In this document: in pieces, positions 1-64,000 of the stretch | How positions within the stretch are numbered: position 1 is the first letter of the stretch | Layout of the letters: each line of letters begins with the position of its first letter | NCBI RefSeq assembly: GCF_037126435.1 | Contig: NZ_CP147020.1 | Location: 3,514,001 to 3,578,000, forward strand | Direction of reading: 5' to 3' | DNA length: 64,000 bases | From: Bernardetia sp. ABR2-2B | GTDB lineage: Bacteria > Bacteroidota > Bacteroidia > Cytophagales > Bernardetiaceae | Position numbers and translations under genes: made by a program | The notes under the pieces: generated by a model | What the model saw: the letters and a program-made list of their open reading frames with translations, nothing else | What the model was told of the DNA's origin: nothing | The model's database searches: none

Positions 1-3000
1 GAGATATTTCCAGAGGTAAAACTTGGCGTGCCGAAGTAAAAAATAAAGCCAAAGATGGTTCGTATTATTGGGTAGATACAGTTATCAATCCGATGTTTGA
101 TGATAATAAAAAAATCACAAGTTATTTATCTATTCGTTATTTAATCACAGAAAAAAAGGAACAAGAACTTGAAGTCAAGCAACAGCATGAAGAACTAAAG
201 ACCATCCAAGAGAAAATGGATAATAGCAATCAACAAGTTTTTGCTATCACAGAAGCTTTAGATAGAAGTGCTATTATTTCCATTGCTGATAAAAAAGGTC
301 TTATAACAAAAGTAAATGAAGAGTTTTGTAATGTTTCTAAATACAAAGAAGAAGAATTATTAGGAAAAGACCACAAAATTGTAAACTCTGGACACCATCC
401 AAAAGAGTTTTGGAAAGAGATGTGGAGAGATATTTCTAGAGGCAAAATGTGGCGTGCCGAAGTAAAAAATAAAGCTAAAGATGGGTCTTATTATTGGGTA
501 GATACAGTTATAAATCCGATGCTGGGAAGTGATGGAAAAATAGAAAGTTATTTATCTATTCGTTATTTAATTACTGACCGAAAAGAGAAAGAATTTGAGG
601 TTCAGCAACAGCACGAAGAGCTACAAGCAACTGAAGAAGAGCTACGTCAAAACTTAGAAGAGCTACAAGCTATTCAAGAACAAATGGAGCAAAGCAACCA
701 ACAAGTTTTTGCTATCACAGAAGCTCTTGATAGAAGTGCTATTATTTCCATTGCTGATAAAAAAGGTCTCATAACAAAGGTAAACGAAGCCTTTTGTGAA
801 GTTTCAAAGTATAAAGAAGAAGAATTATTAGGAAAAGATCACAAAATTGTAAATTCTGGATACCATCCAAAAGAGTTTTGGAAAGAAATGTGGAGAGATA
901 TTTCTAGAGGCAAAATGTGGCGTGCCGAAGTAAAAAACAAAGCAAAAGATGGCTCATATTACTGGGTAGATACGGTTATCAATCCAATGCTGGGAAGTGA
1001 TGGAAAAATAGAAAGTTATTTATCTATTCGTTATTTAATCACTGACCGTAAAGAAAAAGAACTTGAAGCCCAACAACAACAAGAAGAATTACAAGCTACA
1101 GAAGAAGAGTTACGTCAAAACTTAGAAGAGTTAAATGCTACTCAAGAGCAACTACAAGAAACGTTCTTATTGAATAAAGCTCAATTAGATGCCATTAGCA
1201 CTAGCTTTGGTTACGTAGAGTTTGATTTGAATAAAAAAATAGTAAAAGTAAATCCAATTCTTGCTAAATGGACAGAGTTTTCAGAAGATGAGCTTATCGG
1301 ACTTTCACATAAAGGTCTTCTTCCTAAAGATGAAGAAACAGAAAGCTATTTCAAAGAACTGTGGAGTAAGTTAGAGAAAGGAGAAACAGTTAGTGGAGTG
1401 TTCAGACGTAAAACAAAATCTGATAAGGATTTATGGATTTTTGGTGCATATTGTCCTGTAACAAATGATAAAGGAGAGGTAATAAGAGTTATCAAAATTG
1501 CTTCTAATTATAATGAGCAGAAAAAAGCTGAAATCGAAATTCAATCTCAACAAGAAGAATTACAAGCTACAGAAGAAGAGTTACGTCAAAACTTAGAAGA
1601 ATTAAATGCTACTCAAGAGCAACTACAAGAAACGTTCTTATTGAATAAAGCTCAATTAGATGCCATTAGCACTAGCTTTGGTTACGTAGAATTTGATTTG
1701 AATAAAAAAATAGTAAAAGTAAATCCAATTCTTGCTAAATGGACAGAGTTTTCAGAAGATGAGCTTATCGGACTTTCACATAAAGAACTCTTGCCACAAG
1801 ATGAAGCAACAGAAAGCTATTTTAAAGATCTTTGGAAACAACTCAAAAATGGAGAGACTGTAAGTGGAGTATTCAGACGCAAAACAAAATCTGATAAGGA
1901 TTTATGGATTTTTGGTGCATACTGCCCTGTAACAAATGATAAAGGAGAGGTAATAAGAGTTATCAAAATTGCTTCTAATTATAATGAGCAGAAAAAAGCT
2001 GAAATCGAAATTCAGTCTCAACAAGAGGAACTCAGAGCTACTGAAGAAGAATTAAGACAAAACTTAGAGGAACTTAGCGCAACACAAGAAGAGTTACAAA
2101 ATCAAAAAGAAAAAATTGAGGAAGAAGGAGTGTATCGTAAAGCCATCTTAGAAAATGCACCCATGATGCTCATCTCAACAGATACAAAAGGCATTATTAC
2201 CAGTTTTAATTCTCTTGCAGAAGAACTCTTAGAATATGATGCTGAAAAAGTAGTAGGAAAGGTTTCACCAGCTATTTTTCATGACAAACATGAAGTTGCC
2301 GTTTATGCAAAAGAACTTTCAGAAGAGTTAGAGGAAGAAATTCCTTTAGGTTTTGAAGTATTTACAGCAAAGGCTGATAGAGGTTTAACGACAGCAAAAG
2401 AATGGACATATATTTCAAAGAATGGCAAAACATTTCCTGTGGAACTTCATTTGAGTGCTATCAAGAATGACAAAACAGGAGAAACTATTGGCTATCTTGG
2501 AATGGCGCAAGACATTACAGAGCGAAAAGAAGCCGAAAAAGAACTTGATAAACTCTCTGTGGTGGCTAGAGAAACAAGCAACGCTATTGTCATTACAGAT
2601 GGAGAAGGTTATACCACTTGGGTTAATGAAGGCTTTACTCGTACAACAGGATATACCTTACCCGAAATTATTGGTAAAAAACCAGGAAGACTTCTACAAG
2701 GAAAAGGTACAAATTATGACCACGTAGTAGCCATTCGTGAAGGCTTACAATCCAAAAAACCATTTACGCAAGAAATACTTAATTATGACAAACAAGGTAA
2801 GCAGTATTGGCTAGAACTCAATATTACTCCAGTAATTGATGATATAACAGGGAAAGTAACCCAGTTTATTGGTATAGAAACGGATGTAACCAAACGCAAA
2901 AAAGATGAAGAAGCTCTCAAACGCTTATCTGTAGTGGCAAGCGAAACAAGCAACGCTGTCGTAATCACAGATGCTGAAGGTTATATCACTTGGGTAAATG

Positions 3001-4391
3001 AAGGGTTTTTAAGGGTAACCGAATACTCTCTCTCAGAGGTAATTGGTAAAAAACCAGGAAAACTCCTACAAGGAAGAGATACTGATAGAGAACATGTGTT
3101 GGCAATACGAGAAGGATTAAAATCTAAAAAACCATTCACACAAGAAATCTTAAACTATACTAAATATGGCAAGGCATATTGGTTAGAACTCAATATTACG
3201 CCTGTATTTGATGAAAAAACAGGAGAAGTCATACAGTTTGTAGGAATAGAAAATGATATTACAGATAGAAAAACTGCTGAAAATCTGATTTTAGAAAAAA
3301 ATAGTGCGCTACAAGCATCAGAAGAAGAACTACGCCAAAACTTAGAAGAACTCCAAACCACACAAGAAGAACTTCAACGCCAAAAAATAGAAGTAGAAAG
3401 AACACTTAGAGAACTTAAAAGTACGCAAAGCCAACTTATTCATAGCGAAAAAATGGCTACTTTAGGGCAGCTAGTTGCTAATATTGCACATGAAATAAAT
3501 ACACCTCTAGGAGCTATTCGTTCGTCAGCAGGTGGGATTGAGCAAACACTTACTGAAACACTACCTGTTTTGCCAGAGTTTTTGAGTGCCTTACCAAAAG
3601 ATGAACTCAAAATTTTTAATAAAGCTGTTAAATTTTCTGCTGAAAGCAATGTAGCACTTTCTTCAAGAGAGCAAAGAGCATTGAAGTATGACCTAATCGA
3701 AACACTAGGGTCTCATAAAAACATAGAATACCCAAATCGTTTTGCTGATTTACTGGTTGATAGTGGAATTTATAAGGATAGCCCAATGGTAAAAAACATT
3801 CTCAAAACCAAAAATCCTTATAGTTTACTTCAAACTATTCATCATATTTCATCTATCATTAGAAGTAACCAGACCATTCAAATGGCAACCGAAAGAGCTT
3901 CTAAGATTATTTTTGCACTCAAAAACTTTTCTCATCAAGACCAAAACGGTGTAAAAACAAAAATGGATGTAAATAAAAGTGTTGAGAATACACTAATACT
4001 TTATCACAATCAAATAAAACATGGTATTGATGTCCAAAAAGACTTGAACGACTTACCTGAAATAATGGGTTATCCTGATGAGTTGGTTCAAGTTTGGACA
4101 AACCTTATTCATAATGCTATACAAGCAATGAAAAACGAAGGTACACTTACATTAAAGTCAGAGAAAAAAGGAACAAACATTTTGGTAACTATTGGTGATA
4201 CAGGGACAGGAATACCAAAAGACGCACAAGGTCGTGTCTTTGATGCCTTTTTTACCACAAAAAAAGCAGGAGAAGGAAGTGGACTTGGGCTAGATATTGT
4301 CAAAAAAATAGTAGAAAAACACAACGGCAAGATTTGGTTTGAGAGCAAGGAAGGAAAAGGAACTACCTTCTTTGTAGAAATTCCTTTATAA
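1..4391 (+). CDS. multi-PAS sensor histidine kinase (5' end outside window)
   Basis: The reading frame is open from base 3 with no start, so the N-terminus lies before the window; 1462 residues are visible. Counting from base 3, there are eight PAS domains: a partial one (1-50), then about 80-190, 236-346, 393-505, 550-662, 713-845, 853-965 and 978-1090, joined by glutamate/glutamine-rich coiled coils containing EEELRQNLEEL. A HisKA helix follows with phospho-acceptor His about 1163 in HEINTPLGAIR, then a HATPase_c domain with N box (WTNLIHNAI), GDTGTGIP and GSGLGL. No membrane segment is visible, so a cytosolic sensor is inferred. The PAS at 853-1090 resemble LOV-type PAS but have GKLLQG where LOV has a cysteine, so flavin photochemistry is unlikely. 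Several PAS copies are near-identical at DNA level. The next gene encodes a kinase with a closely related catalytic core; no response regulator is adjacent. Confidence 0.93.
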   Translation, partial: DISRGKTWRAEVKNKAKDGSYYWVDTVINPMFDDNKKITSYLSIRYLITEKKEQELEVKQQHEELKTIQEKMDNSNQQVFAITEALDRSAIISIADKKGLITKVNEEFCNVSKYKEEELLGKDHKIVNSGHHPKEFWKEMWRDISRGKMWRAEVKNKAKDGSYYWVDTVINPMLGSDGKIESYLSIRYLITDRKEKEFEVQQQHEELQATEEELRQNLEELQAIQEQMEQSNQQVFAITEALDRSAIISIADKKGLITKVNEAFCEVSKYKEEELLGKDHKIVNSGYHPKEFWKEMWRDISRGKMWRAEVKNKAKDGSYYWVDTVINPMLGSDGKIESYLSIRYLITDRKEKELEAQQQQEELQATEEELRQNLEELNATQEQLQETFLLNKAQLDAISTSFGYVEFDLNKKIVKVNPILAKWTEFSEDELIGLSHKGLLPKDEETESYFKELWSKLEKGETVSGVFRRKTKSDKDLWIFGAYCPVTNDKGEVIRVIKIASNYNEQKKAEIEIQSQQEELQATEEELRQNLEELNATQEQLQETFLLNKAQLDAISTSFGYVEFDLNKKIVKVNPILAKWTEFSEDELIGLSHKELLPQDEATESYFKDLWKQLKNGETVSGVFRRKTKSDKDLWIFGAYCPVTNDKGEVIRVIKIASNYNEQKKAEIEIQSQQEELRATEEELRQNLEELSATQEELQNQKEKIEEEGVYRKAILENAPMMLISTDTKGIITSFNSLAEELLEYDAEKVVGKVSPAIFHDKHEVAVYAKELSEELEEEIPLGFEVFTAKADRGLTTAKEWTYISKNGKTFPVELHLSAIKNDKTGETIGYLGMAQDITERKEAEKELDKLSVVARETSNAIVITDGEGYTTWVNEGFTRTTGYTLPEIIGKKPGRLLQGKGTNYDHVVAIREGLQSKKPFTQEILNYDKQGKQYWLELNITPVIDDITGKVTQFIGIETDVTKRKKDEEALKRLSVVASETSNAVVITDAEGYITWVNEGFLRVTEYSLSEVIGKKPGKLLQGRDTDREHVLAIREGLKSKKPFTQEILNYTKYGKAYWLELNITPVFDEKTGEVIQFVGIENDITDRKTAENLILEKNSALQASEEELRQNLEELQTTQEELQRQKIEVERTLRELKSTQSQLIHSEKMATLGQLVANIAHEINTPLGAIRSSAGGIEQTLTETLPVLPEFLSALPKDELKIFNKAVKFSAESNVALSSREQRALKYDLIETLGSHKNIEYPNRFADLLVDSGIYKDSPMVKNILKTKNPYSLLQTIHHISSIIRSNQTIQMATERASKIIFALKNFSHQDQNGVKTKMDVNKSVENTLILYHNQIKHGIDVQKDLNDLPEIMGYPDELVQVWTNLIHNAIQAMKNEGTLTLKSEKKGTNILVTIGDTGTGIPKDAQGRVFDAFFTTKKAGEGSGLGLDIVKKIVEKHNGKIWFESKEGKGTTFFVEIPL
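3..1070 (+). repeat. tandem PAS-encoding repeat, period 468 bp
   Basis: Two full copies (about 243-710 and 711-1070) and the tail of a third (3-110) are almost identical at nucleotide level. The step between the full copies is exactly 468 bp (156 codons). From the partial to the first full copy it is 426 bp, because one 14-codon coiled-coil block is missing. All steps are multiples of three, so the frame is kept. Confidence 0.9.
1081..2060 (+). repeat. tandem PAS-encoding repeat, period 471 bp
   Basis: Copies starting at 1081 and 1552 match almost base for base over most of the unit, and the coiled-coil part recurs at 2023 in a more diverged form. The step is 471 bp (157 codons) both times. 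This is a second PAS family from the one repeated at 3-1070, so the gene has grown by at least two separate duplications. Confidence 0.9.
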
Positions 4392-4404
4392 AAAAACATC
4401 CTGT

Positions 4405-4452
4405 CTACTACAAGTTATATCAATATTTTTCATACTAGATAATTTGTAGTAG
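4405..4452. other. inverted repeat between the two kinase genes
   Basis: CTACTACAA at 4405-4413 pairs with TTGTAGTAG at 4444-4452 across a 30-nt loop. No T tract follows, so it is not a clear terminator. It lies in the 101-bp spacer between the two kinases. Confidence 0.35.
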
Positions 4453-4492
4453 ATTATAACCTTATATTACTTACCTGTTTTACTCTATATTT

Positions 4493-7400
4493 ATGAATCA
4501 ATTAAAGAAAGAATTTTATCAAATTATTCAATCTGATGAAAAGTATTTTGATTTTATTCAACAAAATGCCTTTGATGGAATTTGGTTTTGGGATTTAGAA
4601 AATCCTCAACAAAAGTGGATAAACCCAAAGTTTTGTTACCTTTTAGGGTATAAATATGAAGAACTACAAGGCAATCAGATTCATAAAATTGTCCATAAAG
4701 ACGACCAAGAAAAAATTCAAGCTATTCTTTCAGGCTATCTAACCTCTTCTGACAAAACCCAAGAAGATGAGGTTCGCTTTGTGCATCAGAATGGAAAGAC
4801 AGTATGGATAACGATGAATGCTCTTTTATTTAAAAATACAGAAGGTAAAAATCATAGAGTAATTGTAACACACAATAATTCAACAAAAGAACACTACCAA
4901 GAAGAAGAATTGATTCGTACCATAAACAGGTATGATTCTATGCTAAACAATCACAGCCTTTTTATTATTCGAACAGATTTAGAAGGAAAATATACCTATG
5001 TCAATGACCACTTTTGTAATAGGATAGGGCTTGTTAGGGAAGAAATTATGGAAAAAGACTCTATGACTGCGATTGTAGAGGAAGACTTTTCAAAATGTAT
5101 TGCTGCTGTAGAGCATTGTTTTGCCAACCCTCATGAAGCTGCTTTTGTACAGCTAAGAAAACCTCTATTTGATAAAAAAACACAGAAAATAACAGCAAAT
5201 TATATATATACAGACTGGGAGTACACACTTATTCTTAATGAAGAGGGAGTACCAAAAGAAATACAATGTGTGGGAGTAGAAGTTACAGAAAAAGTGTTAG
5301 CTCAAAAAAAATTACACAAAAAGAACAAAAAGTTAGAAGCAAGTGAGGAAGAACTACGCCAAAACCTTGAACGCCTAGAAGAAGCGCAAGAGGAAATAAC
5401 ACATACCAAAAAACTTTTAGAGATCTGTAATGAAGCTGCTCAAATAGGAGTTTGGGAGCTTAACTTGTCTGATTATACTACAAAATGGGATAAAGTAATC
5501 AAAGAAATACATGAAGTAGAAGATGACTTTGTTTCTGATGCCCAAACAGGCATTCTTTTTTACAAAGAAGGATATAGTAGAGATAAAATAACTAAAGTAT
5601 TTACAAGAGCTTTAGGGGAAGGAGTACCTTTTGATGAGCAGCTACAAATTATTACTGCTAAAGGTAATGAAATTTGGGTAAGAGCCATTGGCATACCCAC
5701 TTTCCAAAATGGAAAGTGCATAGAAATGTACGGCACTTTTCAAGACATCACAGAAAGAAAGAATGCTGAACTAGAAATAAAAAATAAAGTTCAAGAGCTA
5801 GAAAGCACACAACGAAAACTTGTCTATACTCAAAAACTCTTAGATACCTCCAACGAAGCAGCTCAAATAGGCACTTGGCAGATAGATTTAATCAATAAAG
5901 AAATATCTTGGGGCGCAGTAACCAAAGAAATCCATGAAGTAGCAGAAGATTATCAGTCAGACATGACACATGGTTTTAAATTCCAATTTTATACACCAAA
6001 ATATAAAAAAATAGCTAGTCAGTTAGCTGATGATGCCATTAAAAAAGGTGTTTCTTTTGATAAAGAACTCAAAATAGTTACAGCAAAAAGAAATCAAAAG
6101 TGGGTAAGAGCTATTGGTATTCCAGTTTTTGAAAAGGATAAATGTGTAGAGCTTTATGGTACTTTTCAAGATATAACTTCTCAAAAAAGTCTTGAGATTA
6201 ACCTCAAAGAGAAAGTAGATGAATTAGAAAGCATACAAAAAGAGCTTGTTCATACACAAAAGCTATTAGATACCTCCAATGAAGCTGCACAAATAGGAAC
6301 ATGGGAACTCAACCTAGATGATTTTACTACTAAATGGAATAATATTACTAAAAAAATACATGAGGTAGATAATAATTTTATCTCTACCTCAGAAAATGGT
6401 ATCACTTTTTTTAAAAAAGGATATAGCAGACAAATAATTACAAAAGTATTTACAAGAGCATTAGAAGAAGGCGTTCCCTATGATGAGCAGCTTAAAGTGA
6501 TTACAGCAAAAGGAAACGAAATTTGGGTAAGAGTAATAGGAATACCAACACTTGAGAATGGAAAATGTGTAGAACTTTATGGTACAATACAAAACATAGA
6601 CAAGCAAAAAAAGAACGAAATAAGCCTTCAAGAAAAGCTGGAAGAGCTAGAAATTTCTCAAAAGCAACTTCTACATACAAGTACGCTTTTAGAATCATGT
6701 AATGCTAGTGCAATTATTGGCACTTGGGAATATGACATAAACTCTAGAGATATTATTTGGGATAAGATTGTTCACTCTATATATGGACTTCCAGAAGGGA
6801 TAGATTTGGATACACCAGCAAAAATTAATTTTTTCAAAAAAGGAGAAAACAGAGAAAGAATAATAAAGGCGATTAAAGAAGCACGAGAAGAAGGCAAACC
6901 CTTTGATGAGACTCTAGAACTAATCAATTTTAGAAGTAAAAATAAATGGGTTCGTATCATCGGAATCCCTCAAATGAAAAATGGAAGAACGACTGAATTG
7001 TACGGCACACTACAAGATGTTACAAAGCAAAAAGAAGGGGAGGTAAAACTTAAAGAAAAAGTAGAAGAGTTAGAACAAACCCAAAATGAGCTATTACGTA
7101 CCCAAAACCTTTTAGATACTACAAATGATATAGCACAAATAGGGACATGGGAAATAAACTTAAAAACATCAGAAGTAAAATGGAATAAAGTTACCAAACA
7201 AATACATGAGGAAGCTGAAGATTTCGTAATTGATATCGAAAAAGGAATCTATTATTACAAAGAAGGTAAGGATAGAAAGCGAATTACAGAAGTATTTAAT
7301 AATGCAGTAGAGAAAGCTATTCCTTATGATGAGGAACTGCGTTTAATTACAGCAAAAGGAAACGAAGTTTGGGTCAGAACCATTGGTATTCCTGTAGTTA

Positions 7401-10261
7401 AGAATGGAGAAGTAGTAGAACTATATGGAGCTTTTCATAATATCAATGAACAGAAAAAAGCTAAAGTAAAACTTCAACAAAAAGTACATGAATTAGAACA
7501 AGCACAGCAAGAAATTCAAGACATTCAGACTAAGCTAAGTATTACATTAGACAAAACAGGAATTGGTACATGGGAGTATGATGTAGCAACCAGTAAAATA
7601 TACTGGGATAATCAAGTTAGAAAAATGTTTGGAGTGAATGAGGTTGAAGAGATTACTCACGAAATTGCATCATCAAAAGTTCCTAAACAGAATCTTGTAG
7701 TCATAAACCAAACATTTGAAGATTTGATAATGCAAAAGATTTCAAGCTATCATGTGCAATATCCTGTAAACTTTACTAAAGACTCAATAAGGTATTATGA
7801 ATCTAAAGCTGTATTGATAAAAGATGAAAATAATAGTTCTATTTCTGTTTTTGGAGTTACACAAGATATTACCAAAGAAAAAGAAGCAAAATTTGAACTC
7901 AAACAAAAAGTACAAGAGCTAGAAAAAGCACAGCAAGAAATACAGAGCATCCAAACCAAACTGACTGTAACATTAGAAAAAACTGGTATTGGATTATGGG
8001 ATTTTGATTTAATAACCAATAAAACCTATTGGGATAAGCAGCTCAGAAAAATGTTTGGAGTTACTGAGTTTGAAGAAATTAATAATGAAATTGCTTCAGC
8101 TAAAATTCCTAAAGAAGACCTTGTGGTTATGAATAAAATGCTTGAAGATTTGGTCATGCAAAAAATCCCAAGCTACCATATGAGATATAGAGTAAATCTT
8201 GATAAAGCAACAATAAAATATTATGACTCAAAAGCAGTCTTAATAAAGGATAAAAATGATAAACCTGTAGCTATTTTTGGCATTACTCAAGACATCACAA
8301 AACAAAGAGAAGCAGAGTTTAAACTACAAGAAAAAGTACAGGAGCTAGAAAAAGCACAACAAGGAATTCAAAATATTCAAAATAGACTTACTCTTACCTT
8401 AGAAAAAACAGGAATTGGGCTATGGGAGCTTGATTTGAATACGCAAGAACTGCACTGGGACAACCAAACAAAAAGAATATTTGGTTTAGAGAATAATGAA
8501 GATAACGTTATCAAACGCACAGTAGGAAGACAAAAAGTACACCCAGATGATATAAATGATATAGATGATAACTTGGAGTTAATGTCGCAAGGCAAGCTAA
8601 GTATTTATGAAAAAAAATATCGTACTGTACCTATTAATGGAAAAAATCGCTTCTTAGATACCAAAGCTATTTTAATACGAGATAAAAACCAAAACCCTAC
8701 ACATATTGTTGGAATTACACAAGATATTACTCAGCAAAAAGAATATGAAAAAATCATAGAAGAGCAAAATAAAGAACTAGCAGAATCTGAAAAAGAACTC
8801 CGAAGAGGCATACGAAATATGTATCACCTCCAACAAGATTTAGAAAAGCAAAAACAACAGTTAGAACAAATTTTTGATGCTGTTCCTGCCATGATTTATC
8901 AGTTCAAAAGAGATAATGAAGGGAATGTATCTTTTCCTTTAGTAAGTAGAGGTTCAGAACTTATTTTAGGAGTAAAGTCAGAAGAAATATTAAACAATAA
9001 TGCAAATGATATTTTTGAGGCAATCCATCCAGATGACTTATTAGGATTTCAATCCTCTGTACAAAAATCGGCTGAAACGATGCAAAAATGGGAGTCTGAG
9101 TTGCGTTTACTCAAAAATGGAAAAGAAGTTTGGATACATGCTACTTCAAAGCCTACCCACATGGATGGTGGAGGTGTTATCTGGACGGGAATAATGCAAA
9201 ATATTGATGAGTTAAAAGAAACAGAGAAAAAAATACAAGAAAAAAATAAGGAACTACAAACAACACTTACAGAGCTCAGAGAAACACAATCTCAACTTAT
9301 TCATAATGAAAAAATGACTACGTTGGGACAGCTTGTTGCTAGTATTGCACACGAGATAAATACACCTTTGGGAGCTATTCGTTCTTCGGCAGGAAGTGTT
9401 TATAAAATGCTACAAAATACATTATCCAATTTGCCTAAAGTATTAAAAGAACTGTCAGAACAGGAGTTAGAAGGTTTTAATAAAATGATAGAAAAATCAG
9501 TTGAATCAAATATATTATACTCTTCAAGAGAAAAAAGAAGCATCAAGTATGATTTGATAGCACAATTAGATACCCAAGGAGTTTCTCAATCTGAACGAAT
9601 TGCTGATATTTTGGTAGATGTGGGTTTACATCAAGAAAGCGAATTGTACGAGCCATTTATACAACTTCCTAATACGGTAGAACTTTTTGAAAGTGTTTAC
9701 CAAATTAGTACCATCATGAAAAGTAATGCGACCATCAGAATAGCCACCGAAAAAGCATCTAAAATTATTCTGACACTCAAAAATTTCTCTCGTCAAGACC
9801 ATACAGGAGAAAAGAAACCTACAAAAATAAATGAGAGCCTAGAAAATACCCTTATTCTATACCACAATAAGCTCAAGTATGGTATTGAGGTAATCAGAGA
9901 AATGGAAGCAGTCCCTGTTATCCAAGCCTATGAAGATGAACTGGCTCAAGTGTGGACAAATTTACTGCATAATGCTATTCAAGCAATAAATGGTAAAGGA
10001 AAAATATACCTTAAAACAGAAGAAAGAAATAATAAGATTTTGGTATCAGTAAGAGATAGTGGTAAAGGAATACCTGATGAAGTACAACAACGTATTTTTG
10101 ATGCCTTCTTTACTACTAAGCCAGTAGGAGAAGGAAGTGGTTTGGGACTAAATATTGTCAGAAAAATTATAGACAAACACAATGGTAAAATATGGTTTGA
10201 AACTGAAAATACAGGAGAAGATACAGGGACAACTTTCTTTGTAGAATTACCAATAAAATAA
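4493..10261 (+). CDS. giant multi-PAS sensor histidine kinase (11 PAS domains)
   Basis: This 1922-residue protein has no signal peptide or membrane helix and is probably cytosolic. Eleven PAS domains are visible at about 20-135, 145-270, 306-420, 448-565, 591-705, 731-845, 872-985, 1016-1135, 1159-1275, 1301-1420 and 1457-1580. PAS 3-7 are one family (AQIGTWE...IHEV...ITAKGNE.WVR.IGIP) and PAS 8-10 another (TLEKTGIG.W). Short coiled coils of the type ELEKAQQEIQ separate them. The HisKA helix carries His1620 in HEINTPLGAIR, and the HATPase_c domain has its N box near 1815 and GSGLGL near the end. Catalytic core and linker insertion match the preceding kinase closely, so the pair probably arose by duplication. 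The ATG start follows a 101-bp spacer. Ligands and the partner regulator are unknown. Confidence 0.94.
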   Translation: MNQLKKEFYQIIQSDEKYFDFIQQNAFDGIWFWDLENPQQKWINPKFCYLLGYKYEELQGNQIHKIVHKDDQEKIQAILSGYLTSSDKTQEDEVRFVHQNGKTVWITMNALLFKNTEGKNHRVIVTHNNSTKEHYQEEELIRTINRYDSMLNNHSLFIIRTDLEGKYTYVNDHFCNRIGLVREEIMEKDSMTAIVEEDFSKCIAAVEHCFANPHEAAFVQLRKPLFDKKTQKITANYIYTDWEYTLILNEEGVPKEIQCVGVEVTEKVLAQKKLHKKNKKLEASEEELRQNLERLEEAQEEITHTKKLLEICNEAAQIGVWELNLSDYTTKWDKVIKEIHEVEDDFVSDAQTGILFYKEGYSRDKITKVFTRALGEGVPFDEQLQIITAKGNEIWVRAIGIPTFQNGKCIEMYGTFQDITERKNAELEIKNKVQELESTQRKLVYTQKLLDTSNEAAQIGTWQIDLINKEISWGAVTKEIHEVAEDYQSDMTHGFKFQFYTPKYKKIASQLADDAIKKGVSFDKELKIVTAKRNQKWVRAIGIPVFEKDKCVELYGTFQDITSQKSLEINLKEKVDELESIQKELVHTQKLLDTSNEAAQIGTWELNLDDFTTKWNNITKKIHEVDNNFISTSENGITFFKKGYSRQIITKVFTRALEEGVPYDEQLKVITAKGNEIWVRVIGIPTLENGKCVELYGTIQNIDKQKKNEISLQEKLEELEISQKQLLHTSTLLESCNASAIIGTWEYDINSRDIIWDKIVHSIYGLPEGIDLDTPAKINFFKKGENRERIIKAIKEAREEGKPFDETLELINFRSKNKWVRIIGIPQMKNGRTTELYGTLQDVTKQKEGEVKLKEKVEELEQTQNELLRTQNLLDTTNDIAQIGTWEINLKTSEVKWNKVTKQIHEEAEDFVIDIEKGIYYYKEGKDRKRITEVFNNAVEKAIPYDEELRLITAKGNEVWVRTIGIPVVKNGEVVELYGAFHNINEQKKAKVKLQQKVHELEQAQQEIQDIQTKLSITLDKTGIGTWEYDVATSKIYWDNQVRKMFGVNEVEEITHEIASSKVPKQNLVVINQTFEDLIMQKISSYHVQYPVNFTKDSIRYYESKAVLIKDENNSSISVFGVTQDITKEKEAKFELKQKVQELEKAQQEIQSIQTKLTVTLEKTGIGLWDFDLITNKTYWDKQLRKMFGVTEFEEINNEIASAKIPKEDLVVMNKMLEDLVMQKIPSYHMRYRVNLDKATIKYYDSKAVLIKDKNDKPVAIFGITQDITKQREAEFKLQEKVQELEKAQQGIQNIQNRLTLTLEKTGIGLWELDLNTQELHWDNQTKRIFGLENNEDNVIKRTVGRQKVHPDDINDIDDNLELMSQGKLSIYEKKYRTVPINGKNRFLDTKAILIRDKNQNPTHIVGITQDITQQKEYEKIIEEQNKELAESEKELRRGIRNMYHLQQDLEKQKQQLEQIFDAVPAMIYQFKRDNEGNVSFPLVSRGSELILGVKSEEILNNNANDIFEAIHPDDLLGFQSSVQKSAETMQKWESELRLLKNGKEVWIHATSKPTHMDGGGVIWTGIMQNIDELKETEKKIQEKNKELQTTLTELRETQSQLIHNEKMTTLGQLVASIAHEINTPLGAIRSSAGSVYKMLQNTLSNLPKVLKELSEQELEGFNKMIEKSVESNILYSSREKRSIKYDLIAQLDTQGVSQSERIADILVDVGLHQESELYEPFIQLPNTVELFESVYQISTIMKSNATIRIATEKASKIILTLKNFSRQDHTGEKKPTKINESLENTLILYHNKLKYGIEVIREMEAVPVIQAYEDELAQVWTNLLHNAIQAINGKGKIYLKTEERNNKILVSVRDSGKGIPDEVQQRIFDAFFTTKPVGEGSGLGLNIVRKIIDKHNGKIWFETENTGEDTGTTFFVELPIK

Positions 10262-10275
10262 TTTTTATTATAGAA

Positions 10276-10308
10276 AAACCCTAAGAGTCTTAAAGAAACT
10301 TAGGGTTT
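10276..10308 (-). terminator. terminator downstream of odhB
   Basis: AAACCCTAAG (10276-10285) pairs with CTTAGGGTTT (10299-10308). Read on the minus strand the stem is followed by a short T run, which suits the end of the E2 gene. It may also stop the plus-strand kinase transcript, but with few T residues on that side. Confidence 0.6.
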
Positions 10309-10328
10309 AAATACTTGCTTACCTTGCC

Positions 10329-10352
10329 GTTGTTGGTGTCTCCACCAACGAC
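10329..10352. repeat. REP-like palindrome (GTTGGTG/CACCAAC)
   Basis: Core GTTGGTG-TCTC-CACCAAC at 10332-10349, extendable to a 10-bp stem from 10329 to 10352. It lies just after the stop codon of odhB. Its left part CCGTTGTTGGTGTC resembles CCGTTACTTGTGTC at 40913-40926, so it looks like one of a dispersed family. Confidence 0.6.
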
Positions 10353-10361
10353 TTTATGTTA

Positions 10362-11939
10362 TTAAACTCCCAAAAGTAATCTTGAAGGGTCTTCAATCAA
10401 TTCTTTAATTCTGTATAAGAATGTTACAGATTCTTTTCCATCTACAATTCTGTGGTCATAAGAAAGAGCAACATACATAATCGGACGAATCTCTACTTTT
10501 CCATCAATCGCTACTGGGCGTTGAACAATATTATGAAGTCCTAAGATAGCAGATTGAGGAGCATTAATGATTGGAGTAGAAAGCATAGAACCAAAAATAC
10601 CACCATTGGTAATCGTAAACGTTCCACCTGTCATTTCATCAATGGTCAGTTTTCCATCTCTAGCTTTTACAGCCAAACGGACAACTTCTTTTTCTACACC
10701 TGCAAAAGAAAGCTGCTCTGCATTTCTGATAACAGGCACAACCAAACCACGAGGAGAAGAGACTGCAATTGAAACATCAGCATAATTGTGATACAAAATT
10801 TCATCTTCTTTTTCGCCTGTAATTTGAGCATTTATCCCTGGGTTTTCCATAAGTGCCATCGTTACAGCCTTTGTAAAGAAAGACATAAAGCCTAGACCAA
10901 CTTCATTTTTCTCTTTAAATTGGTCTTTATATTTCTTACGCATTTCCATCACAGCCGACATATCTACTTCATTAAAAGTAGTAAGCATTGCTGTCTGATT
11001 TTTGGCAGCTACTAAACGTTTTGCAATCGTCTTACGAAGCGAAGACATACGCTCTGTATTTGTACTACGGCTTCCTTGCTGTGTGTTTTCAGCACTTGCT
11101 GGTGCTTTACCGTCTTTTTTAGATGAAGAAGCAGGAGCTTTTGGTTGAGAAGGTGCAGATTTTTTAGCATTCTGAGCATCTTCCTTTGTTATTCTTCCAT
11201 CTCTTCCTGTTCCTTTTACTTCTTCTGGGCTAATTCCTTTTTCAGATAGTATTTTGGCTGCTGCTGGAGAAGCATGTCCTGTTGCATAGGTAGAATCTTT
11301 ACTAGAATACATATCGCTATTTGGAGCGTTTTCTGCGCCTGAAGAATCAGAGCTAGACGAGCTACTAGAACCATTTCCTCCCATTTCAATTTTAGCAAAA
11401 TCATCTCCGATAGCAAGTGTAGCACCTGCTTCTGCTATATGAAATACTTTACCTGCTTTTTCGGCAGGAACTTCAAAGTTAGCCTTATCAGACTCTAATT
11501 CACAAATTGGGTCATCTAATTCTACTTCTTCTCCATCTTCTACAAGCCAGTTTGCCAATACTACTTCCGAAATAGATTCTCCTACTGTTGGAATTTTCAT
11601 GATGAAAGTTTCCGTTTTTTGAGAAGATTCTTCTTTTTTCTCTGATTTTGCTTCTGCTTTAGTTTCAGTGTTAGTTTTTTCTTCTTTATCTGTGCTTCCA
11701 CCTTCTCCTTCTTCGATTACACAAAGAAGCGCACCTATTTCTAACGTATCGCCAGCTTCTGCTTTAAGTCTGATGACACCATCAGCTTCGGCAGGAACTT
11801 CAAAAGTTGCTTTATCAGATTCTAATTCACAGATAAGGTCGTCCATTTCTACGTGGTCGCCATCTTCTACAAGCCAGTTTGCGATTACTACTTCGGTAAT
11901 AGATTCGCCGACTGTAGGTATTTTCATTTCTTTTGCCAT
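10362..11939 (-). CDS. odhB: 2-oxoglutarate dehydrogenase E2 (dihydrolipoyllysine succinyltransferase)
   Basis: E2 of a 2-oxo-acid dehydrogenase complex, probably the succinyltransferase of the TCA cycle (also called SucB); it moves the succinyl group from lipoamide to CoA. Two N-terminal lipoyl domains (about 3-80 and 112-190) each contain the lipoylated lysine in ESDKA. An Ala/Ser/Lys-rich linker, a peripheral-subunit-binding domain (about 222-258, [13 protein letters not shown]) and the acyltransferase domain (about 295-525) follow, with active-site SYDHRIVDG and the family ending SRLLLGV. At 525 residues it exceeds the usual single-lipoyl form of about 400 because of the extra lipoyl domain. 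No E1 or E3 gene lies nearby. Succinyl rather than acetyl specificity is inferred from the overall SucB-like sequence. Confidence 0.92.
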
Positions 11940-12109
11940 ATCGTATTTCGGAGTTTGTGGTCGTTACAAGTTTTGATTGCTTTCTAATTAATTATTACTA
12001 GGTAAAATTAGAATGCACTACAATAGTTTAAATATACTTCAAAAATACTAAAAAATTGTGATAAATGATAAGTGTTGTATTTTGCATTTATTTTTAGAAA
12101 AATTCGAGG

Positions 12110-12148
12110 TACAAAAAAAAATCAGACAACCGTAAAGATTATCTGATT
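12110..12148 (-). terminator. terminator downstream of the SulP gene
   Basis: AATCAGA (12120-12126) pairs with TCTGATT (12142-12148). On the minus strand the hairpin is followed by a run of about ten T (A-run 12110-12120 on the plus strand), directly after the SulP stop codon. Confidence 0.7.
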
Positions 12149-12167
12149 CATTTTTTTAAATTATTTC

Positions 12168-13838
12168 TTACTTAGAAATAACTTCATCCATCACATCACT
12201 TACTACATAATAACGAGGGTCATCGATAGAGCGTTCAATTACTTCTTCGAATTTTGGATTTGCTTTCAATAACAGTGTAATACATTCTTCACTCAAATGT
12301 GTTAGTTTGACTTCTTTTCCTAAATCTAAATAACGATTTGCTACTCCTCTAAGTGCTTCAATGCCTGAATGGTCACTTACCTTTGATTCTATAAAATCAA
12401 TTTCTACTTTTTCTGGGTCAGTCTTTGGGTCAAATTTAGCACTAAATGCTTGTGTAGAACCGAAAAATAAAGGTCCCCAAATTTCATAAACCTTCGTTCC
12501 ATTTTCTTTGATATGCTTTCTAGCACGAATACGAGTAGCATTTTCCCAAGCAAAAACAAGAGCTGACATAATCACACCTACAAAAACAGCAATTGCCAAA
12601 TCTTGCCACACCGTAACAGCCGAAACAGTAATCAAAACAATAGCATCAGAAATAGGAATTTTGTGTAAAATACGGAAACTACTCCAAGCAAATGTTCCAA
12701 TCACAACCATAAACATAACTCCAACTAAGGCAGCAATCGGAATTTGCTCAATAAGTGGCGCACCAAAAAGAACAAAACAAAGAAGTGCAATCGCAGCAAT
12801 AACACCTGATAAACGCCCACGACCACCAGATTCTACATTAATGATGGATTGTCCAATCATAGCACAACCACCCATTCCACCAAAAAGACCATTCAAAATA
12901 TTTGCAGCTCCTTGAGCGACACATTCACGGTTTCCACTTCCTCTAGTTTCGGTCATTTCATCTAATAAATTTAAGGTCATTAAAGATTCTATCAAACCAA
13001 CGGCAGCCAAAAGAAAAGCAGTTGATAAAATGAGTGTCCAATGTTCTTTCATTGTATAGAAAAGTGTAAAAATTTGGTTTTGGAAAGTAGGCAAAGAACC
13101 TTCAATTCCTGTTGATTTTCCATTACTTCCTTCAATTACAAATGATTTTACGGTACTTACTTCTATTCCTCCAAAAATTGTAATAGCAGCTACAACTACA
13201 ATGGCAACTAAAGCAGACGGAACTTTCTTCGTCAGTTTTGGCAGACCAAACATAATTCCCATCGTAAGAGCAACCAAACCAATCATTATATACATATCAT
13301 TTCCTTGTAACCAAACTTTTGTCGCTGTATCTCCTACCATTACTTTTTCTTTAAAAAAGTCTATCTGAGCCATAAAAATCACGATAGCAAGTCCGTTTAC
13401 AAAACCCATCATTACAGGGTGTGGAATAAGACGAACAAATTTTCCCAAACGAAAAACACCAGCCAAAACTTGAAAAATACCTACCAAAAGAAGCGTAATA
13501 AATAGCCATTGCAAACCTAAATAGTCATCTGCCATACCTAAGGCTTTTCCAACTTCATTTCCTTTGATAATCAAATGTGTACTTACCACAACAGCAGCCA
13601 TTGCACCTGTCGCACCTGAAATCATCCCCGGTCGCCCTCCAAAAATTGCTGTAACAATTCCCATCATAAAAGCACCGTATAGACCAACTATTGGGTCAAT
13701 TCCTGCCACAAAAGCAAAGGCAATCGCTTCTGGAACGAGTGCCAAAGCTACTGTAAGTCCAGAAAGAACATCATCCTTTGGATTTTGGGTAAAGGTTTGA
13801 GAGAAGTTTTGAGTAAAGTTTTTGAATATTGAAGTCAT
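12168..13838 (-). CDS. SulP family anion transporter with STAS domain
   Basis: A 556-residue inner-membrane protein of the SulP/SLC26 family, which moves sulfate, bicarbonate or other anions with proton or sodium coupling. The N-terminus shows the family pattern DVLSGLTVALALVPEAIAFA and a long multi-helix region (about 25-430) containing GATGAMAAVVV and GGMGGCAMIGQS. A cytosolic STAS domain ends the protein (about 445-550); it has DHSGIEAL where many STAS domains have DSSGI. The gene stands alone with a terminator after it. No carbonic anhydrase or sulfate-assimilation gene is adjacent to reveal the substrate. The loop GGRPGMISGATGA resembles bicarbonate- and sulfate-type members alike. Confidence 0.9.
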   Translation of the reverse strand: MTSIFKNFTQNFSQTFTQNPKDDVLSGLTVALALVPEAIAFAFVAGIDPIVGLYGAFMMGIVTAIFGGRPGMISGATGAMAAVVVSTHLIIKGNEVGKALGMADDYLGLQWLFITLLLVGIFQVLAGVFRLGKFVRLIPHPVMMGFVNGLAIVIFMAQIDFFKEKVMVGDTATKVWLQGNDMYIMIGLVALTMGIMFGLPKLTKKVPSALVAIVVVAAITIFGGIEVSTVKSFVIEGSNGKSTGIEGSLPTFQNQIFTLFYTMKEHWTLILSTAFLLAAVGLIESLMTLNLLDEMTETRGSGNRECVAQGAANILNGLFGGMGGCAMIGQSIINVESGGRGRLSGVIAAIALLCFVLFGAPLIEQIPIAALVGVMFMVVIGTFAWSSFRILHKIPISDAIVLITVSAVTVWQDLAIAVFVGVIMSALVFAWENATRIRARKHIKENGTKVYEIWGPLFFGSTQAFSAKFDPKTDPEKVEIDFIESKVSDHSGIEALRGVANRYLDLGKEVKLTHLSEECITLLLKANPKFEEVIERSIDDPRYYVVSDVMDEVISK

Positions 13839-14004
13839 TTTTTTGATATTTTAGAGTTACACAACGGTGTAACTGTACGATTATATTTTTTGCAGAAATG
13901 TATCTAGTTATGTATCTGTGTGATGAGGCTTTTTTTTGAAGGTGCAAAGGTACGATTTTTAAATTTGATGTGGGTAATGCGATATAAAAGAAAACAAAAA
14001 ATCC

Positions 14005-14039
14005 ATTATCTATTGAGAAAATAAATAATGGATTTTAAA
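14005..14039. terminator. hairpin, likely terminator after the DUF6314-like gene
   Basis: A long inverted repeat with arms AAAATCCATTAT and ATAATGGATTTT sits in the gap after the minus-strand gene at 14140. A and T runs border both arms, so it could stop transcription in either direction. Confidence 0.5.
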
Positions 14040-14052
14040 ACGATTTAAAACT

Positions 14053-14141
14053 TTGACAGTCCTTTCAGAAGGCTGTCAATAGTTGAAATATCAAACTATT
14101 GTCAGAGTTATTTTGGATTACCAAAAACTACTGACAAAGTT
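14053..14141. repeat. cluster of TGTCAG-type inverted repeats
   Basis: Three nested hairpins occur in 90 bp: TTGACAG/CTGTCAA (14053-14079), CTGTCAATAGTT/AACTATTGTCAG (14073-14105, one mismatch) and TTGTCAG/CTGACAA further out. The shared TGWCAG motif in both orientations suggests a small palindromic repeat element rather than a simple terminator. Confidence 0.5.
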
Positions 14142-14613
14142 AATTTTCTATTTTAGTATAAACAGATTTTATTTCTAGATTTGAATTTGAACCTTTTACA
14201 GTATATTCAGTATCAAACGAGAGTTCATTTTTGAAAAAATATTTCCCATTGTGTAAATCTAATCTACAAACATGTTCAGTTCCTACAAAGCTACTTCCAT
14301 CATCTAACGGAATAAGACTTTGAAATAATTCTCCTTTAGTTATACCATCATTTAGTATGATATGAATAGTATCATCTTTAAGTTGATAAATATATTTTCT
14401 TGTAAAATTTATCTTTTTAGAGCTATTGGATAAAGAAAGAACTCCTGTTTCTTCATAATACAAAGAATTATAATCAGTTTTATCTAAAAAAGTAAATGAT
14501 GCTTTTCCATTAGCAAAATCTAAAACATCAGTTGTAAGATTTTTTATTTCTCTATCAAACAACCAACTCCCTTCTAAACTATTGAAAATTTCTTTTATAG
14601 ATTTAATTGACAT
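14140..14613 (-). CDS. DUF6314-like beta-barrel protein
   Basis: A 157-residue soluble protein without signal peptide. The opening FNSLEGSWLFDREIKN, central FTRKYIYQL and later HVCRLDLHNGKYFF fit my recollection of the DUF6314 family, a lipocalin-like barrel of unknown function. The start codon lies 4 bp after the stop of bioB on the same strand, so the two genes are almost certainly co-transcribed and perhaps translationally coupled. The link to biotin synthesis is positional only; I know of no established biotin role for this family. A family search is the deciding test, and it may prove to be an unrelated small beta protein. Confidence 0.7.
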   Translation of the reverse strand: MSIKSIKEIFNSLEGSWLFDREIKNLTTDVLDFANGKASFTFLDKTDYNSLYYEETGVLSLSNSSKKINFTRKYIYQLKDDTIHIILNDGITKGELFQSLIPLDDGSSFVGTEHVCRLDLHNGKYFFKNELSFDTEYTVKGSNSNLEIKSVYTKIEN

Positions 14614-14617
14614 TTGA

Positions 14618-15619
14618 CTATGCTTTTACTGTATTCTCCTCATTCTTAAAAGCCTCACGAGGTTTGATTTGCAAGATTTGGAATAATTCTTTGTCCGTTT
14701 TTGTATCTGGGTTTGGTGTCGTGAGAAGTTTATCTCCTGCAAAAATAGAATTTGCACCAGCCAAAAAGCAAAGAGCTTGTTCTTCTACACTCATTCTGAC
14801 ACGTCCAGCAGACAAACGAACCATTGCTTTAGGCATAATAATTCGTGCCGTTGCTATCATTCTGACCATTTCCCAAACTGAAACCTTTTCTTGTTCCTCT
14901 AATGGCGTTCCCTCCACAGGCACAAGCGCATTTACAGGAACAGATTCTGGATGTTCTGGAAGGGTTGCAAGGGTGTGAAGCATTCCGATACGGTCTTCTT
15001 CTGCTTCTCCCATTCCTATTATTCCACCTGAACAAACTGAAATACCCGACTTACGAACATTCTCTAATGTATCCAAACGATTCGAATAATCTCTAGTGCT
15101 GATAATTTTGTCGTAATATTCTTCGCTTGTATCTAAGTTATGATTGTAAGCGTAAAGTCCTGCTGCTTTTAGTTTGTTAGCTTGTTCTTCTGTGAGCATT
15201 CCCAATGTACAACAAACTTCTAAGCCCATTCCATTGATTTCTTTTACAGCATCAACTACTCTATCAAATTCTCTTCCGTTGCGTACCTCTCTCCAAGCTG
15301 CCCCCATACAAAAACGTGTACTACCAGATTCTTTAGCTTCTTTAGCTTTAGATATAATTTCTTGATTTTTGAGCATTCTACTTGCTTCTACGTCGGTGTG
15401 ATAACGTGCAGCCTGTGGACAATACGAACAATCTTCTGGACAACCTCCAGTTTTGACAGACAAAAGTGTGCAAACTTGTACCTCTGATGTTTCGTGGAAT
15501 TTTCTGTGAACACTTGCGCCCTTATAGATGAGTTCTAAAACAGGTGTATTATAAATTTCGGCTATTTCGGCACGAGTCCAATTTGTTTTTATTAAGTGGT
15601 CTAATGGTGTTTCTGACAT
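14618..15619 (-). CDS. bioB: biotin synthase
   Basis: A radical-SAM enzyme that inserts sulfur into dethiobiotin in the last step of biotin synthesis. The signature [12 protein letters not shown] holds the three cysteines of the SAM-binding 4Fe-4S cluster. [19 protein letters not shown] and [11 protein letters not shown] are further BioB blocks, including the cysteines and arginines that bind the second cluster. The length of 333 residues is usual. It is first in a two-gene unit with the DUF6314-like gene. No other bio gene is in the window and I could not recognise a BirA-type operator in the AT-rich upstream region. Confidence 0.97.
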
Positions 15620-15902
15620 TTGCGTGTATTTTTATATGAATGAGTATTCTGTTTTTAGAAAGTAGAAAGAACTACAATTTACACAAAAATAGAAAAAACA
15701 AAATTCTAATCTTTCCTTACTATTCTAAAATGATAAAAAAGCCTTCAAAAACCCACAAAATCAAGGTTAGAAAATAGCTTTTTAGGATTCATTAAAAAAA
15801 TGACAAAAAAAGAGTAAAATCTATAAGTCAAATTATGAAATCTCTAAAGATTGAGATAAATTATTACGAAATATGCAAAATTTAATTAATTTAATTAGAA
15901 AA
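15620..15902. other. AT-rich intergenic region upstream of bioB
   Basis: No open frame, RNA gene or clear repeat is visible. It lies between the divergent bioB promoter region and the tRNA-like array. Confidence 0.5.
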
Positions 15903-15934
15903 TTTGCAACAAAAGAATCTTTTCCTTTACTTTG
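15903..15934 (+). promoter_or_regulatory. candidate promoter of the tRNA-like array
   Basis: TTTG at 15903-15906 and TTACTTTG at 15927-15934 are 20 bp apart, close to the Bacteroidetes consensus TTTG-N19-TAnnTTTG. Transcription would start near 15941, about 85 bp before the first tRNA-like unit. One position of the downstream element deviates from consensus. Confidence 0.4.
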
Positions 15935-16025
15935 TATCATCAGAAAGGGAAAAACGTTACAAATTTCATAAACGCTAAAAGAGCATTTGAAATTTAACTA
16001 ATAACGACTTACTGATAACTGAAAA

Positions 16026-16154
16026 TGTAGGATGGTGAAATTTTGGCAGCCACGCCCTTCGGTCTCAGGGGTGAAGGTTTGGGATAAATCAAATGACTAT
16101 TTCTAATATTCATCTGACTAACTACTTCGTGAAGGTTCGAGTCCTTCTCCTACA
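16026..16154 (+). ncRNA. tRNA-like RNA, copy 1
   Basis: A 129-nt unit that folds like a class II (leucine-type) tRNA. Within the unit: acceptor 1-7 TGTAGGA with 123-129 TCCTACA; D stem GTG 10-12 with CAC 26-28 and a GG in the D loop; anticodon-type stem CCCTT 30-34 with AGGGG 42-46; variable-arm stem TGAAG 47-51 with CTTCG 100-104; T stem GAAGG with CCTTC around loop TTCGAGT. The seven-base loop CGGTCTC lacks T33 and purine 37, so it is unlikely to decode. The variable arm has a loop of 48 nt instead of a few. No CCA is encoded; a conserved GC follows. A candidate promoter lies 92-123 bp upstream. Confidence 0.7.
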
Positions 16155-16160
16155 GCAACT

Positions 16161-16183
16161 AAAAGTAAAAAACGTTTGCTTTT
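16161..16183 (+). other. hairpin after tRNA-like copy 1
   Basis: AAAAGTAAA (16161-16169) can pair with TTTGCTTTT (16175-16183) with one G-T wobble. An analogous hairpin with different bases follows copy 2, and a full terminator follows copy 3. It could be a weak terminator or processing signal. Confidence 0.45.
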
Positions 16184-16245
16184 AAGTATTTGAATTTTGT
16201 ATTTAACTGGTAACTGTAAAACTGATTACTGGTAACTGATTAAAT

Positions 16246-16374
16246 TGTAGGATGGTGAAATTTTGGCAGCCACGCCCCTCGGTCTCAGGGGTGAAGGTTT
16301 GGGATAAATCAAATGACTATTTCTGATATTCATCTGACTAACTACTTCGTGAAGGTTCGAGTCCTTCTCCTACA
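16246..16374 (+). ncRNA. tRNA-like RNA, copy 2
   Basis: Second 129-nt unit, 220 bp after copy 1 and nearly identical to it. In the anticodon-type stem the fourth pair is C-G here (CCCCT/AGGGG), T-G in copy 1 and T-A in copy 3, so pairing is kept while bases change. The expanded variable loop differs from copy 1 by one A to G change. A leader of about 45 bp with two GGTAACT motifs precedes it at 16199-16245 and is shared with copy 3. Confidence 0.7.
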
Positions 16375-16397
16375 GCAAAACGTATTTGACAAAAAAA

Positions 16398-16419
16398 GAA
16401 AGTAAAAAAGGTTACTTTC
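16398..16419 (+). other. hairpin after tRNA-like copy 2
   Basis: GAAAGTAA (16398-16405) pairs with TTACTTTC (16412-16419), at the same relative place as the hairpin after copy 1 but with different bases. Confidence 0.45.
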
Positions 16420-16468
16420 ACGTATTTAACTGGTAACTATCTAACTGCTTACTGGTAACTGATTAAAT

Positions 16469-16597
16469 TGTAGGATGGTGAAATTTTGGCAGCCACGCCC
16501 TTCGGTCTCAAGGGTGAAGGTTTGGGATAAATCAAATGACTATTTCTAATATTCATCTGACTAACTACTTCGTGAAGGTTCGAGTCCTTCTCCTACA
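16469..16597 (+). ncRNA. tRNA-like RNA, copy 3
   Basis: Third 129-nt unit, 223 bp after copy 2. The anticodon-type stem is CCCTT/AAGGG, a compensatory change relative to the other two copies. Acceptor, D-loop GG, T loop and loop CGGTCTC are unchanged. A strong terminator begins 14 bp after the acceptor stem, which indicates that the array is transcribed on the plus strand. Confidence 0.7.
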
Positions 16598-16610
16598 GCT
16601 ATCAACTATA

Positions 16611-16650
16611 AAAACTGTTATTTTCTATTTTGAGAATAACAGTTTTTTTT
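16611..16650 (+). terminator. strong terminator of the tRNA-like array
   Basis: AAAACTGTTATT (16611-16622) pairs with AATAACAGTTTT (16635-16646), continuing into a run of eight T. A classic Rho-independent terminator in plus orientation, directly after the third tRNA-like unit and 63 bp before the next open frame. Confidence 0.85.
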
Positions 16651-16712
16651 AAACAAACTGGTCTTTCATTTGCTTCATAAATAGAAAACTATCTACTCAA
16701 AATAAGATAAAA

Positions 16713-18239
16713 ATGCCAGTTATTAAAAAACAGCCAAATTTTTCTATTGCCATTTTGAATAAAGACTTTAGTATAAAGTCTGTTTCCAATTCTTTTTTGA
16801 ATTTACTTCGTCTTGAAGAAGTAAAACCTTACTTCCAAAATATTCTTGAAACTTCATTAGAAAATATAGATATTCAAAATATAAGTCATTCTGATATTGT
16901 AAGACGTAGTAATGCACCACACCCCGACAACTTACAAAATACACTTTCAAGACATATTTCCTTTTTCGATATACTTCCGAAATACAATGATACTTTGCTT
17001 AGTCAAGCTATAAAATTGGCTTTAAAAGGAAAAATCAATCACTAGGAAGAAAATATAGAACACGATGAAGAGATAAAAAATATAAAATGGAATATTTATC
17101 CAAAACTAAATCAAGATAAGGAAGTAGAAGAAATTGTTTTGATTGGAGAAGATATGACAGATTACAAATCTAGTCTTACGACGGCTTTACAGGCTAAACA
17201 CCTTTCAAGAACAGGACATTGGCAAGTGGACTTAGCTAACAATATAGTGATTTGGAGTGATGTAACACGCATAATACATGAAGTAGATGAAGATTATATA
17301 CCTACTTTGGAAGATGGAATTTACTTTTATGAAAAAGGAGATAGTAGAGATTTAATTATGAGATGCGTACAAGAGGCGATAAGTAATGGCACTCCATGGG
17401 ATATAGAAGTTACATTGATTACAGCAAAAAATAATAAGATTTGGGTACGAGCAAAAGGAGAAGCAGAATATGAAAATGGAACATGTACTCGTTTGGTAGG
17501 AATTTTTCAAGACATCACACCACAAATCAAAAAAAGACATAAGTTAGAAGAACTTTTACAAATAACAGGTAATCAAAATGCTAGACTGACCAACTTTGCT
17601 CATATTGTTTCTCATAATTTACGTTCTCATACCAGTAATATGGAAGCTCTAATTTATCTAACAGAGCAAGAAACAAATGAAGAAAACAAAAAAGAACTTT
17701 TTGAGCATATTTCGTCCTCTGTATTTAAGCTGAAAGATACCATAGTAAACTTGACAAAAGTAGTAGATATTCAAAACAATGATTTGCCTTTAGAGAAAAT
17801 CAATATATACAATGCTACTTTGAATATTATAGAAAGTATAAGAACTCTTTTCAAACAAGAAAGTGTTGAGGTAATAAATGAGATAGAACCTACATTGGAA
17901 GTAAAGGCTCTTCCTGCTTACTTTCAAAGTGTAGTGCTGAACTTCTTGACCAATGCCATAAAATATAAATCGTCTAAAAAAAATGCTTTTGTCAGACTTT
18001 CTACCTCTAAGAAACAGAAAAGTGTTATTCTTTCCATTGAAGATAATGGTCTAGGAATTGATTTAGAACAACATGGAAAAAAACTATTTGGTATGTACAA
18101 AACATTTCATGAACACCAAGATGCTAAAGGAATAGGTCTTTTTATTTCAAAAAACCAAATGGAAGCCATGGGAGGAATAATTGATGTACAAAGTGAAGTA
18201 GGAAAAGGAACAACTTTTTACCTAGAGTTTCTGATTTGA
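16713..18239 (+). pseudogene. PAS sensor histidine kinase interrupted by an in-frame TAG
   Basis: Two open frames in the same phase, 16713-17045 (110 residues) and from about 17046 to 18239, are separated by one amber codon at 17043-17045. The second piece has no ATG near the break (first ATG at 17154). Read through, the product would be about 508 residues: an N-terminal PAS-like region, a second PAS (GHWQVDL...IHEVDEDY...ITAKNNKIWVR) of the same family as PAS 3-7 of the 1922-residue kinase, a HisKA helix with SHNLRSH, and a HATPase_c domain with NFLTNAIKY, DNGLGID and GIGLFI. Many Cytophagales kinases have this HNLRSH layout. It may be a pseudogene, or the C-terminal part may still be made from TTG 17139 or ATG 17154. 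No other lesion is visible, so the mutation would be recent, or it may be a sequencing error. Confidence 0.75.
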
Positions 18240-18300
18240 TTGTTAGTAAATAATTTTACTGGCAAGTCTTTTTTGGTTTTTAGGAAGATATAATCTTTGT

Positions 18301-18762
18301 CTATTGGTTCATTGTTGTTTCAACAAATTTTACTGCCTCTGCAATACTTATAGTAAATACTCCTGCCTTTTTAGCTTCAAATGCTTCTTTCCAATTTTGA
18401 TACCCTGCTTCAAAATCAGAGAGTTCTTCTTTTGAACTCTTTAATGTTGTTACACTTTCAACGATGGATTTTCTAGAAAAAGGCAAGTGTCCAATCGTTT
18501 CTGATAGTTTACTTTCTGTTGAAGAATTTTTCATTCTCAGTCCATTAACTGAAATATGAATAAATACTTCCTCATTTTCTAATTTATCAATCTTGACAAT
18601 TTGAATTGTAGAATTTTCCTCCCCTTTTCTAGTTTCGTAATTCCATACTTGTCCAACTTCAAATTTTTCGTCTGTGTAATTCATTTCTTTTGTTGATTTA
18701 GTTTGACTTGAGCAACCTATAATTGTAAAAAATACTAATCCAATGAAAAGTAAATTATTCAT
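18301..18762 (-). CDS. small lipoprotein, unknown function
   Basis: A 153-residue protein with a lipoprotein signal peptide: hydrophobic stretch 4-15 followed by TIIGCSS, with lipidated Cys about 17. The mature part is hydrophilic and contains VGQVWNYETRKGEE, then a C-terminal helical region. I recognise no family. Convergent with the broken kinase and upstream of another envelope gene on the same strand, 170 bp apart. Anchoring in the periplasm or outer membrane is inferred from the lipobox only. Confidence 0.75.
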   Translation of the reverse strand: MNNLLFIGLVFFTIIGCSSQTKSTKEMNYTDEKFEVGQVWNYETRKGEENSTIQIVKIDKLENEEVFIHISVNGLRMKNSSTESKLSETIGHLPFSRKSIVESVTTLKSSKEELSDFEAGYQNWKEAFEAKKAGVFTISIAEAVKFVETTMNQ

Positions 18763-18932
18763 TTTTTCTTTTTTATAAATATTTCTAAATTAATTTAATT
18801 CGCTTTCTTTTTAAAAGCCATACTATCTTTAAATGCAGTATTGCTTAGTAAGTAGGTGATGACAAGTTTTAGAAGCTATTTTTAAAAGTAAAAGTTCCTC
18901 TAAAATTAAAATAATTTCAAAATTTATTTCCT

Positions 18933-19667
18933 TCAAAAAACTACCCCCAAACCAACACCAGCTCTAGGCAAAACGCCTTTGTAAGCTCTATTAAAAATTC
19001 CGTTGTGCCAACGAATTATTTCTTTATGTTGTACTTTATCTGTATTCTGAATCTCTGTTTGTGTTTCTGTATTTGTTCCTCTGTATCCTCCACCAACATA
19101 CAAATCAATAAAAAAGTGTTGTGCAAAAGTCTGTTGAAAACCAAACTGAATACCTCCACTTAAAGCTTCTATATTTCGAATTCCTTTATAAGTAAGAAAG
19201 TTTTCTGTTCCTGTATTATCAAAGGAAGAAACATTTTCATAGTCATAATTTTGTTCAAACTGTTCTCCTCTTGCCCAAAGTCCAACATAAATTCCTTGTT
19301 GATACGATTTTTTATTTGAGTTTGTACGCACTTTAAAACGCTTGACATAAAAACGATATTGTGCTTCCAAGTTATAACCATTTTCTTCTAAATATTCATT
19401 ACTTAGTCCTGTAATTCCTCCATACAATACAAAACTTCGGTCTTGATATTTATTAAAACGCTGAATACCGATTTGTAAGGTAGAGCGAAAAATATAGGAA
19501 GGAACAAAAGAAATAGCTGTCTTTTTGGGTGGCAAAACTTGAGTTTGATTTGTAGTTTGCTCTTGGATTTGTTGTGCCTTTGATAGATTAAAACAAGAAT
19601 AAAGAGATAGAAATAGCGATAAAGTTACTACTTGAAAGAATAATTTTGATAAAAAATACTGTTTCAT
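18933..19667 (-). CDS. putative outer-membrane beta-barrel protein
   Basis: 244 residues with an N-terminal hydrophobic signal region (about 8-31, ending SKAQQ). The rest alternates polar and aromatic residues in short strands (YNLEAQYRFYVKRF, GIYVGLWARGEQF, GGIQFGFQQTFAQHFFIDLYVGGGYRG) and ends GVGLGVVF with terminal phenylalanine, as outer-membrane barrels do. It resembles small barrel proteins of the DUF3575 or PorT-like kind, but I cannot assign it firmly. SLYSC within the signal region could be a lipobox, although the barrel pattern argues for cleavage after the Ala-Gln site. Confidence 0.7.
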   Translation of the reverse strand: MKQYFLSKLFFQVVTLSLFLSLYSCFNLSKAQQIQEQTTNQTQVLPPKKTAISFVPSYIFRSTLQIGIQRFNKYQDRSFVLYGGITGLSNEYLEENGYNLEAQYRFYVKRFKVRTNSNKKSYQQGIYVGLWARGEQFEQNYDYENVSSFDNTGTENFLTYKGIRNIEALSGGIQFGFQQTFAQHFFIDLYVGGGYRGTNTETQTEIQNTDKVQHKEIIRWHNGIFNRAYKGVLPRAGVGLGVVF

Positions 19668-19842
19668 AAAGTCGGTTTTTATATAAAAATTATCGTAAAA
19701 AATGCTTTTTGTCTGTTTTGAGGTTTGTGTTTGGTTTTTGTTAAAGTCAGTTTTTGTGTATTCTTCTTCAACGGGAAATATAGAGTTGCGTTAAGTCTAT
19801 TATATCACAGAAATATATTCAACTTCTAAATTAAACTTTATT

Positions 19843-20118
19843 ATGGACAATACAGAATTACATCAAAAAAACACCTCTGCTTGGAGAGTTCAAACTTGGA
19901 TTTCGTTTTTATTTGCCTTCGTGGGTACAGGCGCAGGAATTGCTTATCTACCTGCCGATTGGTGGATAAAAGGCTTTTTATTAATGGGAATGTTCTTTAC
20001 AGTTGGTTCTGCCTTCACACTTTCCAAAACCATCCGAGACGACCACGAAAGCACGAAAATGATTAACCGAATAAAAAATGCCAAAACTGAACGAGTTTTG
20101 AAAGATTATGAATCTTAG
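19843..20118 (+). CDS. YiaA/YiaB-type two-helix inner-membrane protein
   Basis: A 91-residue protein with two membrane helices (about 15-34 and 42-60) and the tail FTLSKTIRDDHESTKMINRI, which matches the conserved end of the YiaA/B two-helix family (F.LSKT.RD.HE). Function of the family is unknown. The gene is followed after 54 bp by another plus-strand membrane-protein gene, so a small operon is possible. ATG start at the beginning of the conserved region; no other start is needed. Confidence 0.85.
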   Translation: MDNTELHQKNTSAWRVQTWISFLFAFVGTGAGIAYLPADWWIKGFLLMGMFFTVGSAFTLSKTIRDDHESTKMINRIKNAKTERVLKDYES

Positions 20119-20172
20119 TAGTCATAAAAATGCACTCATGAAAAGTTATTATTTTACCTTCATTCTACAACT

Positions 20173-20952
20173 ATGAAAAATTCAAGTTCAAATCTCAGCG
20201 CATCTTTAGTTAGTATTACTTTTTTAGTTTTGATTGTTTTTGCCGTCTTGAAATGGCTTGACATTCCGACAGGCGATTTTATGGATTGGGCAATCGGTGT
20301 AGGCTGTTTTTGGTGGCTCTTGCTTATTACTACTGTACCTTGGAATATGCATTTTAAGGCAAAGGAAATTTTATCAGACGTAAAAGAATCTCAAAAAACA
20401 GGAATTAATGTCGAAAATATTGACATTGATTATGCTCAAAAAATTTCAAAAACTTATCTTTTTGTAGCTATTTTTTTACATATTTTATCGGCTGTTGGAC
20501 TCTATATTTTGGCAAAAACAGGTGTTAGTGTTGTGGGATATATTGGTGCTGCTTTTGCCCTTGCTCTAACGGCTCTCCGTCCTTCTGTCAGAATGTATGA
20601 TTATATTTCATACCGTCTTTCGAATATGCAACAACGCATAAAATACCCTAGAGAAGATATAAATAAAGTTATTTCTGATTTGGAGCAATTAAAATATGAA
20701 GTTTCGGTATTAAGTGAAAAACTAGATACAGAAAATTCTAACTCTTGGGTAAGTAGAAAGGAAAATGAAGTACAAGAACTTAGAGAATCTATGCGCCAAA
20801 TCCGTCAAAATTTTGAAACACTTAATGTTCAGTCACAATCTAATCATCAAGCACTTGTCAAACAAACTGAAACCAAAATTGCATCACTTTCAGAAGATGC
20901 TCAATTTCTGAATCAAGCTAGGCAACTGGTTCGATTTATAAAAGAAGCCTAA
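20173..20952 (+). CDS. membrane protein with C-terminal coiled coil, unknown function
   Basis: 259 residues. Four membrane helices are visible at about 10-26, 36-56, 92-114 and 118-137, followed by a cytosolic coiled-coil region of about 120 residues (DLEQLKYEVSVLSEKL and NEVQELRESMRQIRQNFETL). No catalytic motif is seen. The layout suggests a scaffold or sensor anchored in the inner membrane, but that is inference. It lies between the YiaA-like gene and surE with 102 bp before surE. Confidence 0.75.
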   Translation: MKNSSSNLSASLVSITFLVLIVFAVLKWLDIPTGDFMDWAIGVGCFWWLLLITTVPWNMHFKAKEILSDVKESQKTGINVENIDIDYAQKISKTYLFVAIFLHILSAVGLYILAKTGVSVVGYIGAAFALALTALRPSVRMYDYISYRLSNMQQRIKYPREDINKVISDLEQLKYEVSVLSEKLDTENSNSWVSRKENEVQELRESMRQIRQNFETLNVQSQSNHQALVKQTETKIASLSEDAQFLNQARQLVRFIKEA

Positions 20953-21054
20953 TTTTTAGTCGACAATTCAAATCTTACTCAAAGGCTGATTATACAATCA
21001 AAAATTCCTACCTTTACTTTATCAACTAAACCAAAAAAATAAGAGGAATAGATT

Positions 21055-21876
21055 ATGAAAAACGACAAATCAACAGCTACAAATCAAAAACCATTGATTT
21101 TAGTTTCGAACGATGATGGAATTACAGCAAAAGGAATACGAGAATTAGTAGAAATGATGACTCTTTTGGGAGAAGTGATTGTAGTTGCTCCTGATAGTCC
21201 ACAATCTGGAATGGGACACGCAATTACAATTCATATGCCTTTGAAAGTGAGAAAATCGGATGTTTTTAAAGATTTGAATGTAGAAGCCTATGAATGTTCG
21301 GGTACACCTGCTGATTGCGTCAAACTTGCCAAATTTCATTTATTCGATAACAGAACACCTGATTTGGTGGTAAGTGGAATTAATCATGGAAGCAATACTT
21401 CAATTAGTATTTTATATTCTGGAACAATGTCAGCAGCTATTGAAGGAGCAATTGATGGAATGCCTTCGATTGGGTTTTCGCTGTGTGATTATGGAGATGA
21501 TGCCGATTTTTCTCATATTCGCCCTCATTTATTAAAAATTGCAGAACAAACTCTCAAAAATGGTCTTCCTAAAAATATAGCCTTGAATGTTAATTTCCCT
21601 GCTCGTTTTGATAAAAATACAAATGAAGAAAAAGAAATAAAAGGAACAAAGGTTTGTCGTCAAGCACACGCACGTTGGCAAGAAAAGTTTGATTTACGAA
21701 CTGACCCTTATGGAAGAGAGTATTTGTGGCTTGCAGGGGATTTTGTAAACCCAGATAAAGGCGATGATACGGATGAGTGGGCAGTAAACAATGGTTATGT
21801 TTCTGTTGTTCCGTGTCAGTTTGATATGACAGCACACCACGGAATTACACATATTAATAATGAATGGGAGATATAA
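21055..21876 (+). CDS. surE: 5'/3'-nucleotidase SurE
   Basis: A metal-dependent phosphatase of nucleoside monophosphates. The metal-binding motif SNDDG is at 18-22. The family blocks VVAPDSPQSGMGHAIT, CSGTPADCVKLA and VVSGINHGSNTSISILYSGT, which contribute to the metal and phosphate site, follow in order. Length of 273 is usual. The C-terminal part carries a lysine-rich stretch (TNEEKEIKGTK) seen in some members. A bidirectional terminator follows at 22061-22096. In other bacteria surE is often next to pcm or nlpD; here the neighbours are a membrane protein and a convergent TPR gene. Confidence 0.95.
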   Translation: MKNDKSTATNQKPLILVSNDDGITAKGIRELVEMMTLLGEVIVVAPDSPQSGMGHAITIHMPLKVRKSDVFKDLNVEAYECSGTPADCVKLAKFHLFDNRTPDLVVSGINHGSNTSISILYSGTMSAAIEGAIDGMPSIGFSLCDYGDDADFSHIRPHLLKIAEQTLKNGLPKNIALNVNFPARFDKNTNEEKEIKGTKVCRQAHARWQEKFDLRTDPYGREYLWLAGDFVNPDKGDDTDEWAVNNGYVSVVPCQFDMTAHHGITHINNEWEI

Positions 21877-21906
21877 GAATACAAATTTAGACTTTGGAAG
21901 GTAGAG

Positions 21907-22063
21907 TTTAGAATTAATACAAATATGTAGGTTAAAGACTTTCCTTTGACTGTATTCAAAAAAGTTGTTCAGCCTTTGTTGGTGTTTTAGCGAAGCGACA
22001 CCAACAAACATACCTATAAAACCCGTTCTTAAACAACTTCTACAAATTTAGAATTAATACAAA
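21907..22063. repeat. 17-bp direct repeats flanking a hairpin insert
   Basis: TTTAGAATTAATACAAA occurs at 21907-21923 and again at 22047-22063. The 123 bp between them hold inverted ends AAGTTGTT/AACAACTT and a central palindrome TTTGTTGGTGT/ACACCAACAAA (about 21978-22010) around a GCGAAGCG loop. The centre shares GTTGGTGT with the palindrome at 10332. This looks like a small mobile or duplicated palindromic element. Confidence 0.55.
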
Positions 22064-22096
22064 AAGGAATTTGAAGCATTCAAATTCCTTTTTTTT
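22061..22096. terminator. bidirectional terminator between surE and TPR gene
   Basis: AAGGAATTTGAA (22064-22075) pairs with TTCAAATTCCTT (22079-22090) around a GCA loop, with eight T on one side and an A run on the other. It serves both convergent genes. Confidence 0.85.
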
Positions 22097-22146
22097 GTAA
22101 AATTACTATCTATTTTTGACATTTCACAAATGAAATTTTTCAACAA

Positions 22147-23451
22147 CTAAACAGCATTTATTTTTTTGATTTCTTCTTGCGCTGCATACCTAAAATCTCC
22201 GTGCTTTACATTCTTAAAATATTGAATAGCAAAATCATTTTTTCCTATTTTTCTATACATCACTCCTGTTGCAAATGTAAATTGAGCTTGTAGAGTTGGG
22301 GGAATATTACTCAAATGAGAAAGTTGTCGCATTTCTGTAATTGCTTCATTTGTATTTCCTGAATGAAAAAGTGAAACTGCACGTAGAAAACGAACATCAT
22401 AACGCAAAGGCTGAATAGCTAGACAAGAATCTGAAGAATGAATAGCCTCTTGATAATTTTCGTTTTGAAATTGTAAAAGAGCTAATTCTGAATACGAACG
22501 AGCTTTGGTATCATAATCTTTTGCATGTTCGACAGCTACTTTCAACCTTTCTATAACTGCTGTATGATTAATTTCCTCTACGGCTAGTTGTCCTCCTAGT
22601 TCATTTGCTTTTGTATAACTTGGGTCTTGTCTTAGAGCTTGTTTTATATATGTTTTTGCTGTTTGATATTCAAAAATAGTATGATAGGCTTGTGCTAATC
22701 TATACTGATAATTTGGCATCATCTTAAAGACTTTTTCTTTGAAAGAACCTACATTTGCTTTGGCAAGAGCTTCTTTTGCCTTTTCATATTCCCCTATTTC
22801 GTGTAGTGCATAACCCAATTGAAAGTAAAAACGAGGAGTATCTTTAGAGTCAGTCAATAATTTTAACCCTGCTTCTGCATCCGAAATAGCTTGTGCATAT
22901 TCTTTTTCTTGATTATGATACCATGCCGAAAAATACCAAACGTGTGGATTTTGAGGGGCAATCGAACGAGCATCTTGTAAATGAACAGGAAAACCTACAA
23001 GATTTTCTTGAGAATATAGAAGCTTCAAAATATGTAAACGATACGACAAACGACGTTGCATATTGTCCTCAAACTGTGCTGCTCTTCCTAAATAAGTAAT
23101 TACTTTTCTAATATTTCCTTTATAACCATATAGTTTGGAAAGAGCAATATAAGATTCTACATGGTCTTGTTTTAATTGAGTTGCTTTTTCCAAGCAATCA
23201 ATCGCATTATCTACCCTTTTAAGCAAATAATAACATTTACCTTGTTGTACAAAATATTTATAGTTATTTGGGTCTTTAGCTATGGCTTTATCATACATTG
23301 AAATTGCCGTAGTATATTGTCGTTTTGCTCTAAATGTTTCTGCCTGTACATACTCATCTAGTCCTCCTCCAGAGTGTTGAGCTGAAAGTTGAGCTGATAG
23401 TAGGGGAAACATACCAAACAACAAAATAATTAAAAAAGTGGTCTTTCTCAT
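22147..23451 (-). CDS. secreted TPR repeat protein
   Basis: A periplasmic or secreted protein of about 434 residues made mostly of tetratricopeptide repeats. A signal peptide starts MRKTTFLIILLFGMFPLL and ends near SAQLSAQ. The ATG at 23451 is chosen over the TTG nine codons upstream because it begins the signal peptide. About eight to nine TPR units follow (for example AISMYDKAIAKDPNNYKYF, AIDCLEKATQLKQDHVESY, AKTYIKQALRQDPSYTKA), the usual scaffold for protein-protein contacts. No enzymatic domain is seen. Convergent with surE across the shared terminator. Partners are unknown. Confidence 0.85.
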   Translation of the reverse strand: MRKTTFLIILLFGMFPLLSAQLSAQHSGGGLDEYVQAETFRAKRQYTTAISMYDKAIAKDPNNYKYFVQQGKCYYLLKRVDNAIDCLEKATQLKQDHVESYIALSKLYGYKGNIRKVITYLGRAAQFEDNMQRRLSYRLHILKLLYSQENLVGFPVHLQDARSIAPQNPHVWYFSAWYHNQEKEYAQAISDAEAGLKLLTDSKDTPRFYFQLGYALHEIGEYEKAKEALAKANVGSFKEKVFKMMPNYQYRLAQAYHTIFEYQTAKTYIKQALRQDPSYTKANELGGQLAVEEINHTAVIERLKVAVEHAKDYDTKARSYSELALLQFQNENYQEAIHSSDSCLAIQPLRYDVRFLRAVSLFHSGNTNEAITEMRQLSHLSNIPPTLQAQFTFATGVMYRKIGKNDFAIQYFKNVKHGDFRYAAQEEIKKINAV

Positions 23452-23478
23452 GTATAAAAAATGAACAGTAAGGGACAA

Positions 23479-24071
23479 ATACGAAATAGTAAGTCTAATC
23501 GAATATAGCTAGATTAGGAGTTTTGTTATTATAACTCTCTAATAAACAAGATGTTGTAATTTTAACTTGAATTTGTGTCTGTTTTTAACAAAGATACGGA
23601 CACTACATTGTTAATCAAAAAAAATCTCGCTTATCTATAAATTCAAAATAAGAATCTTATATTTAATATAAACTCATAATCAAAATCTATATTTCATACT
23701 TCTCTTATGTGAACTGTTTTGAGAAAATTATTGTCAGTACACCTTCAATATATCAGATAATTTAGTTCGAGATAACTATAACTTAAAAATATCTGAACAG
23801 AAACAGTATAACAACAAACTTACGTCATATGTATATCCAATAGTTTACCAAAGTTTGATTTACGACGACTAATTAGTACCGATTTTATACGAATGGCTCA
23901 TTTAATCCGACGAAATAAAGAAGAAGGCACTATAAATGAAGCTATTTTCAATTTGAAAGTTTAAATAATTTGTTTACTATCTATGTTTACAACAAAAAAG
24001 AAGAGTGAAAAGGCTCATTAAGAGTTATCGAATCAAACATAAACTACTTCAATAAATCAAAAAATAAAACG
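23479..24071. other. 593-bp gap; possible decayed gene fragment
   Basis: AT-rich. A short frame ends at about 23964 on the plus strand with the residues FDLRRLISTDFIRMAHLIRR and a further 17 codons, but is closed by stops just upstream of 23812. It may be the 3' remnant of a lost gene; I do not recognise it. Nothing else is visible. Confidence 0.35.
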
Positions 24072-24848
24072 ATGAAAATTATTACTTATAATGTAAATGG
24101 AATTAGAGCAGCTTTAAAGAAAGATTTTGCTCAGTGGCTCAAAGAAATTGATGCTGATATTGTGTGTTTGCAGGAAATCAAAATTGAAGAAAAACTAGTT
24201 GATAAGGCTCTTTTTGAATCTTTAGGTTATCATTCTTATTGGTTTTCGGCACAAAAAAAAGGATATAGTGGAACAGCTATTCTTTCCAAAATAAAACCAA
24301 TTTCGATAGAAAAAGGCTCATCTATGCAACAGTCTGATGATGAGGGAAGAGTTTTGAAAGCTAATTTTGAAGTAAATGGAGTTTCTTTTTCGGTTATAAA
24401 TGTCTATATTCCTTCGGGTTCTTCGGGAGCACAACGTCAAGAGTACAAATATCAATGGCTCTCTGAATTTGATGAGTATTTGAAAAAAGTCAGAACTCAA
24501 CAAGAAAATATTATCGTTTGTGGAGATTATAATATTGCTCATAAAGAGATTGATATTCATAATCCAAAATCAAATAAAAAATCTTCGGGGTTTTTGCCAG
24601 AAGAAAGAGAATGGTTAGATAATTATGAAAAAAAGGGTATGATTGATGCTTTTAGACGCTTCAATAAAGAACCTCACAATTACTCGTGGTGGACATATCG
24701 CAACAATTGTAGGGCAAAAAATAAAGGTTGGCGAATAGATTATCATTTTATATCGCAGCCCTTTTCAGAACATATGATGGATTGTCAAATTCTTTCAGAA
24801 GTAGTTCATTCTGACCATTGTCCTGTTTTACTTTCTTTATCACTATAA
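24072..24848 (+). CDS. xth: exodeoxyribonuclease III (AP endonuclease)
   Basis: Base-excision repair enzyme that cuts 5' to abasic sites and degrades one strand of duplex DNA from its 3' end. 258 residues, the full length of the ExoIII/exodeoxyribonuclease A family. Conserved blocks are NVNGIRAA, LQEIK with the metal-binding glutamate, YSGTAILSK, CGDYNIAHKEID with catalytic Asp and Asn, WTYR...GWRIDY, and SDHCPV with the catalytic His. It is a single gene with long AT-rich flanks. Confidence 0.96.
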   Translation: MKIITYNVNGIRAALKKDFAQWLKEIDADIVCLQEIKIEEKLVDKALFESLGYHSYWFSAQKKGYSGTAILSKIKPISIEKGSSMQQSDDEGRVLKANFEVNGVSFSVINVYIPSGSSGAQRQEYKYQWLSEFDEYLKKVRTQQENIIVCGDYNIAHKEIDIHNPKSNKKSSGFLPEEREWLDNYEKKGMIDAFRRFNKEPHNYSWWTYRNNCRAKNKGWRIDYHFISQPFSEHMMDCQILSEVVHSDHCPVLLSLSL

Positions 24849-25137
24849 ATTTTGAGATACAATTACATTTTGAATAACCATTACGTAAATTAGTTTGACA
24901 ATACAAGACAAAAATTACTATATTTACATAATTTATGAGCAAAGTTTTTGATTTCCTAAATTATTTATACAAATTGTTTTTACTTATTCTTGTTATAGGA
25001 GTTTTTAATTTATAAATTTAGGAAAATTTAAGTCTTAAATTACTTAAAAATCTTCAACTTATACTCTACTAAAATTGAAATCTAATTATATATCATTCAG
25101 ATTTTCTCATCTTCAATGTTATTTAAGGCACATTCGT

Positions 25138-26928
25138 ATGAAGCAAATACCTACTAAACTTTACTCTCTACTCTTACTTTTCGCTCTTTTTTCTTGTATA
25201 TCACTTACTTCTTGTAACGATTCTGGTTCTTCAGAAGCTGGAAATGTTAGAGAAGCAAAAGGAGGACGTTTTTATGGAGGAGTGTTTAATGTAAATGAAA
25301 CAGAATACTTCAGAACATTATTTCCTCTAAATATTGTTGATGTTTATTCATACAGAATTGCTTCACAAGTTTATGAAGGACTTTTCAAATTAGACCCAAA
25401 GACACTAAAAGTAACTAACGGACTTGCAGAAAGCTATGAGCTTAGTGATGACCGATTAGTTTATACCATTCGTTTGAAAAAAGGAGTTTATTTTCACGAT
25501 GATGCAGCTTTTGCAGGTGGAAAAGGAAGAGAATTTACGGCTGATGATGTCAAATACTGTTTTACTCGCCTAGCAACACAAAGTCGTGATAATCAAGGTT
25601 TTCACGTTATTGGAGGAGTGATAAAAGGAGCAACAGCTTATTATAACGCAACTGCAAATGGAGCAAAACCAGCTTCTGAAATAGAAGGGGTAAAAGTAAT
25701 TGATAGTCATACAATCCAAATTACACTTGAAAAACCAAATGCGTTGTTTCTCAATTATTTAGCCCGTCCAGAAGCCTATATTTTTGCAAAAGAAGCTTAT
25801 GAAAAATATGGCGTAGATATGGGAGGAAAGGCTATCGGAACAGGAGCTTTTGTGTTGGCAGATGTAGAAGAAGATGTTTCTGTTATCTTAAAAAGAAACG
25901 ATAATTATCACGGAATAGATGAAGCAGGAAATCGTTTGCCTTATCTTGATGCTGTAAAAGTTTATTTTATTAAAGATAAAAAAACAGAGCTTTTTGAGTT
26001 TCGTAAGAACAAACTAGATATGGTTTACCGTCTTCCGACAGATTATATTATTGATATTATAGATGAGTATCAACGTGCTGACGGTTCTTTGCCTTTTGAA
26101 TTAGAACACGAACCAGAAATGCAAACTCAGATTCTGACGTTTATGACAGATGATGAAATCTTTAAAAATGCAGATGTACGTCGTGCTTTTTCTTTTGCTA
26201 TCAATAAAGATGAAATTTTTGAATACGTATTAGGTGGAGAAGCTTATGAAGCTGGTCATCACGGAATTACGCCACCTTCTTTCAAAGATAAAGGTTATCC
26301 AGATGATGTATATGGTTATGCTTATAATCCAGATTCGGCTCGTTATTATTTCAATAAAGCAGGATATAGAAATGCAAAGGATTTTCCTAAAATTACTTTA
26401 GAGCTTAATGCAGAAGGCGACCGTAATACGAATGTAGCCGTCGAAATCAAAAAAGATTTAAAGGATGTTTTGGGGGTTGATGTAGAGCTTAATATTGTTC
26501 CGATGGCACAATCTACTGATAAAATGATGACAGGAAACTTCCAACTCATTAAACTTTCTTGGATTGCAGATTTTCCTAGCCCAGAAGCATTTATTCGTAT
26601 GTTTTATGGACAAGATGTTCCTAGTACAGTCGGAACGGTTTCTTATCCAAACTTATCTCGTTATAAAAACCCAGAATTTGATGAGTTGTATGAAAAAGCA
26701 ATGAATGCAGCTAATGAGGAGGAAGCAATTAAGTTTTTTGCTCAAGCTGAAAATATAGCAATGAGAGATGCTCCAATTATCGTTTTGTGGTATGATGAAG
26801 GCTATCGTTTGTTACAGCCTTACGTTAAAAACTTCCCTAACAACCCAATGCAATACCGAGATTTTTCACAAGTTTATTTAGAGCCAAAAGTAACTGAAAA
26901 TCCAAACAATGCACAGGCAGGAAATTAA
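25138..26928 (+). CDS. peptide-type ABC transporter substrate-binding lipoprotein
   Basis: About 596 residues. The ATG at 25138 is preferred to the TTG at 25075 because it starts a lipoprotein signal (KLYSLLLLFALFSC, then ISLTSCND). The mature protein is an SBP family 5 solute-binding protein: QVYEGLFKLDPKTL near the N-terminus, FTADDVKYCFTRL, GTGAFVL, DVRRAFSFAINKDEI, and a C-terminal WYDEGYRL. These proteins bind oligopeptides, dipeptides or nickel. No permease or ATPase gene is adjacent, so the transporter partners are elsewhere, or the protein acts in sensing. A hairpin terminator follows. Confidence 0.9.
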   Translation: MKQIPTKLYSLLLLFALFSCISLTSCNDSGSSEAGNVREAKGGRFYGGVFNVNETEYFRTLFPLNIVDVYSYRIASQVYEGLFKLDPKTLKVTNGLAESYELSDDRLVYTIRLKKGVYFHDDAAFAGGKGREFTADDVKYCFTRLATQSRDNQGFHVIGGVIKGATAYYNATANGAKPASEIEGVKVIDSHTIQITLEKPNALFLNYLARPEAYIFAKEAYEKYGVDMGGKAIGTGAFVLADVEEDVSVILKRNDNYHGIDEAGNRLPYLDAVKVYFIKDKKTELFEFRKNKLDMVYRLPTDYIIDIIDEYQRADGSLPFELEHEPEMQTQILTFMTDDEIFKNADVRRAFSFAINKDEIFEYVLGGEAYEAGHHGITPPSFKDKGYPDDVYGYAYNPDSARYYFNKAGYRNAKDFPKITLELNAEGDRNTNVAVEIKKDLKDVLGVDVELNIVPMAQSTDKMMTGNFQLIKLSWIADFPSPEAFIRMFYGQDVPSTVGTVSYPNLSRYKNPEFDELYEKAMNAANEEEAIKFFAQAENIAMRDAPIIVLWYDEGYRLLQPYVKNFPNNPMQYRDFSQVYLEPKVTENPNNAQAGN

Positions 26929-26949
26929 AAAACATAACTTTAAAGTTTT

Positions 26950-26988
26950 AAAAAAGCCGTTTATTTTTATAATAAATGGTTTTTTTTC
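26950..26988 (+). terminator. terminator after the substrate-binding protein gene
   Basis: AAAAAGCCGTTTATT pairs with AATAAATGGTTTTTT (one G-T wobble) and runs into a T tract, 20-60 bp after the stop codon. Confidence 0.75.
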
Positions 26989-27012
26989 TGTCAAAATTTA
27001 ACTTAGAAATAT

Positions 27013-27756
27013 ATGAAAACCTCAAAAAAACAAATTAGAGATAGAATTATTGAAGAAAAATATAAAGCCTTTCAAGATTTGAAACAGATTGAATTGCGCT
27101 TGATGGAAACACATAAAAAAGATTTTGAAAAATGGATTGCTCTAAATGAATATTTTGAAGAATTAGAAAAAACAGAGTACGAGCTTATACACGAAGATAT
27201 TGAGGAAGAGCAAGATGCAGAGCTAAGAACATTATTTGAAATGACGACAAAACAAATAATAGATATGAGTTCTAGAGATATATTTCATACTGTTTTTACA
27301 GATTATTTAGAGAAGGAAGTTCAAAATTCTGTAGAAAAATTTTTGAATAATAAAGGCTTGATGGGCGTAATGATACACCTTAGAGAGTATATGGATGTAG
27401 CAAGTAAAGAACTTACTCTTAAAATGTTCAAGGAACATGATAAATGGGTTTCGAAAGACCCTAAAAAAGATTCTTTTCAAGAAATGAGAACATTCCTGAA
27501 AATGAGAAAGCAAATTGAGATATTATCGCAAAATAGATTAGACGAGATTACAGAAGAATTTGTAAATAGTTTAGATAACAAAACATTGAAAGAAGCTGCT
27601 CTTTCTGTTCAACTCTCAGAAAGTCTAATAAAAACGACGATGGAATTTGTTTTCAATAGAATAGAAGCAAAGTTGAACGTGATTATGGAGGAGTATAAAA
27701 CAGTCAGCACAATTCTTCAAGAGAATATCAAGAAAAAAATAATGGAAAAAGAATAG
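27013..27756 (+). CDS. helical cytosolic protein, unknown function
   Basis: 247 residues, strongly charged and helical, without signal peptide, membrane segment or cysteine. Coiled-coil potential is high in the first 80 residues (FQDLKQIELRLMETHKKDF and EELEKTEYELIHEDIEEE) and near the C-terminus. I recognise no family or motif. It sits between the substrate-binding protein and the PASTA protein on the same strand, with gaps of 84 and 106 bp. A structural or regulatory role is possible but not shown. Confidence 0.7.
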   Translation: MKTSKKQIRDRIIEEKYKAFQDLKQIELRLMETHKKDFEKWIALNEYFEELEKTEYELIHEDIEEEQDAELRTLFEMTTKQIIDMSSRDIFHTVFTDYLEKEVQNSVEKFLNNKGLMGVMIHLREYMDVASKELTLKMFKEHDKWVSKDPKKDSFQEMRTFLKMRKQIEILSQNRLDEITEEFVNSLDNKTLKEAALSVQLSESLIKTTMEFVFNRIEAKLNVIMEEYKTVSTILQENIKKKIMEKE

Positions 27757-27825
27757 TTTGGACAAGTAAAGGTTTATTTTTTCATCAAAAACATAAAATA
27801 AGCTAAAGAATAAGATAGAAAATTG

Positions 27826-27833
27826 TATTTTTG
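27826..27833 (+). promoter_or_regulatory. candidate -7 element upstream of the PASTA gene
   Basis: TATTTTTG fits the Bacteroidetes -7 consensus TAnnTTTG, 30 bp before the ATG. No clear TTTG is found at -33. Confidence 0.4.
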
Positions 27834-27862
27834 TGGCTTACCTAACTACGTTCTGCTAAAAA

Positions 27863-28702
27863 ATGGATACAAATTCTTTCAAAAATCGTATAGATAATCT
27901 AAATTTTAAAGAAATAAAGCACAAGGTGCATTATTATCTTACTCGCAATCATTACTCTACTTTGCTTATTCACTTGGGCTTAATGGGAATTTTGGGAGCT
28001 ATTATTTTGTATGTTTTCTTTTACATCTATTTGCCAAGCACCACAAATCATGATACGACGATTACAGTACCTGATTTGAATAAAATGAAAATAGAAGAAG
28101 TACAATCTTTTTTAGAAAAACGTGATTTACGTTATGAGATTGCTGATACCTCTTATAATCCAAAATATCCACCTTTGAGTGTATTACAACAAAACCCAGC
28201 AAAAAACTCTACTGTCAAAATCAATAGAAAAATTTATCTGACTATTAATTCAGAAACACCACCCAAAACACGTATTCCTCAAATTATAGATTTTCCTTAT
28301 ACAAGCGCAACTACACAACTAGAAAATGTAAAGCTAAAAATTGGAGAGAAGGAATTTGTCAAGAATAGTGCAAAAAATGTAGTTTTAGAAATTGCTGTAA
28401 AAGATAAAAAATATACAAAAGCAGATTTGGAGAAAGGTGTTTACATTCCACAAGGAACTCCTGTAAAGCTTTTTATTGCAGAAGGAAGAAGTAATGATGG
28501 ATTTAAGATAGACAACTTCATAGGACAATCTGGAGAAGATGCTAAATTAGTAATGGAGGGAAGTGGATTAGATGTAGAGGTTCATTATAAAAAAGTAGAA
28601 GGAAAAGACATAGGAATAGTCATTTCTCAAAAACCATCAGCAGGTTCTAGAGTAATAGTAGGACAAAAAGTTGAGCTTTGGATAGCTGCTGCTTATGATT
28701 AG
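27863..28702 (+). CDS. PASTA-domain membrane protein
   Basis: 279 residues. A short cytosolic N-terminus is followed by a membrane helix (about 33-55) and three extracytoplasmic PASTA domains (about 65-130, 133-205 and 210-278), each with the typical VPDLN-, IPQII- or DNFIGQ-type start and a Gly/Pro-rich end such as SQKPSAGSRVIVGQKVEL. PASTA domains bind peptidoglycan stem peptides or beta-lactams. No Ser/Thr kinase or penicillin-binding domain is fused. In Bacteroidetes such free PASTA proteins are common; a cell-wall role is inferred. Confidence 0.88.
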   Translation: MDTNSFKNRIDNLNFKEIKHKVHYYLTRNHYSTLLIHLGLMGILGAIILYVFFYIYLPSTTNHDTTITVPDLNKMKIEEVQSFLEKRDLRYEIADTSYNPKYPPLSVLQQNPAKNSTVKINRKIYLTINSETPPKTRIPQIIDFPYTSATTQLENVKLKIGEKEFVKNSAKNVVLEIAVKDKKYTKADLEKGVYIPQGTPVKLFIAEGRSNDGFKIDNFIGQSGEDAKLVMEGSGLDVEVHYKKVEGKDIGIVISQKPSAGSRVIVGQKVELWIAAAYD

Positions 28703-28820
28703 AAAATATATTTTGAAATAACATTTTTTATTAAAAAGCTAAGAAATAAGTAATATCTAATTGCGTTTTTAATAAGTAGCTGATATTACGCAAAGATAAA
28801 ATCTCTTATAAAAAACGAAA

Positions 28821-28902
28821 CCCACGATTTTAATCGTGGGGGAAATAGGTACAGGTTAGCAGAAGACAATATATTTCCTTTACCCATAACTAAAGTTATG
28901 GG
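28821..28902. repeat. twin 20-nt hairpin element (REP/MITE-like)
   Basis: Two perfect hairpins of identical build lie 42 bp apart: CCCACGATT-TT-AATCGTGGG (28821-28840) and CCCATAACT-AA-AGTTATGGG (28883-28902). Each has a 9-bp stem and 2-nt loop. The outer flanks GAAACCCA and TGGGTTTC are inverted copies of each other. This resembles hairpin-ended elements of IS200/IS605 or REP type. It lies upstream of gldH. Confidence 0.6.
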
Positions 28903-28978
28903 TTTCACTTTTTGATTTTGTAATATCAGTAAATAACATAAACTCTAGTTTATTCAAAAAAAAGTCATTGATTCCATT

Positions 28979-29449
28979 ATGCAATTCCAAAAAAAACTAA
29001 CTTCTTCTATTCTAATTTTACTTTTTATTCTCACTTCTTGTGGAAGTAATGCTTTATATGAAAATCACAAAGAGCTAGAGAGTGGAATTTGGCAAAAAGC
29101 TAATTTACAGTCTTTTGAAATAGAAATAGATGACTCTCAAAATCATTCTGTTTTTTATCATCTGCGCTATACAATGGATTACGATTATTGTAATTCTTAT
29201 GTTCGCTACAAAGTTTTTTCTCCAACAGGAAAACTTCTTACTCAAAAAATGAAATTAGATACGCTCTTCGACTGCACAACAGGAAAGCCACTAGGAGAAG
29301 GGTTTGGAACAGTTTATAATAGAGAGTTTCAGTTAGAAGAAAGCTTTGATTTTTCTGAAAAAGGTATTTATAAAATAGAGCTAGAACAAATGATGCGTAA
29401 AGATTCTTTAGAAGGAATACAAACAGTCGGAATACGGATTACAAACTAA
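28979..29449 (+). CDS. gldH: gliding motility lipoprotein GldH
   Basis: 156 residues with a lipoprotein signal (ILILLFILTSCGS, Cys about 21). The mature part matches GldH: YENHKEL at the N-terminus, a central YHLRYTMDYDYCN, GKPLGEGFG and the conserved ending IYKIELEQMMRKDSLEGI followed by VGIRI. GldH is an outer-membrane-associated lipoprotein needed for gliding in Flavobacterium; its molecular action is not settled. Its presence agrees with the type IX secretion tail on the large protein at 53295-60710. Other gld genes are not in the window. Confidence 0.88.
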   Translation: MQFQKKLTSSILILLFILTSCGSNALYENHKELESGIWQKANLQSFEIEIDDSQNHSVFYHLRYTMDYDYCNSYVRYKVFSPTGKLLTQKMKLDTLFDCTTGKPLGEGFGTVYNREFQLEESFDFSEKGIYKIELEQMMRKDSLEGIQTVGIRITN

Positions 29450-29462
29450 AAGTTAATTTATA

Positions 29463-29492
29463 ATTGAATTAATCGTTTTTTTCGTAATTTTG
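29463..29492 (+). promoter_or_regulatory. candidate promoter of pyrG
   Basis: ATTG at 29463-29466 and TAATTTTG at 29485-29492 are 18 bp apart, close to the Bacteroidetes TTTG-N19-TAnnTTTG form. Transcription would start near 29499, 28 bp before the pyrG ATG. Confidence 0.55.
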
Positions 29493-29526
29493 TGGCATCA
29501 AAAAAAACACACGTTTGTAAATTGCT

Positions 29527-31218
29527 ATGAGTACGACCAAAAAATCCACTAAAGAAAACTCAAAAAATACTTCTACAACTTCACAAAAGACAAAATATAT
29601 TTTTGTTACAGGTGGTGTAGCTTCCTCATTGGGAAAGGGAATCGTTTCGGCTTCTCTTGCCAAACTTTTGCAATCAAGAGGGTTCTCTGTTACTATCCAA
29701 AAATTTGACCCTTATCTCAACATTGACCCTGGTACGCTCAATCCGTATGAACACGGAGAATGTTATGTAACTGACGATGGCGCAGAAACAGATTTAGATT
29801 TAGGACATTATGAGCGTTTTCTGAATGTTTCTACCTCACAAGCCAACAATGTAACAACTGGAAGAATTTATAATACGGTCATAAACAAAGAAAGAAAAGG
29901 CGATTTCTTAGGAAAAACGGTTCAAGTAATTCCTCATATTACTGACGAAATAAAACGTAATTTTTACTTTTTGGGAGAAACTGGAAAGTATGATATTATA
30001 ATTACTGAAATTGGGGGTTGTGTGGGTGATATCGAATCGCTACCTTTTGTAGAAGCTGTTCGTCAGGCTCGTTGGGAATTAGGAGAGCAAAACTCACTCG
30101 TTATTCATCTTACTTTAGTGCCTTATTTGAGTGCTGCAAAAGAACTCAAAACTAAACCTACACAGCATTCTGTCAAAATGCTTTCAGAGCAAGGCGTGCA
30201 GCCAGATGTTTTGGTGTGTCGTACTGAGCATTCTCTACCTGATGATATTCGTAGAAAAATCTCGCAGTTTTGTAACGTAAATATCAAATCCGTCATTGAG
30301 TCTATTGATGCAGATACGATTTATGATGTTCCTCTCTTGATGAGAAAAGAACATTTAGATGATATTGTTCTAGAAAAATTAGGTTTACCAACAGACAGTA
30401 CGCCCAACCTAGACGAGTGGAAACACTTTTTAGGAAAGCTAAAAAATCCGACTGATGAAGTAAAGATTGCATTAGTTGGAAAATATGTAGAATTACCTGA
30501 TGCTTACAAATCTATCGTAGAATCATTTATCCATGCAGGAGCAGAAACAGAAACAACAGTAAAACTCAAATGGGTTTCTTCTGAAGATTTGGATTCTGAT
30601 GAAGATGTAAAGAAATATTTAGAAAACATGGACGGTGTTTTGGTTGCCCCAGGTTTTGGAGATAGAGGAATTGAAGGGAAGGTTTTGGCAGTAAAATATG
30701 CAAGAGAAAATAAAATTCCATTTTTTGGAATTTGTTTGGGAATGCAAGTCGCTGTCGTAGAATTTGCTAGAAATGTCTTAAAGTTAGAAAGCGCACATTC
30801 GGCAGAAATGAATCCTGATACAGAGTTTCCTGTCATTGATTTGATGAAAGAACAAAAAGACATTACGACAAAAGGTGGAACAATGCGTTTGGGAGCTTAT
30901 CCGTGTCAGCTTAAAAAGAAATCATTGGCTTCACAGATTTATGATGGAAAAGACTTGATTCATGAACGTCATCGCCACCGTTATGAATTTAACAACAAGT
31001 TTTTGAAGGATTACGAAAAGGCAGGACTTCTTCCAACAGGAATAAACCCAGAATCGAATCTAGTGGAAATTGTAGAAATGAAACAAGCAGAACACCCTTA
31101 TTTTGTAGGAGTTCAATTTCACCCAGAGCTAAAAAGTACGGCACTTAGTCCTCATCCTCTTTTTGTAGGATTTATAAAAGCTGCTCTTCAAAAGCGTTTG
31201 GAGGAAGTAGTCGAATAA
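29527..31218 (+). CDS. pyrG: CTP synthase
   Basis: Makes CTP from UTP, ATP and glutamine. 563 residues including a poorly conserved Ser/Thr/Lys-rich start of about 25. The synthetase domain has [31 protein letters not shown] and GGCVGDIES. The C-terminal class I glutaminase domain has [15 protein letters not shown] with the catalytic cysteine, and FHPE with the catalytic His-Glu. The next gene on the strand, yidC, starts 128 bp on. The extended N-terminus begins at the only ATG before the conserved core. Confidence 0.97.
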
Positions 31219-31346
31219 TAAAAATAAAAAGAATTTTTCGGACGACTTGACAGTTTTCCGAGTTATTCTTCACAAAGGATAAGAGTTTGTTTTATCAAAA
31301 CTCTATTCTTCATAAGAAAATCGAAAATTAATTTACTTTAGTATAA

Positions 31347-33197
31347 ATGGATAAAAATCAAACCATCGGACTCGTCTTGATGTCAGCTTTGCTTATTGCA
31401 TACATGTTCTTTTTTAGCCCTAGTAAGGAAGAGCAACAAGCACAAGAACAAAGAACAGCACAAATACAAGACAGCATCAGAATAGCACAAGAAGCTATTG
31501 CTGCCACACAAAATGGACAAAATTCTGAAACAGAACAAAAAGTAGAATTAGATTCTGCTACAAAAGCTTTGATTGCCGATGCAAAAGAAGTCGTTTTAGA
31601 AAACGATAATATCAAAGTTGCTTTATCTTCTTTGGGTGCAGAAGTTTTGAATGTAGAACTCAAAGACTATCAAACTTTTGATGGTAAGCCACTTATTTTG
31701 GTAGATGAGCAAAATAGCCAAATCGAACTTTCAATGCCTACTTCTTCTGGGAGTGTCAGAATTGATAAGTTAGGTTTTCAAGTTCAGAATGCTACAAAAG
31801 ATAAAGTTACTTTTGCTGGTGTAGTAGATGGAAAACCATTAGAAATTACTTATACATTGCCTAAAGATGGTTTTGAATTGTTTTATGCCATCAAAACAGA
31901 TGCTGCTACACAATCGTTACAACTTTCTTGGACGGATGCTATCAAACGTACTGACCAAAATATTGAATTAGATAGAAGAGAAACAACTATCAATTATTAT
32001 ACAATTGAAGATGATTTTGATTATTTAAGCAAAGGAAGTACAGATGCACAAACAGAAGTTTTAGAAAACTCGGTATCTTGGTTTTCTATGAAACAACGCT
32101 TTTTCAATGCTGCTCTTATTACTGACAGACAATTTGAAAAGCTAACGATTGGCTCGGCTGCTGTTAATGAAACAGACTCTTCTACTATCAAAACGCTAAA
32201 AGTAGAAACTTCTATTCCTGTTTCTTCGTTGGCTGCTGATGCAAATGCACGTTTTTACTTTGGTCCTAATAAGCACGATATTAATAAAGCTGTAACAGAA
32301 GGCTTCCAAGAAAATACCTATTTAGGTTGGGCTATTTTGCAACCAATCAGTTTGTTTATAATTATTCCATTATTTGATGTTTTGGAAAAATTTATTGATA
32401 ATTATGGTGTTCTGATTATCGTTATGGTGTTTCTTATCAAGATGGTTTTAGCTCCTCTTACCTACAAATCGTATGTAGCACAAGCCAGAACAAAAGTTTT
32501 ACAGCCAGAAATCAATAAGATAAAAGAGAAATATCCAGACGACCAAGCCAAACAATCACAAGAAACAATGAAACTCAATAGTGAGTTTGGGGTCAATCCG
32601 TTGAGTGGGTGTTTGCCGATGGTGTTGCAGATGCCAATTATTTTTGCGCTCTTTACGTTTTTCCCTAGTGCGATTCAACTTCGTAATGAAGCATTTTTAT
32701 GGGCAGGTGATTTATCAACGTATGATTCTATCTTGAACTTGCCGTTTACAATTCCTTTCTATGGAGACCATGTGAGTTTATTTACTCTGATGATGACAGC
32801 TTCACAGATTTTGGTAACAAGTGTAAGTACACAACAAACTTCAATGGCAAATTCTCCTATCAATCCGAAAGTGATGATGTACGGAATGCCAGTTATGTTT
32901 ATGTTTGTCTTGAACTCTTTCCCTGCTGGTCTGACACTTTATTACGTAACTTCAAACTTAGTTACATTAGCTCAAACGCTTACTATTCGTAAGTTCTTCG
33001 TTAATGAAGAAAAAATCAGAGCAAAACTAGAGATTCGTAGAGAAGAGAAAAAGAAAAGTGGTAAAAAAGGTTCTTCTTTTATGCAACGTATGCAAGATGC
33101 AATGGCTCAAGCACAAGAGCAACAAGCAGAAGCCAAAGCTAAAAAAGAAGGTACTCCGAAAAATACGAATCCAAATAAAAAGGATAAATTGAAATAA
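31347..33197 (+). CDS. yidC: membrane protein insertase YidC
   Basis: Inserts and folds inner-membrane proteins alone or with SecYEG. 616 residues. An N-terminal membrane helix (about 6-23, IGLVLMSALLIAYMFFF), a large periplasmic beta domain (about 65-330), then the Oxa1 core (about 350-570) with YGVLIIVMVFLIKMVLAPLT, NPLSGCLPMVLQMPI and FPAGLTLYYVTSN. The C-terminus is a basic, Lys/Gln-rich tail that may contact the ribosome. The length is usual for Bacteroidetes. Co-orientation with pyrG is common in this phylum as far as I recall. Confidence 0.96.
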   Translation: MDKNQTIGLVLMSALLIAYMFFFSPSKEEQQAQEQRTAQIQDSIRIAQEAIAATQNGQNSETEQKVELDSATKALIADAKEVVLENDNIKVALSSLGAEVLNVELKDYQTFDGKPLILVDEQNSQIELSMPTSSGSVRIDKLGFQVQNATKDKVTFAGVVDGKPLEITYTLPKDGFELFYAIKTDAATQSLQLSWTDAIKRTDQNIELDRRETTINYYTIEDDFDYLSKGSTDAQTEVLENSVSWFSMKQRFFNAALITDRQFEKLTIGSAAVNETDSSTIKTLKVETSIPVSSLAADANARFYFGPNKHDINKAVTEGFQENTYLGWAILQPISLFIIIPLFDVLEKFIDNYGVLIIVMVFLIKMVLAPLTYKSYVAQARTKVLQPEINKIKEKYPDDQAKQSQETMKLNSEFGVNPLSGCLPMVLQMPIIFALFTFFPSAIQLRNEAFLWAGDLSTYDSILNLPFTIPFYGDHVSLFTLMMTASQILVTSVSTQQTSMANSPINPKVMMYGMPVMFMFVLNSFPAGLTLYYVTSNLVTLAQTLTIRKFFVNEEKIRAKLEIRREEKKKSGKKGSSFMQRMQDAMAQAQEQQAEAKAKKEGTPKNTNPNKKDKLK

Positions 33198-33217
33198 GAG
33201 TATTTGTGGGTTCAAAT

Positions 33218-33254
33218 AAAAAACGGCTTGTAGTTAAACAAGCCGTTTTTTTTT
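33218..33254. terminator. bidirectional terminator after yidC
   Basis: ACGGCTTGT (33223-33231) pairs with ACAAGCCGT (33238-33246), with A runs before and nine T after. It serves yidC and the convergent lipoprotein gene. Confidence 0.85.
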
Positions 33255-33269
33255 ATGTCTCAAACTCTG

Positions 33270-34316
33270 TTATTTTCTATGTAAAATATAAAAGCGACGA
33301 TATAAGGTAATATATATTTCGTTGTTATTTGTTTTTGCAATAGTGAAATAACCAGTTTCTTTTGTGTTTCTAAATCTCACAAAGTAGGTATTTATCGTAC
33401 TTCTAATTTTCTGTAATTCCTGTATTTCTCTATAAAATTGTGGGGTCAAACTTTCTGGCTGACTGTTATTGAATGTAGAAACGAAGTTGTATTCCCAATA
33501 ATGTTTTGCATTTGGGAATGCTCTAGCCGAAGAAATATTATACAAATAACTCTCATTATTTATTTTAACAGAATCCTTTGTAAACTGTATGAGTAAAGTA
33601 TCTATTTGATATTTTGAGTATCCACTTGTATCAATTTGATTAGACTTATTAGCATACCAAATTCCATATATTTTTTTCAAATTCATATCAGAGCTATTAC
33701 ATTCTTCTCCTATACAACGTTTAAATCCTTTAGCCTTATAGTAATTAGAATCAATGATAGGAAACCCAAAAACGTTACTGAAAATATTTATAATTTTTTT
33801 TGACCTATGTACATAAGCGTGTTCCATCTTTAACCAAACTACTCTGTTAGCATCAACAAAAATATAATTCGGTTTCTTATTTATACCAAAATCGCTAACA
33901 AACTCTATCGTCATTAATTCGTTAAAATAATCTGTCGCTTCTTCTTCTGTATCAAAAACATACACACTAAAAGGAACAAGCTTTCTGTAAGCATATTCAA
34001 TATTATTTTCATTGATTATCGTATCATACTTAACATCAAATTTGTAATCTTTTTTCCCCCAACCAAATGTTTGGAAATATGAATTGATAGAATCTCCGTA
34101 TTCTTTCAGTTTTTCATAACGAAATGGATTTATTTCTTCACTAATCGTAGTATCATCAACTACAACAGTATCAATAACTGCATTAGGTTTTATAGATTTT
34201 TTTTCTGTATTTCCACCATTTTCTACTCTTGTATTACAAGAAAACAAACAAATTAGCCATAATAGCAAAAATGTAGATTTGAATTTAGTCTTTAGCAATA
34301 ATTGTTTTTTAATCAT
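33270..34316 (-). CDS. lipoprotein, unknown function
   Basis: 348 residues with a lipoprotein signal (STFLLLWLICLFSCNTR, Cys about 27). The mature chain has no motif I recognise; it contains FDTEEEATDYFNELM, which looks like a short ferredoxin-like segment, and a C-terminal FRNTKETGYFTIAKT. Its ATG overlaps the end of the RlpA-like gene by 8 bp, so both are co-transcribed and probably translationally coupled. An envelope location fits the RlpA partner, but a role in septation is only guilt by association. Confidence 0.78.
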   Translation of the reverse strand: MIKKQLLLKTKFKSTFLLLWLICLFSCNTRVENGGNTEKKSIKPNAVIDTVVVDDTTISEEINPFRYEKLKEYGDSINSYFQTFGWGKKDYKFDVKYDTIINENNIEYAYRKLVPFSVYVFDTEEEATDYFNELMTIEFVSDFGINKKPNYIFVDANRVVWLKMEHAYVHRSKKIINIFSNVFGFPIIDSNYYKAKGFKRCIGEECNSSDMNLKKIYGIWYANKSNQIDTSGYSKYQIDTLLIQFTKDSVKINNESYLYNISSARAFPNAKHYWEYNFVSTFNNSQPESLTPQFYREIQELQKIRSTINTYFVRFRNTKETGYFTIAKTNNNEIYITLYRRFYILHRK

Positions 34317-35088
34317 TAAAATGCGCCTTTGGAAAACAACCTCTAAAACCTTTTTTATCTAATTTTTTTGCAAAATCTCTAGCTTGTGTAGCATTCATGT
34401 CACCTACCGAAACTCTAAAAAGACGTTGCGAACGGTCAGCCGTCCAAGTAACACGGATATACACTTCATCAAATCCTGCTGCCATAGAATCTTTTCCTTT
34501 TTGGACAGCATTTTTCAAGTCTTTGTAGCTTCCAATCTGCACACCAAAAGCTTCTGGGTATTTTTGAGTTCCCCAAATACTATAAATACGAGGTAAATAT
34601 TTATTTTTCTTTTGTGCTTTTTTGATATTTACTTTTCTGCGTGGTTTTCTTCTTTTTGTTTTACTTTCAGAACCTTTTGGAGAAAGAGTTGTTCCATCTG
34701 CACCTGCACGTAAAAGGCGAATTTCTATGTTTACAACTCCATCACGAACCATGTCTAGTTTTTTTGCTGTTGCATAAGAAAGGTCAATAATTCGCCCTGG
34801 TTTGAAAGGACCTCGGTCATTTACTCGTACAATGGCTGTTTTACCGTTATTTTTATTGGTAACTTCTACCAAACTATTGAATAATATTTTTTTGTGGGCA
34901 GCCGTAGCATCATACATATTGTATTTTTCGCCACTTGCTGTGGGTCTGCCATGAAATTTTGTTCCGTAGTAAGAGGCTTTTCCTTTTTGTGTATAACCTA
35001 GCTTCTGATAATCATATTCGTTTGTTCCACTCAATTGTAATAAGGCAAAAGGCAGAACTGCACAGTAGAAAATGTGTTTTAACTTCAT
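34309..35088 (-). CDS. rlpA: RlpA-like protein with SPOR domain
   Basis: About 259 residues starting at ATG 35088; the TTG three codons earlier is rejected because the signal peptide (MKLKHIFYCAVLPFALLQLSG) starts here. The double-psi beta-barrel RlpA domain (about 30-120) has GKASYYGTKFHGRPTASGE, TAAHKKILFNSLVEV, VRVNDRGPF and IIDLSYATAKKL. A basic linker leads to a C-terminal SPOR domain (about 180-257) that binds denuded septal glycan. In Pseudomonas RlpA is a lytic transglycosylase; the catalytic His and Asp equivalents (TAAHK, NDRGP) are present. It forms a unit with the overlapping lipoprotein gene. Confidence 0.88.
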   Translation of the reverse strand: MKLKHIFYCAVLPFALLQLSGTNEYDYQKLGYTQKGKASYYGTKFHGRPTASGEKYNMYDATAAHKKILFNSLVEVTNKNNGKTAIVRVNDRGPFKPGRIIDLSYATAKKLDMVRDGVVNIEIRLLRAGADGTTLSPKGSESKTKRRKPRRKVNIKKAQKKNKYLPRIYSIWGTQKYPEAFGVQIGSYKDLKNAVQKGKDSMAAGFDEVYIRVTWTADRSQRLFRVSVGDMNATQARDFAKKLDKKGFRGCFPKAHFND

Positions 35089-35235
35089 AAAAAACAATAA
35101 AGAGATGGATTTTGGATAGATTTTTTTTTCTAAAATAGAACAAGGAATTAGTACAAACTCTTATTTATTCTATTTTAGAAGGAATTAGTTATGCTAATTA
35201 GCGATTTTTAAAGAAATTTGCAATTCTAAAACGCT

Positions 35236-35243
35236 TATTTTTG
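35236..35243 (+). promoter_or_regulatory. candidate -7 element upstream of the DUF3817 gene
   Basis: TATTTTTG fits TAnnTTTG; a TTTG lies at 35217-35220 with a short 15-bp spacer. It overlaps the TTG at 35241, so the start at 35283 is favoured. Confidence 0.45.
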
Positions 35244-35282
35244 TATTCTATTATCCAAAGATTAATCAAAAACCTATTACTT

Positions 35283-35588
35283 ATGACTTCAAATTCAAAA
35301 CTCCTTCAATTTTTACGTATTCTTGGTGTGGTAGAAGGTATTTCTTTTCTTGTTATCCTTTTTATTACGATGCCTCTTAAGTATATTTGGGAAATGCCAG
35401 AACCAAATAAAATTGTCGGAATGGCACACGGAATTTTATTTATTGCCTATTGTCTTTTAGTTTTGATTGTGGGCTACAAACTCAAATGGAAATTACTCAC
35501 TATTTTTTGGGCATTATTGGCTTCTATTATTCCTTTTGGGACATTCGTGGCTGACAAGAAGATTTTTAAGGAAGAGCAAGAAATGTAG
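35283..35588 (+). CDS. DUF3817 family membrane protein
   Basis: About 101 residues. Matches DUF3817 throughout: LRILGVVEGISFLVILFI, MPLKYIW, VGMAHGILFIAYCLLV and ASIIPFGTFVADKKIF. Three membrane helices are visible. Function of the family is unknown. The ATG at 35283 is chosen over the TTG at 35241 because homology begins just after it and a -7 promoter element overlaps the earlier codon. It is a single-gene unit between divergent rlpA and a convergent small membrane gene. Confidence 0.88.
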   Translation: MTSNSKLLQFLRILGVVEGISFLVILFITMPLKYIWEMPEPNKIVGMAHGILFIAYCLLVLIVGYKLKWKLLTIFWALLASIIPFGTFVADKKIFKEEQEM

Positions 35589-35598
35589 CCTTTATATA

Positions 35599-35907
35599 CT
35601 AATGAATATAATATTCTGAATAAAGTTTAACAGCAAAAAGAGTAAGTGGCACACTTGGAAAAGAACACAAATATATAACCCATTTTTTTCTTGAAAAGTA
35701 ATTCCACTTTTTAGTTGTGATGTAGAAACGAATAGCAGAAGTTATTTGAAAAAGACTAACTACAAACCAACAAACATTAAATGCAAGTATCACAAACAAA
35801 GTAAAAATTACTAAAGAACTTATAGACTTGTCTATAAAAGTAGGTACAACAATAACCAGTAGACCTATTATCCAACAGACTGATTCAACACTAATTTTAT
35901 TCTTCAT
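35599..35907 (-). CDS. small membrane protein, unknown function
   Basis: 102 residues with three likely membrane helices (about 10-27, 30-54 and 75-92) and a basic loop ITTKKWNYFSRKKW before the last. No family recognised. The gene is convergent with the DUF3817 gene, ending 10 bp from it, without a clear hairpin between. ATG start. It is likely real given the hydrophobic pattern, but the product has no inferable role. Confidence 0.6.
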   Translation of the reverse strand: MKNKISVESVCWIIGLLVIVVPTFIDKSISSLVIFTLFVILAFNVCWFVVSLFQITSAIRFYITTKKWNYFSRKKWVIYLCSFPSVPLTLFAVKLYSEYYIH

Positions 35908-36111
35908 AATATTTCTATATTTTTTGAGTAAATTAAATAATATTCTTGATAAAAACGTAAAATTTGAATTTCTAAAATAGAGTAGTTTTTATCTAGAATT
36001 ATGTATTATCCTGCGTTTCATCATAAGAATCATATAATCGATAGCTCGGCGAAGCCAAATCACTCGCTAATCAATCATATAATAATTAACCCTTTACAAC
36101 CTCAAAAAACT

Positions 36112-37803
36112 ATGAGATATACACTTTTATTTCTTTTACTATTTATTTTTTCGTGTCAGTCTTCTGACCAAAAAAACGAAGAAAAAAATGAAACTACTTC
36201 TGAAATTACAGAACAAACCTTTACTATTCCAGAATGGAAACCCTACGATGAATCTGACGAACTTACTCAAAGCCTTAACAATGAATCATCAAGAATGCAG
36301 TACAAACTCATTCAATCTAAAATTTTAGATAAAAATGATATTTGGAAAAATGTAGCTCCTCAAATCAGTAATTTTTCAGAAGAAGAGTATCAAAAGCTAA
36401 CTCCTTTGATTTTGGAACAAAATATTCCAACAATTCAAAATCATATCAAAGAAGGAAATTTGAGTTATGAAAAACTGGTGCAATGGTATTTGTACAGAAT
36501 TGTAAAATATGAAAACAATAGAGAAACTTCTCTTCATACTATTATTTCTATCAATCCAAATGCAGTAGAGGAAGCCAAACAAAGAGATAAAAATACTCAA
36601 GCTGAAAATAATCACGCCATTTTTGGAATGCCTATTTTACTAAAAGATAATATCAATTTTGATAAACTTCCAACCACAGCAGGAGCAGAAGCACTCAAAA
36701 ACAATATGACTTCAAATGCTTTCATAGTAGAGCGCATACAAGAAAAAGGAGGAATTATTTTGGGCAAAGTAAATCTAAGTGAATGGGCAAATTATTTACA
36801 CGATAACGGGCCGAATGGATATAGCGCAATCGGTGGACAAACACTAAATCCTTACGGAAGAAAACAGTTTGATACAGGTGGTTCTAGTGCAGGAAGTGGA
36901 ACATCAGTAGCTGCAAATTATGCTGTTGCAGCAGTTGGAACAGAAACAGCAGGTTCTATTTTGTCTCCAGCTAGTTCTAGTAGTATTGTTGGTTTGAAAC
37001 CTACGATTGGGCTTTTGAGTAGAGGTGGAATTGTTCCTATTTCTAGTATGCTAGACACGCCCGGTCCAATGACAAAAAATATAATAGATAATGCTATTTT
37101 GTTATCTGCAATGACTGGCGAAGATGCAAAAGATACAGCTACAAAAGGACAAAATCAGCAACTCAACTATGCTCAAAATTTAGAAATAGATTTGAAGGGA
37201 ATGCGTTTTGGTGCAAATAAAGCCTTTATGGAAGATTCTCTGTATCTTTCTATGATTGAAAAAATTAAATCTTTAGGTGCAGAAGTAGTAGAGTTTTCTT
37301 TTGATGAAATGAACTTTGATAACTTTCTACAACTTTTAAATGCTGATATGAAAAGAGATTTGCCTTCTTATTTTCAAAATTATGCAGGAAATTCAGTTTC
37401 CTTTACTTCTGCAAAAGATATTGTAGAATATAATCTTCAAGATACGTTAGTTCGCATTCCTTATGCACAAGCTCGTTTTGATGGAATTGTGGCAGACAAA
37501 ACTACTGATGAAGAATTAGAAAAACTGAAAATTAGTATGAATACAGAAGCAGTTAATCTTTTTGAAAAGCCAATGAAAAAGTTAAATCTTGATTGTATTT
37601 TGTCTATCAATAACTGGAATGCTGCCGAAGCTGCACTAGCAAAATATCCTTGCTTGACTCTTCCGATGGGTTATAGAGCTGACGGACAACCTGCTGGAAT
37701 TACGCTGATTTCTCGTCCTTTCGAAGAGCAAAAATTGCTAAAAGTTGGCTTTGCTATCGAAGAGGCTACAAAAAGTAGAAAATTACCTCAAGGATATAAT
37801 TGA
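36112..37803 (+). CDS. amidase signature family lipoprotein
   Basis: About 563 residues. ATG 36112 is preferred over ATG 36001 because it starts a lipoprotein signal peptide (YTLLFLLLFIFSCQSS). The amidase signature domain has the catalytic lysine in GMPILLKDN, the Gly/Ser-rich GGSSAGSGTSVAA with the cis-Ser, and ETAGSILSPASSSSIVGLKPT with the nucleophile Ser. It therefore hydrolyses an amide substrate in the envelope. It resembles peptide amidase-type proteins more than GatA, as it lacks the GatA C-terminal part and has no gatB or gatC partner. A terminator follows. Confidence 0.88.
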   Translation: MRYTLLFLLLFIFSCQSSDQKNEEKNETTSEITEQTFTIPEWKPYDESDELTQSLNNESSRMQYKLIQSKILDKNDIWKNVAPQISNFSEEEYQKLTPLILEQNIPTIQNHIKEGNLSYEKLVQWYLYRIVKYENNRETSLHTIISINPNAVEEAKQRDKNTQAENNHAIFGMPILLKDNINFDKLPTTAGAEALKNNMTSNAFIVERIQEKGGIILGKVNLSEWANYLHDNGPNGYSAIGGQTLNPYGRKQFDTGGSSAGSGTSVAANYAVAAVGTETAGSILSPASSSSIVGLKPTIGLLSRGGIVPISSMLDTPGPMTKNIIDNAILLSAMTGEDAKDTATKGQNQQLNYAQNLEIDLKGMRFGANKAFMEDSLYLSMIEKIKSLGAEVVEFSFDEMNFDNFLQLLNADMKRDLPSYFQNYAGNSVSFTSAKDIVEYNLQDTLVRIPYAQARFDGIVADKTTDEELEKLKISMNTEAVNLFEKPMKKLNLDCILSINNWNAAEAALAKYPCLTLPMGYRADGQPAGITLISRPFEEQKLLKVGFAIEEATKSRKLPQGYN

Positions 37804-37817
37804 TTTTCTTGAAAAAT

Positions 37818-37858
37818 AAAAAGGCTTTACATCAAAAAAATAATGTAAAGCCTTTTTT
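37818..37858. terminator. bidirectional terminator between amidase and kinase genes
   Basis: AAAAAGGCTTTACAT (37818-37832) pairs with ATGTAAAGCCTTTTT (37843-37857); A and T runs on both sides serve the convergent genes. Confidence 0.88.
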
Positions 37859-37873
37859 CAAATCTTTGAACCT

Positions 37874-39415
37874 CTAAACAGGCTGTTTGAAAGGTAATCG
37901 TATCGTAAAAACAGAGCCTTTTCCGATTTCACTTTCTACACTAATAGTTCCGTGGTGTGCTTCCACCATAGATTTTACATAGCTAAGTCCTAATCCAAAT
38001 CCTTTTACATTGTGTACATTTCCTGTTGGTACTCGGTAAAATTTATCAAAAATCTTACTGACTACTTTTTTCGGAATCCCTTGTCCTTCATCAATAAATT
38101 TGATTTCAATTCCATTTGAAGTATTTTGAGTTTGTACTTCGATGCGTGGAACATTGGGCGAATATTTATTTGCATTATCTATCAAATTTGAAACAATGCT
38201 TGTGATATGCACTTGGTCGCCTTCTACAAGTGTTTGAGCTGCTCTCAAGTCTGTAAAAATTTTTCCTCCTCTATTTTCTACCTGTACGGCACTATTACGA
38301 ATTACCTTTTCGATAATTTGATGAATATCTAATGATTTGAAATTTAGCTTTAAATCTTTTCTATCTAGTTTTGCAGCTTGTAATACATTTTCTACCTGTG
38401 AGCTAAGTCGTTTGCTTTCGTCTGCAATTACTCCCAAATAACGATTTGTTTTTTCTGGATTTTGCTGAACACTAGAGTCTTGTAAAATCTCACGAGCAAG
38501 AGAAATAGTTGCGATAGGAGTTTTGAACTCATGAGTCATATTATTGATAAAGTCATTGGTGACTTCAGAGACTTTCTTCTGACGAATAATCGTATAAATT
38601 GCAGCAGCAAAACAAAGGATAATTACACCAATAAAAATAATTGAAGAAGATAATATCATTGCCATTTTACCTAAAATATATTTAGATTCAGTAGGAAAAT
38701 AGACACACAATAAGTTATCTGGATTACGCATATCATTTGGAAAAAGCTTGGTGCAATAGTTCGTTTCTACCAAACATTCGCTACTTGTAGAAGGAGAAGT
38801 AAAAAACCAACTTTTTTGAGAATGATTGAAAACAGCAAAATCATACTCTAATGTAATTCCTTTATTGTGCATTTCTTCTCTTAAAATAGAATCAATAACA
38901 GGGCGACTAGTACGTTGTTGAATTGGTTTTTCTTGATTTTGAAAAAATAATTTTTCAGCAATAACAGACAAAATTTGAGACCTATTTACCTTTCTGCGTT
39001 GTGTTTCTTCCCAAATCATTTTTGGGTCTCTTATGTCATACCTTTTCATTGGCTCAAGAATAATCTCTGTGCTTTGTTGGGTAGATGTTACTTCATTTTT
39101 TACTTTAAATTGAAGCTCATAAGTAAGTGCCGAGTTGGTTTTTTGCGCTCTTGTAATTGAATCTAACGTAGAAATAAGCTGTCCACTCATTTGGTCTGCA
39201 TTACTTTTCATTACATAAATGGCTTCATGTTTTTCCAAGCGAGTAGCTACTTTTTCAAGTGCTTGATGAACGTTTTGCTTGAAACGAGATTTATTGAGAT
39301 GAACTGTCGTGCTTATCCAATAAAATTGTAGCCCTATAAGTCCGAGCATTGCCAAACTCATCAGAGCTATAATATAACGTACTTGTTTTGCACCTATTAA
39401 TCCTTCTATTTTCAT
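37874..39415 (-). CDS. membrane sensor histidine kinase
   Basis: 513 residues. Membrane helices at about 14-34 and 252-275 enclose a periplasmic sensor of about 215 residues without a recognised fold. HisKA follows with the phospho-acceptor in NNMTHEFKTPIATISLA, then HATPase_c with NLIDNANKYSPN, DEGQGIPKKVVSKIFDKFYR and GFGLGLSYVK. This HEFKTP type usually pairs with an OmpR-family regulator, often encoded next door in Bacteroidetes, but no regulator gene is adjacent here. The signal is unknown. Confidence 0.92.
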   Translation of the reverse strand: MKIEGLIGAKQVRYIIALMSLAMLGLIGLQFYWISTTVHLNKSRFKQNVHQALEKVATRLEKHEAIYVMKSNADQMSGQLISTLDSITRAQKTNSALTYELQFKVKNEVTSTQQSTEIILEPMKRYDIRDPKMIWEETQRRKVNRSQILSVIAEKLFFQNQEKPIQQRTSRPVIDSILREEMHNKGITLEYDFAVFNHSQKSWFFTSPSTSSECLVETNYCTKLFPNDMRNPDNLLCVYFPTESKYILGKMAMILSSSIIFIGVIILCFAAAIYTIIRQKKVSEVTNDFINNMTHEFKTPIATISLAREILQDSSVQQNPEKTNRYLGVIADESKRLSSQVENVLQAAKLDRKDLKLNFKSLDIHQIIEKVIRNSAVQVENRGGKIFTDLRAAQTLVEGDQVHITSIVSNLIDNANKYSPNVPRIEVQTQNTSNGIEIKFIDEGQGIPKKVVSKIFDKFYRVPTGNVHNVKGFGLGLSYVKSMVEAHHGTISVESEIGKGSVFTIRLPFKQPV

Positions 39416-39686
39416 TTTATGTTTACTTTATTTTCCTCTTCGTTTTTATAGTACGATGTTGAGGGTAGGTAAATGTACTTTCAAATAAATCTATTTTTGA
39501 TTACAGAATATATCCTTATTGAATGAAGTTTATACTTTCAGTCTTTATTTTCTACGATGAATTTATACAAAATAAAGCAATCCCTATTCTTTAAAAATAC
39601 ACTTAACAAACTTTAACCCACTTACATTGAGGAGTTTAAGAGTATTTACGAAAAGAGGAATGAAAATTAGAAATTTTATGAAAATA

Positions 39687-40715
39687 TTACCCTACAATAT
39701 TAATTTCAGGTTCTATTTCTATTCCAAATTTATTAAAAACAGATTGTTGAATTTCTTTAGCTAGATTCCAAACTTCTTCTCCTTTTGCATTGCCATAGTT
39801 TACCAAAACGAGCGCCTGATTTTTGTGTGCGCCTGTATTTCCGACTACTTTTCCTTTCCAACCACACTTTTCTATAAGCCAACCAGCAGGAACTTTTGTT
39901 ATTTCATCAGAAATTGGATAACCAACAATAGCAGGAAACTCTTCTTTTAATTTTTCAAATTGATTACTCAGAATTTCAGGGTTTTTGAAAAAACTTCCTC
40001 CATTTCCAATCTCTTTTGGATTAGGTAATTTAGATTCTCTAATAGAAATAATTGCTTTGCTTATTTCTTGAATTGTTGGAGTATCATTTTCTAAGGCATC
40101 TTTAATTGCTCCATAAGACGTATTTAAGACATGGTTTTCTTTAGTTAGTCTAAATTCTACACCAATAATAATGTATTTATCTTTTGCTTCGTGTTTGAAA
40201 ATACTACTACGATAACCAAATTGACATTGTTTATTTGAAATCCAAAATTGCTTGTTTGTTTTCCTATCAATTACTTTTACTCGCTCCACAACATTGCGAA
40301 TCTCTACTCCATAAGCTCCAATATTTTGCATGGGTGCAGCTCCTACTGTTCCAGGGATAAGGGATAAGTTTTCTACGCCTCCATAATTATTTTCCAAGCA
40401 AAAAAGCACGAAATTATGCCAGTTTTCACCTGCTGATACATAAAGAGTAATGTCTTTTTCATTCTCTTTTACTTTTTCTATTCCTGTAATAGAATTTTTG
40501 ATTATTAATCCGTCAAAATCTTTTAAAAACAGAACATTACTTCCTCCTCCCAAAATAAAAATAGATGGAAACTTCGGCTGTTCTGCTTTTACCATTTCCA
40601 AAATATTTAGGAGCTGCTCAACTGTTTTTACTTCTACAAAACTTTTGGCTGTGCAGTCTATGCCAAATGTATTGTACGGTTTTAAAGAGATATTTTGTAG
40701 AATTTGAGATTTCAT
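39687..40715 (-). CDS. murB: UDP-N-acetylenolpyruvoylglucosamine reductase
   Basis: FAD enzyme that reduces UDP-GlcNAc-enolpyruvate to UDP-MurNAc in peptidoglycan synthesis. 342 residues, type I (E. coli-like) length. FAD-binding segment ILGGGSNVLF, then SLIPGTVGAAPMQNIGAYG, CQFGYRSSIF with the substrate-binding Tyr-Arg, GNGGSFFKNP with the catalytic Ser, and AGWLIEKCGWKG. A REP-like hairpin at 40733-40750 lies only 17 bp before the start codon in the leader. The gene stands alone, away from other mur genes. Confidence 0.96.
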   Translation of the reverse strand: MKSQILQNISLKPYNTFGIDCTAKSFVEVKTVEQLLNILEMVKAEQPKFPSIFILGGGSNVLFLKDFDGLIIKNSITGIEKVKENEKDITLYVSAGENWHNFVLFCLENNYGGVENLSLIPGTVGAAPMQNIGAYGVEIRNVVERVKVIDRKTNKQFWISNKQCQFGYRSSIFKHEAKDKYIIIGVEFRLTKENHVLNTSYGAIKDALENDTPTIQEISKAIISIRESKLPNPKEIGNGGSFFKNPEILSNQFEKLKEEFPAIVGYPISDEITKVPAGWLIEKCGWKGKVVGNTGAHKNQALVLVNYGNAKGEEVWNLAKEIQQSVFNKFGIEIEPEINIVG

Positions 40716-40732
40716 TCTTTTTATTTTGTATC

Positions 40733-40938
40733 GCTCGTGAGGACACGAGCAATGATTAATTTTTATTTTAATAATATATATTACAATATGAATGTCATTT
40801 ATAAAATCTAAAATAGTCCTTTCCTAGCAATAAAGTTGCGTAATCTTCGTAGAATAGTGATAAAAATGAATTTCAAAAGCTACAGAGTAGCATAAATTTA
40901 TTATGAGCTTTACCGTTACTTGTGTCCTCACGAGCAAC
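40733..40938. repeat. inverted pair of REP-like palindromes
   Basis: The hairpin GCTCGTG-AGGA-CACGAGC (40733-40750) and CTTGTG-TCCT-CACGAG (40919-40934) share a 14-bp inverted match: 40733-40746 is the reverse complement of 40922-40935. The second is preceded by CCGTTA, as the 10329 palindrome is by CCGTTG. About 170 bp of AT-rich DNA without a gene lie between them, in the upstream region of murB. Confidence 0.6.
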
Positions 40939-41049
40939 TGATAGACACAAAAGTACAAAACAAAAAACCACTACCTCAAAAAAGTAGTGGTTTTTCTATT
41001 CACTAAAACAAAATCAAAAATGAAAAATCTAATCTTACAAGTTCTTTTT

Positions 41050-41718
41050 TTACTCTTCTTCTACTAGAAGTGATTCTGCTTCCTCTTTCGAAAGCACATC
41101 TGTAAATTTTTCTATATCTCCAGCTCCTTGGCGAAGCAAAATAATAGTATCTTCAATACAACGAATAACCGTAGAAGCCTCAATTTCTCCCATTCCTGCA
41201 TCAATAACTAAATCTACTTGATGCTCATATTCTTCTTTCATGAGTGACGGGTCTGTCATTGGTTTACCTTCTTTGTCATAAAGAGAAGTAGTTACGATAG
41301 GGTTTCCTAATTCTTGTACAATCATTCTAGGAATTTTGTGGTCAGGAACACGAATACCTACTTGGTTTTTCTTTACTCCACCTACTTTGGGTACTTTATT
41401 ACTTGAATCTAAAATAAAAGTAAATGCCCCCGGTAGAGCTTTTTTCATTACTTTAAAGACATGATTGCTTACTCTATGAGCGTACAAACTAATATCACTC
41501 AAATCATAACAAATGAAAGAAAGGTGCATTTTTTTAGGGTCAATTCCCTTAATTTTACAGACTTTTTCAACAGCTTTTGTATTTGTAAAATCACAACCTA
41601 TTCCATAAACTGTATCAGTAGGATAAATAATTACACCACCATTTTTTAACGTTTCGACCACCTTTTGAATCTTACTTTCTTGTGGATTATCTGGGTGTAT
41701 TTTGAGGAGTTCTGCCAT
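41050..41718 (-). CDS. Sua5/YciO/YrdC family protein, YciO type
   Basis: 222 residues. The family makes threonylcarbamoyl-AMP for the t6A37 modification of ANN-decoding tRNAs. KNGGVIIYPTDTVYGIGCD is the conserved ATP/threonine-binding start, followed by FICYDLSDISLYA, LPGAFTFIL, VGIRVPDH, VTTSL and VDLVIDAG. The block ICYDLSDIS and the overall order resemble YciO more than TsaC, and the C-terminal Sua5 domain is absent. YciO of E. coli has only weak synthase activity, so whether this is the main t6A enzyme depends on other copies in the genome. Confidence 0.88.
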   Translation of the reverse strand: MAELLKIHPDNPQESKIQKVVETLKNGGVIIYPTDTVYGIGCDFTNTKAVEKVCKIKGIDPKKMHLSFICYDLSDISLYAHRVSNHVFKVMKKALPGAFTFILDSSNKVPKVGGVKKNQVGIRVPDHKIPRMIVQELGNPIVTTSLYDKEGKPMTDPSLMKEEYEHQVDLVIDAGMGEIEASTVIRCIEDTIILLRQGAGDIEKFTDVLSKEEAESLLVEEE

Positions 41719-42181
41719 ACTATTTTAATAACTTTTAGTAAAAAATAAACTTCTTTTATTATTAATAAATAAAAAATAAGAAGTTTTTAAATATAAGTAT
41801 AATTTTATTTCATTCAAAATAAAAAAATACTCAATTGTCATTTTAGGCTTTATTTTTTTAATGAGTAGTGAGGGTATAAAATCTTTTTAAAAACTCAACA
41901 TATCATTTCTAAAATAATATTGAGTTTCTATAAAAATAGATGCTTTATTACTTACTCTATCCAATAATACATAATTTCTTTGTGTGTTGCAAGATTTTTA
42001 TATAAATACTTTTGAGTTTTTATAAAAAAGCCAAATACTATTCTGCATACATACTATTTGCCAAGAATATATACATAACCAAACTCATAACTAGCTCATA
42101 AAAAATAGATGTGATACTATCCACTATTATAATCGTATGCTAGAAAATTATTGAAACAATTGATTGGGTAAATTGAAAGTA

Positions 42182-42342
42182 AGAGCTTGTTCAAAATTAT
42201 TTCTTTGAGCTACAAATGGTAAATTTCAGCCTATATCTGCGTTATTTTTTCATTAAATAGCTCACTACTCTCCTCAAAAATGCCTTGATAAGTCAAAAAT
42301 TTTCTCATTTTCACTAGTAAAACAAAAATCTAAACAAGCTCT
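42182..42342. mobile_element. MITE-like element, 161 bp
   Basis: Terminal inverted repeats AGAGCTTGTT (42182-42191) and AACAAGCTCT (42333-42342) bound 141 bp of non-coding DNA. No transposase is encoded. The target duplication cannot be defined beyond one or two bases. The class is inferred from end structure and size only. Confidence 0.5.
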
Positions 42343-42506
42343 AAGCTTTGTATGACCTTTGAAATATTGTTTTGATAAATAATAAATTTATTTAAACTTT
42401 TTTTGAAACTGATGCAACCATATTGCCTACTTAGTGGGTCATAGAAATAGAAGAGCAAAACTATCTGTTTTGAATCCTTCTAACTTACAACCTAACAATT
42501 CCTAAC

Positions 42507-42541
42507 AACTTCCTAAATGATAGATTTAGGAAGTTTGTTTT
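42507..42541 (+). terminator. strong orphan hairpin/terminator
   Basis: AACTTCCTAAAT (42507-42518) pairs perfectly with ATTTAGGAAGTT (42524-42535), followed by TGTTTT. No plus-strand gene precedes it within 2.5 kb, so it may end an unannotated small RNA. Confidence 0.6.
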
Positions 42542-42695
42542 AAAAAGAGAAAGTTAGAATAAGGTCTGTAAGAAGTTAATACTTGATACTTCAATATCTA
42601 TTATCAAAATAGAATTTATATATAAAAATCTTTTGTTGGCTATGTCGTTTTTTCTACGGAGAAAATTACAGTAGCCATAGTTAGTGAGTAGTGGG

Positions 42696-42731
42696 AGATG
42701 ATGCAGCCTTTGGAAGTATCATCTTTTTTTT
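42696..42731 (+). terminator. second orphan plus-strand terminator
   Basis: AGATGAT pairs with ATCATCT around a 15-nt loop and is followed by a run of T. It again has no gene upstream on its strand. Confidence 0.55.
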
Positions 42732-42743
42732 GTGCGTTGAAAT

Positions 42744-42778
42744 AAAAAAGCCCATTTATTAAATAATAAATGAGCTTT
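42744..42778 (-). terminator. terminator of the TPR gene
   Basis: AAAGCCCATTTATTA pairs with TAATAAATGAGCTTT (one mismatch); on the minus strand a T run follows. It lies 30 bp after the TPR stop codon. Confidence 0.75.
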
Positions 42779-42808
42779 CATTGATTTATATAAAGAATCT
42801 AAAAGACT

Positions 42809-44017
42809 TTATTTTTTTGCGTCTATTTTTTTCTTCATTAGTTTTGCATTCTCTGTATCGTCTTTCATAGTATATAAATCTTTCAATATATTGTAAAGCG
42901 TTATATCCTCATCATTGATTTCGATTGCTTTTTTCGCATAATTAATAGATTGTTCTGCATCTTCTAAAATAGGTTTCATTTTCTGATGTTCAGGTTCTTG
43001 TTCTTCTACTTCTAGTTTGTTATATACATCTGCAGCTCGTCTATAATAATTGATAGCTAATGCAAAAGTAGCATCATAATCTTGAGGGTCTAGCTCTAAG
43101 ACTTTTTTATAGTATTCTGCTGACTCTTTAGGTTGCCCTTCACTCTGATACATAATAGCGATATTTGTCAGAGTTTTTGTGCTAGGCTCTATTTCATTAG
43201 CTTTCTTTAATAACTCAATTGCTTTTGTGTAATCCTTTCGTTTTATATATACATCGGCAATATTAGTAACAAAGTAAGTCTCTTTTGGAAAGCGTTCTGC
43301 TCCTTTTTCTAATATTCTAAGAAAATTTGTACTATCTTCTAACTGATAGTAAGAATAAGCAGCTGATTGATAGGCTTCCATAGCACCTGTGTACTCGTCC
43401 ATGTCTCCAAGTTGTTCGTAATACTTAGCTGCCTCACCAAACTTTTCAGACTTGTTAGCAAAATAACCTGTATAAATTAGGTTGGTTGTATCACTAGAAA
43501 CATAGGTAGCGAGAGGTAACATTGTTACATAAGCACTCTCAAAATCTTCTGCATCTTGATATTTCTGTACTTTAGTTAAAATGGCATTTTTCAGACGTGC
43601 CTGTAAGCCTGTTTCCATTCCTAAATCACTCTGAAAAACAGGGTCTTCTATTCGTTTTGTATATTTATCTTTTCCTTCTGCTTTTTCCATTTCTAAAGCT
43701 TTCTCAATAGAAGCAAATGCACTATCTATTGGGTTTTCTACAAGAGCAGCTACTTCTTCGTCTTCTAAACCTGCTTCATAAATTGCTGTAAAAACCTTTG
43801 CTCTTACATAATATGTTTTAGCTTTATCTTTTGTTTTTTTGTGGTAAGTAGCCTGACGAACTTTCTCTAATGCCTTTTCATATTTTGCTTCGTTAGGGCT
43901 AACATAAAATTCTGCATTAATAAGCGCACCGTTTTGTGCAAAAGCTCCATTTGCAATAAGCGAACCAGCTGCAAATACAGTTCCTGCTACTATTGATTTT
44001 ATTATTGACTTTGTCAT
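42809..44017 (-). CDS. periplasmic TPR repeat protein
   Basis: 402 residues with a signal peptide (about 1-27, ending GAFAQ). At least seven TPR or TPR-like units follow, such as ALVENPIDSAFASIEKALEM, FGEAAKYYEQLGDMDEYTG, TKAIELLKKANEIEPSTKT, ESAEYYKKVLELDPQDYDA and INYAKKAIEINDEDI. No enzymatic domain. Such proteins usually hold together envelope or secretion complexes. It follows gyrA on the same strand after 164 bp, with a terminator-like hairpin between, so it is probably transcribed separately. Confidence 0.85.
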   Translation of the reverse strand: MTKSIIKSIVAGTVFAAGSLIANGAFAQNGALINAEFYVSPNEAKYEKALEKVRQATYHKKTKDKAKTYYVRAKVFTAIYEAGLEDEEVAALVENPIDSAFASIEKALEMEKAEGKDKYTKRIEDPVFQSDLGMETGLQARLKNAILTKVQKYQDAEDFESAYVTMLPLATYVSSDTTNLIYTGYFANKSEKFGEAAKYYEQLGDMDEYTGAMEAYQSAAYSYYQLEDSTNFLRILEKGAERFPKETYFVTNIADVYIKRKDYTKAIELLKKANEIEPSTKTLTNIAIMYQSEGQPKESAEYYKKVLELDPQDYDATFALAINYYRRAADVYNKLEVEEQEPEHQKMKPILEDAEQSINYAKKAIEINDEDITLYNILKDLYTMKDDTENAKLMKKKIDAKK

Positions 44018-44093
44018 TGTATAAAATGAGTTTGAATTATTGGATTATTACAACTCAGAAATAAGTGTAATAGTATTTTAAAATTAATTTTTA

Positions 44094-44150
44094 TAAAAAA
44101 TAGAAGTTCCATTTTCTAGTATAAAAATATACGACAAAAATAGAACTTCT
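44094..44150 (-). terminator. terminator-like hairpin after gyrA
   Basis: AGAAGTTC (44102-44109) pairs with GAACTTCT (44143-44150) across a long loop; on the minus strand a T run follows the stem. Confidence 0.5.
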
Positions 44151-44181
44151 AAAGGTATTGCAACTATAATGCAAAAAAAAA

Positions 44182-46866
44182 TTATTCTACATCATCTGTA
44201 TTTTCGTCAGTTGTTGTATCATTGTTTTCAGGGTGATTTCCATTAGCTGAGTTATCTGCTTCGTTAGCAAGGTTTGAAGAAACTTCTCCATCTGGATTTT
44301 CCATTCCTTCGTCTAATATAGTTTCGTCTAATTCTTCTTCTATATGTTCAATTTTGGCAACAGAAGCAATTTCATCTCCTGCAGCTAAATTAATCAAACG
44401 AACGCCTTGTGTAGCACGTCCCATAGTACGAAGTTCGGAAACAGCAAAGCGAATCATAACTCCTGACTTTCTACTAATCATCAAATGGTCGGTATCAATT
44501 ACTTCTTTGATAGCAATCAAACTACCTGTTTTTTCTGTAATTTTGAGTGTTGTAACTCCTTTTCCACCACGTTTGATAACTCTATAATCTTCTATATCAG
44601 AGCGTTTTCCATAACCTTTTTCAGAAACAACTAAAAGATTTGAATCTGGACGGTTCAAACAAACCATTCCAATTACTTCATCGCCTTCTTTTACAGAAAT
44701 TCCACGAACTCCTGATGCTGTTCTTCCCATCGTACGTACTTGCGTTTCATTAAAACGAATAGCACGACCCGAACCAACAGCCATAATAATTTCGTTGCTT
44801 CCATCTGTCAGACGAACATCTAAAAGAGCATCGCCTTCATTGATGGTAATGGCATTGATTCCTCCTTGGCGTGGACGAGAATAGGCTTCCAAAATAGTCT
44901 TTTTGATTTGACCTTTTTTGGTACAGAAAATTAGATTGTTATTATTGATATAATCTTCATCTTTGAAGTTTCTGACATTGATGACTGCCTGTACTTTTTC
45001 GCCAGACTCAATATTGATAAGGTTTTGAAGAGGACGACCTTTTGATGTCTTTGAGCCTTCTGGAATAGCATATACTTTTTGCCAATATACTTTGCCGTGG
45101 TCAGTAAAAATCAATAAGTAATTGTGTGTAGAAGCTACAAATAAATGTTCTGCAAAGTCGTCTGCTTTTGTAGTTGCTCCTTTTGAGCCTTTTCCACCAC
45201 GAGCTTGTGATTTGTATTCAGATAAAGAAGTACGTTTGATATAGCCTTCATTTGAAATAGTAATTACCATTTCTTCTTCGGCAATCAAATCTTCAATATC
45301 AATATCTTCTGCGCTATGAACGATTTGAGTTCTGCGCTCATCACCATATTTTTCTTTAAGTTCAAGTAATTCATTCGTAATAATTTCCATACGACGCTCT
45401 ACTCTAGCCAAAATATCTTCGTAATCCTCAACAGTAAGAACTAATTGGTCGTGTTCGTTTTGTATTTTATTACGCTCCAATCCTGTAAGACGTTGAAGGC
45501 GCATTCCCAAAATTTCTTTTGCTTGAATTTCTGAAAAATCAAATACAAAACCTTCTGGAACAGTAATATCTTTAAAGAAACGACTTTCCGTATTCATTTG
45601 TCCTTGTGCTGTCAAAATATTTCTTGCTTCTTCTGCATCTTTTGAGCTACGAATAGTTGCAATTACTAAATCAATTACATCAAGAGCTTTTAAAAGACCT
45701 TCTAAAATATGAAGACGCTTTTTAGCTTCTCTAAGGTCGTATTCTGTTCTACGAACAACAATTTCGTGTCTGTGTTCGACGTAATAACTTATTAAATCTC
45801 TAAGATTACAGATTCTTGGACGACCTTTTACTAGCGCAACATTATTTACACTAAACGAAGTTTGAAGTCCTGTATATTTGAAAAGTTGATTCAAGACTAC
45901 ATTTGCCATTGCATCACGCTTGATATCATAAACGATACGCAATCCTTTTCTATCTGATTCGTCTCTGATAGCAGAAATTCCTTCAATACGCTTTTCATTT
46001 ACCATTGCAGCCGTTTTTTCAATCAGCGTTGCTTTGTTGGTTTGATAAGGAACTTCGGTTACGATAATCTGCTCACGGTTATTTTTGTCTGTATGAATAG
46101 TTGCAACGGCACGCATCACAATTCTTCCACGACCTGTTTCTAATGCTTTCTTTACACCTGTGTAGCCATAAATAATTCCTCCTGTTGGAAAATCGGGAGC
46201 AGTTACGAATTTTGTCAGTTCTTCAACGGTTATTTCTGGGTTTTTGATGTATTCAATTATTCCATCAATGACTTCTGTAAGGTTGTGAGGCGCCATGTTG
46301 GTTGCCATTCCGACAGCAATACCAGCCGAACCATTGACCAAAAGATTAGGTAATTTTCCTGGTAAAACAGAAGGTTCTGTCAATGAATCATCAAAGTTTG
46401 GAATAAAATCCACTACTTCTTTGTTCAAATCTGCCAACATTTCTTCTGCTAGGCGTTGCATTCTAGCTTCTGTATAACGCATTGCTGCAGCATTATCGCC
46501 ATCAATAGAACCAAAATTTCCCTGTCCATCAACGAGCATATAACGAAGCGACCATTCTTGCGCCATTCTGACCATCGTTTCATAAACTGATGAATCGCCG
46601 TGAGGGTGATACTTACCCAAAACCTCACCCACAATACGAGCCGATTTTTTGTGTGCCTTATTGTGATAAACTCCCAAATCTGACATTCCGTACAAAACTC
46701 TACGGTGTACGGGCTTCAAGCCATCACGAACATCAGGTAAAGCACGAGAAACAATAACAGACATCGAATAATCAATGTATGCCGTTCGCATTTCGTCTTC
46801 AATACTTACAGGAATGATATTATCATTTCCATCATCTAGTAGCTCATCATTTTCTATATCTGCCAT
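44182..46866 (-). CDS. gyrA: DNA gyrase subunit A
   Basis: The breakage-reunion subunit of gyrase, which introduces negative supercoils with GyrB. 894 residues. Catalytic Tyr131 lies in [10 protein letters not shown]. The quinolone-determining region [17 protein letters not shown] has Ser92 and Glu96 at the positions of E. coli Ser83 and Asp87, the usual sensitive-type residues. The C-terminal pinwheel domain carries the GyrA box QARGGKG, which distinguishes it from ParC. The last 60 residues are an acidic, Asn/Glu-rich tail. gyrB is not in the window. Confidence 0.97.
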
Positions 46867-47238
46867 ATATTATCTAGTATAAAACTATATTAAATTGAAA
46901 TTCCTTCTGTAACCGTCGTTGAGGTTCAAACCGTCAATGAGGTTTTTCTAAATTGCTTTTTAGGCTAAAATTTTGATAAAATCTCCTTCAAAAACAACTC
47001 TGCAAGATACAAAAAAATAGGGAGTTTAACAACGTTTTTTAGCGTTTAGAAGCCTCATTATAGTAAGATTAATAAAACAGATTGAGATAAATTTTTCACT
47101 CAAAAACTAAACTATCAAACTTACTTATTAGTTATAGATTCTAATTACTGACTATTTTTAGTGTAACTACATAAAAATTGTACACAAAGCCCAAAATCAG
47201 CTTTTTATTCTCTTATCAACCTTCTTAATAACTCAATT
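46867..47238. other. 372-bp gap upstream of gyrA
   Basis: Divergent promoter region of gyrA and the STAS-like gene. At 46911-46942 a short direct repeat occurs: CCGTCGTTGAGG then CCGTCAATGAGG, similar to the CCGTT...starts of the REP-like palindromes. No gene is visible. Confidence 0.5.
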
Positions 47239-47676
47239 ATGCAAACACTAAAAAATTCTGATGAAAAAGTGTTTTATGAATCTCATATGGATACTAAATT
47301 AAATTGTATTTATTCTACTTGGCTTGGCTACGTAAATTTGAATAGTGTAAAGTCAGGCTGTTTGGTCGGTTTGGATTTGATTAAAGAAACCAACTGTCCA
47401 TATATTATTAATGACAATACTGATTTGATAGGCCCTTGGCAACAAGCCAATGAATGGATACAGGAATTTTGGATGCCAAAAGCAATTGAAGCAGGTCTGC
47501 GTTACATGGCTCACGTTACATCTCCAGATATTTTTGGAAAACTTTCAGCAAAAGATTTAGAGAAAAAAGCAGCAGGTATTTTTACGATGCGTTTGTTTTC
47601 AACGAAAGAACAAGCCAGTGAGTGGATACGAGAATGTCAAGAAAAAGATAGTGAAACCGAAATGGGAAGAGAATAA
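47239..47676 (+). CDS. STAS/SpoIIAA-like domain protein
   Basis: 145 residues, cytosolic. An alpha/beta pattern with DTKLNCIYSTWLGYV near the start, a central YIINDNTDLIGPWQQANEW and a C-terminal FTMRLFSTKEQASEWIREC fits the SpoIIAA-like (STAS-related) proteins found widely in Cytophagales, which I know only as small proteins of unknown role. The fold assignment rests on the pattern alone. The gene overlaps a longer reading of the next frame, but that gene probably starts at 47744, leaving 67 bp between them. Confidence 0.65.
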   Translation: MQTLKNSDEKVFYESHMDTKLNCIYSTWLGYVNLNSVKSGCLVGLDLIKETNCPYIINDNTDLIGPWQQANEWIQEFWMPKAIEAGLRYMAHVTSPDIFGKLSAKDLEKKAAGIFTMRLFSTKEQASEWIRECQEKDSETEMGRE

Positions 47677-47743
47677 TTATGTGTTTAACGCATTGATTAT
47701 CATTAACTTAGTTATTAAAAAAAACGCTAAAATTATTTTTCGA

Positions 47744-48259
47744 ATGGAAGTTCTCATTATTCAAGGAAGCGCAAGAAAATATGGCAATACAAACAAAATT
47801 GTAAATTATATTCAAGAGAAACTAGATTGTGATTTTATTGACTTGAAAAACTATACAATTTCAAATTATGATTATGATTCACGAAATAAAAATGATGATT
47901 TTTTGCCTTTAATGAGAGAGGTAGCTGACTATGATTTAATTATTTTTGCTACTCCTGTCTATTGGTATGCTATGTCTGGCATTATGAAAACTTTTTTTGA
48001 TAGAATTACGGACTGTTTGAAAATAGAAAAAGAAACAGGACGTAAACTAAGGGGAAAACAAATGGCAATGGTTTGCTGTGGCTCTGATAAAGATGCTGTC
48101 TTGGCAATAGAAAAGGAATTTGAAATGCCTTTTAGAGAGTCTGCATCCTATTTGGGAATGGATTATAAAGGAAGTGGTTATACGTGGATAGCAAATGAAG
48201 ATATTTCAGAAGAAGTAATTCAGAATTTAGATAAATTTATAGCTAAAATAGCAAAATAG
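47744..48259 (+). CDS. NADPH-dependent FMN reductase / flavodoxin-fold oxidoreductase
   Basis: About 171 residues from the ATG at 47744; the frame is open further up to 47618, but homology begins at EVLIIQGSARKYGNTNKIV, the FMN phosphate-binding loop, right after this ATG. The core ADYDLIIFATPVYWYAMSGIMKTFFDR is the second FMN-binding segment of the family. These enzymes reduce FMN, quinones or other acceptors with NAD(P)H. Substrate cannot be told. The gene may be co-transcribed with the STAS-like gene before it. Confidence 0.88.
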   Translation: MEVLIIQGSARKYGNTNKIVNYIQEKLDCDFIDLKNYTISNYDYDSRNKNDDFLPLMREVADYDLIIFATPVYWYAMSGIMKTFFDRITDCLKIEKETGRKLRGKQMAMVCCGSDKDAVLAIEKEFEMPFRESASYLGMDYKGSGYTWIANEDISEEVIQNLDKFIAKIAK

Positions 48260-48386
48260 AACAAATAAAGTAGGTTTTATGCTAATTTCAGATACAATAT
48301 TTGGATTTAACGCACTTGCTTCTTACATTTAGTTTCTTAAATCTAATTTAAAGTTGATTTACGTATTCAGTTACACTCAAGTTTAT

Positions 48387-48446
48387 GTTATCCTGTTTTC
48401 CATGAAAGTTTTATACTAGTTTTCATGAGAACCTTAAAAGGATAGC
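48387..48446. other. 60-nt imperfect long hairpin
   Basis: GTTATCCT (48387-48394) pairs with AGGATAGC (48439-48446), and inside CATGAAA (48401-48407) pairs with TTTCATG (48421-48427). A T-rich stretch follows. It could end the reductase transcript or be a small palindromic element. The rest of 48260-48571 shows no gene. Confidence 0.4.
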
Positions 48447-48499
48447 ATTTTATTTTTAGAATAATAATTAATAGAATTATTTAGGAATTTTTCCAATGT

Positions 48500-48507
48500 T
48501 ATATTTG
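48500..48507 (+). promoter_or_regulatory. candidate -7 element upstream of adk
   Basis: TATATTTG matches TAnnTTTG exactly, 64 bp before the adk ATG. No convincing -33 TTTG. Confidence 0.35.
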
Positions 48508-48571
48508 AGTTTTGTAAATGAATGTTTTTATAAAAAATAAACTGTAAAATACCTTATAAAATAGTCAGACT

Positions 48572-49153
48572 ATGCTAAATTTAGTTTTATTCGGCCCTCC
48601 CGGTGCAGGAAAAGGAACACAGAGCCAACATCTTGTAGAGCATTATAATTTGATACACATTTCTACTGGCGATTTGCTTCGTGCAGAACGAAAAGCAGGA
48701 ACACCATTAGGAAAAAAAGCCGAAGAATACATGACAAAAGGAAATTTAGTTCCTGATGAAGTAGTTATCGGAATGATAGAAAACAAACTCAAAGAGAATA
48801 AAGATGCAAAAGGAATTATTTTTGATGGCTTTCCTCGCACAACGAATCAAGCAGAAGCATTAGATACACTTTTGAAATCTCATAATGAAACTATCGATGC
48901 TGTTCTTTCACTCCATGTAGATGAGGAAGAATTAGTAAAGCGTCTTTTGGAAAGAGGCAAAACTTCTGGTAGAGTAGATGACCAAAAAGAAGAGCTTATC
49001 CGAAACCGTGTACAGGTATATCGTAACGAAACTGAAGTAGTTGCAGATTATTATAAAAAACAAGACAAGCTACACGTTATTGAAGGAGTTGGAGAAATTA
49101 GCGAAATAACAGCTGCTATTCGTGGTGCTGTGGAACAAGTAAAGGCTAGTTAA
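48572..49153 (+). CDS. adk: adenylate kinase
   Basis: Interconverts ATP, AMP and ADP. 193 residues, the short form without the LID zinc or large LID insert. P-loop GPPGAGKGTQ at 8-17, STGDLLR with AMP-binding Thr, VPDEVVIGMI, GFPRTTNQAEAL with AMP-binding Arg, and the short LID region around LLERGKTSGRVDD. A strong bidirectional terminator follows at 49236-49275. No secY or rpl neighbours as in other bacteria. Confidence 0.96.
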   Translation: MLNLVLFGPPGAGKGTQSQHLVEHYNLIHISTGDLLRAERKAGTPLGKKAEEYMTKGNLVPDEVVIGMIENKLKENKDAKGIIFDGFPRTTNQAEALDTLLKSHNETIDAVLSLHVDEEELVKRLLERGKTSGRVDDQKEELIRNRVQVYRNETEVVADYYKKQDKLHVIEGVGEISEITAAIRGAVEQVKAS

Positions 49154-49235
49154 TGAGAGAATAGTTATAAGTTGTGAATGGTAAATGTAAATTCATTTTG
49201 CAAGATTTTCCTCTTATGAAATCATAGAAAAAACG

Positions 49236-49275
49236 AAAAACTGTTTCAAACATTAAAATTTGAAACAGTTTTTTT
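49236..49275. terminator. bidirectional terminator between adk and amidase
   Basis: AAAAACTGTTTCAAA (49236-49250) pairs with TTTGAAACAGTTTTT (49259-49273) and continues in T; the A run serves the opposite strand. Confidence 0.88.
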
Positions 49276-49312
49276 GTGCCTTGCTATTTTCTCATTCCCA
49301 ATATCTGTTCCC

Positions 49313-50095
49313 TTACTTCGCTGAAACTTCATTTTTGTATTCTTTAAAAGCACGATAAATTCCTGAAGCAATATATGTTTGTCCGTTGTCCGTTTTTAAA
49401 TAACCCTCTTCTTTTGTGTTGGTCAGAAACCCAATCTCTATAAGTGCTGCTGGCATAGCTGTTTTCCACAAGACCAAAAAACCACTTTGTTTTACGCCTC
49501 TATTTTCTCTATTAACACGCTTTTCGAATTGATGCTGTACTTTGGTAGCAAAATCAATACTTTTGGTTTGGTTTGCACTCTGAAAATTTGACATTTTGAT
49601 ATATGAAATAATGCTATATGGGTCAAATTGATATTTTTCTTTATGATTTTCTTCTTTCAAAATCACAGCATTTTCACGCATAGCAACATCAAGATTTCCG
49701 TCTGTTTTGTGCATTCCGATAGTATAAGTTTCTGCACCAAATACTTTTTTGTTGTCGGCTGCATTACAATGAATAGAAATAAATAAATCAGCTTTATTAC
49801 GGTTGGCGATGGCTGTGCGCTCGTCTAGTTCTACAAAAACATCTGTACTTCTTGTATAAACTACCTTTACTTCTTTCATATTTTCTTTAATATAATTTCC
49901 TACCTTCAAGGCAACAGCAAGGGCAACATCTTTTTCTTTTGTTTTGCTACCCGAACAACCAGGGTCTTTTCCTCCGTGCCCAGCATCGATGATAACTGTA
50001 AAATTAGTAGCACTTTTATTAGTAAAACTAAAAAGAGTCAAGCCAAAAAGGGCAATAAAAAATAGATAAGGAAGAGATTTTAAAACTTTATTCAT
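49313..50095 (-). CDS. N-acetylmuramoyl-L-alanine amidase (AmiABC type)
   Basis: Zinc amidase that cleaves the bond between MurNAc and the stem peptide. 260 residues: a signal or membrane segment (about 7-24), then the Amidase_3 domain with VIIDAGHGGKDPG (zinc-binding His), KEKDVALAVA, DLFISIHCNA (zinc-binding His) and ALIEIGFLTN with the catalytic Glu. No AMIN or LysM domain is fused. A role in daughter-cell separation or wall recycling is inferred from the family. Convergent with adk. Confidence 0.92.
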   Translation of the reverse strand: MNKVLKSLPYLFFIALFGLTLFSFTNKSATNFTVIIDAGHGGKDPGCSGSKTKEKDVALAVALKVGNYIKENMKEVKVVYTRSTDVFVELDERTAIANRNKADLFISIHCNAADNKKVFGAETYTIGMHKTDGNLDVAMRENAVILKEENHKEKYQFDPYSIISYIKMSNFQSANQTKSIDFATKVQHQFEKRVNRENRGVKQSGFLVLWKTAMPAALIEIGFLTNTKEEGYLKTDNGQTYIASGIYRAFKEYKNEVSAK

Positions 50096-50277
50096 AGCGT
50101 TTTTATAATTTTATTTTTTGGTAGAAGACAAGATAAATATTCTCTATTCAAAATTAACAAAAAACTTTCCAATTTGGATAAAGCATTGTTTTATAGTTTT
50201 GATAATCAGATAATAGACTACACGAATTGTCGTTTGTAAAGTATCAATCAAACTAATTTGAATCTTGTCAAAATTCT

Positions 50278-51753
50278 ATGAAAAATATATTTGTATTTAT
50301 TTGCATTCTGTTTTTAACTCCTTTTTCTGCTTCAAAAGTTTTTGCACAAGATTCTACTTCTATCAAAATTACTTTGCCTAATTCTGAAAAGTGGAGTACA
50401 GATAGTGTCAAGATTTATAATTTTCTACACGACAAATGGACTTATTTTGATAAAATAGACACAACAACTAACTCTTGCTTTCTAAAATTTCCTTGTGAAA
50501 GAGCGATAGAACAGGAGATTTATTTAGGTAAAAATAAAGGTTTTTACTTGCTTATTCAGCCAGATGATACTATTGAAATCGTTATTGATGAAGAAGGCAA
50601 ACCAAATTTTATGAAAGGTAAAGCATCTAGAGAACATCAAATTACTTATAATAAAATAGAGGATTATGACTATTCCAGTATGAAGGTTTGGTTGTTAGTA
50701 GATGGAAGTGAGTTAAATATAGAGGAAAGTTTTTACAAAACAGATAGTCTAAATAAAAAAATCCTTGCTGATTATGAAATAGCTATTAAATATTTTAAAG
50801 TTGATTCAGTTTTTGATACTTATTTCCGAAATGAAATTGATGCTCAACAAGACTCTGATTATGATGCTATTCTATATGATATAGAAAATAAAATGGACGA
50901 GATTCCTTCATATTACGATAAATACAAACCTAATATTAAAAATCAAATAGATGATAATTATCCCTATTCTAAAAATTATATAAACTTATTATACGAACAA
51001 ATCCTAGAAGAAAACTGTGTAGAAACAAAGCGAGAAATACGAACTGATAAATACTATACTTGTGCCTATAAACGAGTAAAAGAGATAAAAAATGAGAAAA
51101 TAAGAAATTATTTAATTTTGAAAATATTTGATGGAATATTATATATAACTGATTGGTGGAGTGAAGAGGAAAAATTAGTTAATGAAATGATAGAAGAGGT
51201 AAAAAAAGCATTTCCTAATAGTGAGAAAGTCAAAATCATAGAAGAAAAAGCTGCTCTGTTCAAACGCTTGGCAGAACACTTACCTGAGCCAAACTTTACA
51301 CTAAAAGACCAAAATGGCAAAAAGGTTTCTTTATCTGATTTTAGAGGAAAATATGTTTTTATTACCTTCATAGATTCTGCTGCTCAAAATCTTGAAGTTA
51401 ATTCATGGTACGCAAAACTACTTTATGAAAAATATACAGATGAAAGAATAACCTTTCTTTATATTTTTGTAAATGATAGTGAAACAGCTTGGAGAAATAT
51501 AATTGCTACTCAAGAAACAGAAGGAATACACCTTTTTGCCAATGAAGAACAAAGTAAAGAACTGTTTGATAGTTATAGTAAGCAAGTTTATAAAATCAAG
51601 TCAAGTAATAATTTCCAAATGAGCAGGTACGGTATAGATACTCAGAACTATCAAGTAGTATTTATAAATAAAGAAGGATACTCCATAAGTAATAGTTTAT
51701 ATCTAGGTCATAATATGGATTGGGTAGCTAAGAAAATTTTGAACGGAAAATAA
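50278..51753 (+). CDS. secreted thioredoxin-fold protein lacking the CxxC motif
   Basis: 491 residues with a signal peptide (about 1-23, ending KVFAQ). The N-terminal 330 residues are a beta-rich then helical region like the DUF4369-type part of Bacteroidetes thiol-disulfide proteins. The C-terminal domain (about 345-490) begins PEPNFTLKDQNGKKVSLSDF, then RGKYVFITF as in AhpC/TlpA proteins. Where WCxxC should follow, it reads IDSAAQN, so both redox cysteines are missing. The protein is therefore unlikely to be an oxidoreductase of the usual kind; it may bind a partner or be a divergent relic. No redox partner gene is adjacent. Confidence 0.82.
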   Translation: MKNIFVFICILFLTPFSASKVFAQDSTSIKITLPNSEKWSTDSVKIYNFLHDKWTYFDKIDTTTNSCFLKFPCERAIEQEIYLGKNKGFYLLIQPDDTIEIVIDEEGKPNFMKGKASREHQITYNKIEDYDYSSMKVWLLVDGSELNIEESFYKTDSLNKKILADYEIAIKYFKVDSVFDTYFRNEIDAQQDSDYDAILYDIENKMDEIPSYYDKYKPNIKNQIDDNYPYSKNYINLLYEQILEENCVETKREIRTDKYYTCAYKRVKEIKNEKIRNYLILKIFDGILYITDWWSEEEKLVNEMIEEVKKAFPNSEKVKIIEEKAALFKRLAEHLPEPNFTLKDQNGKKVSLSDFRGKYVFITFIDSAAQNLEVNSWYAKLLYEKYTDERITFLYIFVNDSETAWRNIIATQETEGIHLFANEEQSKELFDSYSKQVYKIKSSNNFQMSRYGIDTQNYQVVFINKEGYSISNSLYLGHNMDWVAKKILNGK

Positions 51754-51966
51754 TTCAGTATTCAATCAAAACCCAAACATGGTTTCATTTTTGATTATCT
51801 CACTTTTGAATGCCTTATTTCCGTCGAAAAGATACAATAAAGTTATAGCTTTTCGTCTTTTGTTAGTATATTAGCCTATCTTTTAAAGGTTTGCATAATA
51901 GGCATTCTAAAAATATCCTAATTCTTTGTTCTAAGTTTATAATTTCCCTTTTCTCCTTTTTCAATT

Positions 51967-53205
51967 TTGACTGTGGCAATACGTCCGAATTCTTATAAAA
52001 TCTTGGTAGCTGATGATTATGATAGCAATTTGGCTGTCATTGAGAGTATTTTCGAAGAATCTGGTCAAGTATTTGAAATTATTTATGCGAGTGATGGACT
52101 TTCAGCTTACGAACAAGGAATTTCAGAATCTCCTGATTTAATCATCATGGACTGGGAAATGCCTCAAATGACAGGTATTGAAGCCGTCAGGAAATTAAAA
52201 GCAAGACCAGATACACAACACATTCCAATAATCATGACGACAGCATTTACTTCGTCGGAACATTTGGAAACGGCTCTTCAAGCTGGAGCAATAGATTATG
52301 TCCGTAAGCCGATTGATGAAGTAGAACTTTTGGCTCGTGTCAATTCTGCACTACAACTAGTTACTTCTTACAAACAAATCTTGATTCAGAAAGATGAAAT
52401 TCAAGAGAAAACAAAGAAATTAGAAGCTGCCTTTGACGAAATAGAAAAGAAAAACGATAAAATCATGAGTAGTATCAAATATGCAAAACGCATACAAGAT
52501 GCTCTTCTCCAACCTGCTGCCTCATTACAAAATTTGATTAAAGATTCATTTATTCTCTACAAACCTCGTGATGTAGTGAGTGGCGATTTTTATTGGTTTT
52601 GTGAAAAAGATGAAAAAATTGTGATTGCTGCTGTCGATTGTACTGGTCATGGTGTTCCGGGGGCGTTTATGTCTATGCTTGGCGATACTTATCTCAATCA
52701 AGTAATTGGTGTGATGGGAATTATTGAGCCGAATGAAATTCTTACACAACTTCATGAGTCTATCCGAACAGCACTAAAACAAGATGCTACACAGAATCGT
52801 GATGGAATGGACATTACAATTTGTGTCATTGATAAAAAAGAAAGAATACTCAAGTTTGCTGGAGCAAAAAACCCATTGGTTTATATTCGTGATAATGAAG
52901 TGATTCGTGTAAAAGGAGATACAAAATCTATTGGGGGAAGAAATGCTGAAATTGCATTTACGACACATACTATCGAACTCACAGAAGAACCAACACCATT
53001 TTATATTTATTCAGATGGTTATCAAGACCAGTTTAGTAGTGGAATGCACAGTAAGTTTATGGCAAAACGCTTTAGAAAACTACTCCATAAAATTCATAAA
53101 TATCCATTTCCAGAACAAAAAGACATCTTAAATCATATCCTCAAAGATTGGATGCGCCAAACTCGTCAAGTAGATGATATTTTGGTAATTGGATTTTCTA
53201 TTTGA
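51967..53205 (+). CDS. response regulator with PP2C-type (SpoIIE/RsbU) phosphatase
   Basis: 412 residues. A receiver domain (about 8-130) has the acidic pair Asp16-Asp17, phospho-acceptor Asp62 in IIMDWEMP, and Lys114 in VRKP. A coiled coil (140-175) leads to a SpoIIE-type phosphatase domain (about 190-410) with VSGDFYW, AAVDCTGHGVPGAFMSM and FYIYSDGYQDQ, carrying the metal-binding Asp residues. Such proteins dephosphorylate anti-sigma-factor antagonists. No ATG lies before the receiver: the frame offers TTG at 51967 or GTG at 51973; GTG gives MAIRPNSYKILVADD. It is the only receiver protein in the window and could serve one of the orphan kinases. Confidence 0.92.
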   Translation: MTVAIRPNSYKILVADDYDSNLAVIESIFEESGQVFEIIYASDGLSAYEQGISESPDLIIMDWEMPQMTGIEAVRKLKARPDTQHIPIIMTTAFTSSEHLETALQAGAIDYVRKPIDEVELLARVNSALQLVTSYKQILIQKDEIQEKTKKLEAAFDEIEKKNDKIMSSIKYAKRIQDALLQPAASLQNLIKDSFILYKPRDVVSGDFYWFCEKDEKIVIAAVDCTGHGVPGAFMSMLGDTYLNQVIGVMGIIEPNEILTQLHESIRTALKQDATQNRDGMDITICVIDKKERILKFAGAKNPLVYIRDNEVIRVKGDTKSIGGRNAEIAFTTHTIELTEEPTPFYIYSDGYQDQFSSGMHSKFMAKRFRKLLHKIHKYPFPEQKDILNHILKDWMRQTRQVDDILVIGFSI

Positions 53206-53235
53206 AATATCATAACTCATTTTTTTCTAACAACT

Positions 53236-53272
53236 AAAAAACCCTTCACTCAAAGAATGAAGGGTTTTTTTT
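53236..53272. terminator. bidirectional terminator
   Basis: AAAAAACCCTTCA pairs with TGAAGGGTTTTTT around a short loop, with T runs on both strands, between the phosphatase gene and the convergent giant gene. Confidence 0.88.
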
Positions 53273-53294
53273 ATCTGCTTTACTTTTTTGCTTT

Positions 53295-56200
53295 CTACTC
53301 TATAATCACTGTTTTAGAATAGGTCGCCCCATTTTGGTTGAAGTGTATCAAATACATTCCTTTAGGTTGATTTTTGAGGTCAATGGTAAATTTCTGACTT
53401 CCTTTTTCAACTGTTTTTGTTTTGATGGTTCTACCAATGGCATCAAGAATAGTTACTTGTGTGTTTGTTGATAATACAGTTGCAAAACGAACGTTGAATG
53501 TTCCTCTACTTGGATTTGGATAAATACTAAATGTATCTTCTTCAAAATCATTTTGGTTTGCTTGTACTTTCGTTGCTATTCTAGTAGCAGGATTAGGACA
53601 GAAAGAAATTTTATAACTACCAGCATTTCCATTTGATGTATAAATAGCTATATCAGCAACCAGTTCTTCACTTGGGTCTATGCTTTGTTGTGTTATTTCT
53701 ACGTTATTGTGGAAATATTTCACAAGACTTCCAACACGCTCTACACGTAGTTTATCTTCTTTTTTGTAGTCAATCGTTACTCCACTAGCTGTACCATAGT
53801 TTGCAATTGCTTTTCCACTTGCTAATACATACCATTTGTAGTTTATAGAAGTATAAGAAGGATTAGTATTCGGCAGAGTTAATCCAAACATATAATTAAC
53901 GTTTTCAGACGCTGTATTTTCCACAAAACCATCTTGGTTTGCATTCAATGTATTGGCTGTATGTATTCCAGCATCCCACGTTGTTGTGCTTGTTGTTTTG
54001 CTTACGACTGCACCTGTTGAAGTTGCATTTGCTTCTACTACAAAATCAATCGGATAGCTCAATACTACTGATTTTGTAAAACTTCCAAAACTACCACTTG
54101 CTGTAACAGTATAGTAACCAGCAGGTTGATTGCTAAGAGTGCTTGTTGTACTTACCGTTGTACCAGCAGCATTTTTCCAGTCATAAGAAGTTGTAAATGT
54201 TCCTCCTGTCAATGTAGCCGTCGCCGAACCAGTAGAAGAACTACAATCTAATAAAGGAGCTGAAACAGTTAAGTCTAAAGCACACCCTGTAAATAGAACT
54301 TCTGGCAAGGTCGCATTTGCTGTGTATAGAGAAGCATCTACAACTAAATCATCTGTTGTTGCTGTGCTTGTACTTGTATAAAATACCGTACCGTTTTTAA
54401 AGTATTGGATTTGTGTTCCTCCTCTTTGTATTTTGAATCCATCACCTGTTTGATACGTTCCAAAATCTCCTTTATTAGCTCCATTTTCAAATACGTAGAA
54501 CTTGCCATTGGCAGCTGTATAAATAGCATAATCAATAGCACTAAATCCTGTTCCCTCTTCTGTTTTGGATAGACCAATCATAGAAGCCGTAGTTGTATTA
54601 TCTACTTTGAATACAACTCCTCCATCTGCTTTTACATTTTGAGTGGAGTTTGCATTTGTATTCCATCCTGTTATGCTTGTGTGGTCTAATTGCCCATCTC
54701 CATTTAGAGCTAGATTTGTCAAGTTTGTCCACGTAAGAGGTGCACCAATTAAGTACGATGAGTTATAAGTGATTCCATCTTTAGTAAGTTCTAATTGATA
54801 CGTTCCTGCATCTAGTGCAGAAATATCTTGCGAAGTTTCTCCTGTTGACCATAAATAAGTTGCTCCTGTAGCTTCAATATCAATACTTCCAGTCGTTGCT
54901 CCTGTACTACAATCAATTCCTGTAACGGTTGCTGTATAGGTTTGTGCTCCACCTGCTGCTCCACAAAAAGAAACTTGTACTTGTCCTGTACTTCCTGAAT
55001 TAATAGCTACATCAGCGACTAATGTTTCAGAAGCATCTATTACATATTGCTGTACTACGTTTCCATTTTTGTAGAACTTCATTTGGTTTCCTTCTCTAGC
55101 GACTGTAAATACATCTCCTGTTTGGTAACCTACTGCTGTGCCACGATTTTTGTTGTAGCTTGGAATTGCCTTACCATTTCCTACAAAATACCACGCATAA
55201 TCAATAGAAGTATAAGAAGCAATGGCATTTGGTTTTGCTAAACCTACCATATAGAAGCTTGTGTTGTTGGTAATTGTATTGCTTACCCAACCGTTTGCAG
55301 CACTAGAAAGTTGTTGAGTAGAGGCAGATGTTGCTCCACTTGTCCAGCCTGTTGCATTGGTTTTTGTAAGAACGTTACCTGCTACACTCACATTTGTTTG
55401 GTTTTGAAAATCTACTTCATATCCAATAGCTACGTGTCTTGTACGAGTTCCATATACACCTGTTGCTGTTACTGAGTAAATGCCTGTGTTTTTACTTGAT
55501 ATACTTGCTGTATTTTCTCCACTAGACCACGCATAAGTGGTAGGAAGAGCTTCGCCAAGTAAAGTAGCTGTTGCAGCTCCAGCTCCATCAGTAGGACAGG
55601 TATTAGAAGTAAATGAGGTAATTTCTAAAGCAACAGGACAGCTTGTAAACTGTACTTGAGGAATACGTCCGTTTGCTGTCAGCATAGTAGCGTCAGCGAT
55701 TAAATCACCTGCTAACACTCCACCTACTGTACGGAAAGCAGTTCCATTTTTAGTATATTGAAGGGTCGCTCCTACTCTTTTTATTTCAAAAATATCTCCG
55801 TTTTGATAGCTTCCAAAGCCACCACGAAGAACACCTTTTTCATAGACAACTACTGTTGCTGCACTTGTCAGGTAGATAGCATAATCAATAGAAGCAAACC
55901 CAGTAGCTCCTTTAGTGTAAGAAAGCCCCACCATATAAGCATTATCACTTTCTTCGGCTGTAAATACAATTCCTCCATCAGAAACTACCTTTCCTTCTGA
56001 GAAGGCTTTTGTTGTCCAGCCAGTAGTAGCCGTAGATTTAGTAAGTTTCTTATCAACAACTGTAAACTCAGTGAGGTCTGTCCACGTCAAATCATAGCCT
56101 ACTTCATAAGTAGCTGTATAATCATTTCCTCCATCTGTAATCGTAATTTCATACTCTCCTACTGCAAGTCCAGTACGGTTTTGAGTTGTGATTCCTCCAT

Positions 56201-59200
56201 CTGACCAAGCATAGCTTTGAGAACCACTAAATTCAGAAACATCTAAATCAATTGCTCCTGTATTTCCTCCTGCACAGCTTACGCTTGTGATAGTAGCTGT
56301 GATAGTGGGAGGTTCTGTAGTTGTTCCACTCTCTCCTGTACCAGTTGTTTCAAATGTATTTGTACCAGCACAATCATTATAAGCATAGACTCTAAAGAAA
56401 TAGGTTGTACTTGAGCTTAAACCTGTAACTACGATATTTGGATTTGTAGAAGTACCTGCATAAACAACCTGTTCTCCTGCATCATTCCAACTCAAATCTG
56501 CTGTTGGTAGTGTTGCTGAATTAGTAGGAGCAGTAAAGCTATTTGTGCTATTTATTTTTATTACATAGCCGTCTGCACCACCTCCTGCTGGAGCTGAATA
56601 ACTTGCTACATCCAAAGTAGTAGAAGTAGGGTTGTTTCCTGCCATTAGGTTTGTTACTTGTCCTGTTGGAGCTGTACAAGTAACAGGAGCATTGAAAATG
56701 AACTCATCAAATGTATCAGCAAAACCATCTGCTCCAGAAGTAATCACTACTCTATCTACATTATTAAATTTATTATTGAGTGTAACAATACCTATTGATG
56801 ATATAGGAACTCCTATTTGTGTTCCTGTACTGTTTGTGTCTCGAAAACCTTCTATTGAAGCTATTTCAGAACTGTTTGTGAAATTATTATAGTAAAAAGA
56901 CTCAAAATCAAATTCACTTCCATCACAAGTTTCTACTGTAACAGTTCCTACTTCACTTAAAATAAATGCTGTTATCCCCTTTCCTCCAGATGATCCACCA
57001 TCAGTATCTTCAAACCAATTATTGCTACCACTTACTATAATACGCATTTTTCCACTCTCATAAGTTTGAGAGCCATAATCTACAAAATCAGTAAATGATT
57101 CACTTTCAAAGTCTATGGTTTGGGCAATAGCTCCAGTACAAGCTGTAAGCGTAGTAAAACTAATCTCATTTCCATAAGAAGTTCCTTCACCATTAATAGC
57201 ATACGAACGAACAAACACAGTTGTAGCAGAAGGCAAACCTGTTACAGTTTGATTAAAAACTCCTGTCCCTGTTCCTATTTGTACTTTATTATTTGATGTA
57301 GTTGGAGCAGCACTCGTATTCCAAACGATACCTCTATCTGTTACGGTTGCTCCTCCATCATCTGTTACATTTCCTCCTAAGTCTGCTGTTGTTGCTGTTA
57401 CATTGGCTTGGGCTGTGGTGGTTACTGTGGGGGGAGATGAGGTAACAGCTGGTGCAATGATAATATTATCTATCTTATATACAGTAGCTTCTTGTCCTCC
57501 GACTGTACTCTGTGCTGTAACTCTAAACTCATCAATATTATCAAAGCTATTATTGGAGTTTATGCCACTCATAGTTAAGTAAGTGTTTCCTGTTCCTCCT
57601 TGTGTATAATTAGCTCCAGTAACAAGACTTCCATTTCTATATCCTGTAATAGTAAATGTAACATCGTTAGTTGGAGAACCAGCAATAGCTAAAACTGCAA
57701 TAGATTGTAAATCAAACTCACTAGCATCATTGCTAGTAAAACTATAAAAACCTCCATTTGAGATAGAAAAATTAACACTCGCACTATTACTAACCCCTTG
57801 ATTTCCTGTACCACTTATTTGTAAAGTAAGTGCTGGAGGGGAATAAGTTTCTACATATATATCCCAACATGCTTGGTTACTCACACTAGCAGAGATTCCT
57901 GCGCCACTTACACCTGTTCCTTGACTAGAAAGTGTTGTTGGAGGAGCATTAGTATATCCTAAACCCTCAAATCCAGTTGTACCTATAGTGGGAGAACAAG
58001 GTGCTGAAAGTGTAGTAAAACTAATTTCACTTCCATAAGAAGTTCCTTCATTATTGATAGCATACGAACGCACAAAAACAGTAGTAGCAGAAGGTAGTCC
58101 TGTTACAGTTTGATTAAAAATTCCTGTTCCTGTTCCTATTTGTACTTTATTATTTGATGTAGTTGGAGCAGTACTCGTATTCCAAACGATACCTCTATCT
58201 GTTACACTTTCACCTCCATCATCTGTTACATTTCCTCCTAAGTCTGCTGTTGTTGCTGTTACGTTGGTTTGGGTTGTTGTGGTTATTGTGGGGGGAGAAG
58301 GAGTAGAAGATGTACCAAGACCAGCTAAGAAAATGTCTTGAACATTATCACCAGAGGCATAACTAAAAATAGTAGTCTGATTAGTACCGTCTGTATTAAA
58401 TCGTGTCAGAACATCACCGTTGGTGTTGAGTAAATACATATGATCATTTGCAACATCTAGTTCAATTTCTTTGTATAATGAACTTCCACTTGGGGTATAA
58501 GTAAATAATGAATTTCTTGCTCCTCCAAGTAAGTTAGTAGTAAAGACTTCTCCACCACTAGATCTATCCACGTGGTAAATGAGATTATTTGTCAAATCAA
58601 GTTCAAATGCATCTTGTTGAGTTGTGTAAGAGGTAATAGACTGTGGATTGGTACCATCTGTATCAAACCTTACTAACTCATCTCCAGGACTGTTAAGTAA
58701 ATACATATGATTATTAGCAACATCTAACTCTATTTTTAAGTAAGCTAAAGCATTTAAGACTGCTGTATATGCAATGACTGTATTTTTAGAACCACCATTT
58801 AAATCAGTAGTGAATACTTCACTCGGACCTGTTTGTGTTTCTGTATGATAAATAAGGTTATTAGTTAAATCAAGAGCAATATCCTGAGGAGTAAGTGAAT
58901 ATGTGTATATAAGTGTATTATTTGTACCATCTAAATTATATCTGCGTAACTCATCAGCATTTCTATCTAGTACATAAATATGTCCATTTGCTTCATCTAA
59001 CTCAATATCTGCTGCAAATGAAGAAGCTGAAGCTGTATAAGTTACAATACTAGTTTCATCTCCTCCTAACAAATCTGTAGAAAAAGCTCCCTTACTTACT
59101 GGGTCAAGATGAAAGATAATAGGAGCCGAAATAGGGTTTGAAGCAAGTATAGCTTGGAAATTCAATGTTGTTGGCTGATTTCTCAAAGAAACTGTAATTT

Positions 59201-60710
59201 CGTTTTCAGTATCTATTACAGCACCTGCATCTATATGAACATATAAATCCACCCCAATAGGTAGATTACTAGTAGGATTAATGGTAAGTTGTGTTCCTCC
59301 AGTAAGTATAGTAGAAGTAACATCAATAGCTTCAACAACACTATTGTCACTTACTCTCCTAATTTCTATATTTCCAGTACCTAAAGTTATTGTTTCATTA
59401 AAGTTGAGTACTAAATCTGCATTTTCTGGAAAGTCTGTTGCTCCGTCGGTAGGTGTGCTTGAGGATAAAGCTGGGGGAGAGTTGGTGTTTTGAAAGATAG
59501 CTGCATCATCATCTCCTCCCTTCAAAGGATCAATAATATCATCATCCCAGTCTCCATCATAATCTACTACCCAAAAATCATAAGGCTCTCCAAGAGGACT
59601 ACCATCTACTGCTGGACTTAGGTTAATAGTTGTGGTAGTTTCTTCATTATAAACTCCTCCATTATTTCTCAACAAGTGCCAACCAGACCCTGTTGAATTT
59701 GCTACAATAAAATCAATATCTCCGTCTACATCATAATCAACAGGGAGCATATAGCTTGTAGCTCCAGATGAAAGAATTGAATTTGTTTTATTAGATAAAG
59801 GAGAAGTACCTCCTGCTGTTAATTCTGTAAAAACTCCTGCACCATCATTTCTAAAAATAGCTGCATCATCATCTCCTCCTTTAAGAGGGTCAATAATGTC
59901 ATCATCTCCATCTCCATCATAATCTATTACCCAAAAATCATAAGGCTCTCCAAGAGGACTACCATCTACTGCTGGACTTAGGTTAATAGTCGTGGTAGTT
60001 TCTTCATTATAAACTCCTCCATTATTTCTCAACAAGTGCCAACCAGACCCTGTTGAATTTGCTACAATAAAATCAATATCTCCGTCTACATCATAATCAA
60101 CAGGGAGCATATAGCTTGTAGCTCCAGATGAAAGAATTGAATTTGTTTTATTAGATAAAGGAGAAGTACCTCCTGCTGTTAATTCTGTAAAAACTCCTGC
60201 ACCATCATTTCTAAAAATAGCTGCATCATCATCTCCTCCTTTAAGAGGGTCAATAATGTCATCATCTCCATCTCCATCATAATCTATTACCCAAAAATCA
60301 TAAGGCTCTCCAAGAGGACTACCATCTACTGCTGGACTTAGGTTAATAGTTGTGGTAGTTTCTTCATTATAAACTCCTCCATTATTTCTCAACAAGTGCC
60401 AACCAGACCCTGTTGAATTTGCTACAATAAAATCAATATCTCCGTCTACATCATAATCAACAGGGAGCATATAGCTTGTAGCTCCAGATGAAAGAATTGA
60501 ATTTGTTTTATTAGATAAAGGAGAAGTACCTCCTGCTGTTAATTCTGTATATTGAGCTTGAATACTTTGAGTAAAGAAAGTAAAACAAGAAATAAATAGA
60601 ATAAATTTGTATACTAAATTCTTTTTAAATTTTTCATTTTCGGGTAAATAATAACTTGCAATGCTAAAATTTACTTTTTGTTTTGCTTTAAAAAATGAAG
60701 TTTGTTTCAT
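53295..60710 (-). CDS. giant surface protein with type IX secretion tail
   Basis: 2471 residues. N-terminal signal region (hydrophobic core about 36-48, ending IQAQ). Three FG-GAP/VCBS-like units of 120 residues (54-173, 174-293, 294-about 410) carry calcium-loop motifs such as DYDVDGDIDF and DYDGDGDDDI. An Ig-like domain (about 415-515), a YWTD-like propeller region (about 520-800) and two almost identical FN3-like domains (about 803-900 and 1090-1187) follow, with a fibronectin III domain near 1340-1470. Four modules of about 220 residues begin at 1470, 1703, 1927 and 2147, each with an SprB-like start and a concanavalin-like part. The tail (2383-2471, YPNPSRGTFNVRF, ending KTVIIE) is a type IX sorting domain. 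Adhesion or gliding at the cell surface is inferred. Confidence 0.9.
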   Translation of the reverse strand: MKQTSFFKAKQKVNFSIASYYLPENEKFKKNLVYKFILFISCFTFFTQSIQAQYTELTAGGTSPLSNKTNSILSSGATSYMLPVDYDVDGDIDFIVANSTGSGWHLLRNNGGVYNEETTTTINLSPAVDGSPLGEPYDFWVIDYDGDGDDDIIDPLKGGDDDAAIFRNDGAGVFTELTAGGTSPLSNKTNSILSSGATSYMLPVDYDVDGDIDFIVANSTGSGWHLLRNNGGVYNEETTTTINLSPAVDGSPLGEPYDFWVIDYDGDGDDDIIDPLKGGDDDAAIFRNDGAGVFTELTAGGTSPLSNKTNSILSSGATSYMLPVDYDVDGDIDFIVANSTGSGWHLLRNNGGVYNEETTTTINLSPAVDGSPLGEPYDFWVVDYDGDWDDDIIDPLKGGDDDAAIFQNTNSPPALSSSTPTDGATDFPENADLVLNFNETITLGTGNIEIRRVSDNSVVEAIDVTSTILTGGTQLTINPTSNLPIGVDLYVHIDAGAVIDTENEITVSLRNQPTTLNFQAILASNPISAPIIFHLDPVSKGAFSTDLLGGDETSIVTYTASASSFAADIELDEANGHIYVLDRNADELRRYNLDGTNNTLIYTYSLTPQDIALDLTNNLIYHTETQTGPSEVFTTDLNGGSKNTVIAYTAVLNALAYLKIELDVANNHMYLLNSPGDELVRFDTDGTNPQSITSYTTQQDAFELDLTNNLIYHVDRSSGGEVFTTNLLGGARNSLFTYTPSGSSLYKEIELDVANDHMYLLNTNGDVLTRFNTDGTNQTTIFSYASGDNVQDIFLAGLGTSSTPSPPTITTTTQTNVTATTADLGGNVTDDGGESVTDRGIVWNTSTAPTTSNNKVQIGTGTGIFNQTVTGLPSATTVFVRSYAINNEGTSYGSEISFTTLSAPCSPTIGTTGFEGLGYTNAPPTTLSSQGTGVSGAGISASVSNQACWDIYVETYSPPALTLQISGTGNQGVSNSASVNFSISNGGFYSFTSNDASEFDLQSIAVLAIAGSPTNDVTFTITGYRNGSLVTGANYTQGGTGNTYLTMSGINSNNSFDNIDEFRVTAQSTVGGQEATVYKIDNIIIAPAVTSSPPTVTTTAQANVTATTADLGGNVTDDGGATVTDRGIVWNTSAAPTTSNNKVQIGTGTGVFNQTVTGLPSATTVFVRSYAINGEGTSYGNEISFTTLTACTGAIAQTIDFESESFTDFVDYGSQTYESGKMRIIVSGSNNWFEDTDGGSSGGKGITAFILSEVGTVTVETCDGSEFDFESFYYNNFTNSSEIASIEGFRDTNSTGTQIGVPISSIGIVTLNNKFNNVDRVVITSGADGFADTFDEFIFNAPVTCTAPTGQVTNLMAGNNPTSTTLDVASYSAPAGGGADGYVIKINSTNSFTAPTNSATLPTADLSWNDAGEQVVYAGTSTNPNIVVTGLSSSTTYFFRVYAYNDCAGTNTFETTGTGESGTTTEPPTITATITSVSCAGGNTGAIDLDVSEFSGSQSYAWSDGGITTQNRTGLAVGEYEITITDGGNDYTATYEVGYDLTWTDLTEFTVVDKKLTKSTATTGWTTKAFSEGKVVSDGGIVFTAEESDNAYMVGLSYTKGATGFASIDYAIYLTSAATVVVYEKGVLRGGFGSYQNGDIFEIKRVGATLQYTKNGTAFRTVGGVLAGDLIADATMLTANGRIPQVQFTSCPVALEITSFTSNTCPTDGAGAATATLLGEALPTTYAWSSGENTASISSKNTGIYSVTATGVYGTRTRHVAIGYEVDFQNQTNVSVAGNVLTKTNATGWTSGATSASTQQLSSAANGWVSNTITNNTSFYMVGLAKPNAIASYTSIDYAWYFVGNGKAIPSYNKNRGTAVGYQTGDVFTVAREGNQMKFYKNGNVVQQYVIDASETLVADVAINSGSTGQVQVSFCGAAGGAQTYTATVTGIDCSTGATTGSIDIEATGATYLWSTGETSQDISALDAGTYQLELTKDGITYNSSYLIGAPLTWTNLTNLALNGDGQLDHTSITGWNTNANSTQNVKADGGVVFKVDNTTTASMIGLSKTEEGTGFSAIDYAIYTAANGKFYVFENGANKGDFGTYQTGDGFKIQRGGTQIQYFKNGTVFYTSTSTATTDDLVVDASLYTANATLPEVLFTGCALDLTVSAPLLDCSSSTGSATATLTGGTFTTSYDWKNAAGTTVSTTSTLSNQPAGYYTVTASGSFGSFTKSVVLSYPIDFVVEANATSTGAVVSKTTSTTTWDAGIHTANTLNANQDGFVENTASENVNYMFGLTLPNTNPSYTSINYKWYVLASGKAIANYGTASGVTIDYKKEDKLRVERVGSLVKYFHNNVEITQQSIDPSEELVADIAIYTSNGNAGSYKISFCPNPATRIATKVQANQNDFEEDTFSIYPNPSRGTFNVRFATVLSTNTQVTILDAIGRTIKTKTVEKGSQKFTIDLKNQPKGMYLIHFNQNGATYSKTVIIE
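57150..58300 (-). repeat. duplicated FN3-like segment in the giant gene
   Basis: About 290 bp near 58010-58300 are repeated with few changes near 57150-57440 (the coded TVTGLPSATTVFVRSYAIN is identical). The two copies are separated by a different domain. Confidence 0.85.
59470..60549 (-). repeat. three 360-bp tandem repeats in the giant gene
   Basis: Units at about 60549-60190, 60189-59830 and 59829-59470 are spaced exactly 360 bp and are nearly identical in DNA. The unit furthest into the gene has diverged at its end (Gly to Trp in DYDGDWDDD). The frame is preserved, so copy number could change without breaking the gene. Confidence 0.92.
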
Positions 60711-61018
60711 GATATTTAGAGAGGTGTGATGTGAAAGAAATTAAAAATTTTATTTGTATGCACAAAGGTAGTTATGGTCATTTTGTGATGATTCTGTATC
60801 TGATTTTTTTTGAAAAACAATGAATAAAATTACTTTTTCTTTTTTTTTAACATGGATTTATGTTTTTTAGGCATTTTATAAATAGGGCAGGGAATCTGTA
60901 AGAGTCTGAAACTCTTATCTAAGAGAAAGCAAACAATTTTGTTCTATTTATTTAAGAATCGCTAAAATCCCAATGAGATGTGTTACTTTTTAAGAAAGTG
61001 TGTAAATCAATAAATGAT
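60711..61018. other. 308-bp gap between giant gene and kinase
   Basis: Holds the candidate promoter above and a small hairpin TAAGAGT/ACTCTTA at 60899-60917. No gene is visible. Both neighbours are on the minus strand. Confidence 0.5.
60763..60770 (-). promoter_or_regulatory. candidate -7 element of the giant gene
   Basis: On the minus strand TACCTTTG matches TAnnTTTG, 52 bp before the start codon. No clear -33 TTTG. Confidence 0.4.
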
Positions 61019-64000
61019 TTAAGCCTCAATTTTTCCTTCTCTCATCGAAAAAGTAAAAGTAGTCCCTTGTTTTTCTGTACTTTCTACCCAAATTTCGCCG
61101 TTTTGTTTTTCAATAAATTCTTTACAAACCATTAGCCCTAAGCCTGTTCCTTTTTCATTGGCTGTTCCACGTGTTGTTACGTGTTGGTCTTTTACAAAAA
61201 TTTTCTTTGCTGTCTCTTTATTCATTCCTACTCCTGTATCTCGTACAAAAACATGAACCATTTTATGAGTCTCTTTTTCTGATTTGTTATCATTGTTATC
61301 TTCGTAATAAACAGCTCCTACTGTAACAGTTCCATCTATATCTGTAAATTTTAGGGCATTACTTATAAGATTACGCAGAATAAAGTTGAGTAAATTAGGG
61401 TCTGCCTCCACTAATATTCCCTCCTTTATTTGAGATACTTGAAGGTTTATTTTTTTATTTTTAGCCGTTGGAAGTAATAATTCAATATTTTTTTGGATGT
61501 GGTCTGTAATCAATAAAGGTTCTAATTGAGTTTCCAAATGTCCCATTTGCGCTCTAGACCATTGTAGAAGGTTTTCCAAGAGTCCACCTACATTTCCCAA
61601 AGATTTATCAATGTCTCTAGTTATTCTATTTATTTCATCATCAGTAAAGGCATTTCTGTAAGTGATAAACATTTTTAGAAAATTTTGTAGCGTTGCTAAA
61701 GGCGCACGTAAGTCGTGAGAGATAATCGAAAACATACGGTCTTTTATACTATTTGATTGAGAAAGCTCGTTTTCAGATTCTTTCAAAAGTGAATTTGTTA
61801 GAGCTAATTCTTTATTTTGGTGCTTTAGCTTTTCAGTTTGTTTGGTTACTTCTAACTCTAATAACTTACGTTTTTTCTCTAACGAATTGGTTCTTATACG
61901 CACATAACCTGCAAAAAGAATGAATCCAACTAAGGTACAAGCCACTAAAAACCAAGTTTTTTTCCAAATTGGAGTAGCGATAGTAAAAGAATAGTTTGCA
62001 GGGATATTTGCCCAAACTCCATCATCATTGGTAGCCAATACTTCAAAATCATAATTTCCATCTTCCAAGTGAGAATAATAAGCAAAGTTTTGTGTTGTTA
62101 TCTCTGACCAGTTTTTATCAAACCCCTTTAAGCGATATTTGAATTTTACTTTTTCTGGGTAACGAAATGTAATTGTCTTGAAATCAAAGCGTAAGCTATA
62201 ATCATCATAAGGCAAAACTAAATTTTCTTCAAAACTTTTTTCTTTACCAAAAATACGAAAACCACTTAAAACAACCTTTGGACGAACTAAATTGATATGG
62301 TCATTTTGTCCAATATAATGAATCAAACCCCTTGTAGTTCCGAACCATAAATCTCCATTATACTCTCTTTCGATAGCACTTCTATTGGCTTCTGTTCCGA
62401 TAAGCCCGTCTGATTGATGATAAATCTTTGCTAAATCATCTTTAGGGCGAAGCCTAGTAATTCCTTTTCTTGAACCAATCCAAATATTATAATTTCTATC
62501 AGCAGCAATAAAGTAAGAATAGTTTGAAGCCAAACCGTTAGCCGTTGTATATTTTTTGATTCCATTGTCGGAGTATGCAAAAACACCAGAGCCTTCCGAA
62601 CCTATCCAAAGCGTATTTTCGGCATCTTCTGTAAAACAAGTTGCCTTTACTTGATTAAACTCCGGAACAGCATCTAAAACAGTCAGTTTGTTATCTTTCC
62701 AATAAGATAGTGTGTAGTCAGAAGAAGCAATCCAAATACGGTTTTGTCTGTCTTTATAAATATTCTGAATTCGATTTAGTTGTATTGTTTTGGTAGGCAA
62801 AATTTGAATAAACCTATTTTCAGATTTGAGGTATTTGAAAAGTCCCCATAAGTTTGTTGCTATCCAAATATTTCCCTCATCATCAGCTGTTATTTTGTTG
62901 ATAGTTTTGTCAGGAACATCTCTAATTGATTTCAAAGAATTAGTAACTGGGTCAAATGTAAAAAGTCCTTTGTTCTCTGTTCCTATCCATATTTTACCCA
63001 AAGAGTCTTGAAATAAAGTTCGGACAATAGCTTGAGGAAAAGCAGGTAGATATGTTTTGAAGGTTGTTGAATCTCCTTGCTGAACGAGAGAGGTTATATT
63101 TTGGTCTGTTCCTAAAAGTAGATTATTCTCATCAATTCGTAAGATAGACAAAATATTTTCACTAGGTAAGCCATGCGAGTAGGTATAAATTTCGAACATC
63201 TCATTGAGCATCTGAACAAGTCCATTATTTTCTGTTCCTATCCAAATACTTCCTTCATAATCTTGCAAAATACAAGAAATAGATGAGCTTGGAAGTCCGT
63301 TTTTAGTGGTGTAATGTTCTATACTTACTATTTTTTCTTCCTTCTTTGTAGATTCTACTCTAAATAATCCATTGTTTTTTGTTCCTATCCAAAGTTTCCC
63401 TCTTTTATCTTCCAAAATAGAAGTGATATATTCTTTGGCTAGTTCTGTTCTGCTCGGAAAAGCTTTTTTTACATTATTATTAGAAAAAAAATTATATATT
63501 CCATTGTCTTTTGTTCCTATCCAAAAACCTATTTGCCCCTGCTTTTTTCGTGTAATAGAATGTACTTCTATTCCTTTCAGTTCTTTTATCTTATCAGTAA
63601 AAACAAACTTTTCATCTTTTATGGAGGCTACAAAAAGTCCACTATCTGTTCCTACTAAGAACTCATTACTAGGTAATTTTTCAAAAACATTACATCTTTC
63701 TGTATGCGTACTGACAAGAGGAAAATAAGAGGTCTGATAATCGAATGTTTCTTTTACTTCCTTCTTCTGACTTTTATCAAAACTAATCTCAAAAATACCT
63801 TCACGCTCTGTTAATGCCCAAATATGTTCTTCTTCTACATAAATCTGCTGAATTCGGCTAAGTAAATTTTGGTTAAGGGAAGTAATTGTCCAGATAGAAT
63901 CTGTCTGTCTATCGTGGTAAGAGAGTAATCCTTGTGGATGTCCGAGCCAAGTTCCATTACGCAAAGAATCTGTTGCTAAGGCAGTAATGAAGTTGTCAGA
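61019..64000 (-). CDS. two-component propeller sensor histidine kinase (5' end outside window)
   Basis: The frame stays open to the window edge, so the N-terminus is missing; 993 residues are visible. The first 560 form Reg_prop propeller blades with repeated IWIGT..NGL motifs (GKLWIGTKNNGLF, GSIWIGTENNGLV, GKIWIGTENKGLF). A Y_Y_Y domain (about 580-675, ending DGVWANIPANYSFTI), a membrane helix (about 680-700), a coiled coil, HisKA with ISHDLRAPLATLQ and HATPase_c with NLISNALKFTD, DTGVGM and GTGLGL follow. Propeller kinases of this type sense periplasmic ligands, often glycans. Unlike hybrid systems no receiver or AraC domain is fused, so a separate regulator is needed. Confidence 0.92.
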   Translation of the reverse strand, partial: SDNFITALATDSLRNGTWLGHPQGLLSYHDRQTDSIWTITSLNQNLLSRIQQIYVEEEHIWALTEREGIFEISFDKSQKKEVKETFDYQTSYFPLVSTHTERCNVFEKLPSNEFLVGTDSGLFVASIKDEKFVFTDKIKELKGIEVHSITRKKQGQIGFWIGTKDNGIYNFFSNNNVKKAFPSRTELAKEYITSILEDKRGKLWIGTKNNGLFRVESTKKEEKIVSIEHYTTKNGLPSSSISCILQDYEGSIWIGTENNGLVQMLNEMFEIYTYSHGLPSENILSILRIDENNLLLGTDQNITSLVQQGDSTTFKTYLPAFPQAIVRTLFQDSLGKIWIGTENKGLFTFDPVTNSLKSIRDVPDKTINKITADDEGNIWIATNLWGLFKYLKSENRFIQILPTKTIQLNRIQNIYKDRQNRIWIASSDYTLSYWKDNKLTVLDAVPEFNQVKATCFTEDAENTLWIGSEGSGVFAYSDNGIKKYTTANGLASNYSYFIAADRNYNIWIGSRKGITRLRPKDDLAKIYHQSDGLIGTEANRSAIEREYNGDLWFGTTRGLIHYIGQNDHINLVRPKVVLSGFRIFGKEKSFEENLVLPYDDYSLRFDFKTITFRYPEKVKFKYRLKGFDKNWSEITTQNFAYYSHLEDGNYDFEVLATNDDGVWANIPANYSFTIATPIWKKTWFLVACTLVGFILFAGYVRIRTNSLEKKRKLLELEVTKQTEKLKHQNKELALTNSLLKESENELSQSNSIKDRMFSIISHDLRAPLATLQNFLKMFITYRNAFTDDEINRITRDIDKSLGNVGGLLENLLQWSRAQMGHLETQLEPLLITDHIQKNIELLLPTAKNKKINLQVSQIKEGILVEADPNLLNFILRNLISNALKFTDIDGTVTVGAVYYEDNNDNKSEKETHKMVHVFVRDTGVGMNKETAKKIFVKDQHVTTRGTANEKGTGLGLMVCKEFIEKQNGEIWVESTEKQGTTFTFSMREGKIEA

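Follow-up and report, generated by a model that had tools for sequence, protein, structure and literature searches.

Three tandem tRNA-like units in Bernardetia

The window analysed here, a 64,000-nt stretch of contig C1 of Bernardetia sp. ABR2-2B, contains three direct copies of a tRNA-like element on the + strand, each 131 nt long from T1 to C74 and not 129 nt, as a first-pass annotation had it. That annotation's picture of three tandem, plus-oriented copies ahead of a terminator was borne out, a hairpin and a T run being found after the third unit. The features of the locus are listed below, with scores from model R1, which was built from 27 homologues.

15903..15934, + strand: possible promoter, TTTG then TTACTTTG, an imperfect match by eye to TTTG..TAnnTTTG, of low confidence for this copy
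16026..16156, + strand: tRNA-like unit 1, T1 to C74 (C1:3530026-3530156; model R1 127.9 bits, E 7.3e-35)
16246..16376, + strand: tRNA-like unit 2 (C1:3530246-3530376; model R1 127.3 bits, E 1.1e-34)
16469..16599, + strand: tRNA-like unit 3 (C1:3530469-3530599; model R1 127.4 bits, E 1.0e-34)
16060..16066, + strand: anticodon-type loop CGGTCTC of unit 1 (U35, C36, U37, C38); 16280-16286 in unit 2 and 16503-16509 in unit 3
16073..16128, + strand: long variable arm of unit 1; 16293-16348 in unit 2 and 16516-16571 in unit 3
Within the unit 1 arm: stem GAAG/CTTC, internal loop with GGGATAAA and CTAACTA, distal hairpin
16155..16156, + strand: encoded G73-C74 of unit 1, a discriminator G like that of host tRNA-Asp, -Asn and -Trp
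16610..16650, + strand: intrinsic terminator 3′ of unit 3, arms 16610-16625 and 16632-16647, then a T run

Each unit has the 7-bp acceptor stem (TGTAGGA/TCCTACA), the D-loop GG and the T arm (GAAGG-TTCGAGT-CCTTC) already described for it. The earlier reading of the loop as CGGTCTC, with G33, T37 and GTC at positions 34–36, holds in the window, but G33 turned out to be atypical of a family in which U33 is the rule. The 48-nt loop noted in the variable arm is not open: past an asymmetric internal loop that is kept in relatives, another hairpin follows. Ordinary tRNA genes of the host end N73-C74, mostly without an encoded CCA, and the 3′ end of the RNA is therefore that of a normal tRNA gene in this organism.

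Across the three copies, 127 of 131 aligned columns are invariant, and one anticodon-stem pair covaries even among these three (T-G, C-G, T-A). A fourth copy, 89% identical, lies in the same genome at C1:1443469. Single-sequence folding of the window units gave no signal against shuffles (z = 0.19, -0.23 and -0.25), so the fold was tested by comparison and the case for it is made by covariation and conservation. Elsewhere in the window, a 1922-aa ORF at 4493-10261 has, by eye, the look of a multi-PAS sensor kinase with repeated modules.

We class the RNA as a tRNA-derived non-coding RNA; it matches no Rfam 15 family where tested. Neither Rfam 15 at gathering thresholds nor ARAGORN reported anything anywhere in the window, no tRNA family appeared at the window units under a permissive Rfam threshold, and none of eight member loci, of which six have the distal module of the arm described below and two lack it, gave an Rfam match above the gathering score. 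With RF00005, the fourth copy reached 18.5 bits (cut-off 29), and the three window copies were absent among the 150 of 460 candidates scored. Literature searches found no such family named in titles or abstract openings, a weak negative since subscription journals fall mostly outside them, and a term search of one review of unusual tRNAs gave no occurrence of Bacteroid- or Cytophag- (PMC7609411).

A conserved family across Bacteroidota

The window units belong to a large, conserved tRNA-like family found in many Bacteroidota and on some phage contigs. A BLASTN search of 59 genomes, including the host's own, returned loose matches in 52 at E <= 1 and clear homologues, often in tandem, in several families; that other families hold homologues rejects a chance repeat. 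From these, 39 distinct units were extracted and 27 aligned by sequence, without fitting to structure. When the cloverleaf was applied to this alignment, all 648 of 648 base-pair cells were standard pairs and 12 of 24 pairs had changed on both sides, among them three of the four pairs of the variable stem; the covariation of the 27 units was 0.308, compared with 0.167 for shuffles and at most 0.123 for slid structures.

At E <= 1e-18, model R1 matched 287 of the 390 genomes drawn from the order, or 272 of 351 when good genomes alone are counted, and 99 of 129 genera are represented. At E <= 1e-15 it matched 69 of 395 genomes drawn from the class and 32 of 296 drawn from the phylum, and two of these 32 lie outside the class; the draws of genomes for order, class and phylum overlap one another. 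A search of Cytophagales with a model made from the three copies had been proposed in the first-pass annotation, which would have counted relatives with the same loop and variable arm as support, and such relatives extend far beyond the genus. Carriers among the matches listed include Algoriphagus, Cyclobacterium, Hymenobacter, Pontibacter, Spirosoma, Dyadobacter, Fulvivirga, Chitinophaga (a MAG) and Saprospiraceae; three families of small genomes (f7, f13 and f21) have no genome among the 287 carriers at E <= 1e-18. Model R1 matches of about 1e-8 to 1e-14 are treated as ordinary tRNAs because tRNA-Leu genes called by ARAGORN on viral contigs reach 54.8 bits, and the looser total for the order, 382 of 390, is thus not a count of carriers. 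The E <= 1e-18 cut in turn misses members without the variable arm, which score near 1e-17 and of which one was read.

Position counts refer to 219 distinct units, taken from 250 rows after duplicates were dropped; rows are not independent species. In 103 of the 250 rows, the locus came from a search pattern that fixed T35-C36-T37-C38 in the unit hit, these positions being free elsewhere, and U35, C36 and C38 are fixed also in the rows where the pattern left them free. Viral units, which the same pattern retrieved, are left out of the counts for these three positions. A misparse of a few rows, put right for the loop positions given here, also affected some other loop and stem counts in the position table. 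Invariant throughout the 219 units are T8, G9, G12, G2-C71, A72, G73, C74, U35, C36 and C38. Decaying tRNA-Leu pseudogenes with random changes are excluded by the 648 paired cells, the 12 pairs changed on both sides and the invariance of U35, C36, C38 and G73.

Gene anatomy and neighbourhood

The anatomy of the genes was examined at 154 loci with 223 units, a set in which some genomes are counted twice and some loci end before the regulator region discussed below. One unit is present at 96 loci and two to five at the other 58, neighbouring units share their strand in 69 of 69 pairs, and unit length runs from 109 to 196 nt with a median of 137. Upstream of 113 of 145 distinct starts stands TAnnTTTG (shuffled mean 19, maximum 32), which we take to be the Bacteroidota type of promoter, and the fuller TTG-N17-23-TAnnTTTG precedes 69 of 145 (shuffled mean 2.6, maximum 8). 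At 120 of the 154 loci a terminator-like site comes next, compared with 12–18 in ten shuffles. The RNA would be transcribed independently and then, presumably, cut out and CCA-completed like a tRNA.

A gene for one and the same Lrp/AsnC regulator is divergent from the RNA at 76 of 154 loci, its start 122–266 nt away, with Pfam domains PF01037 and PF13404 in the four tested, and the arrangement recurs in two genomes outside the class (L180 and L182). In the window's genus the neighbour is instead bioB (by eye) and the regulator gene is unlinked, elsewhere in the genome. The gene was present in 7 of 7 carriers tested and also in 11 of 17 non-carriers, so the regulator is not an exclusive partner, and with the unlinked gene of the host the idea of a dedicated partner was rejected. 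At three loci (L101, L102 and L109), the Lrp/AsnC gene is followed by one of a set of related genes, sufB-like by eye and encoding 481 aa (336 aa in the truncated case), and the RNA may there lie on the margin of an Fe-S assembly operon.

The variable arm and a member without it

An asymmetric internal loop separates the four-pair variable stem of the arm from its distal hairpin; in this loop GGATAAA is exact in 98 of 219 units, with many close variants, and CTAAC stands opposite in 167 of 219 by a strict pattern. A distal module, GRTNGACCAC, is found in 59 of the 219 cellular units. All 37 distinct complete viral units, picked by their D and anticodon arms only, have it in a slightly broader form. 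Within 16 nt after this motif, 32 of the 37 viral units have a self-complementary 6-mer (1000 shuffles: mean 8.0, maximum 16), in ten different versions: GTGCAC, GCGCGC, GCCGGC, TTGCAA, GCATGC, ATGCAT, AAATTT, TGCGCA, CGGCCG and GCTAGC. These palindromic loops suggest pairing between two RNA molecules. Cellular hairpin loops have no excess of palindromes (8 of 83, with 5.2 expected), and dimer pairing is therefore proposed for the phage form only. The dimer initiation loop of HIV-1 is likewise a palindromic loop of six bases; it belongs to an unrelated molecule, and the pairing principle alone is compared.

The member without the arm, 77 nt long (L381 1938-2014, genome G021; R1 69.3 bits), keeps U1-A72, G2-C71, U35, C36, U37, C38 and G73 and has A49-U65 together with A51-U63. 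The arm can therefore go while those positions stay. ARAGORN calls it a tRNA-Asp with anticodon ATC, and with 40.8 bits it clears the cut-off of the Rfam tRNA model. A terminator-like hairpin lies directly 3′ of it (by eye), and other genomes of its genus, scoring at about 1e-16 to 1e-17, may hold more such members.

Copies on phage contigs

One exact pattern matches 56 IMG/VR contigs, 54 of them with complete units, and model R1 gave 87.6–129.5 bits on the 42 viral contigs scanned. Contigs that are related but come from different samples do not count as independent. Among ten proteins taken from eight of the contigs are the large subunit of a terminase, a portal protein, an exonuclease, a helicase and a PhoH-like protein, and four of the ten are without a PHROG match. 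Transfer RNA or tmRNA genes are carried by 25 of the 42 scanned contigs, and in 13 of the 42 a gap of 4–6 nt separates the RNA from a tRNA gene of the same orientation, which in 10 cases is a tRNA-Ser directly before it; this spacing suggests that the ends of the RNA are cut like tRNA ends. The Lrp/AsnC gene is absent from the stretch examined in each of these viral contigs. Named phages searched with two viral units and one window unit, and plasmids searched with a window unit, gave no match. A 170-aa protein (L323 2350-2862) has relatives in 18 viral contigs and in many of them is encoded 8–28 nt upstream of the RNA; the one tested has no Pfam or PHROG match.

Determinants of a probable aspartate identity

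The anticodon loop is uneven in what it conserves. Position 33 is U in 180 of 219 units and G, A or C in 39; position 34 is G in 189 and otherwise A, C or T, with G34 in 37 of 37 viral units; position 37 is U in 208, C in 6 and G in 5, and never A. On a FastTree phylogeny made without the loop, positions 32–38 need 14, 22, 17, 1, 1, 8 and 1 Fitch steps, the tree resting on a short RNA and the single steps at 35, 36 and 38 fitting the few misparsed rows. The commonest loop, CTGTCTC (148 of 250 rows), differs from the CTGTCAC of host tRNA-Asp at position 37 alone and, together with TTGTCTC, brings U33-G34-U35-C36 to 166 of 250 rows.

LeuRS requires A73, and the D arm of the RNA resembles that of tRNA-Leu (by eye), yet G73 stands in 219 of 219 units, and in all 37 distinct viral ones, whereas host tRNA-Leu genes end A-C. 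The C72 and C11-G24 of tRNA-Ser are likewise replaced, with A72 in 219 of 219 and T11 in 198 of 219. The main determinants for AspRS are G73, G34, U35, C36 and C38, with G2-C71 and G10 as further ones (PMC9976931, PMC6523644), and G1-C72 is strictly conserved in bacterial tRNA-Asp (PMC9976931). The family keeps these AspRS determinants except G1-C72, in place of which 218 of 219 units have U1-A72, and G10, present in 24 of 219, with G34 drifting. As neither of these two tested features is kept, the RNA is not counted as a member of tRNA-Asp. SerRS is a poorer fit than AspRS, given A72, U11 and its independence of the anticodon, and LeuRS, which needs A73, is poorer still.

Several points weigh against recognition by AspRS: the loss of G1-C72, the rarity of G10, the 17 changes at G34, a strong determinant in bacteria, and the fact that position 37 has changed less often than position 34 (8 vs 17 steps). 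Class II enzymes, AspRS among them, also approach a tRNA from the side of the variable arm, where a long arm may hinder. They come to the acceptor from the major groove (PMC7373986). On the other side of the balance, one AspRS match above the family cut-off was found in 25 of 26 genomes and two in none; a second AspRS was not found among the 26.

Decoding and EF-Tu

The host has ordinary tRNAs for all 20 amino acids, including Leu TAA, TAG, CAA, CAG and GAG and Asp GTC, from a list that may be incomplete, as 150 of 460 first-look candidates were scored and no Ala TGC was among them. A missing isoacceptor is thereby unlikely, and a purpose other than decoding, as the first-pass annotation proposed, is likely. 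The loop agrees with this, with a purine at 37 in 5 of 219 units and U33 free to change. A UCUC seed for pairing with an mRNA was also considered, and the changes at 37 are mild evidence that the target is not a fixed one; a pairing between UCUC and the GGGA of the RNA's own arm (by eye) is not kept across lineages.

In the T stem, G49-C65 is present in 216 of 219 units and A51-U63 in 200, with a mismatch at 51-63 in 17 and G51-C63 in none; the 37 viral units have A-U at 51-63 in 22, U-A in 9 and no pair in 6, and again no G51-C63. Host tRNA-Asp has G49-U65 and G51-C63. These are strong EF-Tu pairs and are replaced by A49-U65 and A51-U63 in the non-proteinogenic tRNA-Gly of S. aureus (PMC4052509). 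A51-U63 suggests weak EF-Tu binding, and judged by this pair the RNA likely escapes EF-Tu, while the 17 units with a mismatch at 51-63 count against a charged donor.

Relation to known RNAs

The RNA is like tRNA-Asp in G73, G2-C71, U35, C36, C38, a G34 in most units and a usual loop identical but for position 37. It is unlike it in U1-A72, rare G10, a Leu-like D arm, the lack of A37, a weak EF-Tu pair at 51-63 and a length of 109–196 nt with a long variable arm (one 77-nt member lacks the arm). The non-proteinogenic tRNA-Gly species of Staphylococcus, donors for pentaglycine bridges, share with it a chargeable look, A51-U63 and an existence beside ordinary tRNAs. They differ in their amino acid, and the RNA has a large conserved arm and no known transferase; they also have G18-G19 replaced, whereas the RNA keeps the GG of GGCAG in 27 of 27 aligned units. 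Allo-tRNA and tRNA-Sec resemble it in the long variable arm, G73 and unusual anticodons, but the RNA has A72, a normal 7-bp acceptor and 5-bp T stem, invariant U35-C36-C38 and a longer, structured arm.

Like tmRNA, it has tRNA-like ends on a larger stable RNA, and tmRNA genes occur on some of the same phage contigs (L313, L342, L350 and L361 by ARAGORN, the L361 call being uncertain). Unlike tmRNA, it has a full anticodon arm and no RF00023 match at the units, and the genome's own tmRNA lies at C1:66638-67036. YrlA, a bacterial Y RNA, is a non-coding RNA that mimics tRNA and has an extra arm; the likeness lies in both these traits, yet RF02553 has no match at the units. At another place in the host genome (L073 1260-2160; C1:4796259-4797160) is another set of odd tRNA-like genes, three of which have RF00005 matches spanning 109–134 nt and inserts that repeat a GGTCAA...TTACTTC-like motif (by eye). 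One weak YrlA match, 25.3 of 69 bits, falls there below the cut-off, and the set lies between a cysS-like ORF (by eye) upstream and a gene for a 798-aa protein with a weak Prok-RING_4 match downstream.

Competing explanations

The reading we favour, and to which we give an even chance, is that the RNA is recognised by AspRS, charged and used outside translation, without decoding. Of the roles first suggested for it, aminoacyl donor, regulator or decoy, the data favour the donor type, with aspartate, although the charging is something we infer from the conserved determinants.

The foremost alternative, possible though on balance unlikely, is an uncharged structural or regulatory RNA, in which the tRNA body would be a platform for binding a protein or the ribosome and the arm the working part, the phage copies homodimerising through their palindromic loops and the Lrp/AsnC regulator controlling the RNA. 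The conserved internal loop (GGAUAAA and CUAAC), the distal module in 59 of 219 cellular and, in its wider form, 37 of 37 viral units, the 32 viral palindromes and the divergent regulator gene at 76 of 154 loci all fit such a role. It leaves the invariance of U35, C36, C38, G73 and G2-C71 unexplained, however, and has to accommodate a member without the arm and cellular loops without a palindrome excess.

SerRS does not read the anticodon, so a class II tRNA serylated through G73 and the long arm, in the manner of allo-tRNA or tRNA-Sec, would leave the anticodon loop free for another role, and the invariant U35, C36 and C38 would be unexplained. This is improbable, even though G73 is universal among the 219 units and the long variable arm is present in all members read but one. 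SerRS recognises these two features (PMC7609411), and a mostly R4-Y69 pair with G2-C71 also fits the bacterial serine set (PMC9976931). Against it stand A72 in place of C72 in every unit, T11 in 198 of 219, host tRNA-Ser genes that carry A, T or G at 73, and the member that lacks the arm SerRS grips.

That the RNA is a working odd tRNA for Asp codons, perhaps in stress or phage infection, is very improbable: U33-G34-U35-C36 in 166 of 250 rows, U33-G34 in 37 of 37 viral units and the place of the RNA within phage tRNA arrays speak for it, but position 37 is never A and seldom a purine, 33 is other than U in 39 of 219, position 34 can be occupied by A, T or C, the last of which would read Glu codons, an ordinary tRNA-Asp(GTC) exists in the host and on five scanned phage contigs (L320, L335, L342, L345 and L361), and ARAGORN and Rfam do not take the window copies as tRNAs. 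Least credible is a role in host–phage conflict, with the RNA acting as a decoy or a spare when anticodon nucleases or toxins that cleave tRNA are at work. The 56 IMG/VR contigs, some with phage genes (terminase, portal, PhoH-like, helicase), and the tandem copies at 58 of 154 loci would lend themselves to this, but not the housekeeping-like distribution of the RNA over the order (272 of 351 good genomes) or its old place beside the Lrp/AsnC gene.

A possible aminoacyl donor outside translation

Under charging by AspRS and use outside translation, the ordinary enzyme would recognise the RNA and most likely load it with aspartate. The anticodon loop, with no A and rarely a purine at 37 and with U33 and G34 free to change, would bar it from decoding, the T stem would keep EF-Tu binding poor, and a putative partner gripping the long variable arm would use the aspartyl group or the state of charging. 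A bolder version, speculative and rather doubtful as a whole, makes the RNA a dedicated aspartyl donor of Bacteroidota: AspRS would charge it, EF-Tu would reject it, and an arm-binding transferase would move the aspartate onto the wall, a lipid, a protein or a small molecule as non-ribosomal acceptor; phages would have a copy to themselves, its palindromic loops forming dimers, since the pathway is important in infection. Two candidates for the partner transferase show no co-distribution with the RNA and were set aside, PF09924 being found in 0 of 22 genomes tested and PF13480 in 7 of 10 carriers and 10 of 12 non-carriers.

Even uncharged, the RNA would be an uncharacterised structured RNA of wide distribution whose determinants can be tested. 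Charging would make it a tRNA in which natural selection has separated the charging parts from the decoding parts across much of the phylum, and would point to a novel aspartate-transfer reaction.
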